From Natronorubrum tibetense GA33 (GTDB lineage Archaea > Halobacteriota > Halobacteria > Halobacteriales > Natrialbaceae), in the NCBI RefSeq assembly GCF_000383975.1, contig NZ_KB913019.1:1-64000 (forward strand): DNA of 64,000 nucleotides, written 5' to 3'. Shown one piece after another: positions 1 to 64,000 of this stretch. The notes under the pieces were generated by a model. That model made no database searches. It had not been told where the DNA came from and saw nothing but the letters and a program-made list of their open reading frames with translations. Numbering within the stretch: position 1 is the first letter of the stretch; the number at the start of each line of letters is the position of its first letter. Both the position numbers and the translations under genes were made by a program.

Positions 1-117
1 ACTCTGTTCTAGCCTGATTCCTCCTTCTACATAGGATGGTCTGCCACTTGAAAATACGGATCAGAAATCTCGAACTGGCCATCGAAGCGTGGATTGTGTT
101 TGTGTTGTCGGATTCAT

Positions 118-137
118 CCTGCGGCTAAAGCCGCAGG
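118..137. mobile_element. Perfect short hairpin, possible IS200/IS605-type element end (remnant)
   Basis: A perfect 9-bp inverted repeat (CCTGCGGCT / AGCCGCAGG) is separated by only 2 nt. Haloarchaeal IS1341/IS200-605 elements often end in such subterminal hairpins with the core CTGCGGCT-AGCCGCAG. No tnpA or tnpB is visible in the window, so this would be an end whose body lies upstream or is lost. A simple transcription terminator for a gene upstream of the window is the alternative. Confidence 0.35.
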
Positions 138-286
138 TATTCTCCTTGCTTTGTATAATTAGTATCCTGTGTGACGAACAACAAGAGCAGCAGCTGTCAC
201 CGAATCACTCCATTCGTTCTTCGCAGACGTCTCTTCAGTGAAAGACTCGATAAACCCGGAGAACGACTGCAACGGAGGCACTACCC

Positions 287-2193
287 ATGTCACAATACGA
301 TTCCGTGGATACACCTGATTCGCATCACGTCCACGAAGAGCAAACACGGGATAAAAAGCCGACCGACCGTGATTGCCCGTGCTGTCGAGTCTGTGGGCTA
401 ACCGCTGAGAGAGCCGAACGTTCTGAAGAGCCATCGGTTCGACACGAACCTCGGGAGGAAGAACACACGGAACACGCTCACGAGCCGCCAGACCACACAC
501 ATGAAGATCACGCCGACCAAGATCATGGGACGCACGTCGATCACGCCGGTCACGAGGAGATGTTCAAGCAGCGCTTTTTCGTTTGCCTCGTGCTCTCGTT
601 TCCGGTGCTGTACTACAGCCCGATGCTCCAGGAGTGGTTCGGCTACGCTGCCATAACGTTCCCCGGAAGCGAGTTCGTCGGGCCGGTTCTTGGTACTATC
701 GTCTTCCTCTACGGTGGGATTCCGTTCCTGCGGATGGGAGCAGTCGAAGCCCAGAACCGTGAACCGGGAATGATGCTGTTGATCTCGCTCGCTATCACCG
801 TCGCGTTCGTCTACAGCGTCGCCGCGGTCGCGTTCGGGATCGGTGAGCCGTTCTTCTGGGAACTCGTGACGCTGGTCGTCATCTTCTTACTCGGCCACTG
901 GATCGAGATGCGTAGCGTCCGGCGTGCCTCGGGTGCGCTCGACGAGTTAGCCGAGTTGATGCCGGACACAGCCGAACGCATCGTTGAGGACGTTGAGGTC
1001 GAAGAAGTTCGCGTTGACGAACTCACGGAAGACGACCTCGTGCTCGTACGACCCGGGGCTAACGTTCCCGCCGATGGCGTCGTCGAGGAGGGCGAGTCGA
1101 ACGTCGTCGAAGCGATGATCACCGGCGAGTCCCGACCGACCAAGAAGGAACCGGGCGACGAGGTGATCGGCGGGACGACCAACCGCGACGGGGAGTCTCC
1201 GCGTTCGCGTCACGGCGACGGGCGAGGAGACGACGCTGTCGGGCATCATGCGGCTGGTCGAGGAGGCCCAGCAGAGCCGCTCCCGGACACAAGTGCTCGC
1301 CGATCGGGCCGCGGGCTGGCTGTTCTACGCCGCGATTGCCGTCGCGGCTGTCACTGCCGTCGTGTGGACTGTCGCTGCCGAATTTGGGTTGACAGTCGTG
1401 GAACGGGTCGTCACTGTACTCGTGATCGCGTGCCCACATGCCCTGGGACTCGCCGTCCCGCTGGTTGTCGCCATCAACACGACGATGGCCGCGCAAAACG
1501 GCATGCTGATCCGCGATCGGATCGCCATGGAGGAGGCGCGCAACCTCGATACGATCGTCTTCGACAAGACGGGTACCCTCACGAAAGGTGAGCAGGGAGT
1601 CGTCGATGTCACCACGACCGACGACTGGAATGAGGACGAGTTATTGGCAGTGATGGCTGCTGCCGAAGGCGATTCCGAACACATGATTGCGGAGGCGATC
1701 CGTGAGGAGGCCGATGAGCGAGGGCTTTCCGTTCCAGGTGTGCGCGAATTCGAGGCGCTCGAAGGCCGCGGGGTCCGCGCGACCGTTGAAGTCGAAGCAG
1801 CGGCGACTCCCGGCGTGGACGGGAATAGCGTGCAAGACGGCGAGACGGTTCACGTCGGTGGACCCAACTTGCTACGCTACCTTGATATTGAACCGGACGC
1901 CAACCTCAAAGCGTTCGCGGACGAGGCCGGCGAACCCGGCCAGGGAGTCGTCTACCTGCTTCGAAACGGCGAAGCCGTGGGCGCAGTCGCACTCGCGGAC
2001 GTGATCCAGGATGAAAGTTTCGAGGCGATCGACGCGCTCCACGAGATGGGTGTCGAGGTCGCAATGCTCACCGGCGATACGGAAGACATCGCCCGCGCCG
2101 TCTCCGAGGAGCTCGACAGTGACACGTACTTCGCCGAAGTCCTTCCGGAAGACAAGGACAAGAAAATCGTCGAACTCCAAGACCAGGGTAAGC
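287..2193 (+). pseudogene. copB: CopB-type copper-translocating P1B ATPase, frameshifted and 3'-truncated
   Basis: The reading frame starts at ATG 287 with a His-rich N-terminus (about residues 60-90), the typical metal-binding tail of CopB/P1B-3 pumps. Membrane segments and the TGES actuator motif follow. At the G4 run 1190-1193 the frame breaks: the protein continues in the next frame (from about 1194) through the CPH metal site (ACPHALGL), the phosphorylation motif DKTGTLT and the MLTGD region. Removing one G restores one continuous ATPase. Homology stops near 2193, just before the expected GDGVNDAP hinge, so the hinge and the last two membrane helices are absent; a chance stop follows at 2204. 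CPH rather than CPC points to the Cu/Ag CopB class. With two independent lesions the gene should be non-functional unless the frameshift is a sequencing error. Confidence 0.85.
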
Positions 2194-2288
2194 GGCGAAG
2201 CTGACCTCCGTAGTGAACGTAGTGTTTTGCAGAAGTCGTCCTTGTTAACCTTCATCCAGACGCCCTGCCGGGAGTATTCCTCGACCAC

Positions 2289-5111
2289 TCAAGCTTCAAG
2301 CGTCGCTTTGAGGTCTGAGAGCCGATTTGACCAGCCCGGTATCTCTACTGACTCAATACCACCGTGTGATTCGAACGCTGCCAGTACTGGTTCGGGCTCT
2401 GACTCAGCGACTGCCTCCAACGCCATGAACGTGTATCTGACGTAGTCCCTGATCTCATGTCTGGTCACAAAGTGAGAGCCATCTGGCACACCGTCGAACG
2501 CAACCAGAAGCGCCACAAGATCGGGAACCGCGTCGCGAACCGTCTGTGGATCTTCCTCAGCCGCGGCCTCGAGGGCTATCGCAGCCTGTCGACACGCCCA
2601 GAGATAGACGTTCGGGAGGGCAGCGCCGAGCGATCCGGCCACGGTGTCAGCGCGTTCAGGACGTTCCTCGAGCAATTTACCGAGTGTGCCAGCTGCGATC
2701 GAACTGGGGGCGACGTCGCCGTCGGCAGCGAGGTCTGACAGCCGGCCGAGATTCTCCTCGATAGTATCGGGTGTCTCCTCACCTAACTCACAGAGCATGT
2801 ATCCAACGAGATCGGCCTGCTGACGATCATCCGCAGCCTCGGCAGCGTCGAGCAGCCTCTGCACGTGGGGTTCGAATACCACGGGATGACCGGATCCGAT
2901 CGTTCTCGCGATATCGAGGTGGAGATCCATCGCCGACGGTTGCGGCGATAGTAATGACTCGATGACCGTGTCGACGAACGTTGCGAGCTTCGGTTCGATC
3001 GTCTCCGGTGTCAAGCTCGTTTCGGTGTCGATCAGGTCGACAATGTCCTCGGGATCGAAGCGACCAGGGATCTCGGCACCCCCCGAGACCTCGTCGGTAA
3101 TTTTGCCGACCGTCGATCCATGCTCGACGATCGGGACGAGCGCCTCGAGAAACCGTTCGAAGAACTCCGGACCGTTCGGTGGCTCTTTTGAAATGTAGAA
3201 CTTGACGAGGTCGAAGAGCTGGTCATCGGATAGGTTCTCGATCCGCTCGTCCGCCGGCTTGTCGGACAACGTCACTGCAACCAGGTCGTCGAGAACCGAC
3301 CTGGCAGCGGCCAGTTCGGCATCGGCGACGGCCGCGAGGGTTCTCGTTGGGCCTCGATCCTCGTCAATTTCCGCCCAGTGACCGAAGATATCGTACAGCA
3401 CTTCCGAAACGAATGCCGGATCCGCCGCCGCGACGGGTGGCAGGGCATACTTCCCGCCTTTCGACGAGCCATCGAGGGCTCCCTCGCGGTACGGATCGAC
3501 GAAAATCTCGTAGTCGTCGGTCACGGCGTCGTGTCCTGCCTCGTAGAGCGCGGCCAGTGCTCGAGCAGCGCCCAGGTTCCCCTCGATCGACCGGAGCGTC
3601 TCCTCGAGCGCGGCTACGGTTTCGTCGGTGACGGAGGGTCCGATGTCGGCCACCGCTTCCACCAGGCCAGAAACCTGGTCATCCAGAGGGGCCGACCGTC
3701 CGCGTGCTGCCAACAGGTCCGACACGGCATCCACAATCACTTCCGGTCGGCGCTTTGCCAGGGCGTTCAGCGTCTGCACCGATGGACTGACGTGGTGGCG
3801 GTTCGACCGCTCGTGATCGAACTCCGGGCTAGCCGTCTCGACGGCGTAGGGGAGGAACTCCTCGATCGCCGTCGGGCTCCGGTCACAAATCCCGACCAGC
3901 AAGTCGTCGTCGATCGTTCTGTAGGCGGAACCGTCGAAGACCGATTCGTGCCAGTCGATCAGACAGTCCGCCACGAACTCCGGATAGTTCGCAGCCAGCG
4001 TGACGAGCGGATCCTCGCTGCGCTCAGTAAACGGCTGTGTTTCGGAGTATTCGGCTATCGCTTCGAAGTGTGGCTCAAAGGATCGATCGCTCTGGCGAAC
4101 GTACCGAGCCAGCGTGTCGGCGCCCGTGCTTCGGTGGTCTGGACTTTGGACCTGGAGTAGTGTTGTGAGAACCGCTTCAGGCTTACCAGACCCTTCGCCG
4201 GCGGCCAGTGCAGCCGACACGAGCAGATCTGCGTCGTCGCGTAAGGAACGGCCCTGGGAAGCGAGCCGATCGACCACGCGCTCGGCGACGTCCGTTCGAT
4301 CGAGGTGATCAGCGTGTATCAGCCACCCGAGCGTTCTCGCCACCCCGATTCGAATCTCGTCGTCATCGGCGTCGAGGTACCCGTCGAGGCGGTCGACGTG
4401 ATCGACCAGCAGGTCCGGAGAATCCGCGGCCACGTCACAGAGGATACGGACCGCCGCGTATCGAGGCGCCGCCGCATCACGATTCGGCGCAAGTGCGTCG
4501 AGATCGTCTTCGAAGGTGTCGATGACCGTGTCGATTGCAGCGCTGGCATCCGGATGCTCCGTGATCAGTTCGACGGCGTGTGATTCGAGATGGAAGGCGA
4601 CTCGTTTGCGGACGATTGGTGATGGATCGTGCAGGTGTTCGACCAGGGCCATCGCTATCCACGAGATGGGTTTCGGGGGGATACGTTCGTCGTCGGTCGA
4701 GGATGGCGGAAACGAGTCATCGTCGAGTACCTGGCCGACGATGCCATCGAGGAGTCCGGTCGAGACGATCACCTGGCGCACCCGAGGACTGTCGTCGTCG
4801 ATCAGGTCGAGCAACTGGGCACTCACGGCCGATTTGTCCACGATGTCTTCTGGATCCGGTTTGATTGCCCCCGCAAGAATCGTACTGAGCACGAAGGCGA
4901 CCCCGCTCCGGAGTTCGGGATCGTCGTGGTCGAGATACGACTGTAGGATTTCCACGCTCTGAGCGGTCGGGTCCATCATGGGCCACTCCGCCGGGTTGTC
5001 GAGAACCAACCGCGATATGTGGCCCATCATGGCGGGCTCGGCATCTGGGTCAGCCTCCGCGAGGCGGCCACACAGCTCGTCGATCGTTGGGTCCGAGTCA
5101 GATTGCACCAT
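2289..5111 (-). CDS. Large HEAT/ARM-like helical-repeat protein (940 aa), function unknown
   Basis: A 940-aa acidic protein made almost entirely of repeated helical pairs with spaced Leu/Ala/Val and recurrent DxxxxVR/DDDxxVR-like turns, which is how HEAT or ARM-repeat solenoids look. No catalytic motif, signal peptide or membrane segment is visible. I use ATG 5111 (MVQSDSD) rather than the longer frame to 5291, because the extra N-terminus lies entirely inside the upstream gene and has shadow-like Ser/Thr-rich composition. The start overlaps the upstream gene's stop by 14 bp, so the two are probably co-translated. Solenoids of this type usually scaffold proteins or nucleic acids; the real role is unknown. 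It runs convergent with the broken P-type ATPase. Confidence 0.85.
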   Translation of the reverse strand: MVQSDSDPTIDELCGRLAEADPDAEPAMMGHISRLVLDNPAEWPMMDPTAQSVEILQSYLDHDDPELRSGVAFVLSTILAGAIKPDPEDIVDKSAVSAQLLDLIDDDSPRVRQVIVSTGLLDGIVGQVLDDDSFPPSSTDDERIPPKPISWIAMALVEHLHDPSPIVRKRVAFHLESHAVELITEHPDASAAIDTVIDTFEDDLDALAPNRDAAAPRYAAVRILCDVAADSPDLLVDHVDRLDGYLDADDDEIRIGVARTLGWLIHADHLDRTDVAERVVDRLASQGRSLRDDADLLVSAALAAGEGSGKPEAVLTTLLQVQSPDHRSTGADTLARYVRQSDRSFEPHFEAIAEYSETQPFTERSEDPLVTLAANYPEFVADCLIDWHESVFDGSAYRTIDDDLLVGICDRSPTAIEEFLPYAVETASPEFDHERSNRHHVSPSVQTLNALAKRRPEVIVDAVSDLLAARGRSAPLDDQVSGLVEAVADIGPSVTDETVAALEETLRSIEGNLGAARALAALYEAGHDAVTDDYEIFVDPYREGALDGSSKGGKYALPPVAAADPAFVSEVLYDIFGHWAEIDEDRGPTRTLAAVADAELAAARSVLDDLVAVTLSDKPADERIENLSDDQLFDLVKFYISKEPPNGPEFFERFLEALVPIVEHGSTVGKITDEVSGGAEIPGRFDPEDIVDLIDTETSLTPETIEPKLATFVDTVIESLLSPQPSAMDLHLDIARTIGSGHPVVFEPHVQRLLDAAEAADDRQQADLVGYMLCELGEETPDTIEENLGRLSDLAADGDVAPSSIAAGTLGKLLEERPERADTVAGSLGAALPNVYLWACRQAAIALEAAAEEDPQTVRDAVPDLVALLVAFDGVPDGSHFVTRHEIRDYVRYTFMALEAVAESEPEPVLAAFESHGGIESVEIPGWSNRLSDLKATLEA

Positions 5112-5481
5112 CGATACCGTAGTGAATTGCGTAGTAGTCGAAGTGTGACTCGACGAACCACCGAGAGATAGTCGACAGTTCGTCGACTGGCTCTCCGAGC
5201 TGATCGTTCTCAACTTCGTAGTAACTGCTCCTCGTCTGCCCCTCTCCACCTTCGATCGATTCGACGATAACGACTCGGTCGAGGTGGCCACAGATCGATT
5301 CTAACACCTTCTCAACAGGGATCGACGTCGTTACGTTGTCGTCGTAGATTACGACCGACGATCCCTGGTGTTGGCTCGTGAACCGATCCGGATAGCGTTC
5401 GTCGACCATGTTCTCCATCACAGCATCTGGATCGCCGTCATCGGCGATTTCAGCGACGATCCACCCCTGATCCTCGGCCAT
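5098..5481 (-). CDS. Small acidic protein (127 aa) coupled to the helical-repeat protein
   Basis: I do not recognise the family. The protein is soluble, acidic and aromatic toward its C-terminus (WFVESHFDYYAIHYG), with no signal peptide or membrane segment. ATG 5481 (MAEDQGW) is preferred over the in-frame GTG 5499, because a TATA-like stretch (CTTTTGTAATT on the minus strand, about 5506-5515) sits 25-30 bp upstream, fitting a leaderless transcript. Its stop overlaps the start of the 940-aa repeat protein by 14 bp, so the pair forms a two-gene operon and the products may interact. Confidence 0.7.
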   Translation of the reverse strand: MAEDQGWIVAEIADDGDPDAVMENMVDERYPDRFTSQHQGSSVVIYDDNVTTSIPVEKVLESICGHLDRVVIVESIEGGEGQTRSSYYEVENDQLGEPVDELSTISRWFVESHFDYYAIHYGIDGAI

Positions 5482-5727
5482 GCACGGCGATTGTTTCACG
5501 AATTACAAAAGTGTACGTATAGAGTACTCAGTGGTCATCTTGGATGAGCCGCGGATAGTCCTTCGAACCTCGTCTCCTTTGATAACCCTCGAGGAGAGGT
5601 CTTCTCGAAGCATCACTACGATGCTCGAGTTGGATGGCATACCGAGACACTCGGTCGGGAAGAACTTCGAACAGAGCTCGTGAACAGATTGTCACGATCT
5701 CGTCCAGAGCATCAGATCCGGATCTCG

Positions 5728-6495
5728 ATGCAACGTGTCGACGAGACCCCGAAGTTCCGTGCGACGGTTGAGATGGAGATCCAGGCAAAGGTGGATTCGA
5801 ACCACCCAGACGGGGTCGTCGACACGAGCGGCGATCGGATCTACGGCGTGACGCTGGCCCAGGAAGAGCGCATTCAGGCGAGAGAGGAAGAACTCGAGCG
5901 AATCAGTACACAGGCGGCATTCGGTCGACAAGAGGGACGGGCAGAGCGAACGAGAGCGGTGGTTGAACAGGAGCGGCGGAGTCAGCGGCCGGTCAAGGAA
6001 GTCGATCCTCGAGAGGAACTTGAGCGGGCGGAGTTGGGGCAGATCAACCGGCAGGCACAGCGGTTGGCAGAGGACGTCAACGGTGGGTACACACGATCGG
6101 TCATCGCGAATCGGATCGCGAGTCGGGTTCTCGAGGGTGAAGCGATGTTCGAGGCGGTGACAGATACGGAAGAAGAGATGCAGCATGAGGCAGGAACGAT
6201 TGTGCCGATTGGGAGACTCGAGTCGATTAGGAGAGGCGAGGTCAGTGTGGAAGGGCGCGTGATCGAACTGTGGGAGCCCTCGTGTACGAGTATGCAACAG
6301 GTAGGGTTACTCGAAGATGAGACTGGGCGGACGAAGTTCACGATTTGGGCGGCAAGCAGACAAACGAAGGCAAAAGAAGGTGAGTTGGTGCGGTTCAGGG
6401 CGGCTGCGAAGAACTGGTACAATGGCCGATGTTCGATCGCGCTGACTCGATGGTCGGGGATCGTGTTCCCAGAGCGCGGTCAGTGGTGGGTGTAA
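5728..6495 (+). CDS. OB-fold (RPA-like) DNA-binding protein, 255 aa
   Basis: This resembles haloarchaeal plasmid-type 'DNA-binding protein' sequences. An N-terminal conserved segment (MQRVDETPKF, then VDTSGDRIYGV) is followed by a charged helical/coiled-coil stretch (about residues 45-120) and a C-terminal OB fold (about residues 160-250). The OB fold carries VSVEGRVIELWEP, GLLEDETGRTKFTIW and LVRFRAAAKNWYNGR, the beta-strand pattern of single-stranded nucleic-acid-binding RPA-like domains. The frame is open from ATG 5680, but ATG 5728 begins where the conserved sequence begins and is preferred. A hairpin terminator follows directly. It probably binds ssDNA during plasmid replication or repair; the exact role is an inference. 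Confidence 0.75.
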   Translation: MQRVDETPKFRATVEMEIQAKVDSNHPDGVVDTSGDRIYGVTLAQEERIQAREEELERISTQAAFGRQEGRAERTRAVVEQERRSQRPVKEVDPREELERAELGQINRQAQRLAEDVNGGYTRSVIANRIASRVLEGEAMFEAVTDTEEEMQHEAGTIVPIGRLESIRRGEVSVEGRVIELWEPSCTSMQQVGLLEDETGRTKFTIWAASRQTKAKEGELVRFRAAAKNWYNGRCSIALTRWSGIVFPERGQWWV

Positions 6496-6498
6496 CTG

Positions 6499-6515
6499 AA
6501 AGAGGTCTCTTTTTT
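6499..6515 (+). terminator. Hairpin/T-run terminator
   Basis: A 6-bp stem AAAGAG/CTCTTT with a 2-nt loop runs into a T-tract just 3 nt after the stop of the OB-fold gene. Confidence 0.55.
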
Positions 6516-6630
6516 GTTGATACCCGATCACCCACTACCCGCCTCCCCACCCACCTCCACGTTCCGGGCTGCTCACGGCCGAGAGCCGATTCGCTGCCGG
6601 GCTTTCGCTGAATCTGCGAATTCTGGACGG

Positions 6631-7713
6631 TCAGTTTGCGTCGCCGTGGAGCAGTCGGGGTAACTCCATTTGCACGAACAGTGACGCAACGACCATCAAA
6701 AGCGGTCCAAGAAAGATACCATACCAGCCGAAAACGACCGGCCCGAGGATGTACGCGAAGATGACGAGGCCTGTCGGAAACATTCGGCCTGAGAGCGATG
6801 GTCGGATGTAGGTTCGGATGACACCGTCGAAGAGGACACCCATAACGACGTAAAACGCGACAGGAAACCACAATGAGATCAGATTGGTCTGAATGGCCAG
6901 TACCGCGAGATAGACAACGATAGCTGCATACACAATGTTCCGACCAATGAGTGGAATAACTGATGCAAGGCCGGTGATTATGGCTAGCAATAGTACTTGT
7001 GGGATTGCAACTCCAGCTGGCGCAATCGCGTTGAGAAGCGTGTAGATGATCGCAGCGAGTACCATGATTGCAAGAATTGTCAGCGTATAGCCAAAAAAGA
7101 CAGAACTGAGTCCCTTGTCAATCGCTCGGGCGAACTCGTCAACACGGGCTCTCTCACCGATAATCTCGACCCGAAACCACTCCGCGAGTCGCTGCTCATC
7201 ACGAACGAGGAAGAACACAAAAAGAAGCGTGATGAATATGTTGTATGCTGCTGTGACGAACGCACTCAGTACGTCACCACCCCACTCGATTACCGATCCG
7301 AAAGTTGGGTCGGTGGCAAGACCTTCCACAAAGGGGTAAACCTCCTCCTCAGTTGTTGGCACCGTGTCTGGGATTCCGTCAGGAAACAACGTTTCGGCGA
7401 TTAGCTCGAAATCAGTTGCCTCGAGGGTTGCAAGTTGTACAATAGCGATGGACGCGAGGACGATGAGGATACCGACAAACGGCAGAATAACGAGTCCAAG
7501 AGTGATGACTGCAGCCGTGCTCTCTGAAAACCCGCGTTGGCGGAGGTGTCGTGCCACTGGCCGGGCCACAAAATAGAGAAACACACCGAAGACGATCCAG
7601 CCGAGATATCCACGAAGTGCGTACACCAGGATGAGTGCAAGAACGAGCCCGAAAACCCACCAGCTAAGTTGTGAGCGAAGTTGTTTATGACCAAAACCGT
7701 TGTCTGAATCCAT
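6631..7713 (-). CDS. AI-2E family (PerM/TqsA, DUF20) integral membrane protein
   Basis: A 360-aa polytopic membrane protein. It has a helical pair near the N-terminus (WWVFGLVLALILVYALRGYLGW), a conserved ARPVARHLRQRG loop, a soluble middle segment (about residues 95-150) and a C-terminal helix cluster with the family signature LxxLxPPLG-like GLASVIPLIGRNIVY and GVLFDGVIRTYIRPSLSGR. Members export small molecules or act as Na+/Li+ or signal transporters; haloarchaeal substrates are unknown. ATG 7713 (MDSDNGFG) is chosen over the in-frame 7743 because the extra residues are not conserved-looking. It is monocistronic, convergent with the OB-fold gene and divergent from the decayed ardC-like gene. 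Confidence 0.85.
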   Translation of the reverse strand: MDSDNGFGHKQLRSQLSWWVFGLVLALILVYALRGYLGWIVFGVFLYFVARPVARHLRQRGFSESTAAVITLGLVILPFVGILIVLASIAIVQLATLEATDFELIAETLFPDGIPDTVPTTEEEVYPFVEGLATDPTFGSVIEWGGDVLSAFVTAAYNIFITLLFVFFLVRDEQRLAEWFRVEIIGERARVDEFARAIDKGLSSVFFGYTLTILAIMVLAAIIYTLLNAIAPAGVAIPQVLLLAIITGLASVIPLIGRNIVYAAIVVYLAVLAIQTNLISLWFPVAFYVVMGVLFDGVIRTYIRPSLSGRMFPTGLVIFAYILGPVVFGWYGIFLGPLLMVVASLFVQMELPRLLHGDAN

Positions 7714-7956
7714 GACTACGGAACGAACACCCCTTGAGAACAAGCCTCTTGGGGGAGACGGACACCCAGACTAAGGAGTACAACACTGGGAGGACCAGTC
7801 CATCGAAGACAGGCTATGCTTTTGATGGAGACCGTATTATAAAACACCTTGTTAACCGTCAGACTCGGTCAGAACTTCGACACCGACCGCACACCGGTTT
7901 TTTTGGGACCCGCTGGTGGGCAGCGGTCTTCTCGAGTTTGACTCGAGGGATCTGAA

Positions 7957-8445
7957 ATGAACATGGCTACGAGCAGCACCAGTCGGGAAACGTTCCACGG
8001 TTCGGATACCCGGCACGACGAGATGTTCAGTATGATCGACACGTGGCTCGAGGACCTCGTCTGTAAGGTCGACGACGCCGTCTCGAGTAAGCAATTCAAA
8101 GAGTGACTCGACGTCCAGAGCGAGTTCCACGACTACTCTCCTCGAAATACCCTGTTGATCCAACGCCAGTGCCCACACGCGACTCGAGTTGCTGGCTACA
8201 GAACGTGGCAGAACGAGTTCGATCGATGCGTGAGCAAAGGCGAGAAGGCGATCTGGATCTGGGCACCGATCATCGCGAAGAAGTGCCCCAAGTGTGGGAA
8301 CTCGTCGTCGTACCACGAACGGAGTGACTGCGAATACGACGAAACAGAACCCGACGAGTGGAACAAGGGGCTTGTCGGCTTTCGGCCAGCACCAGTCTTC
8401 GATATATCACAGACTAAGGGAGAGTCACTCCCGGAACTCGAGACC
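7957..8445 (+). pseudogene. ArdC-like (ssDNA-binding, antirestriction/primase-associated) N-terminal domain, nonsense mutated and truncated
   Basis: From ATG 7957 the frame reads a typical haloarchaeal ArdC-like N-terminus (SSKQFKE), then hits TGA at 8104-8106. The same frame continues with LDVQSEFHDYSPRNTLLI, CPHATRVAGYRTWQ, GEKAIWIWAPIIAKKC, the zinc-type CPKCGNSSSY and GLVGFRPAPVFDISQT. As I recall the family, Trp (TGG) sits at the stop position, so one G-to-A change explains it. Homology ends at about 8445 (PELET) and the C-terminal metallopeptidase-like half is missing. Such genes are plasmid or conjugative-element cargo, supporting a plasmid origin for this segment. Confidence 0.75.
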
Positions 8446-8487
8446 GTTCTTTCGCTGCCGCCTCTTCGAGAACTCGAGCAACGCGTC

Positions 8488-8815
8488 GATCGTCACTCTC
8501 TGGGAGTCGGAAGTAGCGCTGGCCGTCGTCTTTGCGGATGCGCTCGAGGCGGCCATCTACGACGTCGACCTCGCCTTCGTCGACGTGATCCTCGAGGAGG
8601 TGCGCCCCCTTCTCGAGTTCGCGTGCCTAGAGTTCGCCGACGCGGTCTTTGTTCGCGTTGAGTTTCTTCTCGTGAGCGTCCAGGCGTGCCTCGATGGGCG
8701 TTTGGGTTTCTTCGAGGGTCTCGACGCGTTCGCGAAGCGCCTCGAGTTCGTCGGCGAGTGTTTGGATCGTCTGTGCAGTCGGTGCGGGAGAGTCTAGGTT
8801 CGTGCTCATTGACAT
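8488..8815 (-). pseudogene. Haloarchaeal plasmid coiled-coil protein, amber-mutated and truncated
   Basis: Starting at ATG 8815 a coiled-coil N-terminus is read (LADELEALRERVETLEETQ). The frame stops at TAG 8629-8627, then continues in the same frame with ARELEKGAHLLEDHVDEGEVDVVDGRLERI and RYFRLPESDD. That continuation resembles a recurrent haloarchaeal plasmid protein of unknown function. A CAG-to-TAG change would give the stop. The family's C-terminal region is missing, and the fragment abuts the truncated ardC-like gene, which faces it tail to tail. A deletion that removed both 3' ends is the simplest history. Confidence 0.65.
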
Positions 8816-8818
8816 CTT

Positions 8819-8838
8819 CCTGCATATTCAGATGCAGG
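8819..8838. promoter_or_regulatory. 7-bp inverted repeat upstream of the coiled-coil pseudogene
   Basis: CCTGCAT and ATGCAGG are separated by 6 bp, immediately 5' of ATG 8815. The position suggests a former operator. From 8839 to about 9160 I see no credible gene and no other clear signal. Confidence 0.35.
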
Positions 8839-9164
8839 CGAATGTCAACTACTACGGTATTCCGTGTTCTCAACCAGAGGCGGTGGACGACCAGTAGGCC
8901 ACTCTGGCAGGCACCGATAAAGCGCGAGTCGCTGGCCGCCAGTTCCGGAACAGTACGAAGCACGGCTGAGTTCGATCACTTCGCTCATCCGCTGGTATCT
9001 AGTTCCAAATCGCTGAAACGCCGTTATAGGCGAAGAGGGAAGCTACCGACTTCGCTGACTCAATCTCTTCGGCCCAGCAACGGGTTTCGTCGACAGTTTT
9101 CGAGTGGAATTGCAACCGCCTTATTCAATTCTGACGGTCGAAAAACGTCACGCCCCGGTGAGAT

Positions 9165-9520
9165 AATAGGTACAATAGGTACACTATTTGCAATAGGTAG
9201 ATGGATTCTGGGCCTAATCAGCGTCAATAGGTAGAATAGATGGAATAGATATAATAGGTACACTATTCAAAATAGGGAAAATAGCTAAACGAGGTAGAGT
9301 ATCTCCAAAACCCCCAATAGACGACGATACTGCCACCAATGGCTTACCTAGAGCAGGCAAGATAGGCGGAGTAGAGTTAATCGGTTGGGCAGGCACAGCA
9401 GCACCAATAGGTACAATAGGTCCAACACCTACAATAGGTACTTGACCTATTACAGGCATTTCACCTATTGCAACTACCCCACCTATTGGGCCCTCAGTAG
9501 GTAACACTAAGAAGATAGAA
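9165..9520. repeat. 9-bp-phased ATAGGTA repeat array: candidate partition centromere or iterons
   Basis: Heptads of consensus ATAGGTA recur at fixed 9-bp steps. One block lies at 9166, 9175 and 9193. A second block keeps the same register for nearly 300 bp: 9227, 9236, 9245, 9254, 9272, 9281, 9290, 9317, 9362, 9371, 9407, 9416, 9434, 9497 and 9515, with degenerate units in between. From about 9425 units in the opposite orientation (TACCTAT-like) keep the register at 9443, 9461 and 9479, giving an inverted pair AATAGGT-5 bp-ACCTATT at 9433-9451. The array lies directly 5' of parA. Type Ib partition loci with ribbon-helix-helix CBPs use comparable contiguous heptad arrays. The base composition is more AT-rich than the neighbours. 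Confidence 0.8.
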
Positions 9521-9603
9521 TTAGATGAGGTCAGTAATGGCTGAAATAGAAGGTGCCGGAACAATAGGCACCTACCGTACCGCACAAACGGGTGATTCTA
9601 TCA

Positions 9604-10491
9604 ATGCAAACAACAACTGAACCACGCGCCGTGAGCGTGGTCATCCTGAAAGGTGGTGTCGGCAAATCAACGACTTCGATGAACCTCGCGCGCCAGCTCG
9701 CAGAGCACGGCAAAACGCTCTACGCCGACCTCGATCCGAACGGGCACGCGACGAACGGCCTCGGCTTCGGAGACGCCTATCAAGGCGACATCAATCTCGG
9801 CGATGTCATCCTCGAGGGCGACGCGACGCCCCAGGATCTCATCCGATCGACCGAGCACGGGTTCGATCTGCTTCCGTCCTCGGATACGCTCGAGGACGTC
9901 GAAAAGGACCTCGCGGGCGCGATGCAGGGTTCGGCACGAATCAAATCGAAGATCGTCGATCCGCTGCTCGGGACCGAGTACGAGTACGTGGTCTTCGACT
10001 GTCCGGCGTATCCGGGGATGCTCAACAACAACGCACTGGTCGCGACAGGGAACGTCGTCATCCCGATCGAACCGGGCTCGAGTGCGATCGGCGGCTACAA
10101 GCGAACTATGGAGCGGCTGATCGAGCCGGCCCGGGAGTACATCGACGTCGACGTCCTCGCGGTCGTACCAAACAAGCTCTCGGATCGGATCGATCAACAG
10201 ACCGAGGACCGAGAGTTGCTCGAGAACCTGAACAAGGCCACCTACGAAGTAAACTCCGGACAACCGCTGCAGGAAGCGGTGCCGAACTTCGCTCGGATCA
10301 CGGCCGAGGAGTTCGACGCGATCGACGCCGGTGAGATGACGCCACCGAAACCGGGGATTCGCCACCGGTCTGCGCTTTCGCGGTCGCTCCAGCACAACCA
10401 ACCGCTGCAGGATTACGATCCCGAAAGCGATCAGATCCCATACTACGAGGAACTCGCCGAGATCGTCGCGGCCGGAGGGATCGAGCGATGA
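9604..10491 (+). CDS. parA: ParA/Soj family partition ATPase (295 aa)
   Basis: This Walker-type ATPase drives plasmid or chromosome partitioning. The deviant Walker A motif KGGVGKST (K16, K21) is at the N-terminus, followed by YADLDPNGHATNGLG (Walker A' region) and VVFDCPAYPGMLNNNAL (Walker B). There is no N-terminal DNA-binding HTH, as in small type Ib ParA proteins. The frame is open from ATG 9592, but ATG 9604 (MQTTTEPRAVSVV) fits family starts. The gene overlaps the next gene by 4 bp (ATGA) and is preceded by the 9-bp-phased array, which makes a complete parS-parA-CBP arrangement. Confidence 0.9.
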   Translation: MQTTTEPRAVSVVILKGGVGKSTTSMNLARQLAEHGKTLYADLDPNGHATNGLGFGDAYQGDINLGDVILEGDATPQDLIRSTEHGFDLLPSSDTLEDVEKDLAGAMQGSARIKSKIVDPLLGTEYEYVVFDCPAYPGMLNNNALVATGNVVIPIEPGSSAIGGYKRTMERLIEPAREYIDVDVLAVVPNKLSDRIDQQTEDRELLENLNKATYEVNSGQPLQEAVPNFARITAEEFDAIDAGEMTPPKPGIRHRSALSRSLQHNQPLQDYDPESDQIPYYEELAEIVAAGGIER

Positions 10492-10961
10492 GCAATCCGT
10501 TCGACGATCTCAAAGCGGACGACGGGGAGCCGGTAGAGTCAGAAGATAAGACTAACTCCAAAACCGAACCGGAATCGGGGTCGGAACCGGAACAGTCTGA
10601 CGACGAACCGTCGGCGGAAGAGTCGGCCACCGAAAGTACGGACGGCGAATCGGGCACGAATTCTGCAGCGGATCGAGACGAGGCGGACGACCGATCCGAG
10701 ACACCGCTGACGCCCGCAGAAGTCGGGCCAGCATTCGAGTACAGCGAAGTACAGCAGAAACCGTTCTACGCGCGCACCGAGACGGTAAACGAGTTCGAAA
10801 ATCAGATTCGAACGACGATCGTCCCGACGCTCGCCGGAGCGGAGATTCTCGATGAAGAAACTCGAGAGATACACGACGCAGTGCTTCGACTCGCGAACGA
10901 GAATCCGGAACGGGTTGCCGAACTCGTGCTCGAGGAACGGCGACAGGCGGGAAATCAATAG
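10488..10961 (+). CDS. Small acidic partner of ParA, putative centromere-binding protein (157 aa)
   Basis: The first 75 residues are a disordered, Ser/Glu/Asp-rich tail. The C-terminal 80 residues are folded: FEYSEVQQKPFYARTETVNEF, then two predicted helices ending in NPERVAELVLEERRQ. Similar short proteins follow parA on many haloarchaeal plasmids. The PFYARTETVNEFE segment could be the strand of a ribbon-helix-helix fold followed by helix 1, but this is a guess from pattern. The start overlaps the parA stop (ATGA), so translation is coupled. By position it should bind the upstream repeats and stimulate ParA. AATAGG/CCTATT sites also occur just downstream (about 10984 and 11011). Confidence 0.7.
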   Translation: MSNPFDDLKADDGEPVESEDKTNSKTEPESGSEPEQSDDEPSAEESATESTDGESGTNSAADRDEADDRSETPLTPAEVGPAFEYSEVQQKPFYARTETVNEFENQIRTTIVPTLAGAEILDEETREIHDAVLRLANENPERVAELVLEERRQAGNQ

Positions 10962-11109
10962 ATAGAGGCGTCGATCACTCGTTCCTATTGGAGCAACGCG
11001 ACCGCTACTAGCCTATTTTGACCAGTTGGTGCCCCCCATGATGACAGTCGAATTGACAGAGAGCGCTCACAGCGTTTAACCTTCTCTGGCAATTCTGTAT
11101 GAATGACTG

Positions 11110-12075
11110 ATGGAACGCCTAACTCGCGAAGACGAGCGCGATGAACAGACGGCCGACGAGACAACTGAGCAAGAAGGCGTTCAGACCTGTCCCGAGTGTG
11201 ACTCGAGTTCGCTGGTCAGAAGCGCCGACGAGAGCGAAGTGAGCTGTGAAGACTGTGGGTTGATCCTCGAGGAAGAGACCATCGACCGCGGGCCGGAATG
11301 GCGTGCGTTCGACCAGTCGGAACGAGACAGCAAATCTCGCGTGGGGGCCCCGACAACCCAGACGATGCACGACAAGGGGTTGACCACCACGATCGACTGG
11401 AAGAACAAAGACGCCTACGGCCGGTCTCTCTCCTCGGACAAACGGAGCCAGATGAACCGGCTGCGGAAGTGGCAGGAACGAATTCGAACGAAAGACGCCG
11501 GCGAGCGGAACCTCCAGTTCGCGCTCTCCGAAACCGATCGGATGGCGTCCGCGCTGGGCGTTCCGCGATCGGTCCGGGAAGTCGCGAGCGTCCTCTACCG
11601 GCGCGCGCTCGACGAGGACCTCATTCGCGGGCGCTCGATCGAGGGCGTCGCCACGAGTACCCTGTACGCCGCCTGCCGAATGGAGGGGATCCCGCGGTCG
11701 CTGGACGAAGTGGCCGCGGTCTCGCGGGTCGAACGGATGGAGATCGGGCGCACGTATCGGTATATCTCGCAAGAACTCAGCCTCGAGATGGAGCCGGTCG
11801 ACCCGAAAAAGTACGTGCCCCGCTTCTGTTCCGAGCTGAGCCTCTCCGAAGAGGTACAGGCGAAGGCCAACGAGATCATCGATACCACCGCCGAGAAAGG
11901 AATGCTCTCCGGTAAGTCGCCGACCGGCTACGCCGCGGCGGCGATTTACGCAAGTGCGCTCCTGTGCAACGAGAAGAAGACCCAGCGAGAGGTCGCCGAC
12001 GTCGCGCAGGTGACCGAAGTGACGATCCGGAACCGATACCAGGAACAGATCTCCGCGATGGGACTTCACAACTAG
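11110..12075 (+). CDS. tfb: Transcription initiation factor IIB (TFB), 321 aa
   Basis: TFB recruits RNA polymerase to TBP-TATA complexes. The zinc ribbon is intact (C27, C30, C46, C49: CPEC and CEDC). The B-reader/linker ([19 protein letters not shown]) is followed by two cyclin folds (about residues 125-215 and 220-315), including [17 protein letters not shown] and the recognition-helix region [14 protein letters not shown]. Haloarchaea carry several TFB paralogues, often on megaplasmids, so this one may direct a specialised promoter set. A TATA-like GTTTAA at 11074-11079 about 30 bp before ATG fits a nearly leaderless mRNA. It is transcribed in the same direction as parA but separated by 148 bp. 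Confidence 0.95.
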
Positions 12076-12816
12076 CCTTCACGCTAGTTCCATCGGCTCG
12101 TATCGCTGGACACGGTCTCGTTCGACCGGCTCGAGTACGTCCAGCGGACTGAACCCACTGATCCTGTTGGAGGACGGACCTACATCCGCGTTCTTTCGAC
12201 TGAATTATCGAGCATTCGGTTACTGAAACGCCTCGACGCACGGCCCAAAACACGGAAAGCTCGACAGCACACCAAAATGGTATGTGGACAGGGTAATTCT
12301 TCGTTTTGTATTTTTGTGAGTGTATCTCGTTACGTTCTCCACCCCGTATTTTTTGACGTAGAAGAACTCGCAAACAGGTGATCACCGTCCGGTGAATCAC
12401 AGTATTTGTCGTTGTTAGAGGTGCTATAACACGCTCAATTCCGGGTATTCCACATAACAGTTTCCGCGAATACATCCAGTTTTCTTAAATGAGATTTTCT
12501 ATCGACATCGGAAGGCACAAACACCCAATATTCGAGAATAGGCGGGCATAAGTGACACTATATCTCGTTATTAACGTAATGTTTGAACTGCTGATGGCGA
12601 GATTTGATTTGCGGCGCTAGTTCCAGTTATTGACTGAGTGTTGGAGCTCGTTCGGCATAAACATCACTTAGAAAAATAGTATTCAGATGCGGTAGGTCGT
12701 CGGTATCGAGGAGATTCGAACCCCTTCGACTACGATCGTATTCCTGGTCGTTCGACACGTTCCACAGTGACCGAGTCGGTATCAGCGGTCGTGTTTAGTT
12801 TGGAGCCAATACCTCG
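12076..12816. other. Non-coding interval, 741 bp
   Basis: The interval is AT-richer than its surroundings. I find no gene with coding character on either strand. A GGTGATCACC palindrome lies near 12377-12386 and a T-arm-like stretch near 12690-12720, with no other recognisable signal. It separates the plasmid-like part from the peptide/D-amino-acid island. Confidence 0.5.
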
Positions 12817-14160
12817 CTAGTTCGCATACTGTCCCGTGTTTGCCGATGCGACCGGCGCGACAGTGGCGATCGACTCCTCCAAGAGGTCACCGGCGATGGC
12901 GAGTTCGCGGTCTTTGACGTCGAGCGGCGGAAGTAGTCGAAGCGACTTCTGCCCGCAGCCGAGCGTGAGCAGGCCGCGCTGGAGTGCCGCCTCCATCACG
13001 TCGTCGCGATTCTCCGCGGTGTCGAACTCGATCGCGGCCATGAGACCGAGCCCGCGCACGTCCTCGACGACGGCGTCGTACTCGTCTTGCACGGCGGTGA
13101 GTCGCTCGAGGAGAGCCCCGCCTTTTTGCTCCGCGTTGGCCATCAGGTCGTGGTCCTCGATCGCGGCAAGCGTCAGGGCCCCCTGCATGGACGCGATGAT
13201 GTCCCCGGCACCCCACGTCGAAGAGATCCGGGCGGTTTCGTCAGGGAAGAGTTCCGAGCGACCGATCGTCGCGCCGACGCGGAGGGCCTTGGCCGACGTG
13301 ATGATGTCGGGATCGAACGCGTAGTGGTCCGAAGCCCACATCTCCCCGGTCCGGCCAACGCCGCTCTGGATCTCGTCGGCGATCAACGGAATGTCGTACT
13401 CGGTACAGAGCTCGTCGACGGCGGCCATGAACTCGGCACTGGGAACCCGGTAGCCGCCCTCGCCCTGTACGGGCTCGAGAATCAGGAACGCGACCTGCTC
13501 CGCGGGGATGTGGCCGTGTTTGGGATGAAGTTTCTCACGGAGGCGTTCCACGCCGGCGAGGTCGTGGGGCACGTCGTGAATGCCACTGAGTTCGGGAAAG
13601 TCGCGGCGGTGGACCGACTTCGAGCGATTCAGCGAGAGGGCGCCGAGCGTTCGGCCGTGGAAGGCCCCCTCGAACGTCAGTCCGTACTTCGGCTGCTCGC
13701 AGTGGTCGTAACAGATCTTCATCGCGTTCTCGACGGCTTCCGCGCCGGAGTTCGAGAGGAACACGGTGTCCATGTCGTACTGACTGGTGATGTCGGTCAG
13801 CGTGTTCATGAGGTGGGCGGGCCCCGGCAGTTCGCTCTCCTCCGGCGGGCCGCCGGTGCTGATGTAGAAGTCCTGACCGGCGATTTTCAGGGGGTCGACG
13901 AGGTCGAACTCGCGGAGTTTGTCCATCAGTAACGGGTTGTTGTACCCGAGCGGTGCGGCGGCGACGTGGCTCGTGAAGTCGAGCAAGACGTTGCCGTCGG
14001 CGTCCGTACAGAAGGGGCCTTCCGCGTCCGCAGTGATGTCCCAGACGAAATCGTAGACGTACGTCGTCTTCGCTGCAGCCTGGTGGTGATACTCGATCAA
14101 CTCGGACGCGACGGGCCCTGGAAGTTGCTCTACGGTCGGCTCTGCCGTCTCGCGGTCCAT
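12817..14160 (-). CDS. Class III PLP-dependent aminotransferase (447 aa)
   Basis: Fold-type I omega-aminotransferase of the GABA/acetylornithine group. Visible are the N-terminal dimer region, SNSGAEAVENAMK (phosphate-binding SGTEA-like loop), FEGAFHGRTLGALSLNRSK, ILEPVQGEGGYRVPS, LIADEIQSGVGRTG with the PLP Asp, and the probable Schiff-base Lys in IITSAKALRVG. The C-terminal domain is complete, with GCGQKSLRLLPPL. The usual active-site context AKGLxxG is replaced by AKALRVGA, seen in a subset of the family. It lies 98 bp downstream of an IclR regulator on the same strand and is probably controlled by it. The amino donor cannot be read from sequence. Confidence 0.85.
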   Translation of the reverse strand: MDRETAEPTVEQLPGPVASELIEYHHQAAAKTTYVYDFVWDITADAEGPFCTDADGNVLLDFTSHVAAAPLGYNNPLLMDKLREFDLVDPLKIAGQDFYISTGGPPEESELPGPAHLMNTLTDITSQYDMDTVFLSNSGAEAVENAMKICYDHCEQPKYGLTFEGAFHGRTLGALSLNRSKSVHRRDFPELSGIHDVPHDLAGVERLREKLHPKHGHIPAEQVAFLILEPVQGEGGYRVPSAEFMAAVDELCTEYDIPLIADEIQSGVGRTGEMWASDHYAFDPDIITSAKALRVGATIGRSELFPDETARISSTWGAGDIIASMQGALTLAAIEDHDLMANAEQKGGALLERLTAVQDEYDAVVEDVRGLGLMAAIEFDTAENRDDVMEAALQRGLLTLGCGQKSLRLLPPLDVKDRELAIAGDLLEESIATVAPVASANTGQYAN

Positions 14161-14258
14161 ATGAGTTCCTGACCGTCACTGCACTTAAGCAATTGCCTTC
14201 GTGAATAGGGTCCCTCGGAGAGAGCCGAGACGGTGACACGGTCCCTACGAGCGGTCAC

Positions 14259-15059
14259 TCACCGGCCTATCTGAGCGGTCTCGAGGGTCACTTCGATCAG
14301 ATTCGCGGCCTCGATGACGCGTTTCGGCATCTCCGAACGAAATCGGTCGTCAGAGAGCCTGCTCGTGGGCGCCGTCACGCTCACTGCGCCGACGACGGTC
14401 TCGTGCGAGTCGATGACAGGGGCACCGACGGCGCGCATGCCGCGGATTTCCTCCTCGTCGTTGAGCGCGTACCCTCGGTCCCGAATCTCTGCGAGCGTCT
14501 CGCGAAGCGTGGGTGCGTCCGTGATCGTGTTTTTCGTCTGTCCTTCGAAGTCGTGTGCTTCGAGAATCGCGTCGCGCCGGTCCGACGGGAGGTGTGCGAG
14601 GATCGCCTTGCCGGCAGCGGTGTCGTGGAAGTACTGCGGCGTCTCGCGCATGCGGAGATGGTAGTCCTTCGCGACGGCGCGGTCTCCGTGGCTCTCGTAG
14701 AGCACCGCGATCCGGTTTCGCTCCTCGGCGATCAGGTGGACGTACTCGCCGGTTCGATCCGCGAGGTCGTCGATCACGTCGTGACCGGCCACGTACAGAC
14801 CTGTTTCGTTCCGGACGTGCTCACCGAGGGCGATAAACCGAAAGCTGAGCCGATACTCCCCGTCGCGTTTCGTCACGAATCCGCTGTCGACGAGCGTCTG
14901 CAAATAGGTGTAGACGGTCCCTTTCGTCAGATCGATCTCGGCCGAGATTTCGGCGAGCGTCCCGCCTTGCAGCCGTTTGATGACATCGACGATGTCGGAA
15001 GCCGTTCCCACTGATTTGATCCGTCTCGGCTCGGCTTCCCCCTCGGGATCGGTGGTCAT
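14259..15059 (-). CDS. IclR family transcriptional regulator (266 aa)
   Basis: The N-terminal winged HTH (about residues 18-75) contains TASDIVDVIKRLQGGTLAEISAEIDLTKGTVYTYLQTLVDSGFV. It is followed by the IclR effector domain, with YFHDTAAGKAILAHLP, RGYALNDEEEIRGMRAVGAPV and VVGAVSVTAPTSRLS, the ligand-pocket signature. The protein is full length. IclR proteins usually sense small organic acids or amino-acid metabolites and regulate adjacent catabolic genes. Here the aminotransferase lies immediately downstream. Confidence 0.9.
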   Translation of the reverse strand: MTTDPEGEAEPRRIKSVGTASDIVDVIKRLQGGTLAEISAEIDLTKGTVYTYLQTLVDSGFVTKRDGEYRLSFRFIALGEHVRNETGLYVAGHDVIDDLADRTGEYVHLIAEERNRIAVLYESHGDRAVAKDYHLRMRETPQYFHDTAAGKAILAHLPSDRRDAILEAHDFEGQTKNTITDAPTLRETLAEIRDRGYALNDEEEIRGMRAVGAPVIDSHETVVGAVSVTAPTSRLSDDRFRSEMPKRVIEAANLIEVTLETAQIGR

Positions 15060-15798
15060 AGATGAGAATACGTCACGCTGAACTTAAACATTTGTAAATA
15101 TCAAACGTGTTCCGAAAAGAGACCCCCCTAATCGAGCTCCGTTTCGAACCCGAATGGCCAGCGTATTGATCGAGCGACGGTTCCGAGTCGACGCCAAAAC
15201 GGGTGCTTCGCTACATATTTGGGTCGTCGACGCTCGCTGCGATCAGTTTTATTCGAGCGAACGACTGACGACGGACGGTAACGTACAACTCTCCAGTGCT
15301 CAGTCGGCGGCCGGTGTTTGATAGTTACAAACACGCTACTGCCCAGCGGGGAAATTACATTCGTATGTCTGTAACGAATTGTGGAAAATCGTCCATCAGA
15401 ATCACCGTCTGGCCGATGGTAATAGATGATCATACACGTTATACGGAATATCCGAAGAAGTGCCACCGTCTCATCCGACAAAATGTTAGAACGTCCAACC
15501 CGAGTTCGGCACCGGTCTCGCCGAATGGACATCACGAATCTTCGACCAAATCGGCGGTCACAGCACCGTATAACCAGTTTGACCGACCACAACCAGATAC
15601 TCGAGACGGCGGTCGATGAGCGCAATACGGTGCACTACTACTGTCACCCGTTCTCATATATCAAAGCACGAGTGAGTGGATGTCACGTGGAGGGGGTCGA
15701 TTCAGCGCTCACGACAGCAGCAGCGATCGGGGCTGATACGACTCGAAACGCGACGCGTCCACCGTGTTGCAGGGGAAAATAGACGGAAGACCGACGCG
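15060..15798. other. Non-coding interval, 739 bp
   Basis: I see no convincing gene; short frames on both strands lack haloarchaeal codon character. The first 40 bp upstream of the IclR start are AT-rich (AACTTAAACATTTGTAAATATC) and probably hold its promoter. The rest is unassigned. Confidence 0.45.
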
Positions 15799-17400
15799 TT
15801 ACCGAATCGCGACGCCGGGGCGCGCGCCGGTGTGCTCGCCGCTTCGGACGACGAACTCGCCGTTGACTAGCACGTGATGGATACCGTCGGGATAGACGGC
15901 CGGATCGACGAACGAACCGCCCTGCCCGACGGTCTCGGGATCGAACACGGTAAGATCCGCCCAGAGCCCCTCTTTGAGGACGCCGCGATCCTCGAGTCCC
16001 AGCCGGGCCGCCGGTTGCCCCGTCATCTTGTAGACAGCCGTTTCGAGCGAGACGACGCCGCGTTCGCGGACGTAGTGGCCGAGAACGCGGGGGAACGTCC
16101 CGTAACTTCGCGGGTGGGGGACGCCGTCGCCGAGGGGACCCGTCGGTCGCAGCGAGTTCCCGTCGCTGCCGATCATCGTGAGTTCGTGGGCCATGACCTC
16201 CTCGACATCCGAATCGCGCATGCAGAAGTGAATGTGTCTCGGCCGAACCCGGTCTTCGATTAGCAGGTCGATGACGATCTCGGCGGGAGACCGGGACTCG
16301 CCGTCCCGCTCGGCGAGTTCGGCGATCGTCTGCCCCTGAACGGCCTCGAGGTCGGACGTCCGAACGTTGGTAATGAGGATATCGTCCCACGAGTCGGTGT
16401 TGGCCTCGAGTTCATCCCGGATCTCCGCTCGCGTCTCCTCGTCCGTCAGTCGGTCGAGTATCGCGTCGGTTCCGCCCTCGCGGGCCCACGTCGGCAGGCG
16501 CGCGCCGAGGCTGGTCGACGACGCGGTGTAGGGGTACTGCTCACACTGGATCTCGACGCCGTCGCGGTCGCGGGCGCGTCGCATTCGCTCGAGGGTGTAC
16601 TTGACTTTCCCCCAGTTGTCCCGGCCGACGGCCTTGTGATGGGAAACCTGCACCGGCACGTCCGCCCGGTCGCCGATCTCGATCGCCTCCTCGAGCGCCT
16701 CGAAGATCTCGTCGCCTTCGCTTCGCATGTGAGTTGCGTATAGCTTGTCGTGGTCCGCGACGACCTCCGCCAGCGCGACGAGTTCTTCGGTGTCCGCGAA
16801 CGCGCCGGGGGTGTAGATCAGCCCCGTCGAGAGCCCGACCGCACCGTCCGAAAGCGCCTCGTCGACGATCGCTTTCATTTCCTCGAGTTCGTCGGCCGTC
16901 GGTTCGCGGTCTTCGTAGCCGAGGACGGGGATTCGTGCGTTTTCGTGCCCGATCAACGAGCCGACGTTGAGCGAGACGCCGCCAGCGTCCGCGCCCTCGA
17001 GGTGGTCGAGGTAGTCACCCATCGATTCCCAGGCGCTCGTGTCGACGACCTCCCCGACGCCCCGGTAGGCGAAGCCCTCGTCGACGTCCTCGGCGCCCTC
17101 CCCGTACCGCGGTGCGGCGCTCGTCCCGCAGTTGCCGACGATCTCGAGGGTCACGCCCTGTCTGACCTTGCTGTGGGCATCCCGATTCGCGGGGAGCGTG
17201 AAATCCGAGTGCGTGTGTATGTCGATAAAACCGGGTGCGACGACGGCGCCGTCGGCGTCGAGTTCGGTTCCGCCCGACCCCGTGACGTCCCCGACGGCGG
17301 CGATCCGGCCGTCGCTGATGGCAACGTCGCCGTCGAACCACGGTGCGCCCGTCCCGTCGATCACTCGAGCGTTCCGAACTACCGTATCGTATTCTATCAT
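15799..17400 (-). CDS. N-acyl-D-amino-acid deacylase (D-aminoacylase), 533 aa
   Basis: Amidohydrolase-superfamily enzyme that removes acyl groups from N-acyl-D-amino acids. Features are the N-terminal beta-sandwich strand (VVRNARVIDGTGAPWF), the metal motif FIDIHTHSDF, the D-aminoacylase Cys in VGNCGTSAAP, GSLIGHENAR, YATHMRSEGDEIFEAL, VSHHKAVGRDNWGKV and the late MIGSDGNSLRP, PRSYGTFPRVLG signature. Length matches the family. ATG 17400 (MIEYDTVVRNA) is preferred to the longer frame at 17421. No signal peptide is visible, so it is cytosolic. The position beside peptidoglycan-type peptide enzymes suggests processing of D-Glu, D-Ala or acylated D-residues. A lower-specificity N-acyl-D-Glu/D-Asp deacylase is also possible. 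Confidence 0.88.
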   Translation of the reverse strand: MIEYDTVVRNARVIDGTGAPWFDGDVAISDGRIAAVGDVTGSGGTELDADGAVVAPGFIDIHTHSDFTLPANRDAHSKVRQGVTLEIVGNCGTSAAPRYGEGAEDVDEGFAYRGVGEVVDTSAWESMGDYLDHLEGADAGGVSLNVGSLIGHENARIPVLGYEDREPTADELEEMKAIVDEALSDGAVGLSTGLIYTPGAFADTEELVALAEVVADHDKLYATHMRSEGDEIFEALEEAIEIGDRADVPVQVSHHKAVGRDNWGKVKYTLERMRRARDRDGVEIQCEQYPYTASSTSLGARLPTWAREGGTDAILDRLTDEETRAEIRDELEANTDSWDDILITNVRTSDLEAVQGQTIAELAERDGESRSPAEIVIDLLIEDRVRPRHIHFCMRDSDVEEVMAHELTMIGSDGNSLRPTGPLGDGVPHPRSYGTFPRVLGHYVRERGVVSLETAVYKMTGQPAARLGLEDRGVLKEGLWADLTVFDPETVGQGGSFVDPAVYPDGIHHVLVNGEFVVRSGEHTGARPGVAIR

Positions 17401-17902
17401 GCAGCGGTGAACTCCCCTCACCCGGTAAAAACCAGCACCTTGGAAGATAGGTCGGGACCGCCGACGACAGTTGACGGATCGTGACTCGCGCGCTTCGAAG
17501 TTGATGCCCCCACAAGAGTCCGATATCGACGCCGTTCCAAACGGACGATAGACGACCAGTTCACCGAGGCTTAGACGCGTGTACGGCGGGGCAGAGGTGC
17601 ACTTTCGGTGAAAGGTCTTTGCCCATCCGTCCCGGTATCCGGTTCAGCGTGAACTCGCTGATATTGTTCTCGGATTCGTCGCGCACTTGTTGGAGATCGA
17701 GCCGATCAGCAACGCGACACTCGGCGAGGGGCAAGAACTCCAGATATAGATACACGCGAATTGCTTTATTACCGTCGAGATTCCGTGTGAGGTCAACATT
17801 CGTCCATAGATAGTGTGAAGTTTCCTGTTCTATTTCTGCTGTCAGTTGTCATCCTTTGCTACCCCGGTCTTTCATCCCATCAGCTATCTTAAATCCATAG
17901 CG
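17401..17902. other. Intergenic interval with one doubtful 64-codon frame
   Basis: The interval contains the D-aminoacylase promoter region and, at 17755-17561 on the minus strand, a 64-codon frame (MYLYLEFLPLAECRVADRLD...) with moderately protein-like composition. I do not recognise it and cannot exclude chance. A frame on the opposite strand (17619-17813) looks like its shadow. Confidence 0.3.
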
Positions 17903-18187
17903 TCACTGAAAACTCATAATGTAAAATAGTGAGGCGAGAAACATACTAATTGCACCAAAATACCATACTACCTCCCATGTGATTAACCATACGACAGAAC
18001 CAGTATAAACATCACCGAATTCTGTATAAGGAACTACGGCAAACAACACTCCTGCTAGTACAAAGCCTGCTCCCGCAAGAATGTGAGTAACGCTGTCTAA
18101 GGCAGACAATACATCACTAATAATAACAATTCCAAATACAGCCATACTCAGTCCAAATATTATTTCACCTCTCACGTGATTGTCCAT
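17903..18187 (-). CDS. Small membrane protein, four predicted helices (94 aa)
   Basis: Nearly the whole chain is hydrophobic. Helices are at about 8-28 (IIFGLSMAVFGIVIISDVL), 33-52 (THILAGAGFVLAGVLFAVVPY), 62-80 (GSVVWLITWEVVWYFGA) and 78-94. I do not recognise a family. The gene is clearly more AT-rich than its neighbours, with many ATA and TTA-type codons, suggesting recent acquisition or a different origin. There is no operon partner. Confidence 0.6.
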   Translation of the reverse strand: MDNHVRGEIIFGLSMAVFGIVIISDVLSALDSVTHILAGAGFVLAGVLFAVVPYTEFGDVYTGSVVWLITWEVVWYFGAISMFLASLFYIMSFQ

Positions 18188-18246
18188 ATATGGTTTATTA
18201 GTATTAAGATTGCGGTTCAGCTAAGAGACAGTGTTTATCGCAGAAG

Positions 18247-18533
18247 TTAGATGGTGTGATTTTGTGGCACCCTGTGACAAAAGTCAACCATCTCTTCGCC
18301 CATCGTGACCTCACCATCGGCCGTCGGACACGTTTCGAGGAAGAGCTGTAAGCCGTTGAGCAATGCCCTTTCTGCTCAACGGAAATCGACGCCCACTCTT
18401 CGACCCACGATTCGAGAGCGCGAGCGGCGGTCACGTCGGTGACGAGGACAGCCTGTGACGGCCACTGTCCGATTCGGCGGTTGTAGCGTCGGAGGACGCG
18501 GACACCTCGAGACGCATGTTCGGACACTGTCAC
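18247..18533 (-). pseudogene. Frameshifted remnant of a small haloarchaeal protein
   Basis: From GTG 18533 the frame reads VRVLRRYNRRIGQWPSQAVL and VTAARALESWVEEWASI. After about 18376 the homology jumps to another frame, reading AERALLNGLQLFLETCPTAD and GEEMVDFC, ending at TAA 18249-18247. Together they resemble a small haloarchaeal protein whose members, as I recall, end in a Cys-rich ETCPxC...ESCCR segment. A single-base deletion near GTTGAGCAG restores most of it. The C-terminal Cys residues are also degraded. Confidence 0.55.
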
Positions 18534-18565
18534 ATAACAAACCGTATCGCAGCAGCGTGGCCTGC

Positions 18566-19660
18566 TCAGCCACAAGCAGCCCCGACGATCGAGTGATACC
18601 GCTGTCGGAACCGGTACAACTGCACCTGCTCGTACACCGCGTTCGTGAGCAGACAGGCGAAGCGACCGCGCTCGAGGTCGATCCACAGCGACGTGCCTGT
18701 AAACCCCGTGTGGCCGATCGACCGATTGGACCACTGCGGCGCCGGAATCAGCTCCGTCGCGACGCGCCAGCCGTACCCCTGTGCGGCGGTGTCCGTTCCG
18801 CTTCGTCGAACCGGCAGGCAGTCGACGGTCGGTGCGGCGAGCAGTCGGCTCGAGTCAGAGGCGTCTGCATCTGCGAGCAACGTCTGGGCGTAGCGTGCGA
18901 CGTCTCGAGCCGGCGCGAACAGGCCGGCGTTACCGCTCTCGCCGTTCATCGCGTTCGCGATCGGATCGTTGATTTCGTTTCGACACGCGCCGAAACCGCG
19001 CTCGTGCTCGTAGGTCTCGACGACCCCCGGATCGGGATCGTCGTACGGCCCGATCGATGATCCGTCCATCCCGGCGGGCTCGAAGACGTGTTCCTCGGCG
19101 AGGGCCGCGAGCGAGCGCCCGGAAACCTGTCGAAGCGCTTCGGCGAGGTGGACGTAGTTCAGACAGCTGTAAACGTAGCCGTCGCCGATCCGTCGGTCGA
19201 ACAGCTGTCGGTCGTATAGATCCGCGAGCGCGTCGTCGACGCCGTCCCACTCGTCGGAGTAGGCGTACGGCTGCAAGCCGGACGTGTGAGTCACCAGCCG
19301 CCACAGCGGAATCTCGCCGCGGCGACGGCGCTCGAGGGCGGGGACGTGCTCGCCGAGTTCGTCCGTCAGCGTTAGCGCGCCGCGCTCGAGCAGTCGAAAG
19401 AGAATCGTCGTCGTGACGATCGGTTTGGTGAGCGAGGCGACGTCGAACGGCGTCTCGAGTCCGACGGGAGTCTCGTCGGTCGGCGACTGCTGCCCGACTG
19501 TCACCTCAACGGAATGGGCGTCGGCAGTGCCGGCGACGGCGACGGCCGCCGTGTAGTACTCGCGCTCGAGTCCCTCCTCGAGCAGGGAGCGAACGCGCGT
19601 CGTGGTCGGATCGTCGGCGTCACGCTTCATTTTGGCCCGGTGTGAATCGTCAACTGTCAT
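18566..19660 (-). CDS. Class C serine hydrolase (beta-lactamase/DD-peptidase family), cytosolic
   Basis: The 364-aa protein carries the SxxK nucleophile motif in FDVASLTKPIVTTT, the second motif in YVYSCLNYVHLAEAL (Tyr and Asn conserved) and an HTG in place of KTG (IGHTGFTGTSLW). These enzymes cleave D-Ala peptides, D-amino-acid amides, esters or beta-lactams. No signal peptide is present, unlike periplasmic bacterial AmpC or PBPs, so it should act in the cytosol. It is the last gene of a four-gene operon (decarboxylase, C40 peptidase, epimerase, this gene). Its start overlaps the epimerase stop by 11 bp. A D-aminopeptidase or D-Ala carboxypeptidase role is suggested by context only. Confidence 0.85.
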   Translation of the reverse strand: MTVDDSHRAKMKRDADDPTTTRVRSLLEEGLEREYYTAAVAVAGTADAHSVEVTVGQQSPTDETPVGLETPFDVASLTKPIVTTTILFRLLERGALTLTDELGEHVPALERRRRGEIPLWRLVTHTSGLQPYAYSDEWDGVDDALADLYDRQLFDRRIGDGYVYSCLNYVHLAEALRQVSGRSLAALAEEHVFEPAGMDGSSIGPYDDPDPGVVETYEHERGFGACRNEINDPIANAMNGESGNAGLFAPARDVARYAQTLLADADASDSSRLLAAPTVDCLPVRRSGTDTAAQGYGWRVATELIPAPQWSNRSIGHTGFTGTSLWIDLERGRFACLLTNAVYEQVQLYRFRQRYHSIVGAACG

Positions 19661-20738
19661 CGCCGGCGGGAGAGTCGGGAACGACCGCAGGATCGGGGAC
19701 GATACCGTGGCCTGGGCCGGAGAGATCGTGCGTCGGCCCCTTCGGAACGTCGGCGATGCCCCGTTCGAACGAGAGGTTGCCGTCGAGGTCGACGTACGAG
19801 AAGTCGCCGAGTCCGGCGACCAGGTGGGCGCTGGCGTGGAGGCCGAGGGCGCTCTCGAGCATGCAGCCGATCATCACCTCGAGGTTCGCGCCGCGAGCGA
19901 TTTCGGCGATCGCCGCGCCGTCGGTCAGCCCCGATTTTGCGGCTTTGATGTTAATGACGTCGGCGGCCCCCTCCGCCGCGATTCGATGCGCGTCCGCGGG
20001 CGTGAAGACGGCCTCGTCGGCGGCAACCGGCACCCGGACGGTCTCCGTAACTCGCCTCAGTCCGTCGACGTCGTCCCGATGAACGGGCTGTTCGAGGAGT
20101 TCGAGGTCGAACCCGCGGTCCCCGGCCTCGTGGGCGAATCGGATCGCCTCCTTCGGCGTCCAGCCCTGGTTCGCGTCAACTTTGATCTCGGCGTCGGGCG
20201 CGGCGTCCCGAACCGCGGCGACGCGCTCGAGGTCCGAGTCGACGCTCCCGCCGACTTTGACCTTGATCTCGTCGAAGCCCGCCTCGAGGGCCGCGTTGGT
20301 CTCCGCGGCAGCGGTCTCTGGATCGACGATCGAGACCGTCAGATCGGTCCGAACGGGTTCTGGTTTGCCGCCGAAACACTCCGCGAGGGCGATCCCCCGC
20401 TCACGACAGTAGGCGTCGTACAGCGCCGTCTCAAGCGCGAATCGCGAGGAGACGGCACCCGGCAGCGCCGCATCGAGTTCGGCGACGAGGCCGCGACGGT
20501 CTCGCAGGTCTCGCCCTTCGAGGATGGATGCCCCGGCCTTTGCACACGCAACCGCGCTCTCGACGGTTTCGCCCGTGATCGGCTCGAGCGGTGCGCCTTC
20601 GCCCCAGCCGACGACGCCCGACTCTGTTTCGAGTTCGACGAGGACGTTCGTCGCCCGGTGTTTCGAGCCCAGCGAGATCTCGAAGCTGTCGGTTAGCGGC
20701 AACTCGAGTTCATAGACGTCGACGCGGTCGACGATCAC
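19650..20738 (-). CDS. ykfB: Dipeptide epimerase of the L-Ala-D/L-Glu (YkfB/YcjG) group
   Basis: Enolase-superfamily, muconate-lactonising subgroup. Visible are the KxK base (K159, K161 in DEIKVKVGG), metal ligands D188 (KVDANQGW), E216 (LELLEQP) and D241 (VAADEAVF), and the second catalytic Lys K268 in NIKAAKSGL, the arrangement of dipeptide epimerases. Length (362 aa) is normal. Bacterial relatives epimerise the Glu of L-Ala-D-Glu released from murein so that ordinary dipeptidases can finish the job. The start overlaps the upstream YkfC-like gene by 4 bp, the same pairing as in Bacillus ykfBC. Other enolase-superfamily dipeptide specificities (for example L-Ala-L-X) cannot be excluded. Confidence 0.88.
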   Translation of the reverse strand: MIVDRVDVYELELPLTDSFEISLGSKHRATNVLVELETESGVVGWGEGAPLEPITGETVESAVACAKAGASILEGRDLRDRRGLVAELDAALPGAVSSRFALETALYDAYCRERGIALAECFGGKPEPVRTDLTVSIVDPETAAAETNAALEAGFDEIKVKVGGSVDSDLERVAAVRDAAPDAEIKVDANQGWTPKEAIRFAHEAGDRGFDLELLEQPVHRDDVDGLRRVTETVRVPVAADEAVFTPADAHRIAAEGAADVINIKAAKSGLTDGAAIAEIARGANLEVMIGCMLESALGLHASAHLVAGLGDFSYVDLDGNLSFERGIADVPKGPTHDLSGPGHGIVPDPAVVPDSPAGDDS

Positions 20739-21754
20739 GGCCGACCCTCCGGGAGCAGTCGCTTCGTCGCGGTCACCGATTCGTCGAGCGATTCGACGTA
20801 TCGTTCGTCGTCCGGGTCGAGGCTGTTGACCGTCACTGCGTCAGCGCTCCCGTAGGCGTGGATGTACTCGCTCCCGCCGAGACTGATCGCAACGTGTCCG
20901 GGGAAAAAGAGGAGGTCCCCGGGCGCGAGCTCCTCGCGGTCGACGTCCCTCCCCATCGTTGACTGCTGGTCTGCATCCCTCGGCAGCGAGACGCCGGCGG
21001 CGGCGTAGGACACCCAGACCAGCCCGGAGCAGTCGATCCCCTCGGCCGTCATCCCGCCCCACTCGTAAGGTGTCTCGAGAAACTGCCGGGCGACGGAAAC
21101 GACGTCGTCACCGGTTCCAACCGGTCTCCGCTCGCGAACGCACGACGCGGGAAGCGTCGCTCGAGCGCCGGACCTGAACGAGACCGAAATCTCGTCCTCG
21201 TCGGCGCGCGACTCGATCCGGCAGTCGACCCCGGCGGGAACGGTCTCCACCGAGAGTTCCGACTCGTCGACCGCGTCGGCCGGTGCGGCGGTGACGGCCG
21301 CGTCTGCGGTCCAGTCGTCCCGCGTGGATCCGGTAACGGACGTCAGTGCGCCGCCATCGACCCAACCGAGGTAGCCGCTGGGCGTCCGTATCCGCCGCCA
21401 CCCATCGCACCCATCGTACGCAGTCACCGCGGCTCCGTACAGGAGCGCCGTGACCTGTTCGGCCTCCTCGTCCGGTTCTCCGCGGACCGAGAGCACGCGA
21501 CGATCAGTCGTTCGCGGCTCATTAACGGCCTCGAGCACGGCGAGGTCGTCCTGAACCTCGTGTACACTCGCTCGCTCGACCGCGTCAACGACGGCCCGGC
21601 GCAGGCGGTCGGTCTGGACGGTGCCAGAAAGGGTGACCGGCCCGTTCGTCCCACGCTCCGGCGTATCAACGTCGACCTCGAGACAGGTCACGCGCTCGTC
21701 GGGCGCGTACGCCGTTTTCGCTCGCTGCACGGCGAGGCGCTCACTGGAGGTCAT
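20735..21754 (-). CDS. ykfC: NlpC/P60 (C40) peptidase, YkfC-like gamma-D-glutamyl endopeptidase
   Basis: The 339-aa protein has two N-terminal SH3b-like modules (about residues 55-135 and 140-205, the first with GYLGWVDGGAL) and a C-terminal NlpC/P60 domain. The catalytic Cys242 is in EGIDCSGLVWVSY, His287 in FFPGHVAISLG and the third polar residue His299 in YIHAYG. Size and domain order match Bacillus YkfC, which cuts L-Ala-gamma-D-Glu from meso-DAP peptides and requires a free N-terminal L-Ala. No signal peptide is present, as in YkfC. ATG 21754 (MTSSERLAV) is chosen over 21781. It overlaps the decarboxylase by 14 bp and the epimerase by 4 bp. Poly-gamma-glutamate cleavage is an alternative role. 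Confidence 0.88.
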   Translation of the reverse strand: MTSSERLAVQRAKTAYAPDERVTCLEVDVDTPERGTNGPVTLSGTVQTDRLRRAVVDAVERASVHEVQDDLAVLEAVNEPRTTDRRVLSVRGEPDEEAEQVTALLYGAAVTAYDGCDGWRRIRTPSGYLGWVDGGALTSVTGSTRDDWTADAAVTAAPADAVDESELSVETVPAGVDCRIESRADEDEISVSFRSGARATLPASCVRERRPVGTGDDVVSVARQFLETPYEWGGMTAEGIDCSGLVWVSYAAAGVSLPRDADQQSTMGRDVDREELAPGDLLFFPGHVAISLGGSEYIHAYGSADAVTVNSLDPDDERYVESLDESVTATKRLLPEGRP

Positions 21755-23006
21755 CCGGCACCTCCGCGTTGGCGACGACATCCTCCGCGCGTTCGGGCCG
21801 GCGAATCACGTCGATGTCGCCGTTCGACCGCGCGAGCAACACCGGCGGCTTCGGCTGGGCGTTCGTGTGCGAAGCGCTGCCCAGCGAGTACGCCCCGATT
21901 CGGTCGACCGCGAGCAGATCGCCGCGCTCGAGCGGTGGCAGCGAAACGTCCTCGGAGATGACGTCGCCGGAGTAACAGAGCGGTCCCGCAACGTGGTAGC
22001 GTTCGCTGCGTTCGCCGTCCGCGAGGGCGTAGATCGGGTACGGCCAGTACGACGACACCGCGTTCGTGCCGGCGTCGAGCACCGCGAAGTTCGTGTGCGG
22101 CGTCTCCTTGACGACGCCGACGGTCGACACCAGGGTGCCGGCGTTGCCGACGAGCCGTCGACCCGGCTCGAGAAAGAGCGTCGGCAGCGACAGATCGAAC
22201 TCGGCGGCGGTCTCGCGAACCGTCGTCGCGATCTCCGCGATGATCTCCTCGGTGTCGGGAACCGGGCCTTCGTAGGGAACGGGAAAGCCGCCGCCCAGAT
22301 CGAGCACGTCGATTTCGACATCGAGTTCGTCCCGAATGTCGGCCGCAAACGACAGCATCTCGCGGGCGGCGACGGCGTACGGTTCGACGCCGCGGATCTG
22401 GCTGCCGATATGGAGCTGGACGCCGGCGAGTTCGACCGCGGGCGCCGACGCGGCCCGCTCGGCGACCGCCATCGCCCGACCGGAGTCGGTGTCGAGACCG
22501 AACTTCGTCTCCCGCGTCGCCGTCGCCACCTCGGGGTGAGTCGGCACCTCCATCGCGGGGTTTCCGCGAACGAGCACCTTCGGCCGCGCTCCCGTCGACT
22601 CGGCGGCCTCGATCAATCGCTCGAGCTCCGTCGCGTTGTCGACGAGGAGGTACTCGACGCCGAGCGAGAGCGCGCGCTCGACATCCTCTGGGCGGCGGTT
22701 CATGCCGGTCAACAGCAGTTCCTCGGGCTCGTAGCCGGCGGTTAGCGCCGCCGATACCTCGCCTCGGGCGTACGCCTCGGCGTGACAACCCTCGTCGCGA
22801 AGCACCGAGAGGATCCCGGGGTTGTAGTTCGCCTTCACGGCGAAGTGGACGACTGAGTCCGGATACTGCTCGTCGAGCGCCCCACGAAGCGTTCGGTAGT
22901 TCTCCCTGATATCGTCCTCGAAGAAGACGTACGCCGGCGTTCCGTGCGAAGAGATGAGTTCGGATTCGATTCCGGAGAGCCGCTCTCTCCGTTCCTGTAG
23001 TTCCAT
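21741..23006 (-). CDS. Fold-III (group IV) PLP decarboxylase, diaminopimelate-decarboxylase-like
   Basis: The 421-aa alanine-racemase-fold decarboxylase has the PLP Lys58 in HFAVKANYNP, HIGSQ (199-203), GGGFP (238-242) and EPGRR (280-284). The partner-subunit Cys is C344 in GPLCYSGDVI. In bona fide DAP decarboxylases this motif is CESGD/CESSD, with Glu contacting the D-centre of meso-DAP; here Tyr replaces Glu, so the substrate may be a DAP-containing peptide, a related D-amino acid or another diamino acid. ATG 23006 (MELQERRERL) is used because the longer frame runs back into the divergent gene. It is the first gene of the operon with YkfC- and YkfB-like enzymes, with TATA-like GTTTTCCCC about 25-30 bp upstream. 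Confidence 0.85.
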   Translation of the reverse strand: MELQERRERLSGIESELISSHGTPAYVFFEDDIRENYRTLRGALDEQYPDSVVHFAVKANYNPGILSVLRDEGCHAEAYARGEVSAALTAGYEPEELLLTGMNRRPEDVERALSLGVEYLLVDNATELERLIEAAESTGARPKVLVRGNPAMEVPTHPEVATATRETKFGLDTDSGRAMAVAERAASAPAVELAGVQLHIGSQIRGVEPYAVAAREMLSFAADIRDELDVEIDVLDLGGGFPVPYEGPVPDTEEIIAEIATTVRETAAEFDLSLPTLFLEPGRRLVGNAGTLVSTVGVVKETPHTNFAVLDAGTNAVSSYWPYPIYALADGERSERYHVAGPLCYSGDVISEDVSLPPLERGDLLAVDRIGAYSLGSASHTNAQPKPPVLLARSNGDIDVIRRPERAEDVVANAEVPDDLQ

Positions 23007-23029
23007 TACTCCGAGTAGGGGCGGGTATC

Positions 23030-23057
23030 GGGGAAAACACACCCCCTCGCATACTAG
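23030..23057 (-). promoter_or_regulatory. Bipartite promoter element GGGGAAAA-N12-CATACTAG
   Basis: Read on the minus strand this gives CTAGTATG, 12 bp, TTTTCCCC, ending 24 bp before ATG 23006, so TTTT is at TATA-box distance for a leaderless transcript. The same two blocks, with a 14-bp spacer, occur upstream of oppA (35322-35351). The element also lies between the divergent decarboxylase operon and the class A-like hydrolase gene. Confidence 0.5.
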
Positions 23058-23142
23058 GCGCTCGTTTCTCGCCGACGCCGCCGGAAGGGGTGTCCATGAG
23101 ACGACGCACGCGCTCGAGCCCGACACCGCGGGTGAGTGATCG

Positions 23143-24048
23143 ATGACGGACTCGCGACCCGAACCCAAGACATGGGCCGAACTTCGATCGACCGCCGAAC
23201 AAATCGATGAAGGTCTTGACGGGCGATTGGGGGTCGTCGTCTGTGACGTTGGAACGGATTCTGACTCCGGCCTTACGGACGATTCGAACGGCGAACCGCT
23301 CCTCTCGATCCGCTCGCGCGACCGTTTCGGCGCCGCGAGCATCGTCAAACTCCCAATTCTCTACGCGCTGTACCGCACGTACGACGGTCGACTCGAGGCC
23401 CTCGACCGTCCTCACCAGATCGCCCCCGAGAACCGCGTCGGCGGCTCCGGACTGTTTCACCTGCTGGCGGACCCCACGCCCACCGTCGAGGATCTGGCGA
23501 CGGCGATGATTTCGGTGAGCGACAACGCCGCGACCAATGAACTGATCGACCACCTCGGCTTCGACGACATCGCCGCTGCGGCGGCCGATCTCGGACTCGA
23601 AGGAACCCACCTCGGCCGAAAGATGATGCAGACGCCGGCGGTCGATCCCTCGCTGTCGGGGTTCGAGACCGACGCGTCCCCGATCGAATCGAACGGCCAC
23701 CGGTACGTGAACTGGGTGACGCCGCTGGACTGTGTGGTCTTGCTTTCGGACATCCACCGCGAGCGAACGCTCTCGAGTGCGGCGTACGAGCAACTCTCGA
23801 GACCGCTCGCCCACCAGCACGACGGCTCGATGGTCCCCCGGTATCTCCCGCCCGACGCCGAGATCCGCCACAAAACCGGGAACCTGCCGTCGGTAGCCGC
23901 CGACACAGGACTACTGACGGTCGACGGGCGGACGGTCGCCTACGCGATCTGCTGTGACGGACTCGAGCGCCGCGGCGAGGGGGTCGACGCCATCGCAAAA
24001 CTGGGCGCGGGCGTGTATCGGATTCTCGAGCGGCGGACGGAAACGTGA
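23143..24048 (+). CDS. Class A beta-lactamase-fold serine hydrolase (DD-peptidase-like), cytosolic
   Basis: The 301-aa protein has the SxxK motif S66-I-V-K69 in FGAASIVKLPILYALY, SDN (S126-N128) in ISVSDNAATNELID and KTG in IRHKTGNLPSVAADTGLL. This is the full active-site set of class A penicillin-recognising enzymes. I do not see the deacylating Glu of the ExxLN omega-loop motif; the corresponding stretch reads GTHLGRKMMQ. A peptidase or carboxypeptidase is therefore more likely than a true beta-lactamase. No signal peptide is present. It is transcribed divergently from the YkfC/YkfB operon, and its stop abuts the amidase stop (convergent). Confidence 0.85.
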   Translation: MTDSRPEPKTWAELRSTAEQIDEGLDGRLGVVVCDVGTDSDSGLTDDSNGEPLLSIRSRDRFGAASIVKLPILYALYRTYDGRLEALDRPHQIAPENRVGGSGLFHLLADPTPTVEDLATAMISVSDNAATNELIDHLGFDDIAAAAADLGLEGTHLGRKMMQTPAVDPSLSGFETDASPIESNGHRYVNWVTPLDCVVLLSDIHRERTLSSAAYEQLSRPLAHQHDGSMVPRYLPPDAEIRHKTGNLPSVAADTGLLTVDGRTVAYAICCDGLERRGEGVDAIAKLGAGVYRILERRTET

Positions 24049-25563
24049 CTACGAGAGCGCACCGAATCCGTCCGGCTGCCGCCGATGGCGAGTGGCCTGC
24101 TCGTAGGCGTAGGCGAGTTCGAGAAGCCGATCCTCGGCGAACTGTCGTCCCAGCAGCTCCATCCCCACGGGGAGCCCGTCGTCTGTGAATCCGGCCGGGA
24201 CGACGATCGATGGGAGTCCCGTGTTGGCCGCCAACTCGCAGTTCAGCTCCGCGAACGGCTGGTGGTCGGGAATCCGCACGGGTGGAATCGTCGACGGCGG
24301 GTACAACAGCGCGTCGAGATCCTGCGCTGCCATCCGATCGAGCGTGTCGGTCCTGAGCTCCCGCCGGCGCTCGAGTCGGGCGAGGTAGCCCACGTTCTGA
24401 TCCAGCGTCTCGATGTCGAGATCGAACATGATACCGTCTTCCAGCCGGGACTGGACCGGCGGGGCGATCACGCCGGCCTCGAGGATCTCCGCGAAGCTTT
24501 CGTAGGGAGCGTCGTCTCCCAGCCCGGCCAGGTAGCGATCGATGTCTCGTTCGAACTCGTAGCCGATAACGCGAGCCGACGCGAGGTGGTTCGTGTCGAT
24601 GATTTCGACGGGATCGACGATCGTCGCCCCTGCCGACTCCAACTCGTCGATCGCCGTCTCGAGCACGTCCGTGACCGCGTCCGCGGCGGTCTGCGGGGCG
24701 CTTTCCTCGTTCTGCAGGCCGAACAGCTCCCGAACGACGCCGATTCGGGCGTCCTCGAGCCCGCGCTCGTCCAGGTGTGAGACGTACCCCGAATCGGGGA
24801 CGTTGTCCACGCCCGCAGCCGTGGTGGGATCGTTCGGATCGTAGCCGGCCATCACGTCCAGTAGCCGCGCCGCATCCGCGACGGTCCGGGTGATGGGACC
24901 GGCCGTGTCCTGCGTCGCGCTCAGGGGGACGATGCCCGCCGCGCTGACGAGCCCCCTGGTGGGTCGGACGCCAACGAGATTGTTGAACGCGGGCGGCGAG
25001 CGGACCGACGAACAGGTGTCGCTTCCCGTCCCGATCGCGCCCAAATTCGCGGCGATCGCCGCCGCCGTGCCGCCGCTCGAGCCCGAGGGCCGTCGATCCA
25101 GCGCGTACGCGTTTCGCGTCTCGCCGCCGAGCGAGCTGATCGTGTCCACGCCGAAAGAGAACTCCTGGAGGTTCGCTTTCGCGAGGACGATGCCGCCAGC
25201 CTCCCGGAGCTGTTCGACGACGAACGCGTCCCGCTGTGGGATCGATTCGGCGAGCGCTACCGACCCGGCCGTCGTCGGCATATCGTGCGTGTCGTGGTTG
25301 TCCTTCAGAACGATCGGAACTCCATGAAGCGGGCCAACGAAGCCGTCGGTTTCGAACTGCGAGTCCAGCCGTCTCGCTCGCTCTCCCGCGTTCGGATTGA
25401 CGGTCAAGATCGCGTTCAACTCGTCGTCGTAAGCCTCGATTCGCTCGAGATACCGTTCGACGAGCGACTCGGCGGTGAGTGATCCTCGATCGAAAGCTGC
25501 GTGGAGCTCCTCGACGGTCGCTTCGACGACGTCAATCGACTTGTCGGATGTTGTCGGAGACAT
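24049..25563 (-). CDS. Amidase-signature family amidase (504 aa)
   Basis: Ser-cisSer-Lys hydrolase. The catalytic Lys is in VPIVLKDNHDT, the Gly/Ser-rich signature in RRPSGSSGGTAAAIAANL, and the Ser pair in GTGSDTCSSVRSPPAFNNLVGVRPTRG. Length is normal. ATG 25563 (MSPTTSDKSIDVV) matches where family similarity starts; a 38-residue extension to 25677 has no coding look. There is no signal peptide. Amidase-signature enzymes act on carboxamides, peptide amides, including D-amino-acid amides, or acyl-amino acids; substrate unknown. Its own promoter lies in the 25564-25787 interval shared with the divergent Bat-type regulator. Confidence 0.88.
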   Translation of the reverse strand: MSPTTSDKSIDVVEATVEELHAAFDRGSLTAESLVERYLERIEAYDDELNAILTVNPNAGERARRLDSQFETDGFVGPLHGVPIVLKDNHDTHDMPTTAGSVALAESIPQRDAFVVEQLREAGGIVLAKANLQEFSFGVDTISSLGGETRNAYALDRRPSGSSGGTAAAIAANLGAIGTGSDTCSSVRSPPAFNNLVGVRPTRGLVSAAGIVPLSATQDTAGPITRTVADAARLLDVMAGYDPNDPTTAAGVDNVPDSGYVSHLDERGLEDARIGVVRELFGLQNEESAPQTAADAVTDVLETAIDELESAGATIVDPVEIIDTNHLASARVIGYEFERDIDRYLAGLGDDAPYESFAEILEAGVIAPPVQSRLEDGIMFDLDIETLDQNVGYLARLERRRELRTDTLDRMAAQDLDALLYPPSTIPPVRIPDHQPFAELNCELAANTGLPSIVVPAGFTDDGLPVGMELLGRQFAEDRLLELAYAYEQATRHRRQPDGFGALS

Positions 25564-25736
25564 GTGGTGTGTGCCGATACCGACGCGATCACCTAATAGC
25601 TCGCCACAATTGACAGTCTGCCAACTAGTATTGAAACTTCGGACCGGGAGCTGCATTACCCCAGTGTGGTTTCTCAAAGGTTGCTAACTGCGTGGATCAG
25701 ACTAGTAACTCCAGCCGTTTCAGCTATACAACCGTC

Positions 25737-25752
25737 CATAAATATTTATACG
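25737..25752 (+). promoter_or_regulatory. TATA-like element of the Bat-type regulator gene
   Basis: CATAAATATTTATACG lies about 36-50 bp before ATG 25788. It is the most TATA-like stretch in the divergent interval. Confidence 0.4.
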
Positions 25753-25787
25753 ATGTATGCCAACAGAAGTCATAGTTCGGTATCTCT

Positions 25788-26498
25788 ATGAAAAAACGGA
25801 TCGATCTGACGCTGTGGCACGAGGCGTGTTGGATGCTATCGGTCACCCGCGAGTATCCGTCGGCCACGCTCGTCATCACCGACATGTGTTCGGACGGCAC
25901 CGACATCCTGGCCACGCTCGTCGTCACTGGCGAGGACGGCCTCGACCTCGAGGCGGTCGCCGAAACGATCGCCGCGTATCCGGACGTTCGGGCGACGGAT
26001 CTCCTCGAAGCGGGCGCTCGACACCTCCGCATTCACGCTCGGTTCGATGCGACGAGTTCGGTGTACGACACGATCGTTCAGTCGTCGCTGACACCCATCG
26101 GCGAGATCCGGATCGCCGACAACAGGGAACACTGGACGCTGCTCGCCGACGGCGAGGCCATCGGATCCGCCATCACCGACCTCGAGGCGGTCGCCGACGT
26201 CGACATCCGCCGCGTGGTCGACTACGAACCCGACGCCTCGACGAACTACACCCTCATCGACGAGATCAGGGACGAACTCTCCGGCCGACAGACGGAGTAC
26301 CTCCTCTCGGCGCTCGAGGAGGGCTACTACGGCTGGCCGCGCGACGTCGCGGCAAAAGACCTCGCCGAGAAACACGATGTCTCCGGTCCGACGGCGCTCG
26401 AGCACCTCCGAAAGGGCGAAGCGGTGGTCCTCGAGCGCGTGCTCAGCAGCGTCAGAGAGGAAGAACGGAACGAACTCGCGGTTCCGGAGTCGAAGTGA
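25788..26498 (+). CDS. Bacterio-opsin activator (Bat)-type HTH regulator (236 aa)
   Basis: The N-terminal GAF/BAT-like sensor half (about residues 1-165) begins with a strand pattern typical of these regulators (KRIDLTLWHEACWMLSVTREYPSATLVI). The C-terminal HTH-10 domain reads LSGRQTEYLLSALEEGYYGWPR, VAAKDLAEKHDVSGPTALEHLRKGEAVVL, the diagnostic bacterio-opsin-activator HTH. It probably regulates the divergent amidase or the flanking peptide genes. The ligand is unknown. It converges on the TumE-like gene with 32 bp between stops, including a TTTTT run. Confidence 0.88.
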   Translation: MKKRIDLTLWHEACWMLSVTREYPSATLVITDMCSDGTDILATLVVTGEDGLDLEAVAETIAAYPDVRATDLLEAGARHLRIHARFDATSSVYDTIVQSSLTPIGEIRIADNREHWTLLADGEAIGSAITDLEAVADVDIRRVVDYEPDASTNYTLIDEIRDELSGRQTEYLLSALEEGYYGWPRDVAAKDLAEKHDVSGPTALEHLRKGEAVVLERVLSSVREEERNELAVPESK

Positions 26499-26530
26499 TA
26501 TCGTCGCACGTTTTTAAGCGCGGGCGGATG

Positions 26531-26962
26531 TCAATATTGGCCCCATAGCGTCTCGAGACGCTCCTCGATGCGATCGAGGACGAGACGGCTCACGCCGCGG
26601 TGGTCGTCCGGCCATCGAGCGTTCTCCGCGTCGATACGGCTAGCGGCCGGCGGCGGATGGAAGTGGTCTCGCGAGTTGTGGGCGTTCGGATGCCGGTCCC
26701 ATCGACATTTCCACGCACCGTCCGGCCGTTCCTCCTGGTAGTGAAAGTTGAAGTCGTCGTTGCGGTACCAACGAACCTCGAAGCGAGCGGACGCCTCATT
26801 CGGGAAGTAGTCGTCGGACAGTTCGACACGGAGGTGTCGTTTCCCGTCCTCGACGATAGTCGCCGATTCGAACATCCGACGCCCGGCGAACCGGGACCGC
26901 ATCCGCTCTAACACCGACCGGTCTATCGGTGCGGGGCTCGCACCGTCGTCCGTCGGCACCAT
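26531..26962 (-). CDS. TumE/DUF6516-like putative toxin (143 aa)
   Basis: A single compact domain with the pattern I associate with TumE-type toxins: FESATIVEDGKRHLRVELSD, FEVRWYRNDDFNFHYQEE, a Trp/Asp-His cluster (WKCRWDRHPNAHNSRDHFHPPP), and a C-terminal helix (VSRLVLDRIEERLETLWGQY). The HPN..H..RDHFH segment could supply catalytic residues. ATG 26962 shares one base with the stop of the upstream HTH gene (TGATG), so the two are translationally coupled, as in toxin-antitoxin modules. Assignment rests on remembered family resemblance and operon architecture. Confidence 0.6.
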   Translation of the reverse strand: MVPTDDGASPAPIDRSVLERMRSRFAGRRMFESATIVEDGKRHLRVELSDDYFPNEASARFEVRWYRNDDFNFHYQEERPDGAWKCRWDRHPNAHNSRDHFHPPPAASRIDAENARWPDDHRGVSRLVLDRIEERLETLWGQY

Positions 26963-27480
26963 CAGCTATGCGACGGAGCCGTCGAACCGGCGGCCTTTCT
27001 CCGGGCACGTTCGTGAAGGCGACGCTCCTCGAGGACGGTAGCCCAGTCGCCGAGTTCCACGTACACGTCGTCGACTCGCTCCGCGTCGAACTCGAGGACA
27101 TTGACCTCAGCGGGCGAGTCGACGGCGTATTCGTCGCGATACGCCTCGATCTGACCGGTCAACTCCGACACGCGGGCCTGCAACTCGTCGACAGTGTTCT
27201 CCCGCGCTAGCTCGTTCACCCGCCGCCACTCGAAGTAGTCGTCGTTGCGCTCGTACCTGACCGGGCGGCCCTCGTGCCGAATGACGATACCGAGGTCGGC
27301 GTAGAAAGACAGGTGTGTCCGTGCCGACGCTTCCGAGCAGTCCGCCCGCTCGGCGAGTTCGGCGGCCGTCATCGGCTTTCGAGCGTGCAACACCGCACCG
27401 TACACGCGCTGCTTCGTGTCCTCGTCTTCGAAGGGTCTATCGAACGGGGGCGGGCCATCCCGGCGGGCCTCGTCTGTCAT
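26962..27480 (-). CDS. Winged-HTH protein with C-terminal coiled coil, putative antitoxin/regulator (172 aa)
   Basis: The N-terminal winged HTH (about residues 20-85) contains VYGAVLHARKPMTAAELAERADCSEASARTHLSFYADLGIV. A helical segment (NELARENTVDELQARVSELTGQIEAYRDEY) and a charged tail (VLEERRLHERARRK) follow. This matches HTH proteins commonly paired with TumE-like proteins in haloarchaea. ATG 27480 is selected over the longer frame at 27573 because an inverted repeat and TATA-like sequence lie between. It is probably the autorepressor of the two-gene module. Confidence 0.7.
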   Translation of the reverse strand: MTDEARRDGPPPFDRPFEDEDTKQRVYGAVLHARKPMTAAELAERADCSEASARTHLSFYADLGIVIRHEGRPVRYERNDDYFEWRRVNELARENTVDELQARVSELTGQIEAYRDEYAVDSPAEVNVLEFDAERVDDVYVELGDWATVLEERRLHERARRKAAGSTAPSHS

Positions 27481-27503
27481 ACTCCCACTAACGAGACTAG
27501 CAC

Positions 27504-27532
27504 ATATATTTCTTCCCTCGGGGAAAATATAT
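27504..27532. promoter_or_regulatory. Imperfect inverted repeat/TATA region upstream of the HTH-TumE module
   Basis: ATATATT...TTCCC and GGGGAAAATATAT form an imperfect dyad about 24-52 bp before ATG 27480. On the minus strand it includes TATATTTTCCCC, a TATA box. The TTTTCCCC block also occurs in the two operon promoters at 23030 and 35322. It is a likely autoregulatory operator. Confidence 0.45.
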
Positions 27533-27709
27533 CTTCCACGGTCACGGGTACCCGCCGTACGCTCCACCTTCATGTACGTTCAACCCCGATTCGATCCGTA
27601 CTGCTCGCTGGGGTTCGCATTCGTGGTCACGAGTACAAAATAGCCAAGCTAGCTTCCGGTCGCGTTCCGCCGTTCTCGAAAGTGGACGGTCAGTCTCGCA
27701 TGGGGGCTG

Positions 27710-29056
27710 CTACTCGAGATCAGTCGCCGCGACAATTTCTCCGACCAGTTCGTCGATCCGATCCGTCGCCGTCGCCTCGAGGTCGCCGGTGAGATTCGAG
27801 AGGAGACAGGAGAAAACGACTGCAGGCTCGCCGCCCGGATCCTCGACGTAACCTGACAGGGTCCGAACGCCGGTCAGCGTCCCCGTCTTCGCTCTGACCG
27901 GCGCCGAGATGTCAGTAAGTCGGTTCTCGACAGTTCCCTCGACGCCAGCGAGCGGCAGTGACTGGCGGTACTGCTCGCTCCAGGGTTGCTCGAGGACCCA
28001 CTCGAGGACGGCGCTCACGCTCGCGGCGGACAGAAGGTTGTATCGCGATAGCCCCGAACCGTCGCGGAGTCGGACGGCGTCAGCGCCGCGGTCAGCGAGA
28101 AACGCGTCCGCGTGCTCCTCCCAGATTCCCCACGACCCCTTCCCCTCGAGTTCGAGTGCGACCGTCCGGGCGAGCTGTTCGGCGACGAAGTTGTCCGAAC
28201 TGACGAGCATATCCCGCACCAGCGTCGACAGCGGTGCCGACTCGACGGTCGCACACGGGAGCCCGTCCGTTTCGACGGGGTCGTTTTCGATTCGCGTCCA
28301 GCCGTCGATATCGATCTCGTTCGCCTCGAGGGCGTCCTGCAGGAGCGAACTGGCGTGCATCATCGGGTCGTCGACGGGACTGGCTTCGACCGCCGTCTCG
28401 CCCGGCGGTATTTCTCCTTCGACACGGATGATCTCCGAGGCGCGTTTCTTGTATACCTCGAGTCGTTCGCTCGGGCCCGTCTCGACATCGGATTCGATCC
28501 GCACGATTTCGGAGGTCGGCGACGCGTCCACCGTCACCGAATCGGTGCGGTGGCTGACGGTGATGTCGACCGTGTTTCGCTCGACCGCCAGCGGCGTGCT
28601 CTTGGCGCCGTAGGCGAACTGGCCGTCGTCCCACGTCCAGCCCGGGCCGAGCGACTCGCGATCGAACGCCGAGGTGTCGACGACGAGTTCGCCGGCGACG
28701 GTATCGATCCCCGACCCGGCGACCCCATCGGCGAGCGTCATCAGATCCGCCTGCGAGAGATCCGGCGCGCCGCGTCCCGTCAGGACGAGGTCGCCGAGCA
28801 GATGGCCGTCTTTGATCTCGCCGACCGCGTGAAGCGTCGTCTCGAACCGGTAAGCCGGACCGAGTTCGGCAAACGCTCGCGCCGCCGTAACGAGTTTCGC
28901 GTTCGAGGCCGGCAACAGCGGCACCTCGGGATTAATCGCGACGATCGGCTCGTCCGTCCGTAGATCGACGGCGTAGACGCTCGCACTGATCCGGTCCAGC
29001 GCCGGCAGCACCGACTCGACGCGGGTCCGCGTATGGGTCCGTCCTTCAAGGCTCAC
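27710..29056 (-). CDS. dacB: PBP4-type D-alanyl-D-alanine carboxypeptidase (peptidase S13), cytosolic
   Basis: The 448-aa protein has the three penicillin-binding motifs in order: S51-N-A-K54 in LPASNAKLVTAARAFAEL, SxN in VSSDNFVAEQLART and KTG in RAKTGTLTGVRTLSGYV. The long insert between motifs 1 and 2 is typical of S13/DacB. The start is GTG 29056 (VSLEGRTHTRTRV) or GTG 29065; the much longer frame to 29359 is the shadow of oppF. No signal peptide exists. It overlaps oppF by 11 bp as the last gene of the oppABCDF operon, so it should cut terminal D-Ala from imported peptides rather than build a wall. Confidence 0.85.
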   Translation of the reverse strand: MSLEGRTHTRTRVESVLPALDRISASVYAVDLRTDEPIVAINPEVPLLPASNAKLVTAARAFAELGPAYRFETTLHAVGEIKDGHLLGDLVLTGRGAPDLSQADLMTLADGVAGSGIDTVAGELVVDTSAFDRESLGPGWTWDDGQFAYGAKSTPLAVERNTVDITVSHRTDSVTVDASPTSEIVRIESDVETGPSERLEVYKKRASEIIRVEGEIPPGETAVEASPVDDPMMHASSLLQDALEANEIDIDGWTRIENDPVETDGLPCATVESAPLSTLVRDMLVSSDNFVAEQLARTVALELEGKGSWGIWEEHADAFLADRGADAVRLRDGSGLSRYNLLSAASVSAVLEWVLEQPWSEQYRQSLPLAGVEGTVENRLTDISAPVRAKTGTLTGVRTLSGYVEDPGGEPAVVFSCLLSNLTGDLEATATDRIDELVGEIVAATDLE

Positions 29057-30353
29057 GAGTCTCACCCCGCTCGTCGATCTCGAGGTGACAGGCGGCGACG
29101 CGATCGGGAGCCGTCGACTCGAGTGCCGGCGCAGCCGACTGGCAGATCGACTCGTGGGCTTCGAGCGTCTCTCGAGCGGTCGCCCACTCGCCCTCGAGTG
29201 CGCGTTCGGCCGCCCGTTCGGCGTCCCCGCGCGCTGCGGACGGGATGCCGTCGGAATCGCCGAAGTAGGCGTCGACGACGGCGTTCGGCTCGTCCGCGTC
29301 GGCGTCGATCGTTCGCTCGCGGACATCGGCGAGAAGCTGATCGTAGGCCTCGTACCCATCTCTGCTGAAGCCGTCCGGGAGGATGAAATCGGGACAGCGG
29401 GTGTGGAAGCGACAGCCCCGGGGCGGATCCGAGGCGCTCGGGACGGTGCCGCCGAGCACCGACTGGACGCCCGGCTGATCCGGATCGGGGTTCGGAACGG
29501 AGCGCAACAGCGAGCTCGTGTAGGGGTGGTGCTGGTCGGTGAACAGCTCCTCCGTCGGCGAGAGTTCGACGAACTCGCCGAGGTACATCACGGCGACCCG
29601 GTCGGCGATGTACCTGACGACGCTCAGGTCGTGCGAGATGAGCAGGTACGTCAGGCCGTACTCCTCCTGGAGGTCGTCCATCAGGTTGAGGATCTGGGCC
29701 TGCACGCTGACGTCCAGCCCGCTGACCGGCTCGTCCGCGATGACGAGATCGGGGTTGATCGACAGCGAGCGCGCGAGGTTGATCCGCTGGCGCTGGCCGC
29801 CCGAAAACTCGTGGGGATACCGGTTGTAGTACTCTCGCTTGAGCCCGACCTGCTCGAGCAACTCGAGCGAGCGCTCCTGTCGCCGGGATTTCTCCCAGCC
29901 GGCCCCCTCGAGCGGGTCCTCGATAATGTGGCCGATCTTCCGGCGGCCGTTCAGGCTTGATTGGGGGTCCTGAAACACCATCTGGGTGCGCTTTCGGAAC
30001 TCGGACTCCTCGATCTCGTCCGTCCGTTCGCCGTCGAAGCGAACCTCACCGGCGGTCGGCTCCTCGAGGCCGACGATCGTTCGGGCGAGCGTGGATTTGC
30101 CGCAGCCGGATTCACCGACGACACCGAGGGTTTCCCCGGGTTCGATCGAGAAGCTCACGCCGTCGACGGCTTTCACGCTCGACTCGTCGAAGCGGACGGG
30201 AAAGCCGTCCGAGTCGCGGTCGAACCGCACCGAGGCGAAGAGCCCCGAGTGGACGGGAAAGTGTTTCTGCAGGTCGGTGACCTCGAGCAGCGGCTCTCGG
30301 CCGTCGACGCGGTCGGTTCGGTCGTCAGTGTCGCGCTGGTCGATCGTACTCAT
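29046..30353 (-). CDS. oppF: Oligopeptide/dipeptide ABC transporter ATPase (OppF/DppF)
   Basis: The 435-aa ATPase has Walker A GESGCGKST, Q-loop QMVFQDPQSSLNGRR, signature FSGGQRQRINLARSL, Walker B LVIADEPVSGLDVS and the C-terminal oligopeptide-transporter motif RGCRFHTRCP. Compared with bacterial OppF there is a roughly 80-residue acidic insertion between that motif and the final ACHL, common in haloarchaeal DppF. It energises peptide import together with OppD. Fifth gene of the operon. Confidence 0.92.
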   Translation of the reverse strand: MSTIDQRDTDDRTDRVDGREPLLEVTDLQKHFPVHSGLFASVRFDRDSDGFPVRFDESSVKAVDGVSFSIEPGETLGVVGESGCGKSTLARTIVGLEEPTAGEVRFDGERTDEIEESEFRKRTQMVFQDPQSSLNGRRKIGHIIEDPLEGAGWEKSRRQERSLELLEQVGLKREYYNRYPHEFSGGQRQRINLARSLSINPDLVIADEPVSGLDVSVQAQILNLMDDLQEEYGLTYLLISHDLSVVRYIADRVAVMYLGEFVELSPTEELFTDQHHPYTSSLLRSVPNPDPDQPGVQSVLGGTVPSASDPPRGCRFHTRCPDFILPDGFSRDGYEAYDQLLADVRERTIDADADEPNAVVDAYFGDSDGIPSAARGDAERAAERALEGEWATARETLEAHESICQSAAPALESTAPDRVAACHLEIDERGETREP

Positions 30354-30373
30354 GCGTGGCTCCGTGCTGGCTC

Positions 30374-30470
30374 AATCATCCGCAGGTCGTCTCTCGTCCG
30401 AATCATCTGCAGGTCGTCTCTCGTCCGAATCATCCGCTGGGTTCGTCCTCTCTCAGTCATCCGCAGTACC
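30374..30470. repeat. 27-bp tandem repeat between oppD and oppF
   Basis: Units begin at 30374, 30401, 30428 and 30455 (last one partial). Units 1 and 2 differ at one base; unit 3 is diverged and overlaps the oppD stop. A unit encodes a nine-residue MIRTRDDLQ repeat on the minus strand, with ATGATT in each copy. The array makes up most of the gap between oppD and oppF. Confidence 0.8.
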
Positions 30471-31505
30471 CCCCGACTCCGCGGGGTCGGTATCCGTATC
30501 CGACTCGTGTAACGCCGGCTCCGCTCGCGAGACGGTCTCGTCGTAGAGGAGACAGGCGACCTCGTGCGAATCGTCCTCGCCGACGTCGTACGTCGGCGGC
30601 GTCGCCTTCGAGCAGTCGTCGAAGGCGGCCGGACACCGCGTGCGGAACCGACAGCCCGAGGGCGGCGATACCGCACTCGGCATCGTTCCGCCGATCGGAT
30701 CGATCTCGTCTAACGTCTCGTCGGGCGTCACCACCGAGTTAAGCAGCGACTGCGTGTAGGGGTGTTTCGGGTTTCGGTACAGTTCGTCGTACGGCGCACA
30801 CTCGACCATGTTACCGAGGTACATCACGCCGACGCGATCACACACCTCCCGGACGACGCCGAGGTCGTGCGTGACGTACACCATGCTCGTCTCGTACTTT
30901 TCCTGGATGTCGTCGAACAGGTCGAGAATGCCGGCCTGGATCGTGACGTCGAGCGCCGTGGTCGGCTCGTCGGCGATGATGAGCCGCGGGTCGCAGGCCA
31001 GCGCCATCGCGATCATCGCTCGCTGTTGCATCCCGCCGGAGTACTGGTGTGGGTACTCGTCGATCCGCTGTTCGGGATCAGGAATGCCGACGTCGTCGAG
31101 CAGTTCGATCGCCCGCGTTCGGGCCTCCTTCGGCGAACGATCCGTGTTCTCGACGATAACCTCCTCGATCTGGCTCCCGACGGTGAAGACGGGGTTGAGC
31201 GCCGACATGGCGTCCTGGAAGATGATCGAAATTTCGTTGCCGCGAATCTCCCGTCTGAGTTCGCGCTCGGAGAGGTCGGTCAGTTCGCGGCCGTCAAAGC
31301 GGATACTTCCGTCGACGACCCGTCCGGGGTCGCGAATCAGGCCCATGATACTCTTGACCGCGACGCTCTTTCCGGCACCCGACTCGCCGACGATGCCGAG
31401 CGATTCGCCGGAGTCTACTTCGAAGCTGACCCCGTCGACGGCCTGGACGATCCCGTCGGCCGTAAAGAAGTACGTCCGGAGGTCTTCGACCTCGAGGAGG
31501 CTCAC
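30453..31505 (-). CDS. oppD: Oligopeptide/dipeptide ABC transporter ATPase (OppD/DppD)
   Basis: The 350-aa ATPase has Walker A GESGAGKSVAVKSIMGL, EISIIFQDAMSALNPV, signature YSGGMQQRAMIAMAL, Walker B LIIADEPTTALDVT, and the C-terminal CRFRTRCP...C motif that ligates an Fe-S or metal site in DppD relatives. It overlaps oppC by 4 bp. The C-terminus is Asp/Glu/Thr-rich. Confidence 0.93.
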   Translation of the reverse strand: MSLLEVEDLRTYFFTADGIVQAVDGVSFEVDSGESLGIVGESGAGKSVAVKSIMGLIRDPGRVVDGSIRFDGRELTDLSERELRREIRGNEISIIFQDAMSALNPVFTVGSQIEEVIVENTDRSPKEARTRAIELLDDVGIPDPEQRIDEYPHQYSGGMQQRAMIAMALACDPRLIIADEPTTALDVTIQAGILDLFDDIQEKYETSMVYVTHDLGVVREVCDRVGVMYLGNMVECAPYDELYRNPKHPYTQSLLNSVVTPDETLDEIDPIGGTMPSAVSPPSGCRFRTRCPAAFDDCSKATPPTYDVGEDDSHEVACLLYDETVSRAEPALHESDTDTDPAESGGTADD

Positions 31506-32566
31506 GAGCGATCACCTCCCTCGGGCGCGCTCGAGCCGCCGTCCGTGCTGGCCGGCTGTCGACCACCGTCCTCGAACTCGCCGAACCCGTACTCGTGGTC
31601 GGGTTCCGTCGAGAGATCGTCGAGATCGAAGTCGTCGATCCCGACGTCTTCGACGGTCATCTTCGGGTCCATTACGTCTCGTAGTCCGTCGCCGAGCATG
31701 TTGAATCCCATGACTGTGAGGAAGATCATTATTCCGGGGAACAGCGCGACCCACCAGGCGACGAGCAGCGCCGTTCGGCCGTCCGCAAGCATCCGGCCCC
31801 AGTCGGCCGTCGGCGGCTGGACGCCGAAGCCGAGGAACGACAGCGCGGCCGCGCCGATGATGACGGTCCCCATCGAGAGGGTCCCCTGTACCACCACCGG
31901 GGCGAGCCCGTTCGGAACAATCTCGCGAAAGAGGATCGTCCGTCGCGGGAGCCCGGCGAGCTTCGCCGCCTCGACGTACTGTCGGTCGCGCAGGGAGAGC
32001 ACTTCGGAGCGCATCACCCGTGCGTACGCCGGGATGCCGACGATGCCGTAGGCGATGAAGAGGTTGTAGATACTCGGGCCGAAGATCGCCATGAAGATCA
32101 TCGCGAGGACGAGGCCGGGGATCGCGTACAGAACCTCGACCGTTCGCATCAGCCCGTCGTCGACGTAGCCGCCGAAGTAGGCGGAGACGGCACCGATGAT
32201 GATCCCGCCGACAAAGCTGATCCCGACCGCGAGGATACCGATGGCGAGCGCCGTTCGACTCCCGTAGACGAGCCGGGACAGGATATCGCGTCCGTACCGA
32301 TCGGTTCCGAGCGGGTGCTCCCTCGAGGGACCCTCGTACCGCATCGTCTGGTCCATCGCGTACGGATCCGCGTGGACCCAGGTGATAATCTGCCGATTGA
32401 AGAGGAAGCTATCGATCGTCGTGAACACCGCCATCAGCACGAGCACGGCGATGATACCGAGACCGGCGAGCGAGGTCGGACTGTGCTTGAGTTTCAGGAG
32501 CGTCGTGACGAACCCGCTTCTGGCGTCGAACTCCGCTCCTTTCACGCGACTGCCGTCCTGGCTCAT
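31502..32566 (-). CDS. oppC: Peptide ABC transporter permease (OppC/DppC)
   Basis: The 354-aa permease has an N-terminal helix, the OppC extracellular segment (REHPLGTDRYGRDILSRLVYGSR), five further helices and the EAA loop (YVEAAKLAGLPRRTILFREIVPNGLAPV). A cytosolic acidic C-terminal tail of about 60 residues is longer than in bacteria. It overlaps oppD by 4 bp. Confidence 0.92.
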   Translation of the reverse strand: MSQDGSRVKGAEFDARSGFVTTLLKLKHSPTSLAGLGIIAVLVLMAVFTTIDSFLFNRQIITWVHADPYAMDQTMRYEGPSREHPLGTDRYGRDILSRLVYGSRTALAIGILAVGISFVGGIIIGAVSAYFGGYVDDGLMRTVEVLYAIPGLVLAMIFMAIFGPSIYNLFIAYGIVGIPAYARVMRSEVLSLRDRQYVEAAKLAGLPRRTILFREIVPNGLAPVVVQGTLSMGTVIIGAAALSFLGFGVQPPTADWGRMLADGRTALLVAWWVALFPGIMIFLTVMGFNMLGDGLRDVMDPKMTVEDVGIDDFDLDDLSTEPDHEYGFGEFEDGGRQPASTDGGSSAPEGGDRS

Positions 32567-32623
32567 CTGCCCTCACCTCGAGCGGGCGTCGGGTAGCGAA
32601 CGATCGAACTCGTGGTGGGTGTG

Positions 32624-33574
32624 TCAGTCATATTTGATTCGTGGGTCGATGTAGGCGTAGGCGATGTCGGTGAGCACGACGCCGATCAGGAACAACGTCG
32701 AGAAGAACAGCGTCACGCCGACCGCGACGGAGTAGTCCTGGTCGATGATCGAGTCGAAGAACAGCCGTCCCAGTCCAGGGATGGCGAAGATCTCTTCGAC
32801 GATGACGCTCCCGCCGAGCAGCGTCGACAGCTGAAGCCCGACGATCGTGATCAGCGGCAGCAGGGCGTTTCGGAACGAGTGACGGACCATGACCTTGCGC
32901 TCCGGAATGCCGTAGGCGCGTGCGGTCTCGACGTGTTCCGAGCGCAGCTCTTCGATCATGCTCGAGCGCGTCATCCGCATGAGCAAGGCCGTCTGTGCCG
33001 TCGCAAGCGTCAGTACGGGCATGACGAGCAGCGTTGCGGACTCGATCGGGTTGACGAACGGCGACGTGTACCCCGACGCGGGGAGGAGTCCGAGGTGGTA
33101 CGTCATGACGTAGATCAGCATCAGCGCCAGCCAGAAGTTCGGCGTCGAAATGCCGGCCAGGCCGGCGAATCGAGAAACGTGGTCGCCGGCTTCGTTGTGA
33201 CGGGCGGCGCCGTAGATGCCGAGCCCGATGGCGACCGGCAGCGCCACGACGTAGGACAGCCCCATCACGACGAGCGTTGGCTCCATGCGCTCCCAGATGA
33301 GGTCGGTCACCGGTCGGTTGTAGACGAACGACTGACCGAGGTCGCCCTGTGCGAGCCGCCAGAGGTGTTCAAAGTACTGTTCGTAAAGCGGCCGATCGAA
33401 GCCGTGGCTCTCGATCAGGTCGTCCGCCAGCTCCTGTCCGGGCTCCGTCCCGAGATAGAGGCGGACGGGATCGCCCGGCAGTGCGTGCATCATGACGAAC
33501 GTCAGCGTCACGATGCCGAACAGGACCGGAACGAGCTGGGCGAACCGTCGGAGTGTGTATCTAAACAATCCCAT
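32624..33574 (-). CDS. oppB: Peptide ABC transporter permease (OppB/DppB)
   Basis: The 316-aa permease with family landmarks: MGLFRYTLRRFAQLVPVLFGIVTLTF at the start, HALPGDPVRLYLG, LAQGDLGQSF, then six helices and the EAA loop ETARAYGIPERKVMVRHSFRNALLPL. It forms the translocation pore with OppC. 57 bp separate it from oppC and 42 bp from oppA. Confidence 0.93.
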   Translation of the reverse strand: MGLFRYTLRRFAQLVPVLFGIVTLTFVMMHALPGDPVRLYLGTEPGQELADDLIESHGFDRPLYEQYFEHLWRLAQGDLGQSFVYNRPVTDLIWERMEPTLVVMGLSYVVALPVAIGLGIYGAARHNEAGDHVSRFAGLAGISTPNFWLALMLIYVMTYHLGLLPASGYTSPFVNPIESATLLVMPVLTLATAQTALLMRMTRSSMIEELRSEHVETARAYGIPERKVMVRHSFRNALLPLITIVGLQLSTLLGGSVIVEEIFAIPGLGRLFFDSIIDQDYSVAVGVTLFFSTLFLIGVVLTDIAYAYIDPRIKYD

Positions 33575-33616
33575 CTATGGTCGAAATAGTCGTATAGTGC
33601 GTGTCTCCGTCCGCCG

Positions 33617-35254
33617 TTAGTTGTCGATCGTTGCCGACTGCCACTCGTTGAAGAGTTCCTGATCGCCGAACTCGCTCGGCTCGTAGCCATCGACGTCCGT
33701 GTGGACGCCGGTTACGCTCTCGGCGGAGTAGATGCCGAGAACCGGATACAGCGGCAACAGGAGCTCTGCGGCCTCGACGTAGTAATCGTAGCGCTCGTCG
33801 CGGTCGGTCGTCATTCGCGCCTCACGAACGATCTCGTCGAGTCGCTCGAGATCCTCGAGCGTGTCATCGTCGCCCCGCTCCCGAGCCCCCTCGTAGAGGT
33901 AGCCGATCGAGGAGTGACCGACGACATCGTCGCTCATCCCGCCATCGTCGTTCACGATATCCCGGAACATGTGGTAGTAGTAGCCGTCCGGGTCGTCGTT
34001 GCCGCCCCAGCCGTACGTGGTGATATCGAAATCACCGACGTCGAGGGAGTCAAGCCACTCGCCGTCGGAGACCTCGCTGACCGTGGCGTCGATACCGGCC
34101 TGTTCGAACTCGTTCTGCAAGACGGTAGCCCGTCCCGTCATCGCTTCACCCGCTCTCGTGGTGATATCGACCTCAAAATCGGTGCCGATCCCCGCCTCCT
34201 CGAACAGTTCGAGCGCGCGCTCGTGGTCCTGCTCGGGGTAGTACGCTTCCTCCCACTCGTCGGCGGGGAAGTCCCAACCGTTGACGACGCCCGGCGGCAT
34301 GTGCCCCCAGTTCCGGCTCCCGAGGTCGCCCACGGCACCCGTCAGCAGATCGTCGTAGTCGACGAGGTAGTTGAGCCCTTCGCGAGCCCTGACGTCTTCG
34401 AACGGGCCCTCGAGACAGTTGACGATGAACCCCTGGAAGTCGAAGTTGTCGAGCTGGTAGACATCGATATCGTCGTCGCTCTCAGCCTGATCGACCAGCG
34501 CTTCCGTCACACCAGACTGGTGGATCGTGCCGTCAGCCAGTTCCACGTAGCCGACCTCCGTCTCGGGGATGATGCGGTACTCGAGGGCATCGAGGTCGGG
34601 TTCGCCCATGAAGTAGTCGCTGTTCGCCTCGAGTTCGACGCTGGCCGACGGATCGTGGTTGGCGAGTTCGAACGGGCCGCTCCCAACCGGGTTCTGTCCG
34701 AACTCCTCTTGGCCCATCTCTTCGGCCGCGTCCTTCGAGACGATCGCCGCGTTCATCCCCGCGAGCGTCCGCTCCATGAGCGCCGACTGATACTCGAGGT
34801 GGAGCGTGACTTCGTACTCGCCGGTCGCCTCGGCCTCGTCCAAGAACTCGACGTTCGAGAGGTTCGGCGAGTCGTTGTCCGGGTCCCGGACCCAGTTGAG
34901 CGAGTAGGCGACGTCCTCCGCGGTCAGCTGCGAGCCGTCGTGGAAGGTGACGTCGTCTCGAATATCGGCGACGAACGTCGTCTCGTCGACCTCCTCGAGT
35001 TCGCCGTCCGCGAGGTGCGGAATCGTGCCGCTGCCGTCCGGCTCCATCATGAGCAGCGAGTCGAACAGGTAGTGGGCAGCGGTGCTGTACCACGCCATCT
35101 GATTCATTCGCGGATCGAACGTCTCCACTTCGTCGGACGTCGCGATCCGGAAGGTCCCCCCGCCGTCGCCGTCGGGATCCGCGCCGATGCAACCGGCGAA
35201 CAGACCGGCAGTGCCGGCAGCCGCCATTGATTTGACGAACCGCCGCCGATTCAT
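33617..35254 (-). CDS. oppA: Tat-exported peptide-binding lipoprotein (OppA/DppA, SBP family 5)
   Basis: ATG 35254 begins MNRRRFVKSMAAAG, a twin-arginine signal, with lipobox FAGC and lipid-anchor Cys22; the mature region starts with an acidic, Gly-rich linker. An upstream in-frame ATG at 35281 would add nine residues before the Tat motif. The 545-aa body has SBP_bac_5 landmarks: ETFDPRMNQ, FVADIRDDVTFHDGSQLTAEDVAYSLNW and EEAGIGTDFEVDITT. It captures peptides outside the cell for OppBCDF and leads the operon oppABCDF-dacB. Specificity cannot be read, but downstream murein-type hydrolases suggest D-residue-containing peptides. Confidence 0.92.
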   Translation of the reverse strand: MNRRRFVKSMAAAGTAGLFAGCIGADPDGDGGGTFRIATSDEVETFDPRMNQMAWYSTAAHYLFDSLLMMEPDGSGTIPHLADGELEEVDETTFVADIRDDVTFHDGSQLTAEDVAYSLNWVRDPDNDSPNLSNVEFLDEAEATGEYEVTLHLEYQSALMERTLAGMNAAIVSKDAAEEMGQEEFGQNPVGSGPFELANHDPSASVELEANSDYFMGEPDLDALEYRIIPETEVGYVELADGTIHQSGVTEALVDQAESDDDIDVYQLDNFDFQGFIVNCLEGPFEDVRAREGLNYLVDYDDLLTGAVGDLGSRNWGHMPPGVVNGWDFPADEWEEAYYPEQDHERALELFEEAGIGTDFEVDITTRAGEAMTGRATVLQNEFEQAGIDATVSEVSDGEWLDSLDVGDFDITTYGWGGNDDPDGYYYHMFRDIVNDDGGMSDDVVGHSSIGYLYEGARERGDDDTLEDLERLDEIVREARMTTDRDERYDYYVEAAELLLPLYPVLGIYSAESVTGVHTDVDGYEPSEFGDQELFNEWQSATIDN

Positions 35255-35321
35255 GTCTGGTGTGCTGAGTTTATTGCGCATTGCGAACAGTCCTCACGTG
35301 TACCTCGACCTCTCTTCACTA

Positions 35322-35351
35322 GGGGAAAATAGCCGTTCCCTATCATACTAG
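35322..35351 (-). promoter_or_regulatory. Bipartite promoter element GGGGAAAA-N14-CATACTAG upstream of oppA
   Basis: On the minus strand this is CTAGTATG, 14 bp, TTTTCCCC, with CTATTTTCC forming a TATA-like box 68-75 bp before ATG 35254. Both blocks match the element at 23030-23057 in front of the decarboxylase-ykfC-ykfB operon. Confidence 0.5.
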
Positions 35352-35371
35352 AGGAGAACGGTGAACGAGAA

Positions 35372-35872
35372 CTACGCGTGTTCGATCCTGACCGTCTGCG
35401 CCGTGTAAACACCACGTTCACGCCAGTCGTTGACCGCAAGATACACAATTAGTTCGCGGTCGCCCGGGACGGGCGACCAGCGGTCCCGGCCGTTCGCCCG
35501 CTCGCGAACCTGCCCATCCCAGTGGCCCGTGAACGTGCGACGCTCCCGCGGTCCGAACGCGAGCTGTGAGCTCGCCTCCGGCGGGTCGAATCGTCCGACG
35601 CCCGCTTCGGGGAGGTCGTCGATCGTCCACCCCCAGGGTCGGCTCGTCGGGAGGTCGAGCACGACGCTCGTCGGCAACCGATTCCTGACGTGAAATCGGA
35701 ACGGGGTCTGTCGACCGACGACGATTCGGTCGGGAGCCTCGAGCGAACAGGTGAGCGCCCGATACGCGAGTCCCGTCGGAACGAGCGACCCGAGAAACCC
35801 GACGCGCGTCTCGTCGTCGGTCGTCCGATCGAGTTCCGTGCGGGCATCTCGTCGCTCGTCTCTGGGTGACAT
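35372..35872 (-). CDS. Small beta-rich protein, possible BsuPI/intracellular proteinase-inhibitor-like domain (166 aa)
   Basis: After a short charged N-terminus, a beta-strand-rich domain is visible: LEAPDRIVVGRQTPFRFHVRN, VVLDLPTSRPWGWTIDDL, LAFGPRERRTFTGHWDGQV and YTAQTVRIEH. The pattern of an Ig-like sandwich with a 'tends to W' GHWDG strand recalls BsuPI-type domains, but I am not certain. There is no signal peptide. ATG 35872 (MSPRDERRD) is preferred; the longer frame to 36034 runs through the direct repeats of the divergent promoter region. It lies between oppA and a divergent M42 peptidase. Confidence 0.6.
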   Translation of the reverse strand: MSPRDERRDARTELDRTTDDETRVGFLGSLVPTGLAYRALTCSLEAPDRIVVGRQTPFRFHVRNRLPTSVVLDLPTSRPWGWTIDDLPEAGVGRFDPPEASSQLAFGPRERRTFTGHWDGQVRERANGRDRWSPVPGDRELIVYLAVNDWRERGVYTAQTVRIEHA

Positions 35873-35931
35873 CGTCTCGGTTCGATCGACGCAAGGGGAC
35901 GGTTTGGTGCTTTCGATGGGTGTTCCCTCGC

Positions 35932-36011
35932 GTGACGTGTACGCGATGTCGTCGCTCATCATTCGAACGAGGTCGTGTGACGTGTACGCGGTGTCGTCGC
36001 TCGTCGTTCGA
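35932..36011. repeat. Two 35-bp direct repeats, 45-bp period
   Basis: Copies at 35932-35966 and 35977-36011 share GTGACGTGTACGC...GTCGTCGCTC with three mismatches. They occupy the divergent interval between the beta-rich protein and the M42 peptidase gene, so they could be duplicated regulator sites; simple local duplication is the alternative. Confidence 0.75.
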
Positions 36012-36065
36012 GGGATCACGTGCCGCTGCCCCAAGAACTACCACCGTCGACCGAGCAGGCCACCC

Positions 36066-37184
36066 ATGGACATCGACCGAACCGAACTGGACAGGCTCGT
36101 TGCTGCTCGGGGTGGCCCCGGCGGAGAGTATCGCGTCGCTCGCGTGTTCGAGGAGCTAATCGAGCCCCACGTCGACGAGATCTCGTGGGACGCGATGGGG
36201 AACGTGGTCGCAACGAGTTACGGCGGTGGGGAGAATGGGGACGACGGCGGCGAGAAGAACGGGGACGGCAACGAGGGGAGCGAGGAGATCATGCTCGCCG
36301 CTCACACCGACGAACTCGCGTTCCTGATCGACGGCATCACCGACGACGGGCTCTGTTCGTTCTCGATGCTCGGGGGCCACTACCGGGGCTACCTGCTCGG
36401 CCAGCACGTCCGCGTCGGCCCGGACGCCGTGCCGGGCGTCATCGGGGCGAAGCCGCGACACTTCATGAACGGCGAAGAGAAGGAGGCGCTTCCCGAGACC
36501 CTCCACATCGATCTCGGCGCGCGGAGCCGAGACGAGGTCGCGGATTTGAACGTTGAACCAGGTGATCAGGCGACCTGGGACCGCGAACTGACGGATCTCG
36601 CGAACGGCCGACTCACAGGTCGGGCGCTCGACGACCGGATCGCCCTCGCGATTCTCGTCGCCGTCGCCCGCGTCGCCGATCCCGACAGAACGGTCCACTA
36701 CGTCGCGACCGTCCAGGAGGAAGTCGGTCTCCGGGGCGCGCGCGCCGCGGTGCACGAGGTCGATCCCGACGTCGCCATCGCCCTCGAGATCTTTCCGACC
36801 GACGACTACCCCACCGACGGCGAGCGAGCGGTCGACGTCGAACTCGGCTCCGGACCCGTCGTCGAACTCGGCGACGGCACCTCGGAGTACCTCTTCGGCG
36901 GTGTCCTTGTCGACAGACAGACCCTCGAGTGGCTCAAGCGAGCCGGCGAGACCGCAGACGTTCCCCTCCAGCACGACCTCATGATCGGCGGAACGACCGA
37001 CGCCACGGAGTTTCAGAGCGCCGGGCGCGGCCGACACGCCGGCGCGATCGCCGTCCCCTGTCGGTACACCCACTCGCCCGTGGAGCTGATCGACCTCGCC
37101 GACGCGGAGGAGACCGCCGACGTACTCGCGGCCGCACTCGAGTCCCCGTTCCCCGACCGAACGGACGTTCGCGGTCGTCGGTAA
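36066..37184 (+). CDS. M42 family metallo-aminopeptidase (TET/FrvX-like), 372 aa
   Basis: Co-catalytic metal aminopeptidase. Visible are AHTDELAF (H80, D82), the bridging Asp189 in GRALDDRIA, catalytic Glu218 and Glu219 in VQEEVGLRGA, and the late His in CRYTHSPVELIDL. The protein is complete and has no signal peptide, so it trims peptides in the cytosol. An extra acidic Gly/Asn loop (about residues 52-72) interrupts strand structure near the N-terminus and looks like a haloarchaeal insertion. It is divergent from the beta-rich protein and well placed to finish peptides imported by OppABCDF. Confidence 0.9.
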   Translation: MDIDRTELDRLVAARGGPGGEYRVARVFEELIEPHVDEISWDAMGNVVATSYGGGENGDDGGEKNGDGNEGSEEIMLAAHTDELAFLIDGITDDGLCSFSMLGGHYRGYLLGQHVRVGPDAVPGVIGAKPRHFMNGEEKEALPETLHIDLGARSRDEVADLNVEPGDQATWDRELTDLANGRLTGRALDDRIALAILVAVARVADPDRTVHYVATVQEEVGLRGARAAVHEVDPDVAIALEIFPTDDYPTDGERAVDVELGSGPVVELGDGTSEYLFGGVLVDRQTLEWLKRAGETADVPLQHDLMIGGTTDATEFQSAGRGRHAGAIAVPCRYTHSPVELIDLADAEETADVLAAALESPFPDRTDVRGRR

Positions 37185-37318
37185 ACCGGTTCTCGACAGT
37201 TCACACCGCTGGAAGCGATCGATACCGTCTCGAGGAGAGCGGCGAGAAAGCGGTGACGGCTACGGCGCAGCAGCGACTACGGAGCAGCCCCAACTACTGA
37301 CAGCCACAACACCGGATC

Positions 37319-37329
37319 AAAAAGAAAAA
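37319..37329 (-). terminator. T-rich terminator downstream of aldehyde dehydrogenase
   Basis: On the minus strand GTTTTTCTTTTTG lies about 27 bp after the aldehyde dehydrogenase stop. T-runs of this kind terminate archaeal RNA polymerase without a hairpin. Confidence 0.45.
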
Positions 37330-37355
37330 CGCGGTCCCTCAGCTGTCGTCCGGGA

Positions 37356-38891
37356 CTACGAGTCGGTCGTTGTGATGTCAGCCGACAGCCCCTGGGCCAT
37401 CTCGATCTCCTTCGAGTTGTTCAGCGTCCAGGCGGTGCGTTCGGTGACGGCCTCGATAGACTCGCGGGCGCTCGGGTAGCCGTTACCGGACTTCTTCGCG
37501 CCGCCGAAGGGCAACTGGACCTCCGCGCCGATACACGGGAGGTTCGCGTACGCGAGGCCGATCTCAGCTCTGTCGCGGAATCGGTTGAGTTGCCGATAAT
37601 CCTCCGACACGATCGCTCCGGAGAGCCCGTAGGGCGTGTCGTTGTGGATCTCGAGTGCACGGTCGATGTCGCCCGAGTACTCGAGGAGGGCGACGTGCGG
37701 GCCGAAACACTCCTCTTTCAGACAGCGAAGGTCGGTGTCGTACTCGATTTCGTAGACGAACGGGCCGACCCAGTGGCCCTCCTCGTGACCGTCGGGAATT
37801 TCGCTCGCATCAAGTTCGAACCGATCGACCAGCACTTCCCCGCCTTCCTGCTGGGCCAGCTCGTTGTGCTCGCGGATCTTCTCGACGTGACCCGCCTCGA
37901 TAGCGGGACCCATGAAGGTGTCTTCCTCGAGCGGGTCACCCACCGCGACGTCCGCCGCGATCTCGACGAAGCGCGCTTTGAACTCGTCGTAGACATCCTC
38001 GTGGACGATGAGTCGCTCGGAGGAGACGCAGCGCTGGCCGGTCGTTTTGAAACTCGACATCACGGCCGCGTGGACGGCGATGTCCAGATCGGCCGCTTCG
38101 GTGACGATGATGCCGTTCTTGCCACCCATCTCGCAGGCCGCCAGTTTGCCGGGTTCGCCGCCGACTTTGCCCGCGATTTCGTGGCCGACCTCTGCCGAGC
38201 CCGTAAACTGGACCGTGTCCACACGGCCGTCCTCGACGATGGCGGCACCGGCGTCGCCGTAGCCCTGGACCAGGTTGAAGACGCCCTCGGGAATCCCGGC
38301 ATCGTCCATCATCTCGGCAACGATCTGGGCGGTCCACGGCGTCTGTTCGGCGGGTTTCCAGACGATTGTGTTGCCCTCGACCAGCGCGATGGCCATCTGC
38401 CAGAACGGAACCGCGACGGGGAAGTTCCACGGCGTGATACAGCCGACGACGCCGCGGGGCTTGCGGCGCATGTAGGCGTCCTTCGAGGCGACTTCGCTCG
38501 GGACGACATCGCCGTGAGGGTGGCGGGCGTTCGCGGCGGCCCACTCGACCATATGCCAGGCTTCGGTCACCTCAGCCTTGCCTTCGGAGATCTCCTTCCC
38601 GCACTCTTTCGAGACGATCGCGCCGAGTTCCTCGTGGCGATCCCGCAGTTCGTGGTAGATCTCCCAGAGGTACTCCGCGCGGTCGATATAGGACAGGTCG
38701 CGCCACTCCTCGAAGGCGTCCTCAGCCGCCTCGAGGGCGGCGTCGACGTCGTCGGCCGTCCCGCGCCGGAACGTCTCGAGCGTCTCGCCCGTCGCGGGAT
38801 TTTCGCTCGAGAACGTTTCGGACCCGTTCCCGTCGATCCACTCACCGTCGATGTAGTGGAGACAGTCTCCACTGGTAGCCGATTGGCTCAC
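37356..38891 (-). CDS. NAD(P)-dependent aldehyde dehydrogenase (511 aa)
   Basis: Complete ALDH: cofactor-binding TPWNFPVAVPFWQ and WKPAEQTPWTA, QFTGSAEVGHEIA, catalytic Glu254 in CEMGGKNG and nucleophile Cys288 in TTGQRCVSSER, then the PFGGAKKSGNG C-terminal motif. The start is taken as GTG 38891 (VSQSATSGDCLHYIDGEW), which sits where ALDH similarity begins; ATG 38951 would add 20 unlikely residues. The insertion EIPDGHEEGHWVGPFVYE and the ending resemble aminoadipate/piperidine-6-carboxylate-type dehydrogenases, which would suit lysine breakdown, but substrate is not assignable from sequence alone. Confidence 0.88.
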   Translation of the reverse strand: MSQSATSGDCLHYIDGEWIDGNGSETFSSENPATGETLETFRRGTADDVDAALEAAEDAFEEWRDLSYIDRAEYLWEIYHELRDRHEELGAIVSKECGKEISEGKAEVTEAWHMVEWAAANARHPHGDVVPSEVASKDAYMRRKPRGVVGCITPWNFPVAVPFWQMAIALVEGNTIVWKPAEQTPWTAQIVAEMMDDAGIPEGVFNLVQGYGDAGAAIVEDGRVDTVQFTGSAEVGHEIAGKVGGEPGKLAACEMGGKNGIIVTEAADLDIAVHAAVMSSFKTTGQRCVSSERLIVHEDVYDEFKARFVEIAADVAVGDPLEEDTFMGPAIEAGHVEKIREHNELAQQEGGEVLVDRFELDASEIPDGHEEGHWVGPFVYEIEYDTDLRCLKEECFGPHVALLEYSGDIDRALEIHNDTPYGLSGAIVSEDYRQLNRFRDRAEIGLAYANLPCIGAEVQLPFGGAKKSGNGYPSARESIEAVTERTAWTLNNSKEIEMAQGLSADITTTDS

Positions 38892-39366
38892 ACCGTCCAC
38901 TCCTGTCGATAGAGTATAATGGTTCCTCTTTCGGGACCGACCGAACGTCACAGTGACCGAAAATAGTTCGCGACAGAGAGAACCGTTTGGGATACGTGAC
39001 TCGGCGAGTTCTCGCGTCCTGTGTATGCCCTAGTTCCCACCGTGGTTCAGAAATGACACAGTCAATTTCTTGAGCGTTACCCCCACTGAATCGGCATAGC
39101 GAAGCCTTAAAGAAGTGAAATTCGTCAAAAGTCCTCGTTTGTCGAATACTACGTTCGCCACAGAATAGATCCAGATACAGTAATATTATACGCTTCTCCC
39201 ACGTTTGATGGGACACCCAGGTTTGTTTGATGAACCGCTTCGAGATCAGTCGTCCGAGAAGCGAAGATTTTCGAACAGTCCCGAGACACTCGGCCTGCTC
39301 CGCCTGTAGATTCCCACAACGCACCGAAACACACAAGTCATTATCGCGATAATCATTATTCAGAGT
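38892..39366. other. Intergenic interval with 14-bp palindrome
   Basis: No gene is supported here. ATTATCGCGATAAT at 39340-39353 is a perfect 14-bp palindrome just 13 bp before ATG 39367 and overlaps the expected transcription start of the ATPase gene. The remainder contains the aldehyde dehydrogenase promoter region and is otherwise unassigned. Confidence 0.5.
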
Positions 39367-40758
39367 ATGACCTTCTACGACCGGGACGACGAACTCGCGG
39401 CACTGGAGACGGCCGGTGACTCACCCGGTCACGATTTCTACGTCGTCTACGGGCGACGTCGCGTCGGAAAGACGGAACTTCTCAAAGAATTCTGCGCCGA
39501 TCGCCCACATATCTATTTCCTCGCGGCTCAGGAAGCTGAACACCGTCAACGGGAGAAGTTCGTCGAGCAAATCGCCGACAGTTTCGGCGACCGCGTCCCG
39601 CGCATCGACGGCTGGGATGACGCCTTCGAGTATCTCGGAGACCGGCTCGATTCGGAACACCGCATCGTCGTCATCGACGAGTTTCCCTATCTGGTCGAAG
39701 CGAACGACTCGGTGCCGTCGTACGTCCAGGCGTTCGTCGACGAACAGCTCCGAAACACCGACTCCATGCTCGTGCTCTGTGGCTCGAGTGTGAGCACGAT
39801 GGAATCCGAGGTGCTCGGCCACGAAAGTCCGTTGTACGGCCGTCGAACGGGCCAGATCGATCTCCAGCCGTTCTCGTTTCGACAGGCACGAGATGTCATT
39901 TCGTACGACATCAAAGAGGCAATACGGTCGTACTCGGTCACCGGTGGGACGCCGATGTACCTCACGCTCTTCGATTACGATCAGTCGCTCGCTGAGAACA
40001 TCCAGAGACGGATCCTCTCGCCGACGGCCGTCCTCTACAACGAGCCGGAGTTCCTGTTGCGCACCGAGTTGCGAAATCCCGCGCGATACATGAGCATCCT
40101 CGAGGCGGTTGCACTGGGCCACACGACGCCGAACGAGATTTCGGGGGCTACGGGGATCGACCCGGGGCCGCTGTCGAAGTATCTGCAGACCCTCCGTCGA
40201 CTCCGGCTCATCGATCGCGAGGTTCCGGTCACCGCATCCGGAAAGAAGTCCAAACGGTCCCAGTATCGCGTCGCCGACGAGTTCCTGCGCTTCTGGTTCC
40301 GATACGTCGAGCCGAACCGCTCCAGTATCGAAGAAGCACCGAGCATCGTTTTCGACGGAACTATCAAACCCGATCTCCCCTCCCACGTCGCAACCACGTT
40401 CGAGGACATCTGCCAGGAGGGAATCTGGGAAGCGATCCGACGCGGTGACATCGATCCGTACTCCGAAGTCGGCCGATGGTGGTACGGCGAAGAGGAAGTC
40501 GATATCGTCGGCCTCGCGCCCGACGACGATCGAATCCTGCTCGCGGAGTGTAAGTGGACCGCCGAACCCGTCGGATGCTCGCTCGTCGAGAGCCTTCGAA
40601 CGAAGGCCGAAAGCGTCCGGTGGGGGTCGGGGACGCGGGAAGAACAGTTCGCCCTCTTCTCGAAAAGCGGGTTCGTCGATGGACTCGACGACGAAGTCGG
40701 CGATAACTGGTCGCTCGTTACGCTCGAGGATCTCGAGGCGTTCCTTGCAGCCCCGTAG
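39367..40758 (+). CDS. Archaeal AAA+ ATPase with C-terminal DUF234 (nuclease-like) domain, 463 aa
   Basis: The N-terminal archaeal-ATPase domain (about residues 1-220) has FYDRDDELAAL, Walker A VYGRRRVGKTELLKEF, Walker B RIVVIDEFPYL and sensor LVLCGSSVSTME. A winged-HTH region (about 240-310: PNEISGATGIDPGPLSKYLQTLRRLRLIDRE) follows, then DUF234, with EEEVDIVGLAPDDDRILLAECKW resembling the D...ExK restriction-endonuclease-type core. Such STAND-like ATPases are frequent in archaea and of unknown role, possibly defence or mobile-element biology. It is monocistronic, preceded by a perfect palindrome that may be an operator. Confidence 0.9.
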   Translation: MTFYDRDDELAALETAGDSPGHDFYVVYGRRRVGKTELLKEFCADRPHIYFLAAQEAEHRQREKFVEQIADSFGDRVPRIDGWDDAFEYLGDRLDSEHRIVVIDEFPYLVEANDSVPSYVQAFVDEQLRNTDSMLVLCGSSVSTMESEVLGHESPLYGRRTGQIDLQPFSFRQARDVISYDIKEAIRSYSVTGGTPMYLTLFDYDQSLAENIQRRILSPTAVLYNEPEFLLRTELRNPARYMSILEAVALGHTTPNEISGATGIDPGPLSKYLQTLRRLRLIDREVPVTASGKKSKRSQYRVADEFLRFWFRYVEPNRSSIEEAPSIVFDGTIKPDLPSHVATTFEDICQEGIWEAIRRGDIDPYSEVGRWWYGEEEVDIVGLAPDDDRILLAECKWTAEPVGCSLVESLRTKAESVRWGSGTREEQFALFSKSGFVDGLDDEVGDNWSLVTLEDLEAFLAAP

Positions 40759-40790
40759 AGACTGCCGTTTCGAGGAGCGCTCACACGCGC

Positions 40791-41963
40791 TCAACTCGGC
40801 AGACGTCCCGTTCGCTCGAGGACGACGAGACCGAGAGTCGTCGCCCCGAGGAAGAGCGCGGCACCGATGAACACCGCGTCGTAGGAGTAGCCGCCTTCGA
40901 TGAAGACGCCCAGAACGAACGAGCCGAGCGCCTGCGTGAGCATCCACATGGAACTGAACACGGCGTAGGCGCTCCCCCGCGTCGAGTCCGGGAGCGTATC
41001 GAGGAGGAACGTATCCGTCGCCGGAAACAGCGCGTGGATGACAAAGCCGATGACCCCCGACATCACGATCAGTCCGAAGAGCCCGTTCACGGTCGTCAAC
41101 ACGAGCAAGGTCCCGGCGAACGTCCCGACGATGCCGAGCAGGTACGGAACGCGCGGCAGCCTATCAGCCAGGTCGCCGCCGAAGTAAAACGCGGGAATGC
41201 CGGCTGCGAAGACGATCGTCAACATCAGTCCGGAGGCTCGAGGCGAGAGCCCCTTCGACTGCATGTACAGCTCGTAGAAGTTGAACACGCCCTGCCAGAT
41301 GAACGACGCGATGCCGACGATCGCCAGTGCGGTCACGATGATCCGCCACTCCGACAGCGCGCCGGCGACGAAGTTTCGATCCTCGATCCCCGCCCGCGGC
41401 AGTTCGGTCCGTGTCGCGGCGAGTCCCGTGTATCCCGTCACCACCGCCGCACCGACGGCGATCGCCCACAGCGAGAGTCGCCAGTCGACGAGGAGCGTAA
41501 GCACCACGAGCGGAGCGGCGATCACTGCGGCGATCTGACTGGCGGCGCCGTGAATACCGATCACGTGCCCGACGCGGTCCGGGTACAGCTCGCTCAAAAA
41601 TGGGTTCGCCGAGACGAAGTAGACGCCGGAGGCGATGCCCATCAGGAAGGCACCGACCATGAGGTGGCGAACCGATGTCGCGGTCGCGGCGAACCCGGCA
41701 GAGACCGTGAGAATCGCTCCGGACCCGATCACGACGGAGTGTCTGGGAACCTTCGTCAGGAGCCACCCGGTCGGTAAGCGGGGGGCCGCACTCCCGACCC
41801 ACGCGAGCGTAACGAGGAGTCCGGCGGTCGCCTCACCGATCGTGAACTCCGCGATGATGACGTCCAGCAGCGGTGCGAAGATGATTCTAGCGAGATTGAG
41901 GAGAAAGACCAGCCCACAGAGGGAGGCGAACAGTCGAGATCGAGACACGGTCACTCTTCCCAA
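40791..41963 (-). CDS. MFS transporter (390 aa)
   Basis: Twelve hydrophobic segments and MFS loops (TGWLLTKVPRHSVVIGSGAIL; GGDLADRLPRVPYLLG between helices 8 and 9). N-terminal helix FASLCGLVFLLNLARIIFAPL. The substrate is unknown. It is in tandem with a second MFS gene upstream on the same strand (64 bp gap) and convergent with the ATPase gene. Confidence 0.88.
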   Translation of the reverse strand: MGRVTVSRSRLFASLCGLVFLLNLARIIFAPLLDVIIAEFTIGEATAGLLVTLAWVGSAAPRLPTGWLLTKVPRHSVVIGSGAILTVSAGFAATATSVRHLMVGAFLMGIASGVYFVSANPFLSELYPDRVGHVIGIHGAASQIAAVIAAPLVVLTLLVDWRLSLWAIAVGAAVVTGYTGLAATRTELPRAGIEDRNFVAGALSEWRIIVTALAIVGIASFIWQGVFNFYELYMQSKGLSPRASGLMLTIVFAAGIPAFYFGGDLADRLPRVPYLLGIVGTFAGTLLVLTTVNGLFGLIVMSGVIGFVIHALFPATDTFLLDTLPDSTRGSAYAVFSSMWMLTQALGSFVLGVFIEGGYSYDAVFIGAALFLGATTLGLVVLERTGRLPS

Positions 41964-42027
41964 CAGGAGGTCTCAAGGCTTCCGAAATCGAATCGGTACG
42001 GATCGGGTATCCCCGACGGACTGCCTG

Positions 42028-43200
42028 TCAGTAGCCGAGCTCGAGCAGCCGGTTGCCGGCGAGGGCGGCGAACGTGATCGAGAACAGAACGGCGAGTATC
42101 AGAAACGACGTACCCCACCCGAACAGGTCCGCGAACAGCCCCGCGCCGACCGAGCCGGCCGAGCCCACGACGGTGTAGACCGTCCGCACGAGTCCGAAGC
42201 CCGAACCGCGTTCGGCGTGGCCGAGTTCGTCGAGAAATCGTGGATCGAGTGCCGCAAAGAAACTCGAGCCAAACCCAGCGAGAATCACGGAGGCACCGAT
42301 CACGACTGTACTCGCGCCCGCGACCAGCCCGAACAGGCCGATCGCCCCGCCGAGCATCGACGCCCCAATCGCGAGGTCGCGGCCGTACCGATCGGAAAAC
42401 TCGCCCAACACGAACTGCCCCACGGTTCTCACGACGAAAAACGCCGAGAAGGCCACACCGGCCTGGGTCGCCGAGTAGCGGTGGTGGTCCACGAGAAACG
42501 TCGGCAGAAACGTGAGCAGTCCCTGCACGATGAACGTCCCCAGCATGGCGATCACGAGCGTGAACGCGATCGATGGTCTCGAGACGAGTTCGACTACGGC
42601 GTCGAGTTCGAACCGCTCGCGCATCGGCTGTTCCGGCCGTCGCGGCTCGGTCGACCTAACCCGCCAGGCGAACAGCGCGAACACCGGCAGTCCGACGAGG
42701 AGCGCGAGCGCCACCGCCGGTCGCCAGCCGAACCGAACGCCGATCCACGCCGCCACGACGGGGGCGACCAGCCCGGCAAGCGGGCCACCCATCGAGTGGA
42801 TGCCGACGGCTCGTCCCAGTTCGTCGTACGTCCGCGACAGCAGCGTCACCGCAACGGTGTAGTGCAGCCCTGCGACCAGTCCGAGGAGAATGGCGAAGAC
42901 GACGAACGCGGCGAACACGGGTGCGAACGCGAGCAACAGACTGGCAGCCGCCGTGCCGCCGACGGCCACGAGTATGACCCGCTTTTCGCCGAATCGGTCA
43001 CCGAGGACGCCGCTGGGGAACTGCGAGAGCCCGTAGGCGAGCCACATGCCCGACAGCGCGAACCCGATTTGCGTATTAGTGACGTCGAAGTCGTCGGCGA
43101 TGAACGGGATGACCGGGCTGATCGCCATTCGTGCGAAGTAGGTGACAAAGAACGCGAGGAGACACAACGCGAGAACCGTCGTCCGATAGTGCCAGCGCAT
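42028..43200 (-). CDS. MFS transporter (390 aa), organic-acid/nitrate-like type
   Basis: Twelve predicted helices. MFS signature SQFPSGVLGDRFGEKRVILVAVG between helices 2 and 3, and QFVLGEFSDRYGRDLAIGASM in the second half. It differs clearly from the neighbouring MFS protein. It is divergent from the CoA-transferase genes (239-bp shared interval), so it may import the acid that the CoA-transferase activates; this is an inference. Confidence 0.88.
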   Translation of the reverse strand: MRWHYRTTVLALCLLAFFVTYFARMAISPVIPFIADDFDVTNTQIGFALSGMWLAYGLSQFPSGVLGDRFGEKRVILVAVGGTAAASLLLAFAPVFAAFVVFAILLGLVAGLHYTVAVTLLSRTYDELGRAVGIHSMGGPLAGLVAPVVAAWIGVRFGWRPAVALALLVGLPVFALFAWRVRSTEPRRPEQPMRERFELDAVVELVSRPSIAFTLVIAMLGTFIVQGLLTFLPTFLVDHHRYSATQAGVAFSAFFVVRTVGQFVLGEFSDRYGRDLAIGASMLGGAIGLFGLVAGASTVVIGASVILAGFGSSFFAALDPRFLDELGHAERGSGFGLVRTVYTVVGSAGSVGAGLFADLFGWGTSFLILAVLFSITFAALAGNRLLELGY

Positions 43201-43439
43201 TCAAGCTCTACTGATCGGGTAGCCAATAGGTGCGGATATACGTGATGAAAGCGGCCGGAAGCGGACCGTTCGCTCTGGGAAGAGAACGGGGTATCGTCAG
43301 TGTCGGCGTCGAACCGCTCTCTCACCCGCTTCACCGCAAAGACTATAATGGGACCCAATATTGTTTTTGGTACAAATGTATGACCCTAAGTTTGGTCTAA
43401 GAGCAATAAATAGTGCCCATAGTGAGAGGGTGAGCAATA

Positions 43440-44363
43440 GTGACTGACGGTGCGAATCAGACGATAGAGATGCGAACGGCGATCGATCGCGCCGTTGACG
43501 ACGGTGATTCGGTCTATCTCGCAGGGTTTACACACCTGATCCCCTTCGCGGCGGGTCACGAAATCGTCCGTCAGGGATACACCGATCTCCACCTGATCCG
43601 AGCGACGCCCGACCTGATCTACGATCAGCTGATCGCCGCTGGGTGTGCGTCCGAAGTGACGTTCTCGTGGGCCGGAAACCCCGGCGTGGGGAGCTTACGA
43701 GCCTTCCGACGGGCGGTCGAAGCAGACATCCCAAGACCGATCGAGATCAACGAGTACACCCACTTCGGCCTGACGGCACGGCTCGCGGCGGGTGCACGCG
43801 GGCTCCCGTACATGCCGGTCCGAACGTTTGCTGGATCGGACCTTCCGGAGTATACGGACGATGTCCGTACGGTCGAGAATCCGTTCGGCGACGACGAACT
43901 GTACGCCGTCCCCCCGCTATGTCCGGACGTCGCCGTCGTTCGGGCCCAGCGCAGCGACGCGGACGGCAACGCACACGTGTGGGGAATACAAGGCGAAATT
44001 CCCGAGGTCGCACTCGCCGCCGATACCGTGGTGCTGAGTGTCGAAGAAATCGTCGAAGAACAGGTCATTCGGAGCGATCCGAACCGGACCGTCGTGCCCG
44101 GATCGGCAGTCGACTACGTCGTCGAGGAGCCGTACGGCTCTCATCCGTCGTACGCACAGGGGTACTACGACCGGGACAACGAGGCCTATCTGGAGTGGAA
44201 CGAGGTCTCGGAGTCGCAGGCTCGAATCGAAGCGTGGCTCGAGGAGTGGGTGCACGGCGTCGACGATCGGACGGCCTACGTCGAGAAACTCGACAGCAGC
44301 CGACTGCTCGATCTGCAACCGAACACCGAGTACGCGACACCGATCGACATGGGGCGATACTGA
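43440..44363 (+). CDS. CoA-transferase subunit A (GctA/3-oxoacid type)
   Basis: The 307-aa alpha subunit of a two-component CoA-transferase. Gly-rich VYLAGFTHLIPFAAGHEIVRQG, the FSWAGNPGVGSLRAFRRAV region and the conserved DVAVVRAQRSDADGNAHVWG segment are typical. The start is GTG 43440. Its stop overlaps the next gene's ATG by one base. The pair moves CoA between acyl-CoA and a free carboxylic acid; glutaconate-like and 3-oxoadipate-like acids are handled by relatives. Confidence 0.88.
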   Translation: MTDGANQTIEMRTAIDRAVDDGDSVYLAGFTHLIPFAAGHEIVRQGYTDLHLIRATPDLIYDQLIAAGCASEVTFSWAGNPGVGSLRAFRRAVEADIPRPIEINEYTHFGLTARLAAGARGLPYMPVRTFAGSDLPEYTDDVRTVENPFGDDELYAVPPLCPDVAVVRAQRSDADGNAHVWGIQGEIPEVALAADTVVLSVEEIVEEQVIRSDPNRTVVPGSAVDYVVEEPYGSHPSYAQGYYDRDNEAYLEWNEVSESQARIEAWLEEWVHGVDDRTAYVEKLDSSRLLDLQPNTEYATPIDMGRY

Positions 44364-45184
44364 TGACGGAAGACCGAACAACCGACGAGACCGACGGCGG
44401 CGCGGACGAGCGAGCCGGCGAATCCGACCTCGAGTACACCGCGACGGAACTCATGGTCACGACCGCGGCCAGAGAACTCCGCGACGACGAGTCTGTGCTC
44501 GTCGGCGTCGGCGTGCCGAACCTCGCCTGCAACCTGGCGAAACGAACGCATGCCCCGGACCTCCGGATGATCTACGAGTCGGGGACGATCGACTCCGACC
44601 CGTCCTCGCTACCGCTATCGATCGGCGATCCAGTCCTCGCGACCGGTGCCGTCGGCGTCGTACCAATGTTCGAGGGATTCAGCAAGTACCTGCAGGCCGG
44701 CCGGATCGACGTCGGATTCCTCGGCGGCGCACAGATCGACCGGCGAGGCAATATCAACTCGACGGTCATCGGCGACTACGAGGATCCGACGGTTCGACTG
44801 CCGGGCAGCGGCGGTGCCTGCGAAATCGCCAGTAACGCCCACCGAACGCTGGTCATCACGCCTCACCAGAAGCGACGGTTCCCCGAGGAGGTCGACTTCG
44901 TCACCAGTCCCGGCTACGTCGGCGGGCGGGAGGGCCGCGAAGAACTCGGCCTCCGCGGCGGGCCGGAAGCGATCATTACCGATCTGGCGGTTATGCGGTT
45001 CGACGAGGCCGGCGAGCTGTACGTCGATACTCTCCACCCGGACGTGTCGCGTGAAGACGTACAGGAGGCCACGGGTTGGGACCTCGCGTTTGCAGACGAC
45101 GTCGGAACGACATCGATACCCACGGCGGAGGAGCTTCGACTCCTCCGCGAGGACCTAGATCCGGAAGGCGTCTACCTCGAGTAA
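44363..45184 (+). CDS. CoA-transferase subunit B (GctB type), 273 aa
   Basis: Beta subunit: an acidic N-terminal leader of about 22 residues, then LMVTTAARELRDDESVLVGVGVPNLACNLAKRTHAPDL, the IYESGTIDSDP segment in the place of the acyl-glutamyl nucleophile loop, GFLGGAQIDRRGNINSTVIG and the glycine-rich GSGGACEIASNA. It forms a heteromer with the preceding subunit. An aminotransferase converges on it from the other side. Confidence 0.88.
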   Translation: MTEDRTTDETDGGADERAGESDLEYTATELMVTTAARELRDDESVLVGVGVPNLACNLAKRTHAPDLRMIYESGTIDSDPSSLPLSIGDPVLATGAVGVVPMFEGFSKYLQAGRIDVGFLGGAQIDRRGNINSTVIGDYEDPTVRLPGSGGACEIASNAHRTLVITPHQKRRFPEEVDFVTSPGYVGGREGREELGLRGGPEAIITDLAVMRFDEAGELYVDTLHPDVSREDVQEATGWDLAFADDVGTTSIPTAEELRLLREDLDPEGVYLE

Positions 45185-45304
45185 CGCGGCTCTCTTTCTC
45201 GACCGGCCTCCTCGTGGACGTTTCCATCACCCGCCATCGGCCAATTGACGTCTCGTGAGGAATCGCTCGAAAACGAGTCTCCGTGACGACGTCCCGACGA
45301 CGGG

Positions 45305-46666
45305 TCAGTTCGAGGCGGCGTGCGGCGCGACCGATTCGGCGACGGCCTCGACCGCATCGGTCACCGCATCCGCGACGGTCTTGACCGACGATTCGCTGAT
45401 CGTCAGCGGCGGCGAGAGCATGAGGTGATCGCCCTTCAGCCCGTCGACCGATCCCGATCCCGGATAGGTGTAGACGCCGCGCTCGAGCGCACGATCGTAG
45501 ACGCGGCCGTTGACGTTCAGGTCGGGATCGAACGGCTCGCCGGTGTCTCGGTCGGCGACGAACTCGATCCCGATCATTGCACCGATCTGCCGGAAGTCGC
45601 CGACGATCGGGTTGTCGGCTAGGGGCTCGAGCTCCGCAGCCAGCAACTCGCCGCGTTTCCGTCCCGTTTGTAACACCGAATCCGTGTACTGGTCGATGAC
45701 GTGGGCAGCGATCGCCGCCGAGAGCGGGTTTCCGCCGAAGGTGTGGCCGTGCGAGAACGACCGGCCGGTGGCGTTTTCGAACTCGTCGGCGATGTCGTCT
45801 CGAACCATCGTCGCGCTGATCGGAGCGTAGCCGCCCGACAACCCCTTGCCGAGGGTCATCATGTCCGGAACGACGTCGAAGTGCTCCATCGCGAACATCG
45901 TCCCCGTTCGGCCGAACCCGGTCATCACCTCGTCCGCAATGAAGAGGACATCGTACTCGTCACAGATGCGACGGACCTCTTCGAAATAAGCGGGATGCGG
46001 GTGAGCCGCAGGGATGCTCGCCCCCGAGACGGGCTCCGCGATGAACGCCGCGACCGTCTCCGGCCCTTCCTGCTTGATCGTCGTTTCCAGTTCCGCAGCG
46101 GCGGCGAGCGCCTGCTCCTCGGGCGTTCCCTCGTACTCCCAGCGGTAGGGGTACGCCGGCGGAAGGTGGGGCCAGCCGTGGAGCAGTGGTTCGTACTGGA
46201 CACGACGGGACGTGTTGCCTGTCGCGGACAGCGCGCCGAGCGTCGCGCCGTGATACGATTGCCAGCGGCCGATGATCGTGCTCTTGTGCGGGTTCCCCGT
46301 CTCCAGGTGGTACGCTCTGGCGAGTTTGAACGCCATCTCGTTCGCTTCGCTCCCGGAGTTTACGAAGAACGCGGCGTTCAGGTCGCCGGGTGATACCGCC
46401 GCGAGCCGTTCTGCTAGCGTTTCCGGGGCCTCGTGAGAGAAGTGCGAGAGGCTGAGATAGGACAGTTCCGAGAGCTGCGCGTCAGCGACGCTCTCGACAC
46501 CCTCTACGGAGTGGCCGAGGTTGACGACCGCGGCACCTGCCGCAGCGTCGACGAGTTCGCGTCCGTCTTCAGTAACGAGGAATTCGTCGTGAGCGGAGCG
46601 GATCCGGGGAAAATCCGGCTTCATTCCGCCGCCCCACTTATAAAACAGGTTCGATGTGTTGGCCAT
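45305..46666 (-). CDS. Class III PLP aminotransferase (453 aa)
   Basis: Full-length omega-aminotransferase. Features are VNSGSEANEMAFKLARAYH, the IGRWQSYHGATLGALSATG loop, FIAEPVSGASIPA, LFIADEVMTGFGRTG with the PLP Asp, Schiff-base Lys in MTLGKGLSGGYAPI, and HGHTFGGNPLSAA. The shape is closest to omega-amino-acid:pyruvate or taurine/putrescine-type enzymes. The N-terminus NLFYKWGGGMKPDFPRIRSAHDEF is characteristic of this haloarchaeal group. It is close to the CoA-transferase and AOR genes, consistent with amine or omega-amino-acid catabolism. Confidence 0.88.
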   Translation of the reverse strand: MANTSNLFYKWGGGMKPDFPRIRSAHDEFLVTEDGRELVDAAAGAAVVNLGHSVEGVESVADAQLSELSYLSLSHFSHEAPETLAERLAAVSPGDLNAAFFVNSGSEANEMAFKLARAYHLETGNPHKSTIIGRWQSYHGATLGALSATGNTSRRVQYEPLLHGWPHLPPAYPYRWEYEGTPEEQALAAAAELETTIKQEGPETVAAFIAEPVSGASIPAAHPHPAYFEEVRRICDEYDVLFIADEVMTGFGRTGTMFAMEHFDVVPDMMTLGKGLSGGYAPISATMVRDDIADEFENATGRSFSHGHTFGGNPLSAAIAAHVIDQYTDSVLQTGRKRGELLAAELEPLADNPIVGDFRQIGAMIGIEFVADRDTGEPFDPDLNVNGRVYDRALERGVYTYPGSGSVDGLKGDHLMLSPPLTISESSVKTVADAVTDAVEAVAESVAPHAASN

Positions 46667-46951
46667 ATACGACTCTAGATGGGGTATGCTAAAATAAGTG
46701 TTGCTAAAGGGGCCGAAATCAACTCTATCTCTAATTTATCGGTTTTTAATTTGGAATGGGCACAACTATAGAGCGCAGTCGAGGGGCGGCACGCGTGATA
46801 TCCTCTCGAGTTGTCGCGAGAAAAGCTCGACCGTTCGCATCGTACGGGCCAATCCTCGTGATTTGGTCCCGCCGTGCGTGTCGTCGATTGCGCCTCAGTC
46901 GCCGAAAAATGCTATCCCGTCGAGACTCGCCGATCTGAGAACTGATCGGTT

Positions 46952-48808
46952 TCAGACTAGTTCCGCCAGTCCGATACCGGCGAGATGTTCGTCGGTCGGC
47001 CGGCCCTGTTCGTCCCAGCCGCGACGTTCGTAGTACTCCTCGAGCATCTCGGCCAGTTCGACGACCTCCCCCGCGTTGGACCCCTCCTCGTGTGCCCGTT
47101 CGGTGAACATCGACGGGAGCGTATCATCTTCCCGAGAGATGCCCTCGCGGACGTTGAACAGCCGCTTCATCGTGAAGATGCGGTCACCCAGCTCGAGGAC
47201 GTCGTCTCGGTCCAGTTCGAGACCGGTCGCGAGCCCGAGAAGGTCGGCCAGCTGTGCGACGCTGATCTCCTCCGTCCCCGGCGGATAGGAGAACTTGCAG
47301 CCACACATCGAGTCGTAGACGTTGAAGAGGTTCTGCAATACGATCTCGAGTTCCGCCTTCCCCTCGGTCGCGTGGCGCGGATAGTCGTCCGAGTAGATCT
47401 CGAGGTCCGGAACGTCGTAGCCGTAGATGTCGACGTAGCCGGTGAACGCGCGCATGTGACACGCGCCGCGGTTCGACGTGGCGTAGGTGAGTCCCATCGT
47501 CTTCTGGGCGCGTGGCTCGTGCATCGGTAGCTCGAGTCCCTTGACGTGGAGGGCGTGTTCCTCGCCGTCGATCGCCGCTGCGGCTCGGACGACGCCGTCG
47601 GCGAGCACGTCGCCGAAGCCGTCTCGGTCCGCGATTCGGTGGACGAGTTCGACGATCTCCTCCTCGTTCCCCCAGTCGAGATCCATCTCGGTCTCGTCTT
47701 CATCGACGAGGCCGCGATCCTGTGCCGCGATGGCGAACGCGACGACGTGGCCGGCGCTGATCGTGTCCAACCCGTAGCGATTACAGAGTTCGTTCGCCCG
47801 GGCGATGCTCTCGAAATCGTCGTTCATGCTGAGGCTGCCGAACGACGCAAGGGTCTCGTACTCGGGGCCGCCCTGATCCGAAAGCGTGCCGAACCGCTCG
47901 CTCTCCATCGAGACGACGCGCCCGCAGGCGATGGGACACTGCCCACAGGCGTAGACGTTCGTCAGGTAGTCCTCGGACATCCGGGGACCGCTGATGTCCC
48001 ACGCGCCGTCGAACTCGCCCTTCTCGAAGTACTTCGTCGGGAGGTTGTCGAACACCTCCGATTCTTCTTCGATTGCGGCTGCAGTCCCGTGGTCGCGACG
48101 GGTCTTCGTACTCGGCGTCTGGGTGACCGTCTGTGTGAGCTCGAGCGTTAGCTCCTTGTAGCCCTCCACGTCGTCGATGTGGTGGTGGGGGTCACCCGTT
48201 CCGATCACGCTGATCGCCTTGAGCTTCTTCGCACCCATCACCGCACCCATTCCGGTCCGCCCGGCGGCGCGTTTGACGTCGTTCATCACTGCGGCAAACC
48301 GGACCTGATTCTCACCCGCGCGGCCGATCGTGCTGACGACGGCGTCGTCGCCGACGTCCTTCTGGATCCGGTCGGTCGTTTCGGGAACGTCGAGCCCCCA
48401 CAGGCCGCTCGCGTCGCGGAGTTCGAACTCGCCGTCCTCGACGTGTACGTACACCGGCTCGTCGGCTTCGCCTTCCACGATCACGAGGTCGACGCCGGCT
48501 CTTCGCAGCGCCGTTCCCCAGTCGCCGCCGCTGGTCGCCTCGCCGAGAATCCCCGTCAGCGGGCTGAGCGCGCTCACGGAGTGTCGACCGCTGGTCGGGG
48601 CGCGCGTGCCGGTGATCGGACCGGTCGCAAACACGAGCTTGTTCTCCGGGCCCAGCGGATCGATTCCGGGCTCGAGTTCGTCGTAGAGGATCCGAGCGGC
48701 AAGTCCGGTGCCGCCCAGATAGGTCTCGATGAGATCCTCGTCTAGCTGTTCGGTGTCGATGGTCCGGTCGGAGAGGTTCACACGAAGCGTCGTTCCAAAC
48801 ATTGACAT
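46952..48808 (-). CDS. aor: Aldehyde:ferredoxin oxidoreductase, tungsten bis-pterin type (618 aa)
   Basis: AOR family: N-terminal domain MFGTTLRVNLSDRTIDTEQL, YLGGTGLAARILYDE, FATGPITGTRAPTSGRHSV; the pterin-binding AAGRTGMGAVMGAKKLKAI; and the [4Fe-4S] ligands C288, C291 and C295 (ACGQCPIAC) plus a later Cys in DSMCGCKF. The C-terminal LPSMFTERAHEEG is complete. It oxidises an aldehyde to an acid with ferredoxin as acceptor. A MoaD/SAMP-like gene lies 142 bp upstream on the same strand, suggesting a dedicated sulfur carrier for the pterin cofactor. Confidence 0.93.
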   Translation of the reverse strand: MSMFGTTLRVNLSDRTIDTEQLDEDLIETYLGGTGLAARILYDELEPGIDPLGPENKLVFATGPITGTRAPTSGRHSVSALSPLTGILGEATSGGDWGTALRRAGVDLVIVEGEADEPVYVHVEDGEFELRDASGLWGLDVPETTDRIQKDVGDDAVVSTIGRAGENQVRFAAVMNDVKRAAGRTGMGAVMGAKKLKAISVIGTGDPHHHIDDVEGYKELTLELTQTVTQTPSTKTRRDHGTAAAIEEESEVFDNLPTKYFEKGEFDGAWDISGPRMSEDYLTNVYACGQCPIACGRVVSMESERFGTLSDQGGPEYETLASFGSLSMNDDFESIARANELCNRYGLDTISAGHVVAFAIAAQDRGLVDEDETEMDLDWGNEEEIVELVHRIADRDGFGDVLADGVVRAAAAIDGEEHALHVKGLELPMHEPRAQKTMGLTYATSNRGACHMRAFTGYVDIYGYDVPDLEIYSDDYPRHATEGKAELEIVLQNLFNVYDSMCGCKFSYPPGTEEISVAQLADLLGLATGLELDRDDVLELGDRIFTMKRLFNVREGISREDDTLPSMFTERAHEEGSNAGEVVELAEMLEEYYERRGWDEQGRPTDEHLAGIGLAELV

Positions 48809-48950
48809 GAGGCGTCTTGGCGAAAAGAGGCTGTAGCTCCACTTAACACTTATGTAGCTATGGAGACTAATTAGTGGTTGGAACGATTTAATGGCGAAAT
48901 GTTAGGCCTGTAGTGGAAGATATAGTTCTAAAATAGTACCGCCCACAACG

Positions 48951-49223
48951 TCATCGACAGCCGCCGCTCATCGCTGCCGTGACCTGAACGGTGTCATCAT
49001 CCCCGAGAACCGTGTCGATACCGTCCAGCGTCGCGAGCTTTCGCCCGTTTACGAGGACGTTGACCTCGGAGCGAAACTCGTCGCCGTCCCGCAGCGCCGG
49101 CTCGAGCTCCGGGTACTCAACGAAGAGTTCCGAGAGCACCGCATCGACGGTGTCGCCGCTCGCAGTGAGTGTTTTTTCGCCGACCGTATCGCGGACAGGT
49201 CCGTAGAGTACCACGTCGATCAT
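48951..49223 (-). CDS. MoaD/ThiS-like ubiquitin-fold protein (SAMP-like) with GGCR terminus, 90 aa
   Basis: Beta-grasp sulfur-carrier fold: MIDVVLYGPVRDTVGEKTL, then VDAVLSELFVEYPEL, VNVLVNGRKLATLDGIDTVLGDDDTVQVTAAMSGG. The C-terminus reads SGGCR instead of ending in the diglycine needed for adenylation or isopeptide formation, so activation would need removal of the last two residues or a different chemistry. It is co-oriented upstream of aor, a usual neighbourhood for tungsten-cofactor sulfur carriers. Confidence 0.85.
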   Translation of the reverse strand: MIDVVLYGPVRDTVGEKTLTASGDTVDAVLSELFVEYPELEPALRDGDEFRSEVNVLVNGRKLATLDGIDTVLGDDDTVQVTAAMSGGCR

Positions 49224-49471
49224 CGGTTTCGATTATTGTGCGACGTACAAATATTTTCGCCGTGTATTTGAATCCGTCCAACGAGGTGGAGTTCAGTACC
49301 GCCATCGACGAGACGTTCATCGCCGTCACGTTCTTCGACATGTAGAATCGTGTTCCCGTCAAAGTATAGATTCAAAAATAAGATTTTTTACCAGTGTGAT
49401 CCGTGTGTGTTGTACTGCACCAAAACTGATAAACAGTTATGGGTAATCTTCGGAAACGAGGGTTTCAGAGA

Positions 49472-50986
49472 ATGGTTGACTACTACGACGGATCTATCGA
49501 GAAGAACCACCGCGAAGCGATCGAACAAGCGACGACGGACCGAACCTTCGCTAACTGGATCGACGGCGAGGCGGTCACTGCGTCGACTGACGAGACGTTC
49601 GAGACGATCGATCCCGCCGTCTCCGTTCCGATCACGGCCGTCCCGCGAAGCGGTGCAAGCGACGTCGACCGGGCGGTTTCCGCGGCCCGGGGCGCGATGG
49701 ACGGCGAGTGGGGCGAAACGACGGCCGCCGAGCGGTCCCGGATGATCCGAGAGTGGGTCCAAACGCTTCGCGACCACGCCGACGAACTGGCGTTGCTGGA
49801 GAGTCTCGACGTCGGGAAACCACTCGCCCACGCGGCCGGAGAGATCGAGAAGGCACTCGAGTTCCTCGAGTACTACGCGTCGGTCGGTCGCGCACAGGAG
49901 GGGACGCAGGTCCCCGTCTCGGAGAATTCCCACGTCTACACTCGCCGGGAACCGTACGGCGTCGTCGGCGCGGTCGTGCCGTGGAACTTCCCGCTCGTGC
50001 TCGCGTCGTGGAAACTCGGGCCGGCGCTCGCCGCCGGAAACGCGGTCGTCCTCAAGCCGGCCGAGGACAGCCCGCTCACGGCGACCCGCGTCGCACAACT
50101 GTCGAAAGACATCTTCCCCGACGGCGTGCTCAACGTCGTCCACGGCTACGGCGAAGAGAGCGGTGCGCCGCTGACGGCCCACGAGGACGTGGACAAGCTC
50201 TCCTTTACCGGCGAAGACGTAACCGGCGAAGCGGTGATGGAAAGTGCTGCCAGCAACATCACGCCAGTCACGCTCGAACTCGGCGGCAAATCGCCGTTCG
50301 TCGTCTTCCCCGACGCCGACCTCGAGCAGGCCGTCGAAACCGTCGCCGGCGGTATCTTCTACAACACCGGCCAGTCCTGTGACGCGCCCTCTCGAGTGCT
50401 CGTCCACGAGGACGTCCACGAGGAGTTCGTCGACCGATTGGTCGAGGCGGCCGAGTCCTACGAGATCGGCGACCCGCTCGTCGAGGGGACGACGCTTGGG
50501 CCGCTCGCCTCGCAGGCCCAGTATGATAAAGTGACGGGCTACGTCGAGACTGGACGGGACGAGGGGGCGACGCTCGTGGCCGGCGGGGACCAGCCCGGAG
50601 GCGACCTCGAGGACGGCTGGTTCGTCGAACCGACAGTTTTCGACGACGTGGACAACGACATGCGGATCGCCCGCGAGGAAATCTTCGGCCCCGTCGAGAC
50701 GATCAACACCTTTTCGACGTACGAGGAGGCGATCGAGATCGCCAACGACACCGAGTTCGGGCTCGCGGCCGGTATCGCGACCACGGACACCGACCTCGCC
50801 CACCGGGCAGCCGCGGACCTCGAGGCCGGCAGCGTCTGGGTTAACACCTACGGCTCGACGGTCACCGGCGGCCCGTTCGGCGGCTACAAGCGCTCGGGTA
50901 TCGGCCGCGAGTGCGGTCAAGATGCTCTCGAGTACTACACGCAGACCAAGACGGTGAACGTCGAACTCGGCGATCCGTCGCTGTAA
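49472..50986 (+). CDS. Aldehyde dehydrogenase (504 aa), betaine/aminobutyraldehyde-like
   Basis: Complete ALDH with VVPWNFPLVLASWKLGPALAAGN, LKPAEDSPLTA, SFTGEDVTGEAVM, Glu269 in LELGGKSP and Cys303 in NTGQSCDAPSRV; ends with FGGYKRSGIGRECGQDALEYYTQTKTV. The layout resembles betaine-aldehyde or 4-aminobutyraldehyde dehydrogenases. ATG 49472 (MVDYYDGSIEKNH) is preferred to 49439. It sits among aminotransferase, AOR and polyamine-transport genes, which fits oxidation of amino-aldehydes. Confidence 0.88.
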   Translation: MVDYYDGSIEKNHREAIEQATTDRTFANWIDGEAVTASTDETFETIDPAVSVPITAVPRSGASDVDRAVSAARGAMDGEWGETTAAERSRMIREWVQTLRDHADELALLESLDVGKPLAHAAGEIEKALEFLEYYASVGRAQEGTQVPVSENSHVYTRREPYGVVGAVVPWNFPLVLASWKLGPALAAGNAVVLKPAEDSPLTATRVAQLSKDIFPDGVLNVVHGYGEESGAPLTAHEDVDKLSFTGEDVTGEAVMESAASNITPVTLELGGKSPFVVFPDADLEQAVETVAGGIFYNTGQSCDAPSRVLVHEDVHEEFVDRLVEAAESYEIGDPLVEGTTLGPLASQAQYDKVTGYVETGRDEGATLVAGGDQPGGDLEDGWFVEPTVFDDVDNDMRIAREEIFGPVETINTFSTYEEAIEIANDTEFGLAAGIATTDTDLAHRAAADLEAGSVWVNTYGSTVTGGPFGGYKRSGIGRECGQDALEYYTQTKTVNVELGDPSL

Positions 50987-51113
50987 CGTCGTCGCCGACC
51001 ATTGTCGGTCCGCCGCTGTAGTGTCGAAGTGATCGTTGTCGGACCGTCGCTGCCTCGCTGGCGTCCTCCCCGTTCCTGTTTCCGGCTCGAAAAATCGAAT
51101 CGAGTACAGGCTG

Positions 51114-52358
51114 CTACGATAGCCACGCAGCGGCCGTATCGGCGACGAGTCTGGCGACCATCACGACGTCGTCCGTCTCGACGTATTCGCCAGTACTGTG
51201 GACGTTGTCGCCGTCGGGGCCGACGATAACCGTCGGAATCTCGGCCGTGTGGCCGAGGTGGTTGAAGTCGCCGATGCTCGAGAAGTAGTCGATCGACGGC
51301 TCGACGCCGGTCAGCCGTTCGCTCTGGTCGGACAGCATCCGGACGAGCGGGTGGTCCTCGTCGGTTACGTACGGGCCGAATCGCAGGTTCTCGTACGGCG
51401 TCTCCCTGAGTTCGACCTCGACCGACGACTCGAGATTGAGGTCGTCGACGACATCCAGTGCCTGCTCGAGCACGACTTCGGCGCTCTCGCCGGGAACGAT
51501 GTGACGGTTGACCGCGAGCGTACAGCGGTCCGGGACGGAGAGCGGGTCGTCGCCGCCCCGGATCTCCAGGGGACAGATCGATCCCGAGCCGAGCGCCGGA
51601 TGGCTGTCACACGCCATCTCGTCGAGCGCGGTCGCGATCCGTGCCGCGTCGACCACGGCGTTCGTCCCGTCCTCGGGATGCGAGGCGTGAGCCGCGTTAC
51701 CGCGTACGGTTATCTCGTATCGGAACCCGCCTCGAGCCCCCAGGAGAAGCGCCGGATTCTCCAGGCCGTGTCGGGCGATCGCCGGACCAGGTTCGGCGAC
51801 GATCGCGCCGTCGACATCGTCGGTGATGCCGTCGCGCAGGAGCTGATACGTTCCCAACCCGAACGGGCCCTCCTCGCCGACGACCGCCGTCAGGACGATG
51901 TCGCCCGCGAGGTCGCCATCGAGTTCGGCGAGCGCCTCGAACGCGACGAGCAGCGAGACGAGTCCTCCTTTCATGTCACAGGCACCCTGTCCGTAGAGGC
52001 GGCCGTCCTCGATGCGGCCCGAGAGCGGATCTTCGTCCCAACCGTCGACGATGCGGACGGTGTCCATGTGGCCGTTCAACAGGAGCGTCGGCGCGTCGGG
52101 ATCCGTTCCCTCGAGTCGCGCGACGACGTTGTTCCCGTCGAAGCCGGTGATTTCCGGCTCGCTCACGGCGTGGTACTCCGGCTCGAGGTCGCGGTCCGCG
52201 AGCCAGTCGTACACTGCTCGGGCCATCGCCGCTTCCTCGAAGAACGGACTCCGAATGCGGACGAGTTTCTGGAGCAACTCGATCGTCGCCTCGGGATCGA
52301 TCCGATCGCTGGGCTGATCGGTCGCGTCAGTCACGCCCTCGTCGTCCGATTGGCTCAT
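51114..52358 (-). CDS. M20 family metallopeptidase (ArgE/DapE/CPG2-like), 414 aa
   Basis: Dinuclear zinc hydrolase: LLNGHMDTV (His, Asp ligands), GQGACDMKGG, VVGEEGPFGLG (catalytic Glu plus ligand), the dimerisation lid with GNAAHASHPEDGTNA, and the C-terminal GDNVHSTGEYVETDD. ATG 52358 (MSQSDDEG) overlaps the aminotransferase stop by 4 bp, so the two are translationally coupled. Coupling to an acetylornithine/GABA-type aminotransferase suggests deacylation of an N-acyl amine or amino acid followed or preceded by transamination. Substrate not assignable. Confidence 0.88.
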   Translation of the reverse strand: MSQSDDEGVTDATDQPSDRIDPEATIELLQKLVRIRSPFFEEAAMARAVYDWLADRDLEPEYHAVSEPEITGFDGNNVVARLEGTDPDAPTLLLNGHMDTVRIVDGWDEDPLSGRIEDGRLYGQGACDMKGGLVSLLVAFEALAELDGDLAGDIVLTAVVGEEGPFGLGTYQLLRDGITDDVDGAIVAEPGPAIARHGLENPALLLGARGGFRYEITVRGNAAHASHPEDGTNAVVDAARIATALDEMACDSHPALGSGSICPLEIRGGDDPLSVPDRCTLAVNRHIVPGESAEVVLEQALDVVDDLNLESSVEVELRETPYENLRFGPYVTDEDHPLVRMLSDQSERLTGVEPSIDYFSSIGDFNHLGHTAEIPTVIVGPDGDNVHSTGEYVETDDVVMVARLVADTAAAWLS

Positions 52359-53704
52359 TGTTCGGTGGTGACGACGGCGTCGGCCACTGCATCGGCGAAC
52401 AGTTCGACGGCGGTCGACGCCTGCTCGAGGGTGATCGTCAGCGGCGGGGCGAACCGGATCGTGCTCTGGCCGCAGGGAAGGACCATCAGTCCGCGCTTCC
52501 ACGCGGCGTGCATGATCTCGTCTGCGAGCTCGCCGAGTGCCTCGCCGGTTTCGGGGTCAGTGAACTCGACGCCGATCATGAGCCCGCGACCGCGGACGTC
52601 GCTGATTTCGTCGACATCCGCGCCGAGATCGGCCAGTATCTCTCTGAGGTGTGTCCCGACCGTTCGCGCGTTCTCGAGCAGCCCGTCTTCTTCGATGACG
52701 TCGATGACGGCGTTCGCCGCGGCCGCAGCGACCGGGTTCCCGTGGAACGTACTCGCGTGCGTGCCGCTTCCCCACGTCATCACGTCAGACCGGGCGACCA
52801 TCGCGGACATCGGCAGTCCGTTGGCGATCCCCTTCCCCATGAGCGTGATGTCGGGTTCGACGTTCCAGTGGTCCATCGCAAACCACTCGCCGGTTCGACC
52901 AAATCCGGTCTGGATCTCGTCCGCGATGAGCACCATACCGTGTTCGTCGGCGAACTCGCGGAGCCGCTGGTGAAATCCCTCCGGCGGAACCACGTAGCCG
53001 CCTTCGCCCTGAATCGGTTCGACGACGATTCCGGCGACCTCGTCGGCCGGAACTCGAGTCCGGAGTAAATCCTCGAGGGCGTCGAAGGTGGTCTCGAGGG
53101 CCGCTTCGGGACTCTCGGCGCGGGACGGGTCGGGGTAGGGAACGTGATCGACCCCGGGAACTAGCGGCCCGAAGCCCCGTTTGTACTTGGTCTTGCTCGC
53201 GGTCAGCGAGAGCGAGCCCATCGTCCGCCCGTGGAACGCGCCGTCGAACGCGATGAACCGGTGGCGGCCGGTGTGGTGTCGGGCGAGTTTGATTCCCGCT
53301 TCGACCGCTTCGGTGCCGCTGTTCCCGAAGAAGAGTCGTTTCGGCGAGTCTCCCGGTGCGAGGTCGACGAGCCGTTCGGCCAACCGGACCGGTTCCGGCG
53401 AGTAGTAGTCACAGAACGCCGGGTGGACGAGCGTATCGAGTTGGTCTTTCGCCGCCTCGACGACCCGTTCGTGGTTGTGCCCGACGTTCGTCACCGCGAT
53501 ACCGCTCGCGAAGTCCCAGAAGGTGTTCCCGTCGACATCCGTGACGGTAACACCAGCCGCGCGTTCGATCGCGAGCGGATAGGCGCGTGGCGAACTCGGT
53601 GAGATAACGTCGTCGTCAGCCTCGACGAGCCGCTTCGTTTCCGGACCGGGAAGCGCCGTTTCGATGGTCGGTTCGTGTACAGAAACTGTTCGATCGTCGT
53701 CCAT
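52355..53704 (-). CDS. Class III PLP aminotransferase, GABA/acetylornithine/putrescine group (449 aa)
   Basis: Features are FFGNSGTEAVEAGIKLARHHTG, FDGAFHGRTMGSLSLTASK, VVEPIQGEGGYVVPPEGF, VLIADEIQTGFGRTG, Schiff-base Lys in LMGKGIANGLPMSAM and HASTFHGNPVAA. These are textbook GabT-like motifs and length. It is transcribed away from potD (145-bp divergent interval) and leads a two-gene operon with the M20 peptidase. Together with the adjacent polyamine importer and ALDH it fits putrescine-to-GABA-to-succinate chemistry. Confidence 0.88.
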   Translation of the reverse strand: MDDDRTVSVHEPTIETALPGPETKRLVEADDDVISPSSPRAYPLAIERAAGVTVTDVDGNTFWDFASGIAVTNVGHNHERVVEAAKDQLDTLVHPAFCDYYSPEPVRLAERLVDLAPGDSPKRLFFGNSGTEAVEAGIKLARHHTGRHRFIAFDGAFHGRTMGSLSLTASKTKYKRGFGPLVPGVDHVPYPDPSRAESPEAALETTFDALEDLLRTRVPADEVAGIVVEPIQGEGGYVVPPEGFHQRLREFADEHGMVLIADEIQTGFGRTGEWFAMDHWNVEPDITLMGKGIANGLPMSAMVARSDVMTWGSGTHASTFHGNPVAAAAANAVIDVIEEDGLLENARTVGTHLREILADLGADVDEISDVRGRGLMIGVEFTDPETGEALGELADEIMHAAWKRGLMVLPCGQSTIRFAPPLTITLEQASTAVELFADAVADAVVTTEQ

Positions 53705-53849
53705 GCGAGCCTCTCTCTGGCGCGCTCTAATTAAGCTGTCTATTGAATATGGCCCTTCTAGTTATAGAGAGAACTACTTCAATACCATATTCTTGTGTAG
53801 TCTCCGAAAATGTTAAGCCCCCTCATGAGAAGAATGGTGCAGAGTACCA

Positions 53850-54947
53850 ATGGCCAAACCGACACGACGACGATTCCTTCGACAAACTGGCGGCCTCTCG
53901 GCGGTCGGCATCGCCGGGCTTGCGGGCTGTCTCGGATCGGACAACGGTTCCGACGCGCTCCAGTTTTACTCGTGGGGCGGATCGACACAGGAGGCACTGA
54001 CCGAACACGTCATCGAGCCGTTCGAGGACGAGTACGACGTCGACGTCGAACAATCCAGTTTCGACGACCAGGACAACATGCTGGCGAACGTCCGCTCGAG
54101 TCCGGAGGGGTCCTACGACATCATCATGCCCTCGGTCGAACGGGCCTACGAATCCGTCGAGCAGGACCTCGTCGAACCGATCCGAACGGAGAACATCGAC
54201 ACGTGGGACAACCTTCTGCCGGTGTTCGAGGAGTTCGACGCCGACCCCGGCGAGGACACGCACCTCGCACCGCTGTACTACGGCACTATCGGCATGGTAG
54301 TCAACACCGACCACGTCGACGCCGAGGACCCGTCGTGGGAACTCGCCTGGGATACAGACCTCGAGGGACAGGTCACCATGCAGGACTTCGCGATGGTTCG
54401 GGTCATCACGACCGCACTGTATCTGGGGCTCGATCCGAACTCCCTCGAGCACGAAGGCTCCTACGAGGACGGGATCGAGATGGTGTACGACGAGATGGCT
54501 GCCCAACACGAACTGATCGATTCCTACTGGTCTAGCGGTCAGGAGCAGGTGACGATGTACTCCAACGAGAGCGCCTACATCGGCGACGGCTGGGGTGGTC
54601 GCATCCTCGCGCTCCAGGACGACGGCTACGACAACCTCGAGTACGTGATCCCGGAAGAAGGGGCGAAAGGCTGGACCGACATGCTGGCGATCGCAAAGGG
54701 ATCGCAGAACCGCGATATGGCGGAACAGTTCATCGAGTTCGCGTATCAGGACGAGATTATCCGCGAGCTCTCGCCAGAACTCGGTTATCCGCCGGCGACG
54801 TCGGTCGAATCGGACGAGATCGAAGCGCTTCCCGACTTCGATCCCTCTGGCGGCGAACAGCTGTTCTTCGAAGACCAAGTGTTCGTCGACGAACACGAAG
54901 CGGAATGGACAGACACGTTCGACCGGATCAAGATGGACCAGTACTGA
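53850..54947 (+). CDS. potD: Spermidine/putrescine-type substrate-binding lipoprotein (PotD family)
   Basis: Tat signal with RRRFLRQTGGLSAVG and lipobox LAGC (Cys27). The 365-aa extracellular protein has family SBP_bac_8/PotD landmarks: LQFYSWGGSTQEAL, SYDIIMPSVERAY, the hinge strand APLYYGTIGMVVNTDHV and YSNESAYIGDGWGGR. It captures the substrate for PotABC. The family also binds other cationic or zwitterionic amines and acidic amino compounds, so polyamine is a best guess. Confidence 0.88.
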   Translation: MAKPTRRRFLRQTGGLSAVGIAGLAGCLGSDNGSDALQFYSWGGSTQEALTEHVIEPFEDEYDVDVEQSSFDDQDNMLANVRSSPEGSYDIIMPSVERAYESVEQDLVEPIRTENIDTWDNLLPVFEEFDADPGEDTHLAPLYYGTIGMVVNTDHVDAEDPSWELAWDTDLEGQVTMQDFAMVRVITTALYLGLDPNSLEHEGSYEDGIEMVYDEMAAQHELIDSYWSSGQEQVTMYSNESAYIGDGWGGRILALQDDGYDNLEYVIPEEGAKGWTDMLAIAKGSQNRDMAEQFIEFAYQDEIIRELSPELGYPPATSVESDEIEALPDFDPSGGEQLFFEDQVFVDEHEAEWTDTFDRIKMDQY

Positions 54948-55024
54948 TTCAAATGCGCGCTATTTGCACGGTAAGGCGTCGCGGTCTCGTATCAGTGGAC
55001 GACCAGCCGACAGAACGGTAAGTT

Positions 55025-56134
55025 ATGGGATACCTCGAAGTCGAACACGTCACGAAACGGTTTGGAGACGTCGTCGCCGTCGACGACGTGAGTTTTACGG
55101 CCGAAGAAGGCGAATTCGTCTCCTTGCTCGGTCCGTCAGGCTGTGGCAAGACGACCACTCTTCGCATGATCGCTGGCCTCGAAACGCCGAGCGAGGGTGA
55201 CGTCCGCATTCAGGGCGAGGCCGTGACCGATCAACCACCCTACGAACGCGACATTGGGATGGTCTTCCAGCACTACGCGCTCTTTCCGCACAAGACGGTC
55301 GGCGAGAACGTCGGGTTCCCGCTAAAGATGCGCGGCGTCGGCAGCGCAGAGCGACGCGAGCGCGTCGCGGAGGCGCTGGAAATGGTCCGGCTTCCGGACA
55401 CGATGGATCGCGATCCCGACGAACTCTCCGGTGGCCAGCAACAGCGGGTCGCGCTCGCCCGTGCGCTGGTGTTCGAGCCGGATCTCTTGCTGATGGACGA
55501 ACCGCTCTCAGCGCTCGATCGGGTACTCCGCCAGCAGATGCGGATCGAGGTCGAACGCATCCAGGAGGAGATCGGAATCACGACGATCTACGTCACGCAC
55601 GACCAGATGGAGGCGTTCTCGATGTCGGATACGGTCGTCGTCCTCGACGAGGGACGGCTGTCACAGCAGGGAGCGCCGCTCGATATCTACGAGAACCCGA
55701 CCTCGGAGTTCGTCGGCGACTTCATCGGTCAGTCCTCGAAGCTCACTGGGACGGTGACGGCCGAGAGCGGAACGCCGACCGTCCAGACGGACGCCGGGCT
55801 GTCGCTGGTCCTCTCCGAGTCGGCCGATACCGAGCCGGGTGCGGACGAGACCGTCTTCCTTCGGGCCGAGAAGCTCGGTATCCACGCCGAACAGCCAGAG
55901 CAGGACAACGCGTTCCAGGCGACGATCAAAGTCATCAACTATCTCGGCGAGAAGACGGTCTTTCACTGCGAACTGGCGGACGGAACCGACGTCACCGTCT
56001 CCGAGCAGGGGTTCACGGCGGTCGATCGCTACGAGACGGGTGACACCGTCTACGTGACTGCACCACCCGACGTTCTCGTGACTGCCGGCTCGAGCGATCG
56101 AGGAAACCGGACCGTGATGGAGGGCTCGCCGTGA
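55025..56134 (+). CDS. potA: Polyamine-type ABC transporter ATPase (PotA), 369 aa
   Basis: Walker A GPSGCGKTTTLRMIAGL, Q-loop MVFQHYALFPHKTV, signature LSGGQQQRVALARAL, Walker B LLLMDEPLSALD, switch His in YVTHDQMEAF. The C-terminal TOBE domain (about residues 245-365) is complete. It follows potD by 77 bp and overlaps potB by 4 bp. Confidence 0.92.
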   Translation: MGYLEVEHVTKRFGDVVAVDDVSFTAEEGEFVSLLGPSGCGKTTTLRMIAGLETPSEGDVRIQGEAVTDQPPYERDIGMVFQHYALFPHKTVGENVGFPLKMRGVGSAERRERVAEALEMVRLPDTMDRDPDELSGGQQQRVALARALVFEPDLLLMDEPLSALDRVLRQQMRIEVERIQEEIGITTIYVTHDQMEAFSMSDTVVVLDEGRLSQQGAPLDIYENPTSEFVGDFIGQSSKLTGTVTAESGTPTVQTDAGLSLVLSESADTEPGADETVFLRAEKLGIHAEQPEQDNAFQATIKVINYLGEKTVFHCELADGTDVTVSEQGFTAVDRYETGDTVYVTAPPDVLVTAGSSDRGNRTVMEGSP

Positions 56135-57102
56135 ACGACGAATACAGCGATCGATGGCTCGCGGCCCGAAACCGACTCCTTCAGTCGGATGCGCTCGTCG
56201 ACGGCATCAGATGGATCAAGGACCGTCGCCGGCTACTGGCAACGACGCAAGCGGGCATCGGCGTGGTCTGGATGGTCGTGTTCTTGCTCGCGCCGCTGCT
56301 GTACATCCTCGCGATTTCGTTCTGGGTGCGCGGCCCCGCTGGGGTCATCGTCCAGGAGTTTACCTGGGCGAACTACCACTCCATCCTAATACAGGACGTC
56401 TCCCTCTCCAGCCTCGAGTTCGACAATCTCTACCTGTTGATCCTCTGGCAGTCGCTCAAATTCGGTTTCGTGACGACAGTCGTCACGCTAGTGCTCGGTT
56501 ACGTGCCGGGGTACGTCCTTGGTCGGACCTCGAGTCGCTGGCTTCCGATACTGCTCTTGCTCGTGATCTTGCCGTTCTGGGTCCCGCTGATCATCCGGTA
56601 CTACGCCTGGGTCCTCGTGCTCGGTGACAATGGGGTCATCACGACAACTCTCGGCTGGATCGGAATCGAACGGAGCGGCTTCCTGTACAACGAGGTAGCC
56701 GTTATCTCCGGAATGGTTCAGGTGATGTTGCCGTTTATGATCCTACCGATCTATAACAGCGTCGCGAAGATAGACGGCTCGCTCGTCGAGAGCGCCAAAA
56801 CGATGGGTGCTGGCCCGCTCCGAGCGTTCTACGAGGTCTCGTTTCCGCTCTCACTGCCGGGAATTAGTGCCGGCTGTATCCTCGTGTTCATCCTGTCGGT
56901 CGGGAGTTTCCTCGCGCCGGCGTTGCTCGGCGGCTCGGGCGATCTCATGATCGCGAACCTCATCGAACAGACCTTCGGACAGAACCAGAACTGGCCCGTG
57001 GCGAGCGCGATGGCAATCGTCTACCTGCTCGTCCTGTTCGGACTGCTCACGATCTTCAATCGGATCGTCAGTCTGGACGCCGTCTTCGGGGAGGGGAACT
57101 GA
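56131..57102 (+). CDS. potB: Polyamine-type ABC transporter permease (PotB), 323 aa
   Basis: Six helices with the EAA loop LVESAKTMGAGPLRAFYEVSFPLSLPGI. The N-terminal cytosolic extension (about 40 residues) is longer than in E. coli PotB. The start is GTG 56131 (VNDEYSDRW), overlapping potA by 4 bp. It forms the channel with PotC; its stop shares one base with potC's ATG. Confidence 0.9.
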   Translation: MNDEYSDRWLAARNRLLQSDALVDGIRWIKDRRRLLATTQAGIGVVWMVVFLLAPLLYILAISFWVRGPAGVIVQEFTWANYHSILIQDVSLSSLEFDNLYLLILWQSLKFGFVTTVVTLVLGYVPGYVLGRTSSRWLPILLLLVILPFWVPLIIRYYAWVLVLGDNGVITTTLGWIGIERSGFLYNEVAVISGMVQVMLPFMILPIYNSVAKIDGSLVESAKTMGAGPLRAFYEVSFPLSLPGISAGCILVFILSVGSFLAPALLGGSGDLMIANLIEQTFGQNQNWPVASAMAIVYLLVLFGLLTIFNRIVSLDAVFGEGN

Positions 57103-57899
57103 TGACAGCAGATATCCGGTGGCGACTGCTCGTGGCGACGACGGCGCTCGTCTACTTTTTCCTGTTGCTGCCGCTGCTGATCGTCGTCATGATCTCGTTC
57201 AACCCATCGCAGTTCGCCTCCTTCCCGCCGACGGGATTCAGCCTGGAGTGGTATCACGACTTCTTTACGGACGATCAGATGCTGTCCTCGCTGTGGAACA
57301 GTTTCGTCGTCGCGACCGGGAGCTCGATCGTCGCGGGCGTCGTCGGGTTGGTCTCGGCGATCGGCTTCGTCAGATACGACTTCCGGTGGAAGAACGCCCT
57401 CTCGAGCGTACTCTTCTTGCCGATGCTGATCAGTCCGGTCGTCATCGGTGTCGCGCTCACCGCGTTTCTCTCCGAAATCGGGATGCAGCGCAACTACCTG
57501 TTCTTGATCATCGGTCACTCGACGCTGGTCTTACCGTACGTATTCGTCACGGTTCGCGCCCAGCTCTACGGGTTCGACCGATCGGTCGAGGAGGCGGCGC
57601 TCTCGCTCGGCGCCAACGAGGTCGAAACCTTCTTCGAGGTGACGTTACCGGCGATCGCACCGGGTCTCGTTGCCGGAATGCTGCTCGCGTTCGTCATTAG
57701 TTTCGGCGAGTTCACGGCGACCCAGTTCTGGGTCCAGCCCCAGACAACGACGGCTCCGATCGAGATCTACACCATGGTCCGAACGAGCCTGACGCCGATG
57801 ATCAACGCGATGGCGACCGTCCTCATCCTGATTACGGTCGTCGTCCCGCTGATACTCGACGCCGTTCTCGGGAAGAACCTGATCATCAAATCGGCGTGA
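57102..57899 (+). CDS. potC: Polyamine-type ABC transporter permease (PotC), 265 aa
   Basis: Six helices, typical PotC start (ALVYFFLLLPLLIVVMISFNPSQFASFPPTGFSLEWYHDFF) and EAA loop SVEEAALSLGANEVETFFEVTLPAIAPGL. Last gene of potDABC. An Lrp-type regulator follows after 112 bp. Confidence 0.9.
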   Translation: MTADIRWRLLVATTALVYFFLLLPLLIVVMISFNPSQFASFPPTGFSLEWYHDFFTDDQMLSSLWNSFVVATGSSIVAGVVGLVSAIGFVRYDFRWKNALSSVLFLPMLISPVVIGVALTAFLSEIGMQRNYLFLIIGHSTLVLPYVFVTVRAQLYGFDRSVEEAALSLGANEVETFFEVTLPAIAPGLVAGMLLAFVISFGEFTATQFWVQPQTTTAPIEIYTMVRTSLTPMINAMATVLILITVVVPLILDAVLGKNLIIKSA

Positions 57900-58011
57900 C
57901 CGTTCCCCACGTCGTGACTTCGAACGCAGTGGATTGGAACCCGTCTAAAAATCCACCCGCTTTTCGAAGGCTGTAACAAGCTATATAGTCGTCCTCTCCC
58001 CGTGTTCGAGT

Positions 58012-58524
58012 ATGGTAGAACTCAATCTTGACGAGAACGACCTCGAGATTCTGCGCTGGCTGGACCGAGAGGGAGAGATCGACGTCGACCAGTTGAGCGA
58101 GGAACTCGGAATCAGCACCTCGACGATCTACTATCGTCTGGATAACTACCGCGAGAAGGGAATTCTCCAGGGGAACGTGGCGGATATCGACCACCAGAAA
58201 CTCGGCTTCGAACTCACTGCGATCACGGAGATCAAAAGCGAGTACGGGCCCGGATACGACGACATCGGCGACCGACTCACGGAACTGTCCGGCGTCCAGT
58301 CGGTGTACTTCATGCTCGGGGAGATGTCGTTCACCCTGGTCTCGCGCCTTCGCGATCACGAACACCTCCAGGCGCTGATCGACGATATCATTCATACAGA
58401 CGGCGTCGAACACTCCTCGACGCACATCGTTCTCAAGACGTTCAAGGACGAGTCCCGACTCCTGGTCAACTACGACGACGACGACCTCGAGAAACTGCTG
58501 GACGACGGAACGCTCGAGAAGTAA
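58012..58524 (+). CDS. Lrp/AsnC family transcriptional regulator (170 aa)
   Basis: N-terminal HTH (about residues 5-55: LDENDLEILRWLDREGEIDVDQLSEELGISTSTIYYRLDNYREKGI), then an AsnC/RAM-like alpha-beta sensor (VQSVYFMLGEMSFTLVSRLRD, VEHSSTHIVLKTFKDE). The C-terminus is acidic. It lies between the polyamine-type transporter and the symporter, probably controlling one or both in response to an amino compound. Confidence 0.88.
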   Translation: MVELNLDENDLEILRWLDREGEIDVDQLSEELGISTSTIYYRLDNYREKGILQGNVADIDHQKLGFELTAITEIKSEYGPGYDDIGDRLTELSGVQSVYFMLGEMSFTLVSRLRDHEHLQALIDDIIHTDGVEHSSTHIVLKTFKDESRLLVNYDDDDLEKLLDDGTLEK

Positions 58525-58715
58525 GCCGACTACCGGGGCACACCGCGTAGCGGACTTGAAAGAGGATTTTCCGTTATTTGTTTTCGACGAGCACAGCGAC
58601 GGGCGTCGATGAACCCGGCCCGGGTAGTAATTATTACAATCATTATCTTTATATCTGACTCCGAATATAGAAATTATGGACAATAACTAATACGAGCCGG
58701 ATGAGATTGGTGGAC

Positions 58716-58988
58716 ATGGCTCAGCACACGAATACCGGATCGAAAGAATCCACCCGTTCGGTCGAGACGAGCGGCTGGTTCTACCTCGATCCAGTGTCGA
58801 AAGTCATGGCTGTATCGTGCATAATCGGAATCCTCGTGGTCTACCTGCCGGTTCTGTACTCGCCGGAGTTGACCGTCGGTGGACTCTCGTGGATGTTCGT
58901 CTCTAAACCGATCGTTGGCCTCGTTCTCAGCGGGAGCTTCGTTGCCACGACCTACTACGTCGACTTCGTCCTCGAGGGGGGTGAGTGA
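58716..58988 (+). CDS. Small two-helix membrane protein, symporter-associated subunit (90 aa)
   Basis: Two hydrophobic helices (about residues 29-48 VMAVSCIIGILVVYLPVLY and 58-80 WMFVSKPIVGLVLSGSFVATTYYV) with an acidic C-terminal tail. The gene overlaps the sodium:solute symporter gene by 4 bp (GTGA). Small DUF997/DUF4212-like partners of SSS symporters have this position and topology in bacteria. ATG 58716 (MAQHTNTGSK) is preferred to 58701. A TATA-like TCTTTATATC lies at 58647-58656. Confidence 0.75.
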   Translation: MAQHTNTGSKESTRSVETSGWFYLDPVSKVMAVSCIIGILVVYLPVLYSPELTVGGLSWMFVSKPIVGLVLSGSFVATTYYVDFVLEGGE

Positions 58989-60415
58989 CGATGGTACGCG
59001 TCGGTGAAACCGCCATCGTCCTCTGTTATTTCATCCTCGTCCTCGCGATCGGCCTCTACTTCCGAAACCGTCGGTCGGCCGACGAGTACTGGTCGGCAAA
59101 CGGATCGATCGGAACGTTCGTCAACTCGATGGCGATCTTCGCCGCTTTCGCGAGCGGCGGGACATTTCTGGGAGCGATCGGAATCGTCTACGACCTCGGT
59201 GTCCCACTGTGGTGGTCAGCAGCGGTCGGTTCAGTCGCCGGATTCCTCATCGCCGCAATCTTCGTGGCGAAACCGTTGCGTCGCCTCGAGATGCACACGC
59301 TCCCGGACATTTTCGACTACCTGTACACCGACTCGCGGATTAACGTGCTCGCTCCGGTGATCATCCTCGTTGGCTACTTCATGTATATGGTTGCCCAGCT
59401 TCGAGCCGGCGGACTCGTCTCCGATTACTTGCTGGGGGTCGGTTATATCCCGGCAGTGACGGCAATCGGGATCGTCTTCATCGCCTACGTCGCTCTCGGT
59501 GGAATGTGGGCGATCACCGTGACCGACTTTCTGCAGGGCGTCCTGATGTGGGGCCTTCTCGCGGTAATCTGGGCTATCAGCTTCGGCTACTTCGGCTACT
59601 CGATGTCTGCACCGATCTCCGAGACGCCTCGAGTCACTGGAACGGGAGCGCTCGAGATCCAGACGTACATTGGATTCGCACTAATCTGGGCGTTCGCTAT
59701 CGCTGTGTTGCCCCACATCGCGATGCGGGCCTTCTCCGCGAAGAGCCCAGAGTCAGCGAAGCGAGCGTACGCGTGGGTCGCGTTGATGTACATTATCGTG
59801 ACGCTCCCGTTCGTCCACATCGCGGGTGCGGCCATCGCGATCGACCCCGAACTCGCCGAAGCCGACTACGCACTGCTGCTCGTCATGGAATCGATCCTGC
59901 CTGAGCTCGTCGCCGGCTTCGCCGCGGCGACGATTCTCGCGGCGGTAATGTCGTCGACGGACGCACTGCTGCTCGCGATGGCAGCTGCCCTCTCGAACGA
60001 CCTGTACGGAAACGCAGTCAGCGACGTCTCCGAGGAGCGAATCGTCAATCTAGGCACGGTCTCAGTCGTCGTGATCGGCCTCCTTGGGATCGTCGCCGCG
60101 TGGAGTCCGCCGGCGTACCTCGTCGAACTCTACACAGACGGCACCGGACTGATGGCGGCCGCCTTCTTCTTCCCGTTACTTCTCGGCATCTGGTGGAAGC
60201 CGATGAACCACTACGGGGCGATGGCCGGAATGCTCGGGGGTTCCCTTGCGTACGCCATCGCGTACTTCTACACACCGATGTTCGGCGCAATCATCTACGC
60301 GGTTCCGGTGTCGCTGCTGTGCTGTCTCGTCGCCACGTGGGTGACTGACTCCCGGAGCGCCGAACAGATCGAAAAACTGTCCGAGGAACTCGGGCACGGT
60401 CGCCTCGGCTGGTAA
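58985..60415 (+). CDS. Sodium:solute symporter (SSS family), 476 aa
   Basis: About 13 helices. Family landmarks are YFRNRRSADEYWSANGSIG, FASGGTFLGAIGIVYDLGVPLWW, VAKPLRRLEMHTLPDIF, IAYVALGGMWAITVTDFLQG and the Na2-site helix TILAAVMSSTDALLLAMAAALSNDLY. The start is GTG 58985, overlapping the small partner, or ATG 58991. Substrate (pantothenate, proline, organic acid or other) cannot be determined. Confidence 0.92.
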   Translation: MTMVRVGETAIVLCYFILVLAIGLYFRNRRSADEYWSANGSIGTFVNSMAIFAAFASGGTFLGAIGIVYDLGVPLWWSAAVGSVAGFLIAAIFVAKPLRRLEMHTLPDIFDYLYTDSRINVLAPVIILVGYFMYMVAQLRAGGLVSDYLLGVGYIPAVTAIGIVFIAYVALGGMWAITVTDFLQGVLMWGLLAVIWAISFGYFGYSMSAPISETPRVTGTGALEIQTYIGFALIWAFAIAVLPHIAMRAFSAKSPESAKRAYAWVALMYIIVTLPFVHIAGAAIAIDPELAEADYALLLVMESILPELVAGFAAATILAAVMSSTDALLLAMAAALSNDLYGNAVSDVSEERIVNLGTVSVVVIGLLGIVAAWSPPAYLVELYTDGTGLMAAAFFFPLLLGIWWKPMNHYGAMAGMLGGSLAYAIAYFYTPMFGAIIYAVPVSLLCCLVATWVTDSRSAEQIEKLSEELGHGRLGW

Positions 60416-60457
60416 GCCGCTACTCACCGAATTCACCACATTCACAGTTCCACACCA

Positions 60458-60970
60458 ATGATACCCCGTTCCATACTCGGACGACTGATCGGACGCACCT
60501 GGCGGACGTTCGTGGGCACCTCCCACGACGAACTCAGCGATACTGTCGAGCGGACGCTCACCGACCTCGGCTGGGCGTACGATCGCGAGTCGACGGAGCC
60601 CGCCAGCGGCGAGCGATCGATCTTCGGTGCCGAAGATGCGACTCGCTTCGAACTCGCTGACGAAGAGTGGGCCTTGACGGTCACGTCGGTCTCGTACGAT
60701 CCACTCTTGCGCGGGTTGCTCTCGCTCAGCGCCTCGGGAGACACGAAATCGAAGTACACGACTACCGCGTGTCTAATCGACGTCCGTCCCCTCTCGAAAG
60801 GGGCCGAACCACGCGTCGAGGTACTTCTCCAGGAAATCGCGGCGGCCCTCGAGACGGACCCGTGGTCCATCGATCATCCGCGATTTAACTACTCGCCGCT
60901 GCTTCGGTACAAAGTCAAGCTGCTGTGGCAGTACTGGTTATCGCCGGCTGACCGAGCGAACGGACGCTAG
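60458..60970 (+). CDS. Conserved-looking soluble protein, function unknown (170 aa)
   Basis: I do not recognise the family. It has an amphipathic N-terminus (RSILGRLIGRTWRTF) that could associate with the membrane, an alpha-beta core (VERTLTDLGWAYDRE, TACLIDVRPLSKG, PRVEVLLQEIAAAL) and a C-terminus rich in Tyr/Trp (YKVKLLWQYWLSPAD). It starts 42 bp after the symporter stop and may be co-transcribed with it. Confidence 0.65.
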   Translation: MIPRSILGRLIGRTWRTFVGTSHDELSDTVERTLTDLGWAYDRESTEPASGERSIFGAEDATRFELADEEWALTVTSVSYDPLLRGLLSLSASGDTKSKYTTTACLIDVRPLSKGAEPRVEVLLQEIAAALETDPWSIDHPRFNYSPLLRYKVKLLWQYWLSPADRANGR

Positions 60971-61121
60971 CGGCCGGCGCGTCTCGCAGTTCGGTTTCGC
61001 GGGAAGGAGACGCGGTATAGTAACAACTTGAACAGTTTACACACCGATGGCATAGTCGTCCTCCGATCGGGTGTGCACTGATTTCCAGTGGCTACGATAG
61101 TACGTTCAGTCCCGAACCGAC

Positions 61122-61874
61122 TTACCGGCCGATAGTCCCCTGACGGGTGACCGGTGCGTCGGGATCGACGAGAAACGCGACGAGTGTCGTCTCGGTTTCC
61201 GCGGTAACCGTCATCCCACCACCGTCGACGAGCAGACCGCTCTCCGTCTCGTCGAATTGCATGCCGTCAGCCGTGACTGCCCCCTCGAACACGTAGAAGT
61301 AGGCGTCCCAGCCGGTCTTCGTTGGCAGGTCGACGCTGACACCCTCCTCGAGGCGAACGTCGTAGAAATGGACGTCGTTGCGCACGGACAGCGGCGCGTC
61401 AGAGCCCTCGGGACCGAAGAGGTGGCGCCACTCGTTGGCAACCGGATCAGCAATCGGTTCGTGCTGGATGGTCGGTGGGAGATCCAGGCTGTGCGGGCGG
61501 ACGAAAATCTGCAGCATTCGCAGCGGTGGATCGTCCGCAAGCGTGCGCTCTTCGTGCCAGAAGCCGCTGCCGGCGTTCATCACCAGCAGGTGGTCAGAAT
61601 CGGTGACCAGCTCGTTTCCCTGTCGGTCGTCGTGGCGCATCACGCCCGACGGAACCCACGAGATGATCTCCTCGTTCTGGTGGGGATGCATCGAGATCAG
61701 CGTCTCGGGGTCCATGAACGACTCGACGACGGTCGCGAGCGGGCCGTAGCCGTGATCGTCGTGCTCCGGGTGATTGTGCCCGGGGAAGTTGAAGTGAATT
61801 CGAAACCGTCCCTGATTCTGGGAGATGTCCGTCCGCGGAGCTTTGTAGAGTTTCGTCGTGGACTCGGGATTCAT
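61122..61874 (-). CDS. Pirin-family bicupin (250 aa)
   Basis: Cupin with metal-ligand motifs ISMHPHQNEEIISWVPSG, RHDD and GSGFWHEE, corresponding to the His/His/His/Glu set of pirin/YhhW proteins. The second cupin is shorter (YFYVFEGAVTADG). Bacterial relatives have quercetinase activity or redox-sensing roles. ATG 61874 (MNPESTTKLYK) is preferred to 61904. It appears monocistronic. Confidence 0.85.
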   Translation of the reverse strand: MNPESTTKLYKAPRTDISQNQGRFRIHFNFPGHNHPEHDDHGYGPLATVVESFMDPETLISMHPHQNEEIISWVPSGVMRHDDRQGNELVTDSDHLLVMNAGSGFWHEERTLADDPPLRMLQIFVRPHSLDLPPTIQHEPIADPVANEWRHLFGPEGSDAPLSVRNDVHFYDVRLEEGVSVDLPTKTGWDAYFYVFEGAVTADGMQFDETESGLLVDGGGMTVTAETETTLVAFLVDPDAPVTRQGTIGR

Positions 61875-62118
61875 CGTACCGAATCGTCGGGGCCGGAGCC
61901 CCATATGCGCGCGGTGACAACTATGTAACCGGGTCTACGCGTCTACGCACCTGAAATTACTCTTTCGCGAACTCGTTCCGGATCCGTGATCAGTCGCCGG
62001 AAGAACTGAGAGTCCGAATCCTGTGACGGTCGACGATCAGGATCTGTGAGCGCGTCGACTCGAGCCCGTATAGATCAGGCCGTAGACAAAAGACGGCGGG
62101 GAGCAACAGTCGATCCCG

Positions 62119-63345
62119 ATGGATCTGTCGAAACTGAACCGTCGGACCTACCTCCGCGCTACAACGGCAGCGGTGGGTCTTACAGGCCATACCGCCGCTG
62201 CAAACGGTCCGTCGGAGTCGGAGGTCGAGGACGGAGCGAACGACTCGAGCGACCATCCGGACGCTACGGGAACCGACGACGATTTCGAGGAACTGGATCG
62301 CTGGGATGTCTCCGGCGGAACGCTGACGGCCGACGAGGATCGGTCAGTCGTCGGCTCGCAGAGCGCTCGGCTCGAGACCGACGAGGAACCGGCCACGCTC
62401 GCGAAATCGTTCTCGGAGTCGCGCGAACTGACGGACGTCGTTCCCGGCGTCGCGGTCGCGTCGGAGGAGATGGTGATTCCGTGGCTACGGTTGATCGACA
62501 GCGACGGCGAGACGATCGAGTACCGTCGCACCGTGACCGGCGACCTGCCGCTCGAGCGATACAACTTCGGCGTGACCGACGTCGACGACGGCTTCGACGC
62601 GACGAGCGTCGATGAGGTACACCTACGGATCCCCGGAGGGGACGACGAGGAACGGACGATCTGGTTCGACGACTTCCACTTCACCCCTCGCCCGGAGACG
62701 GGAAAGGTGATGATCCAATTCGACGACACCCACGTCACAGATTACACGGAGGCGCTGCCGCTACTCGAAGAGTACGACTATCCCGCGGTGACGTTCGTCA
62801 ACCCCGACTACGTCGACGGCGGCGACGTTGGCGGTGACCCGCGAATGACGATCGATCAGTTGCACGAACTCCACGACGCCGGCTGGTGTATCGCGAACCA
62901 CACCGCAAGCCATCCGGAACTCCCGGAACTCGACGCCGAGGAGCAGGAGGCCGAGATCCGCGAGGGCAAGGAATGGCTCGAGGGCCACGGCTTCGAGGAG
63001 GGAGCCCGATACTTCGCCTACCCGTTCGGCGAGTACGACGAGACGACGCTCGAACTCGTCGACGAGTACCACGCGATCGGCTTCGGCGGCGGCCAACCGG
63101 TACAGGGGTACACCACGAATACGCGGCTGGCCTCCCGAATCGCCGAACCGGACGCCGAGCGCATCGAGACGGAACTCGAGCGAACGGCCGAGATTCGCGG
63201 GATCACGTCGATGTTTTATCATCGCCTCGAGGACGACGACCTCGAGGCGTTCGAAACACTGGTCGAAACGATTCGCGAGTACGAATTGCGGGGCGAACTC
63301 GAGGTGATTCTGCCGCAGGATCTCGAGCGGGAGTTCCTCTTTTGA
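62119..63345 (+). CDS. Secreted polysaccharide deacetylase (NodB domain), 408 aa
   Basis: A Tat-like signal (KLNRRTYLRATTAAVGLTG) without lipobox Cys is followed by an acidic linker and an N-terminal beta-sandwich domain (about residues 55-195). The NodB barrel comes next: VMIQFDDTHVTDYTEALPLLEEY with the DD motif, the HxxxH zinc motif in IANHTASHPELPEL and YFAYPFGEYDETTLELV. It should act outside the cell on N-acetylated sugars, possibly its own glycans or polymers from other cells. Confidence 0.88.
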   Translation: MDLSKLNRRTYLRATTAAVGLTGHTAAANGPSESEVEDGANDSSDHPDATGTDDDFEELDRWDVSGGTLTADEDRSVVGSQSARLETDEEPATLAKSFSESRELTDVVPGVAVASEEMVIPWLRLIDSDGETIEYRRTVTGDLPLERYNFGVTDVDDGFDATSVDEVHLRIPGGDDEERTIWFDDFHFTPRPETGKVMIQFDDTHVTDYTEALPLLEEYDYPAVTFVNPDYVDGGDVGGDPRMTIDQLHELHDAGWCIANHTASHPELPELDAEEQEAEIREGKEWLEGHGFEEGARYFAYPFGEYDETTLELVDEYHAIGFGGGQPVQGYTTNTRLASRIAEPDAERIETELERTAEIRGITSMFYHRLEDDDLEAFETLVETIREYELRGELEVILPQDLEREFLF

Positions 63346-63524
63346 GACGGAAGCGGGTGTATTCAGGACGCTATTTGTGAATTGTCACTGATGGTCGATA
63401 GCCGGACCGGGAGCCATTTCTCTCTGACTGAACGGTACCTACAGATGCGTACTTTCTGTGAGTTTCAAAACGATCGCTGAATACAATCGCAAGTAGTTTG
63501 TAACAGCCATGAAATAACTTTACC

Positions 63525-64000
63525 ATGGTGTCAGACGGGCAACTAAACTCTGTGCAACTAGGCCTCACTGATTTCATTGGCGTCGTTACGAAGCGTCAGA
63601 CCTACCGAAATCTCCTCTATCTCTTCGTTACGAGCTTCGTCGGCGGCCTCTATTTCGTCGGTATATTTTTCGGGTTCTTCGTTGCGCTTGTTCTCACCCT
63701 CGCTCTCGTTGGCATACCCCTCTTTCTCGTTCTGCTCGCTGGAACTCGCGGTGCAGCAGAGCTTGAACGGCGATTGACGAATCGCTTACTCGGAACGGAT
63801 ATCCACTCACCCCCGTCTGGAGTGAATCCGTTCACGTACGGCTGGGTCTCCGCACTTCGGGAGCTTGTCGTCTCTGACACGACGTGGAAAGGAATCGGAT
63901 TTCTTGCCATCAAAGGTGTAATAGCCTTTTTGCTCCCGCTGTTTGTGTTACTCGCTGGCGTCACCTCGCTTGCGCTGATTCTCTCGCCATTCGGCGAAAC
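63525..64000 (+). CDS. Sensor-domain integral membrane protein (5' part, runs off the window)
   Basis: From ATG 63525 (MVSDGQLNSVQLGLTDF) the frame is open to the window end (158 codons). RQTYRNLLYLFVTSFVGGLYFVG, two close helices ending LVGIPLFLVLLAGTRGAAELERRLTNRLLG and a third helix pair (KGVIAFLLPLFVLLAGVTSLALILS) match the haloarchaeal 'putative sensor' domain found before kinases or regulators. The C-terminal output domain, if any, lies beyond the window. Confidence 0.75.
   Translation, partial: MVSDGQLNSVQLGLTDFIGVVTKRQTYRNLLYLFVTSFVGGLYFVGIFFGFFVALVLTLALVGIPLFLVLLAGTRGAAELERRLTNRLLGTDIHSPPSGVNPFTYGWVSALRELVVSDTTWKGIGFLAIKGVIAFLLPLFVLLAGVTSLALILSPFGE

Follow-up and report, generated by a model that had tools for sequence, protein, structure and literature searches.

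Short units related to AATAGGT recur every 9 bp directly upstream of an operon for a ParA-type ATPase and a small partner protein on C3, a 238,792-bp replicon of a 4.93-Mb haloarchaeal genome. We take this array as a putative centromere plus operator, because its anatomy matches that of type Ib partition loci, most closely that of pSM19035. As judged from its sequence, the array very probably (about 0.82) serves a type Ib-like ParA partition system as both centromere and operator, with the partner as the predicted binding protein. The window analysed here comprises the first 64,000 nt of the replicon, and the locus contains the following features.

9165..9198, plus strand: array block 1, AATAGGT units at 9165, 9174, and 9192 with 9-bp pitch, in phase 3 mod 9 and offset relative to the main lattice
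9226..9442, plus strand: array block 2, forward units of the main 9-bp lattice, exact at 9226, 9253, 9406, 9415, and 9433, with degenerate cells between them
9433..9451: convergent pair, imperfect palindrome AATAGGT-ACTTG-ACCTATT
9445..9487, minus strand: inverted ACCTATT units at 9445, 9463, and 9481, falling on the main lattice if the TAG·GTA pseudo-dyad is taken as the site centre
9496..9502, plus strand: final forward lattice unit, AGTAGGT
9563..9576: proximal palindrome AATAGGCACCTACC, candidate operator or core site, approximately 28-41 bp 5' of the parA ATG
9604..10491, plus strand: parA, Walker-type ParA ATPase (AAA_31, E=8e-29), without an N-terminal helix-turn-helix extension
10488..10961, plus strand: partner gene, 157 aa, proposed centromere-binding protein, overlapping parA by 4 bp

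The ATG at 9604 is preferred to the GTG at 9592 as the start of parA, and the AAA_31 match begins at residue 9 of 295. Elsewhere in the window, a heavy-metal P-type ATPase-like frame (287-2204) is broken into two frames that overlap, 287-1591 and 1248-2204, which looks like the result of a frameshift or an assembly error.

The first-pass annotation described a phased array at this position and proposed autocorrelation at lag 9 as a check, by which the array is borne out. Across 9160-9500, identity at lag 9 reaches 0.49, compared with 0.26±0.025 in 1000 dinucleotide shuffles with a maximum of 0.33 (z=9.2). Lags 18, 27, and 36 carry harmonics, and no other lag shows a similar signal. Between approximately 9160 and 9580, the 9-bp spacing is followed by 11 exact AATAGGT/ACCTATT units together with several degenerate copies, and units with at most one mismatch number 16, against 2.0 expected. 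The degenerate cells belong to the same pattern. When scored with a position matrix derived from other loci, for which lattice positions were taken regardless of their sequence, the cells in 9226-9442 with at least two mismatches outscore out-of-register positions (p=9e-9). The matrix yields the core [T/C]AG[G/C]T[A/G], which is a pseudo-palindrome, TAG·STR.

Between 9226 and 9502, all units, including the degenerate and inverted ones, fall on a single 9-bp lattice. The uniform register originally assigned to the whole array (position mod 9 = 2) holds for ATAGGTA at 9227-9440, degenerate cells included, and fails for block 1, which is in a different phase, the distance from 9192 to 9226 being 34 bp, or 7 mod 9. 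The orientation indeed flips near the parA-proximal end, where the three inverted units are located, and the palindrome at 9433-9451 exists in imperfect form. The inverted units appear off-phase if the left end of the 7-mer is used as reference, and lie on the lattice if centred at TAG·GTA; they keep the register because the core is pseudo-palindromic. The same geometry is found at 56 loci of the family. Of 79 neighbour pairs on the same strand, 75 are spaced by a multiple of 9. Of 46 pairs in which an inverted unit follows a forward one, 39 are offset by 3 mod 9, which is the value expected from a single lattice with sites centred at TAG·GTA. Judging from this geometry, the lattice would appear unbroken across the inversion to a protein that binds symmetrically, probably as a dimer.

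The arrangement extends far beyond this replicon. The partner is present in 75 of the 125 genomes of the family, and in the family loci examined parA is located directly upstream of it, with the array before parA. The comparison of loci, in line with the earlier suggestion to look for such arrays on other haloarchaeal plasmids, reveals a 9-bp lattice upstream of the parA-partner operon across Halobacteria: 9 is the best pitch in all 60 loci of the family, and outside it 37 of 40 loci of the class give the same result. In the controls, parA coding sequence and flanks, the usual mix led by codon multiples is obtained, with no constant pitch of 9. Counting two AATAGGT pairs as an array, 49 genomes of the family possess both array and partner, 4 the array only, 13 the partner only, and 59 neither (Fisher p=8e-18); the 13 are accounted for in part, as some of them carry another motif. 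Of 391 sampled Halobacteria genomes, 191, about half, encode a relative of the partner. Such relatives are also found on named plasmids of Natrinema, Haloterrigena, Natronococcus, Natrialba, Haladaptatus, Halobaculum, and others, where they are mostly annotated as hypothetical proteins. The matching plasmid records are haloarchaeal, and many are several hundred kb in size. Carriage by viruses was rejected, as phage records and viral contigs gave no match.

The pitch stays at 9 bp while the core motif differs between lineages. More distant relatives, with ParA approximately 36-50% identical, often have other units, such as CTNAG-type, TAGCTA, TCTACT, or TCGTAC. The same genome harbors a second parA-partner locus on replicon C4 (2300-4225), whose 9-bp lattice (z=9.6) is composed of the palindromes GTTCGAAC/GTGTACAC, so that two partition loci of this genome differ in motif, with AATAGGT on C3 and these palindromes on C4. 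In five other genomes with two systems, little or no motif is shared between them. Motif distance correlates with partner distance when ParA is controlled for (partial r=0.31, p=0.001), and with ParA distance to the same degree when the partner is controlled for (partial r ~0.31); thus, the covariation does not say which protein reads the DNA. Tentatively, and at somewhat below even odds, these loci may represent a class-wide system in which pitch and not sequence is conserved, an undescribed DNA-binding family outside the ribbon-helix-helix fold coats a 9-bp near-palindromic lattice, and motif switching keeps replicons apart. Upstream of a different parA of the same genome, at C5:1-215, TGAATCA/TGATTCA units form an array spaced at 8 bp (z=4.7), which suggests that haloarchaea have a second type of partition system with its own pitch.

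The partner is composed of an acidic N-terminus, which is probably disordered and begins with a conserved MSNPFDDL, and a conserved C-terminal domain with the consensus GPAFEYSEVRQxPLYAR followed by helices. Only P4 and D7 are invariant in the N-terminus, which contains no conserved arginine that could act as an arginine finger. The AlphaFold monomer model, based on 36 sequences, has a pLDDT of 81 and three helices, with an uncertain strand-like part before them. Searches of Pfam, NCBIfam, and PDB sequences, and of Foldseek with the AlphaFold model, returned no significant match, known DNA-binding proteins included. A ribbon-helix-helix binder, as in the known heptad centromeres cited in the first-pass annotation, thus finds no backing in domain, structure, or fold searches, and hhalign of the partner against an alignment of haloarchaeal ribbon-helix-helix proteins gives a probability of 0.1%. 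The monomer model itself neither establishes this fold nor rules it out, because the ribbon of these proteins forms only in the dimer. We propose that the partner is a member of an undescribed family.

Two further elements, which the first-pass annotation did not note, accompany the array. In nearly all AATAGGT-type loci of the family, a palindrome near AATAGGTACCTATT is located approximately 30-45 bp 5' of the parA start, with nearly invariant sequence and position, and such a placement would be suitable to block transcription initiation. In addition, satellite arrays of 3-6 units, mostly in the same direction, are found elsewhere on the same replicons. Their unit intervals are multiples of 9 in 66 of 76 cases, and they lie far from the operon, in most cases with no partition gene nearby. 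The C3 satellite contains five units at approximately C3:154,650-154,710, outside the window. It is positioned directly 3' of a gene for an archaea-specific SMC-related protein (ASRP), with RdfA nearby; a link between satellites and ASRP was rejected, as it is absent at 20 other satellite regions. In seven genomes the partition locus resides on a chromosome-size contig, and in several of these the satellites cluster within some hundred kb. Three of the seven have one satellite approximately 4.5-6 kb from an orc1 gene. Such loci may correspond either to an integrated megaplasmid or to a true chromosomal segregation system.

Three other explanations of the array have to be weighed against a centromere. 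The array might chiefly serve transcription, as a long autoregulatory operator of the parA operon without a role in segregation, which would agree with its position directly upstream of parA and with the nearly invariant palindrome before the start codon. We consider this unlikely, since the satellites are located far from the operon, mostly with no partition gene in the vicinity. Moreover, it is unusual for an operator to require some 30 units spread across 300-600 bp, which counts against a pure operator. The distinction is in any case blurred in type Ib systems, whose operators and centromeres have overlapping functions (PMC5016525). It is more improbable still that the units are iterons of a replication origin bound by a replication initiator. 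Iteron arrays are common near plasmid maintenance genes, and the proximity of some satellites to orc1 genes points in the same direction; however, the sole orc1/cdc6 gene found on C3 is located at 81.5 kb, 72 kb off the array, and in the loci examined the array goes together with the parA-partner pair, with copies at several places on a replicon.

The least probable explanation, which we regard as very remote, attributes the 9-bp periodicity to a tripeptide repeat in a gene translated from either strand. The minus strand does contain an open frame of 123 aa (9214-9585), but any of the six frames stays open through the region in only 5 of 56 homologous loci, and a Pfam/NCBIfam match is absent. 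The nucleotide core varies freely at constant pitch and the inversions remain on the lattice, and no single frame spans blocks 1 and 2 because of their 34-bp offset. A translated tripeptide-repeat gene with the array as its 3' end, named earlier as a possible refutation, is thus rejected.

For the centromere plus operator that we favor, the following mechanism can be envisaged. Copies of the partner, probably as dimers, would bind side by side on the 9-bp lattice, and the orientation of the units would matter little, as the sites are pseudo-palindromic. A step of 9 bp corresponds to approximately 309 degrees of B-DNA twist, so neighbouring copies would step around the helix, and 63 bp would accommodate about 7 sites. 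The assembly of partner and array would engage ParA-ATP on the nucleoid. Simultaneously, it would sit on the parA promoter and repress the operon, with the proximal palindrome probably serving as the operator. The satellites may provide extra loading sites on the replicon. Coexisting replicons, sharing the architecture and differing in motif, could in this way keep their partition complexes apart.

The array was initially proposed as a centromere of a new type. Its role as a partition site with a 9-bp pitch is strongly backed by the operon-linked lattice across the class, its non-coding character, and the satellites, whereas "new type" goes too far, and we rather view it as a variant of the iteron-type plasmid centromere. 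Centromeres of this kind have been described before; what appears to be new is the pitch, the partner family, and the combination of constant pitch with variable motif. Repeats of 7 and 10 bp are on record for known systems, in which a pitch of 8 bp also occurs, and the open-access literature searched yielded no description of a 9-bp lattice or the partner family. A 2016 review listed among its open questions the form of archaeal plasmid centromeres, their clustered or dispersed layout, and the way in which haloarchaea partition a chromosome and megaplasmids simultaneously (PMC5120986). Our analysis offers a testable answer to the centromere question, with a DNA component composed of a 9-bp lattice and satellites, together with two proteins, in approximately half of the sampled Halobacteria. 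Different motifs at the same pitch provide a plausible basis for the compatibility of coexisting replicons, and the locus may give a practical handle for stable haloarchaeal vectors.

Among known partition systems, the chromosomal-type ParB-CTPase uses the 16-bp parS consensus TGTTNCACGTGAAACA, which has no match in the array, and no ParB domain was matched in the partner by Pfam/NCBIfam. Type Ib loci have parA first, a small partner with an unstructured N-terminus, direct and inverted repeats upstream, and extra sites (PMC5016525). The C3 locus shares with them a ParA-type Walker ATPase without an N-terminal helix-turn-helix domain, a small partner gene directly 3' of parA in one operon, an order kept in the loci examined, and, as a repeat architecture, direct and inverted repeats upstream of the operon. 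Type Ib partners also have an arginine finger in a flexible N-terminus, where the C3 partner shows no conserved arginine, and a C-terminal ribbon-helix-helix domain, for which the C3 partner gave no match in the searches above.

The closest likeness is to the type Ib system delta/omega/parS of pSM19035, in which the omega protein is a ribbon-helix-helix protein. Both combine a ParA-type ATPase with a small DNA-binding protein, which is putative here, and both have short units in either orientation and several arrays per plasmid. The parS arrays of pSM19035 consist of non-palindromic 7-bp units that overlap promoters, and at least four contiguous repeats are needed (PMC9499535). Haloarchaeal satellites have 3-6 units. 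Unlike the contiguous 7-bp WATCACW repeats, the C3 array has a 9-bp pitch and a different, pseudo-palindromic core; in addition, ParA and partner are encoded in one operon, the partner is not detectably ribbon-helix-helix, and the system is archaeal. TP228 ParF/ParG/parH, also type Ib, has a parH pitch of approximately 8 bp and differs from the C3 locus in pitch, motif, and protein, the haloarchaeal partner having no conserved N-terminal arginine. It is similar in its spaced repeats, direct and inverted, before a parA-first operon, with extra ones in the operator region, and in its small partner with an unstructured N-terminus, which is predicted here; in TP228, ParG is the binding protein (PMC5016525).

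Two archaeal systems complete the comparison. In SegAB, the parA-type gene overlaps the gene for a small DNA-binding protein, much as on C3, and the sites are found in the promoter and scattered on the replicon (PMC12284271). SegB reads single 13-bp palindromes, TCTAGASTCTAGA, and is not known to use a lattice like the 9-bp one described here. Allowing three mismatches, TCTAGASTCTAGA has four matches in the 64 kb, against 11 by chance, and none in the array. The AspA-ParB-ParA system of Sulfolobus pNOB8 likewise serves archaeal plasmid partition, and uses three proteins; its putative centromeric site spans 23 bp, and a protein helix runs along the DNA as a superhelical coat (PMC5120986). In contrast, the haloarchaeal locus has two proteins, and its lattice is written in the DNA.
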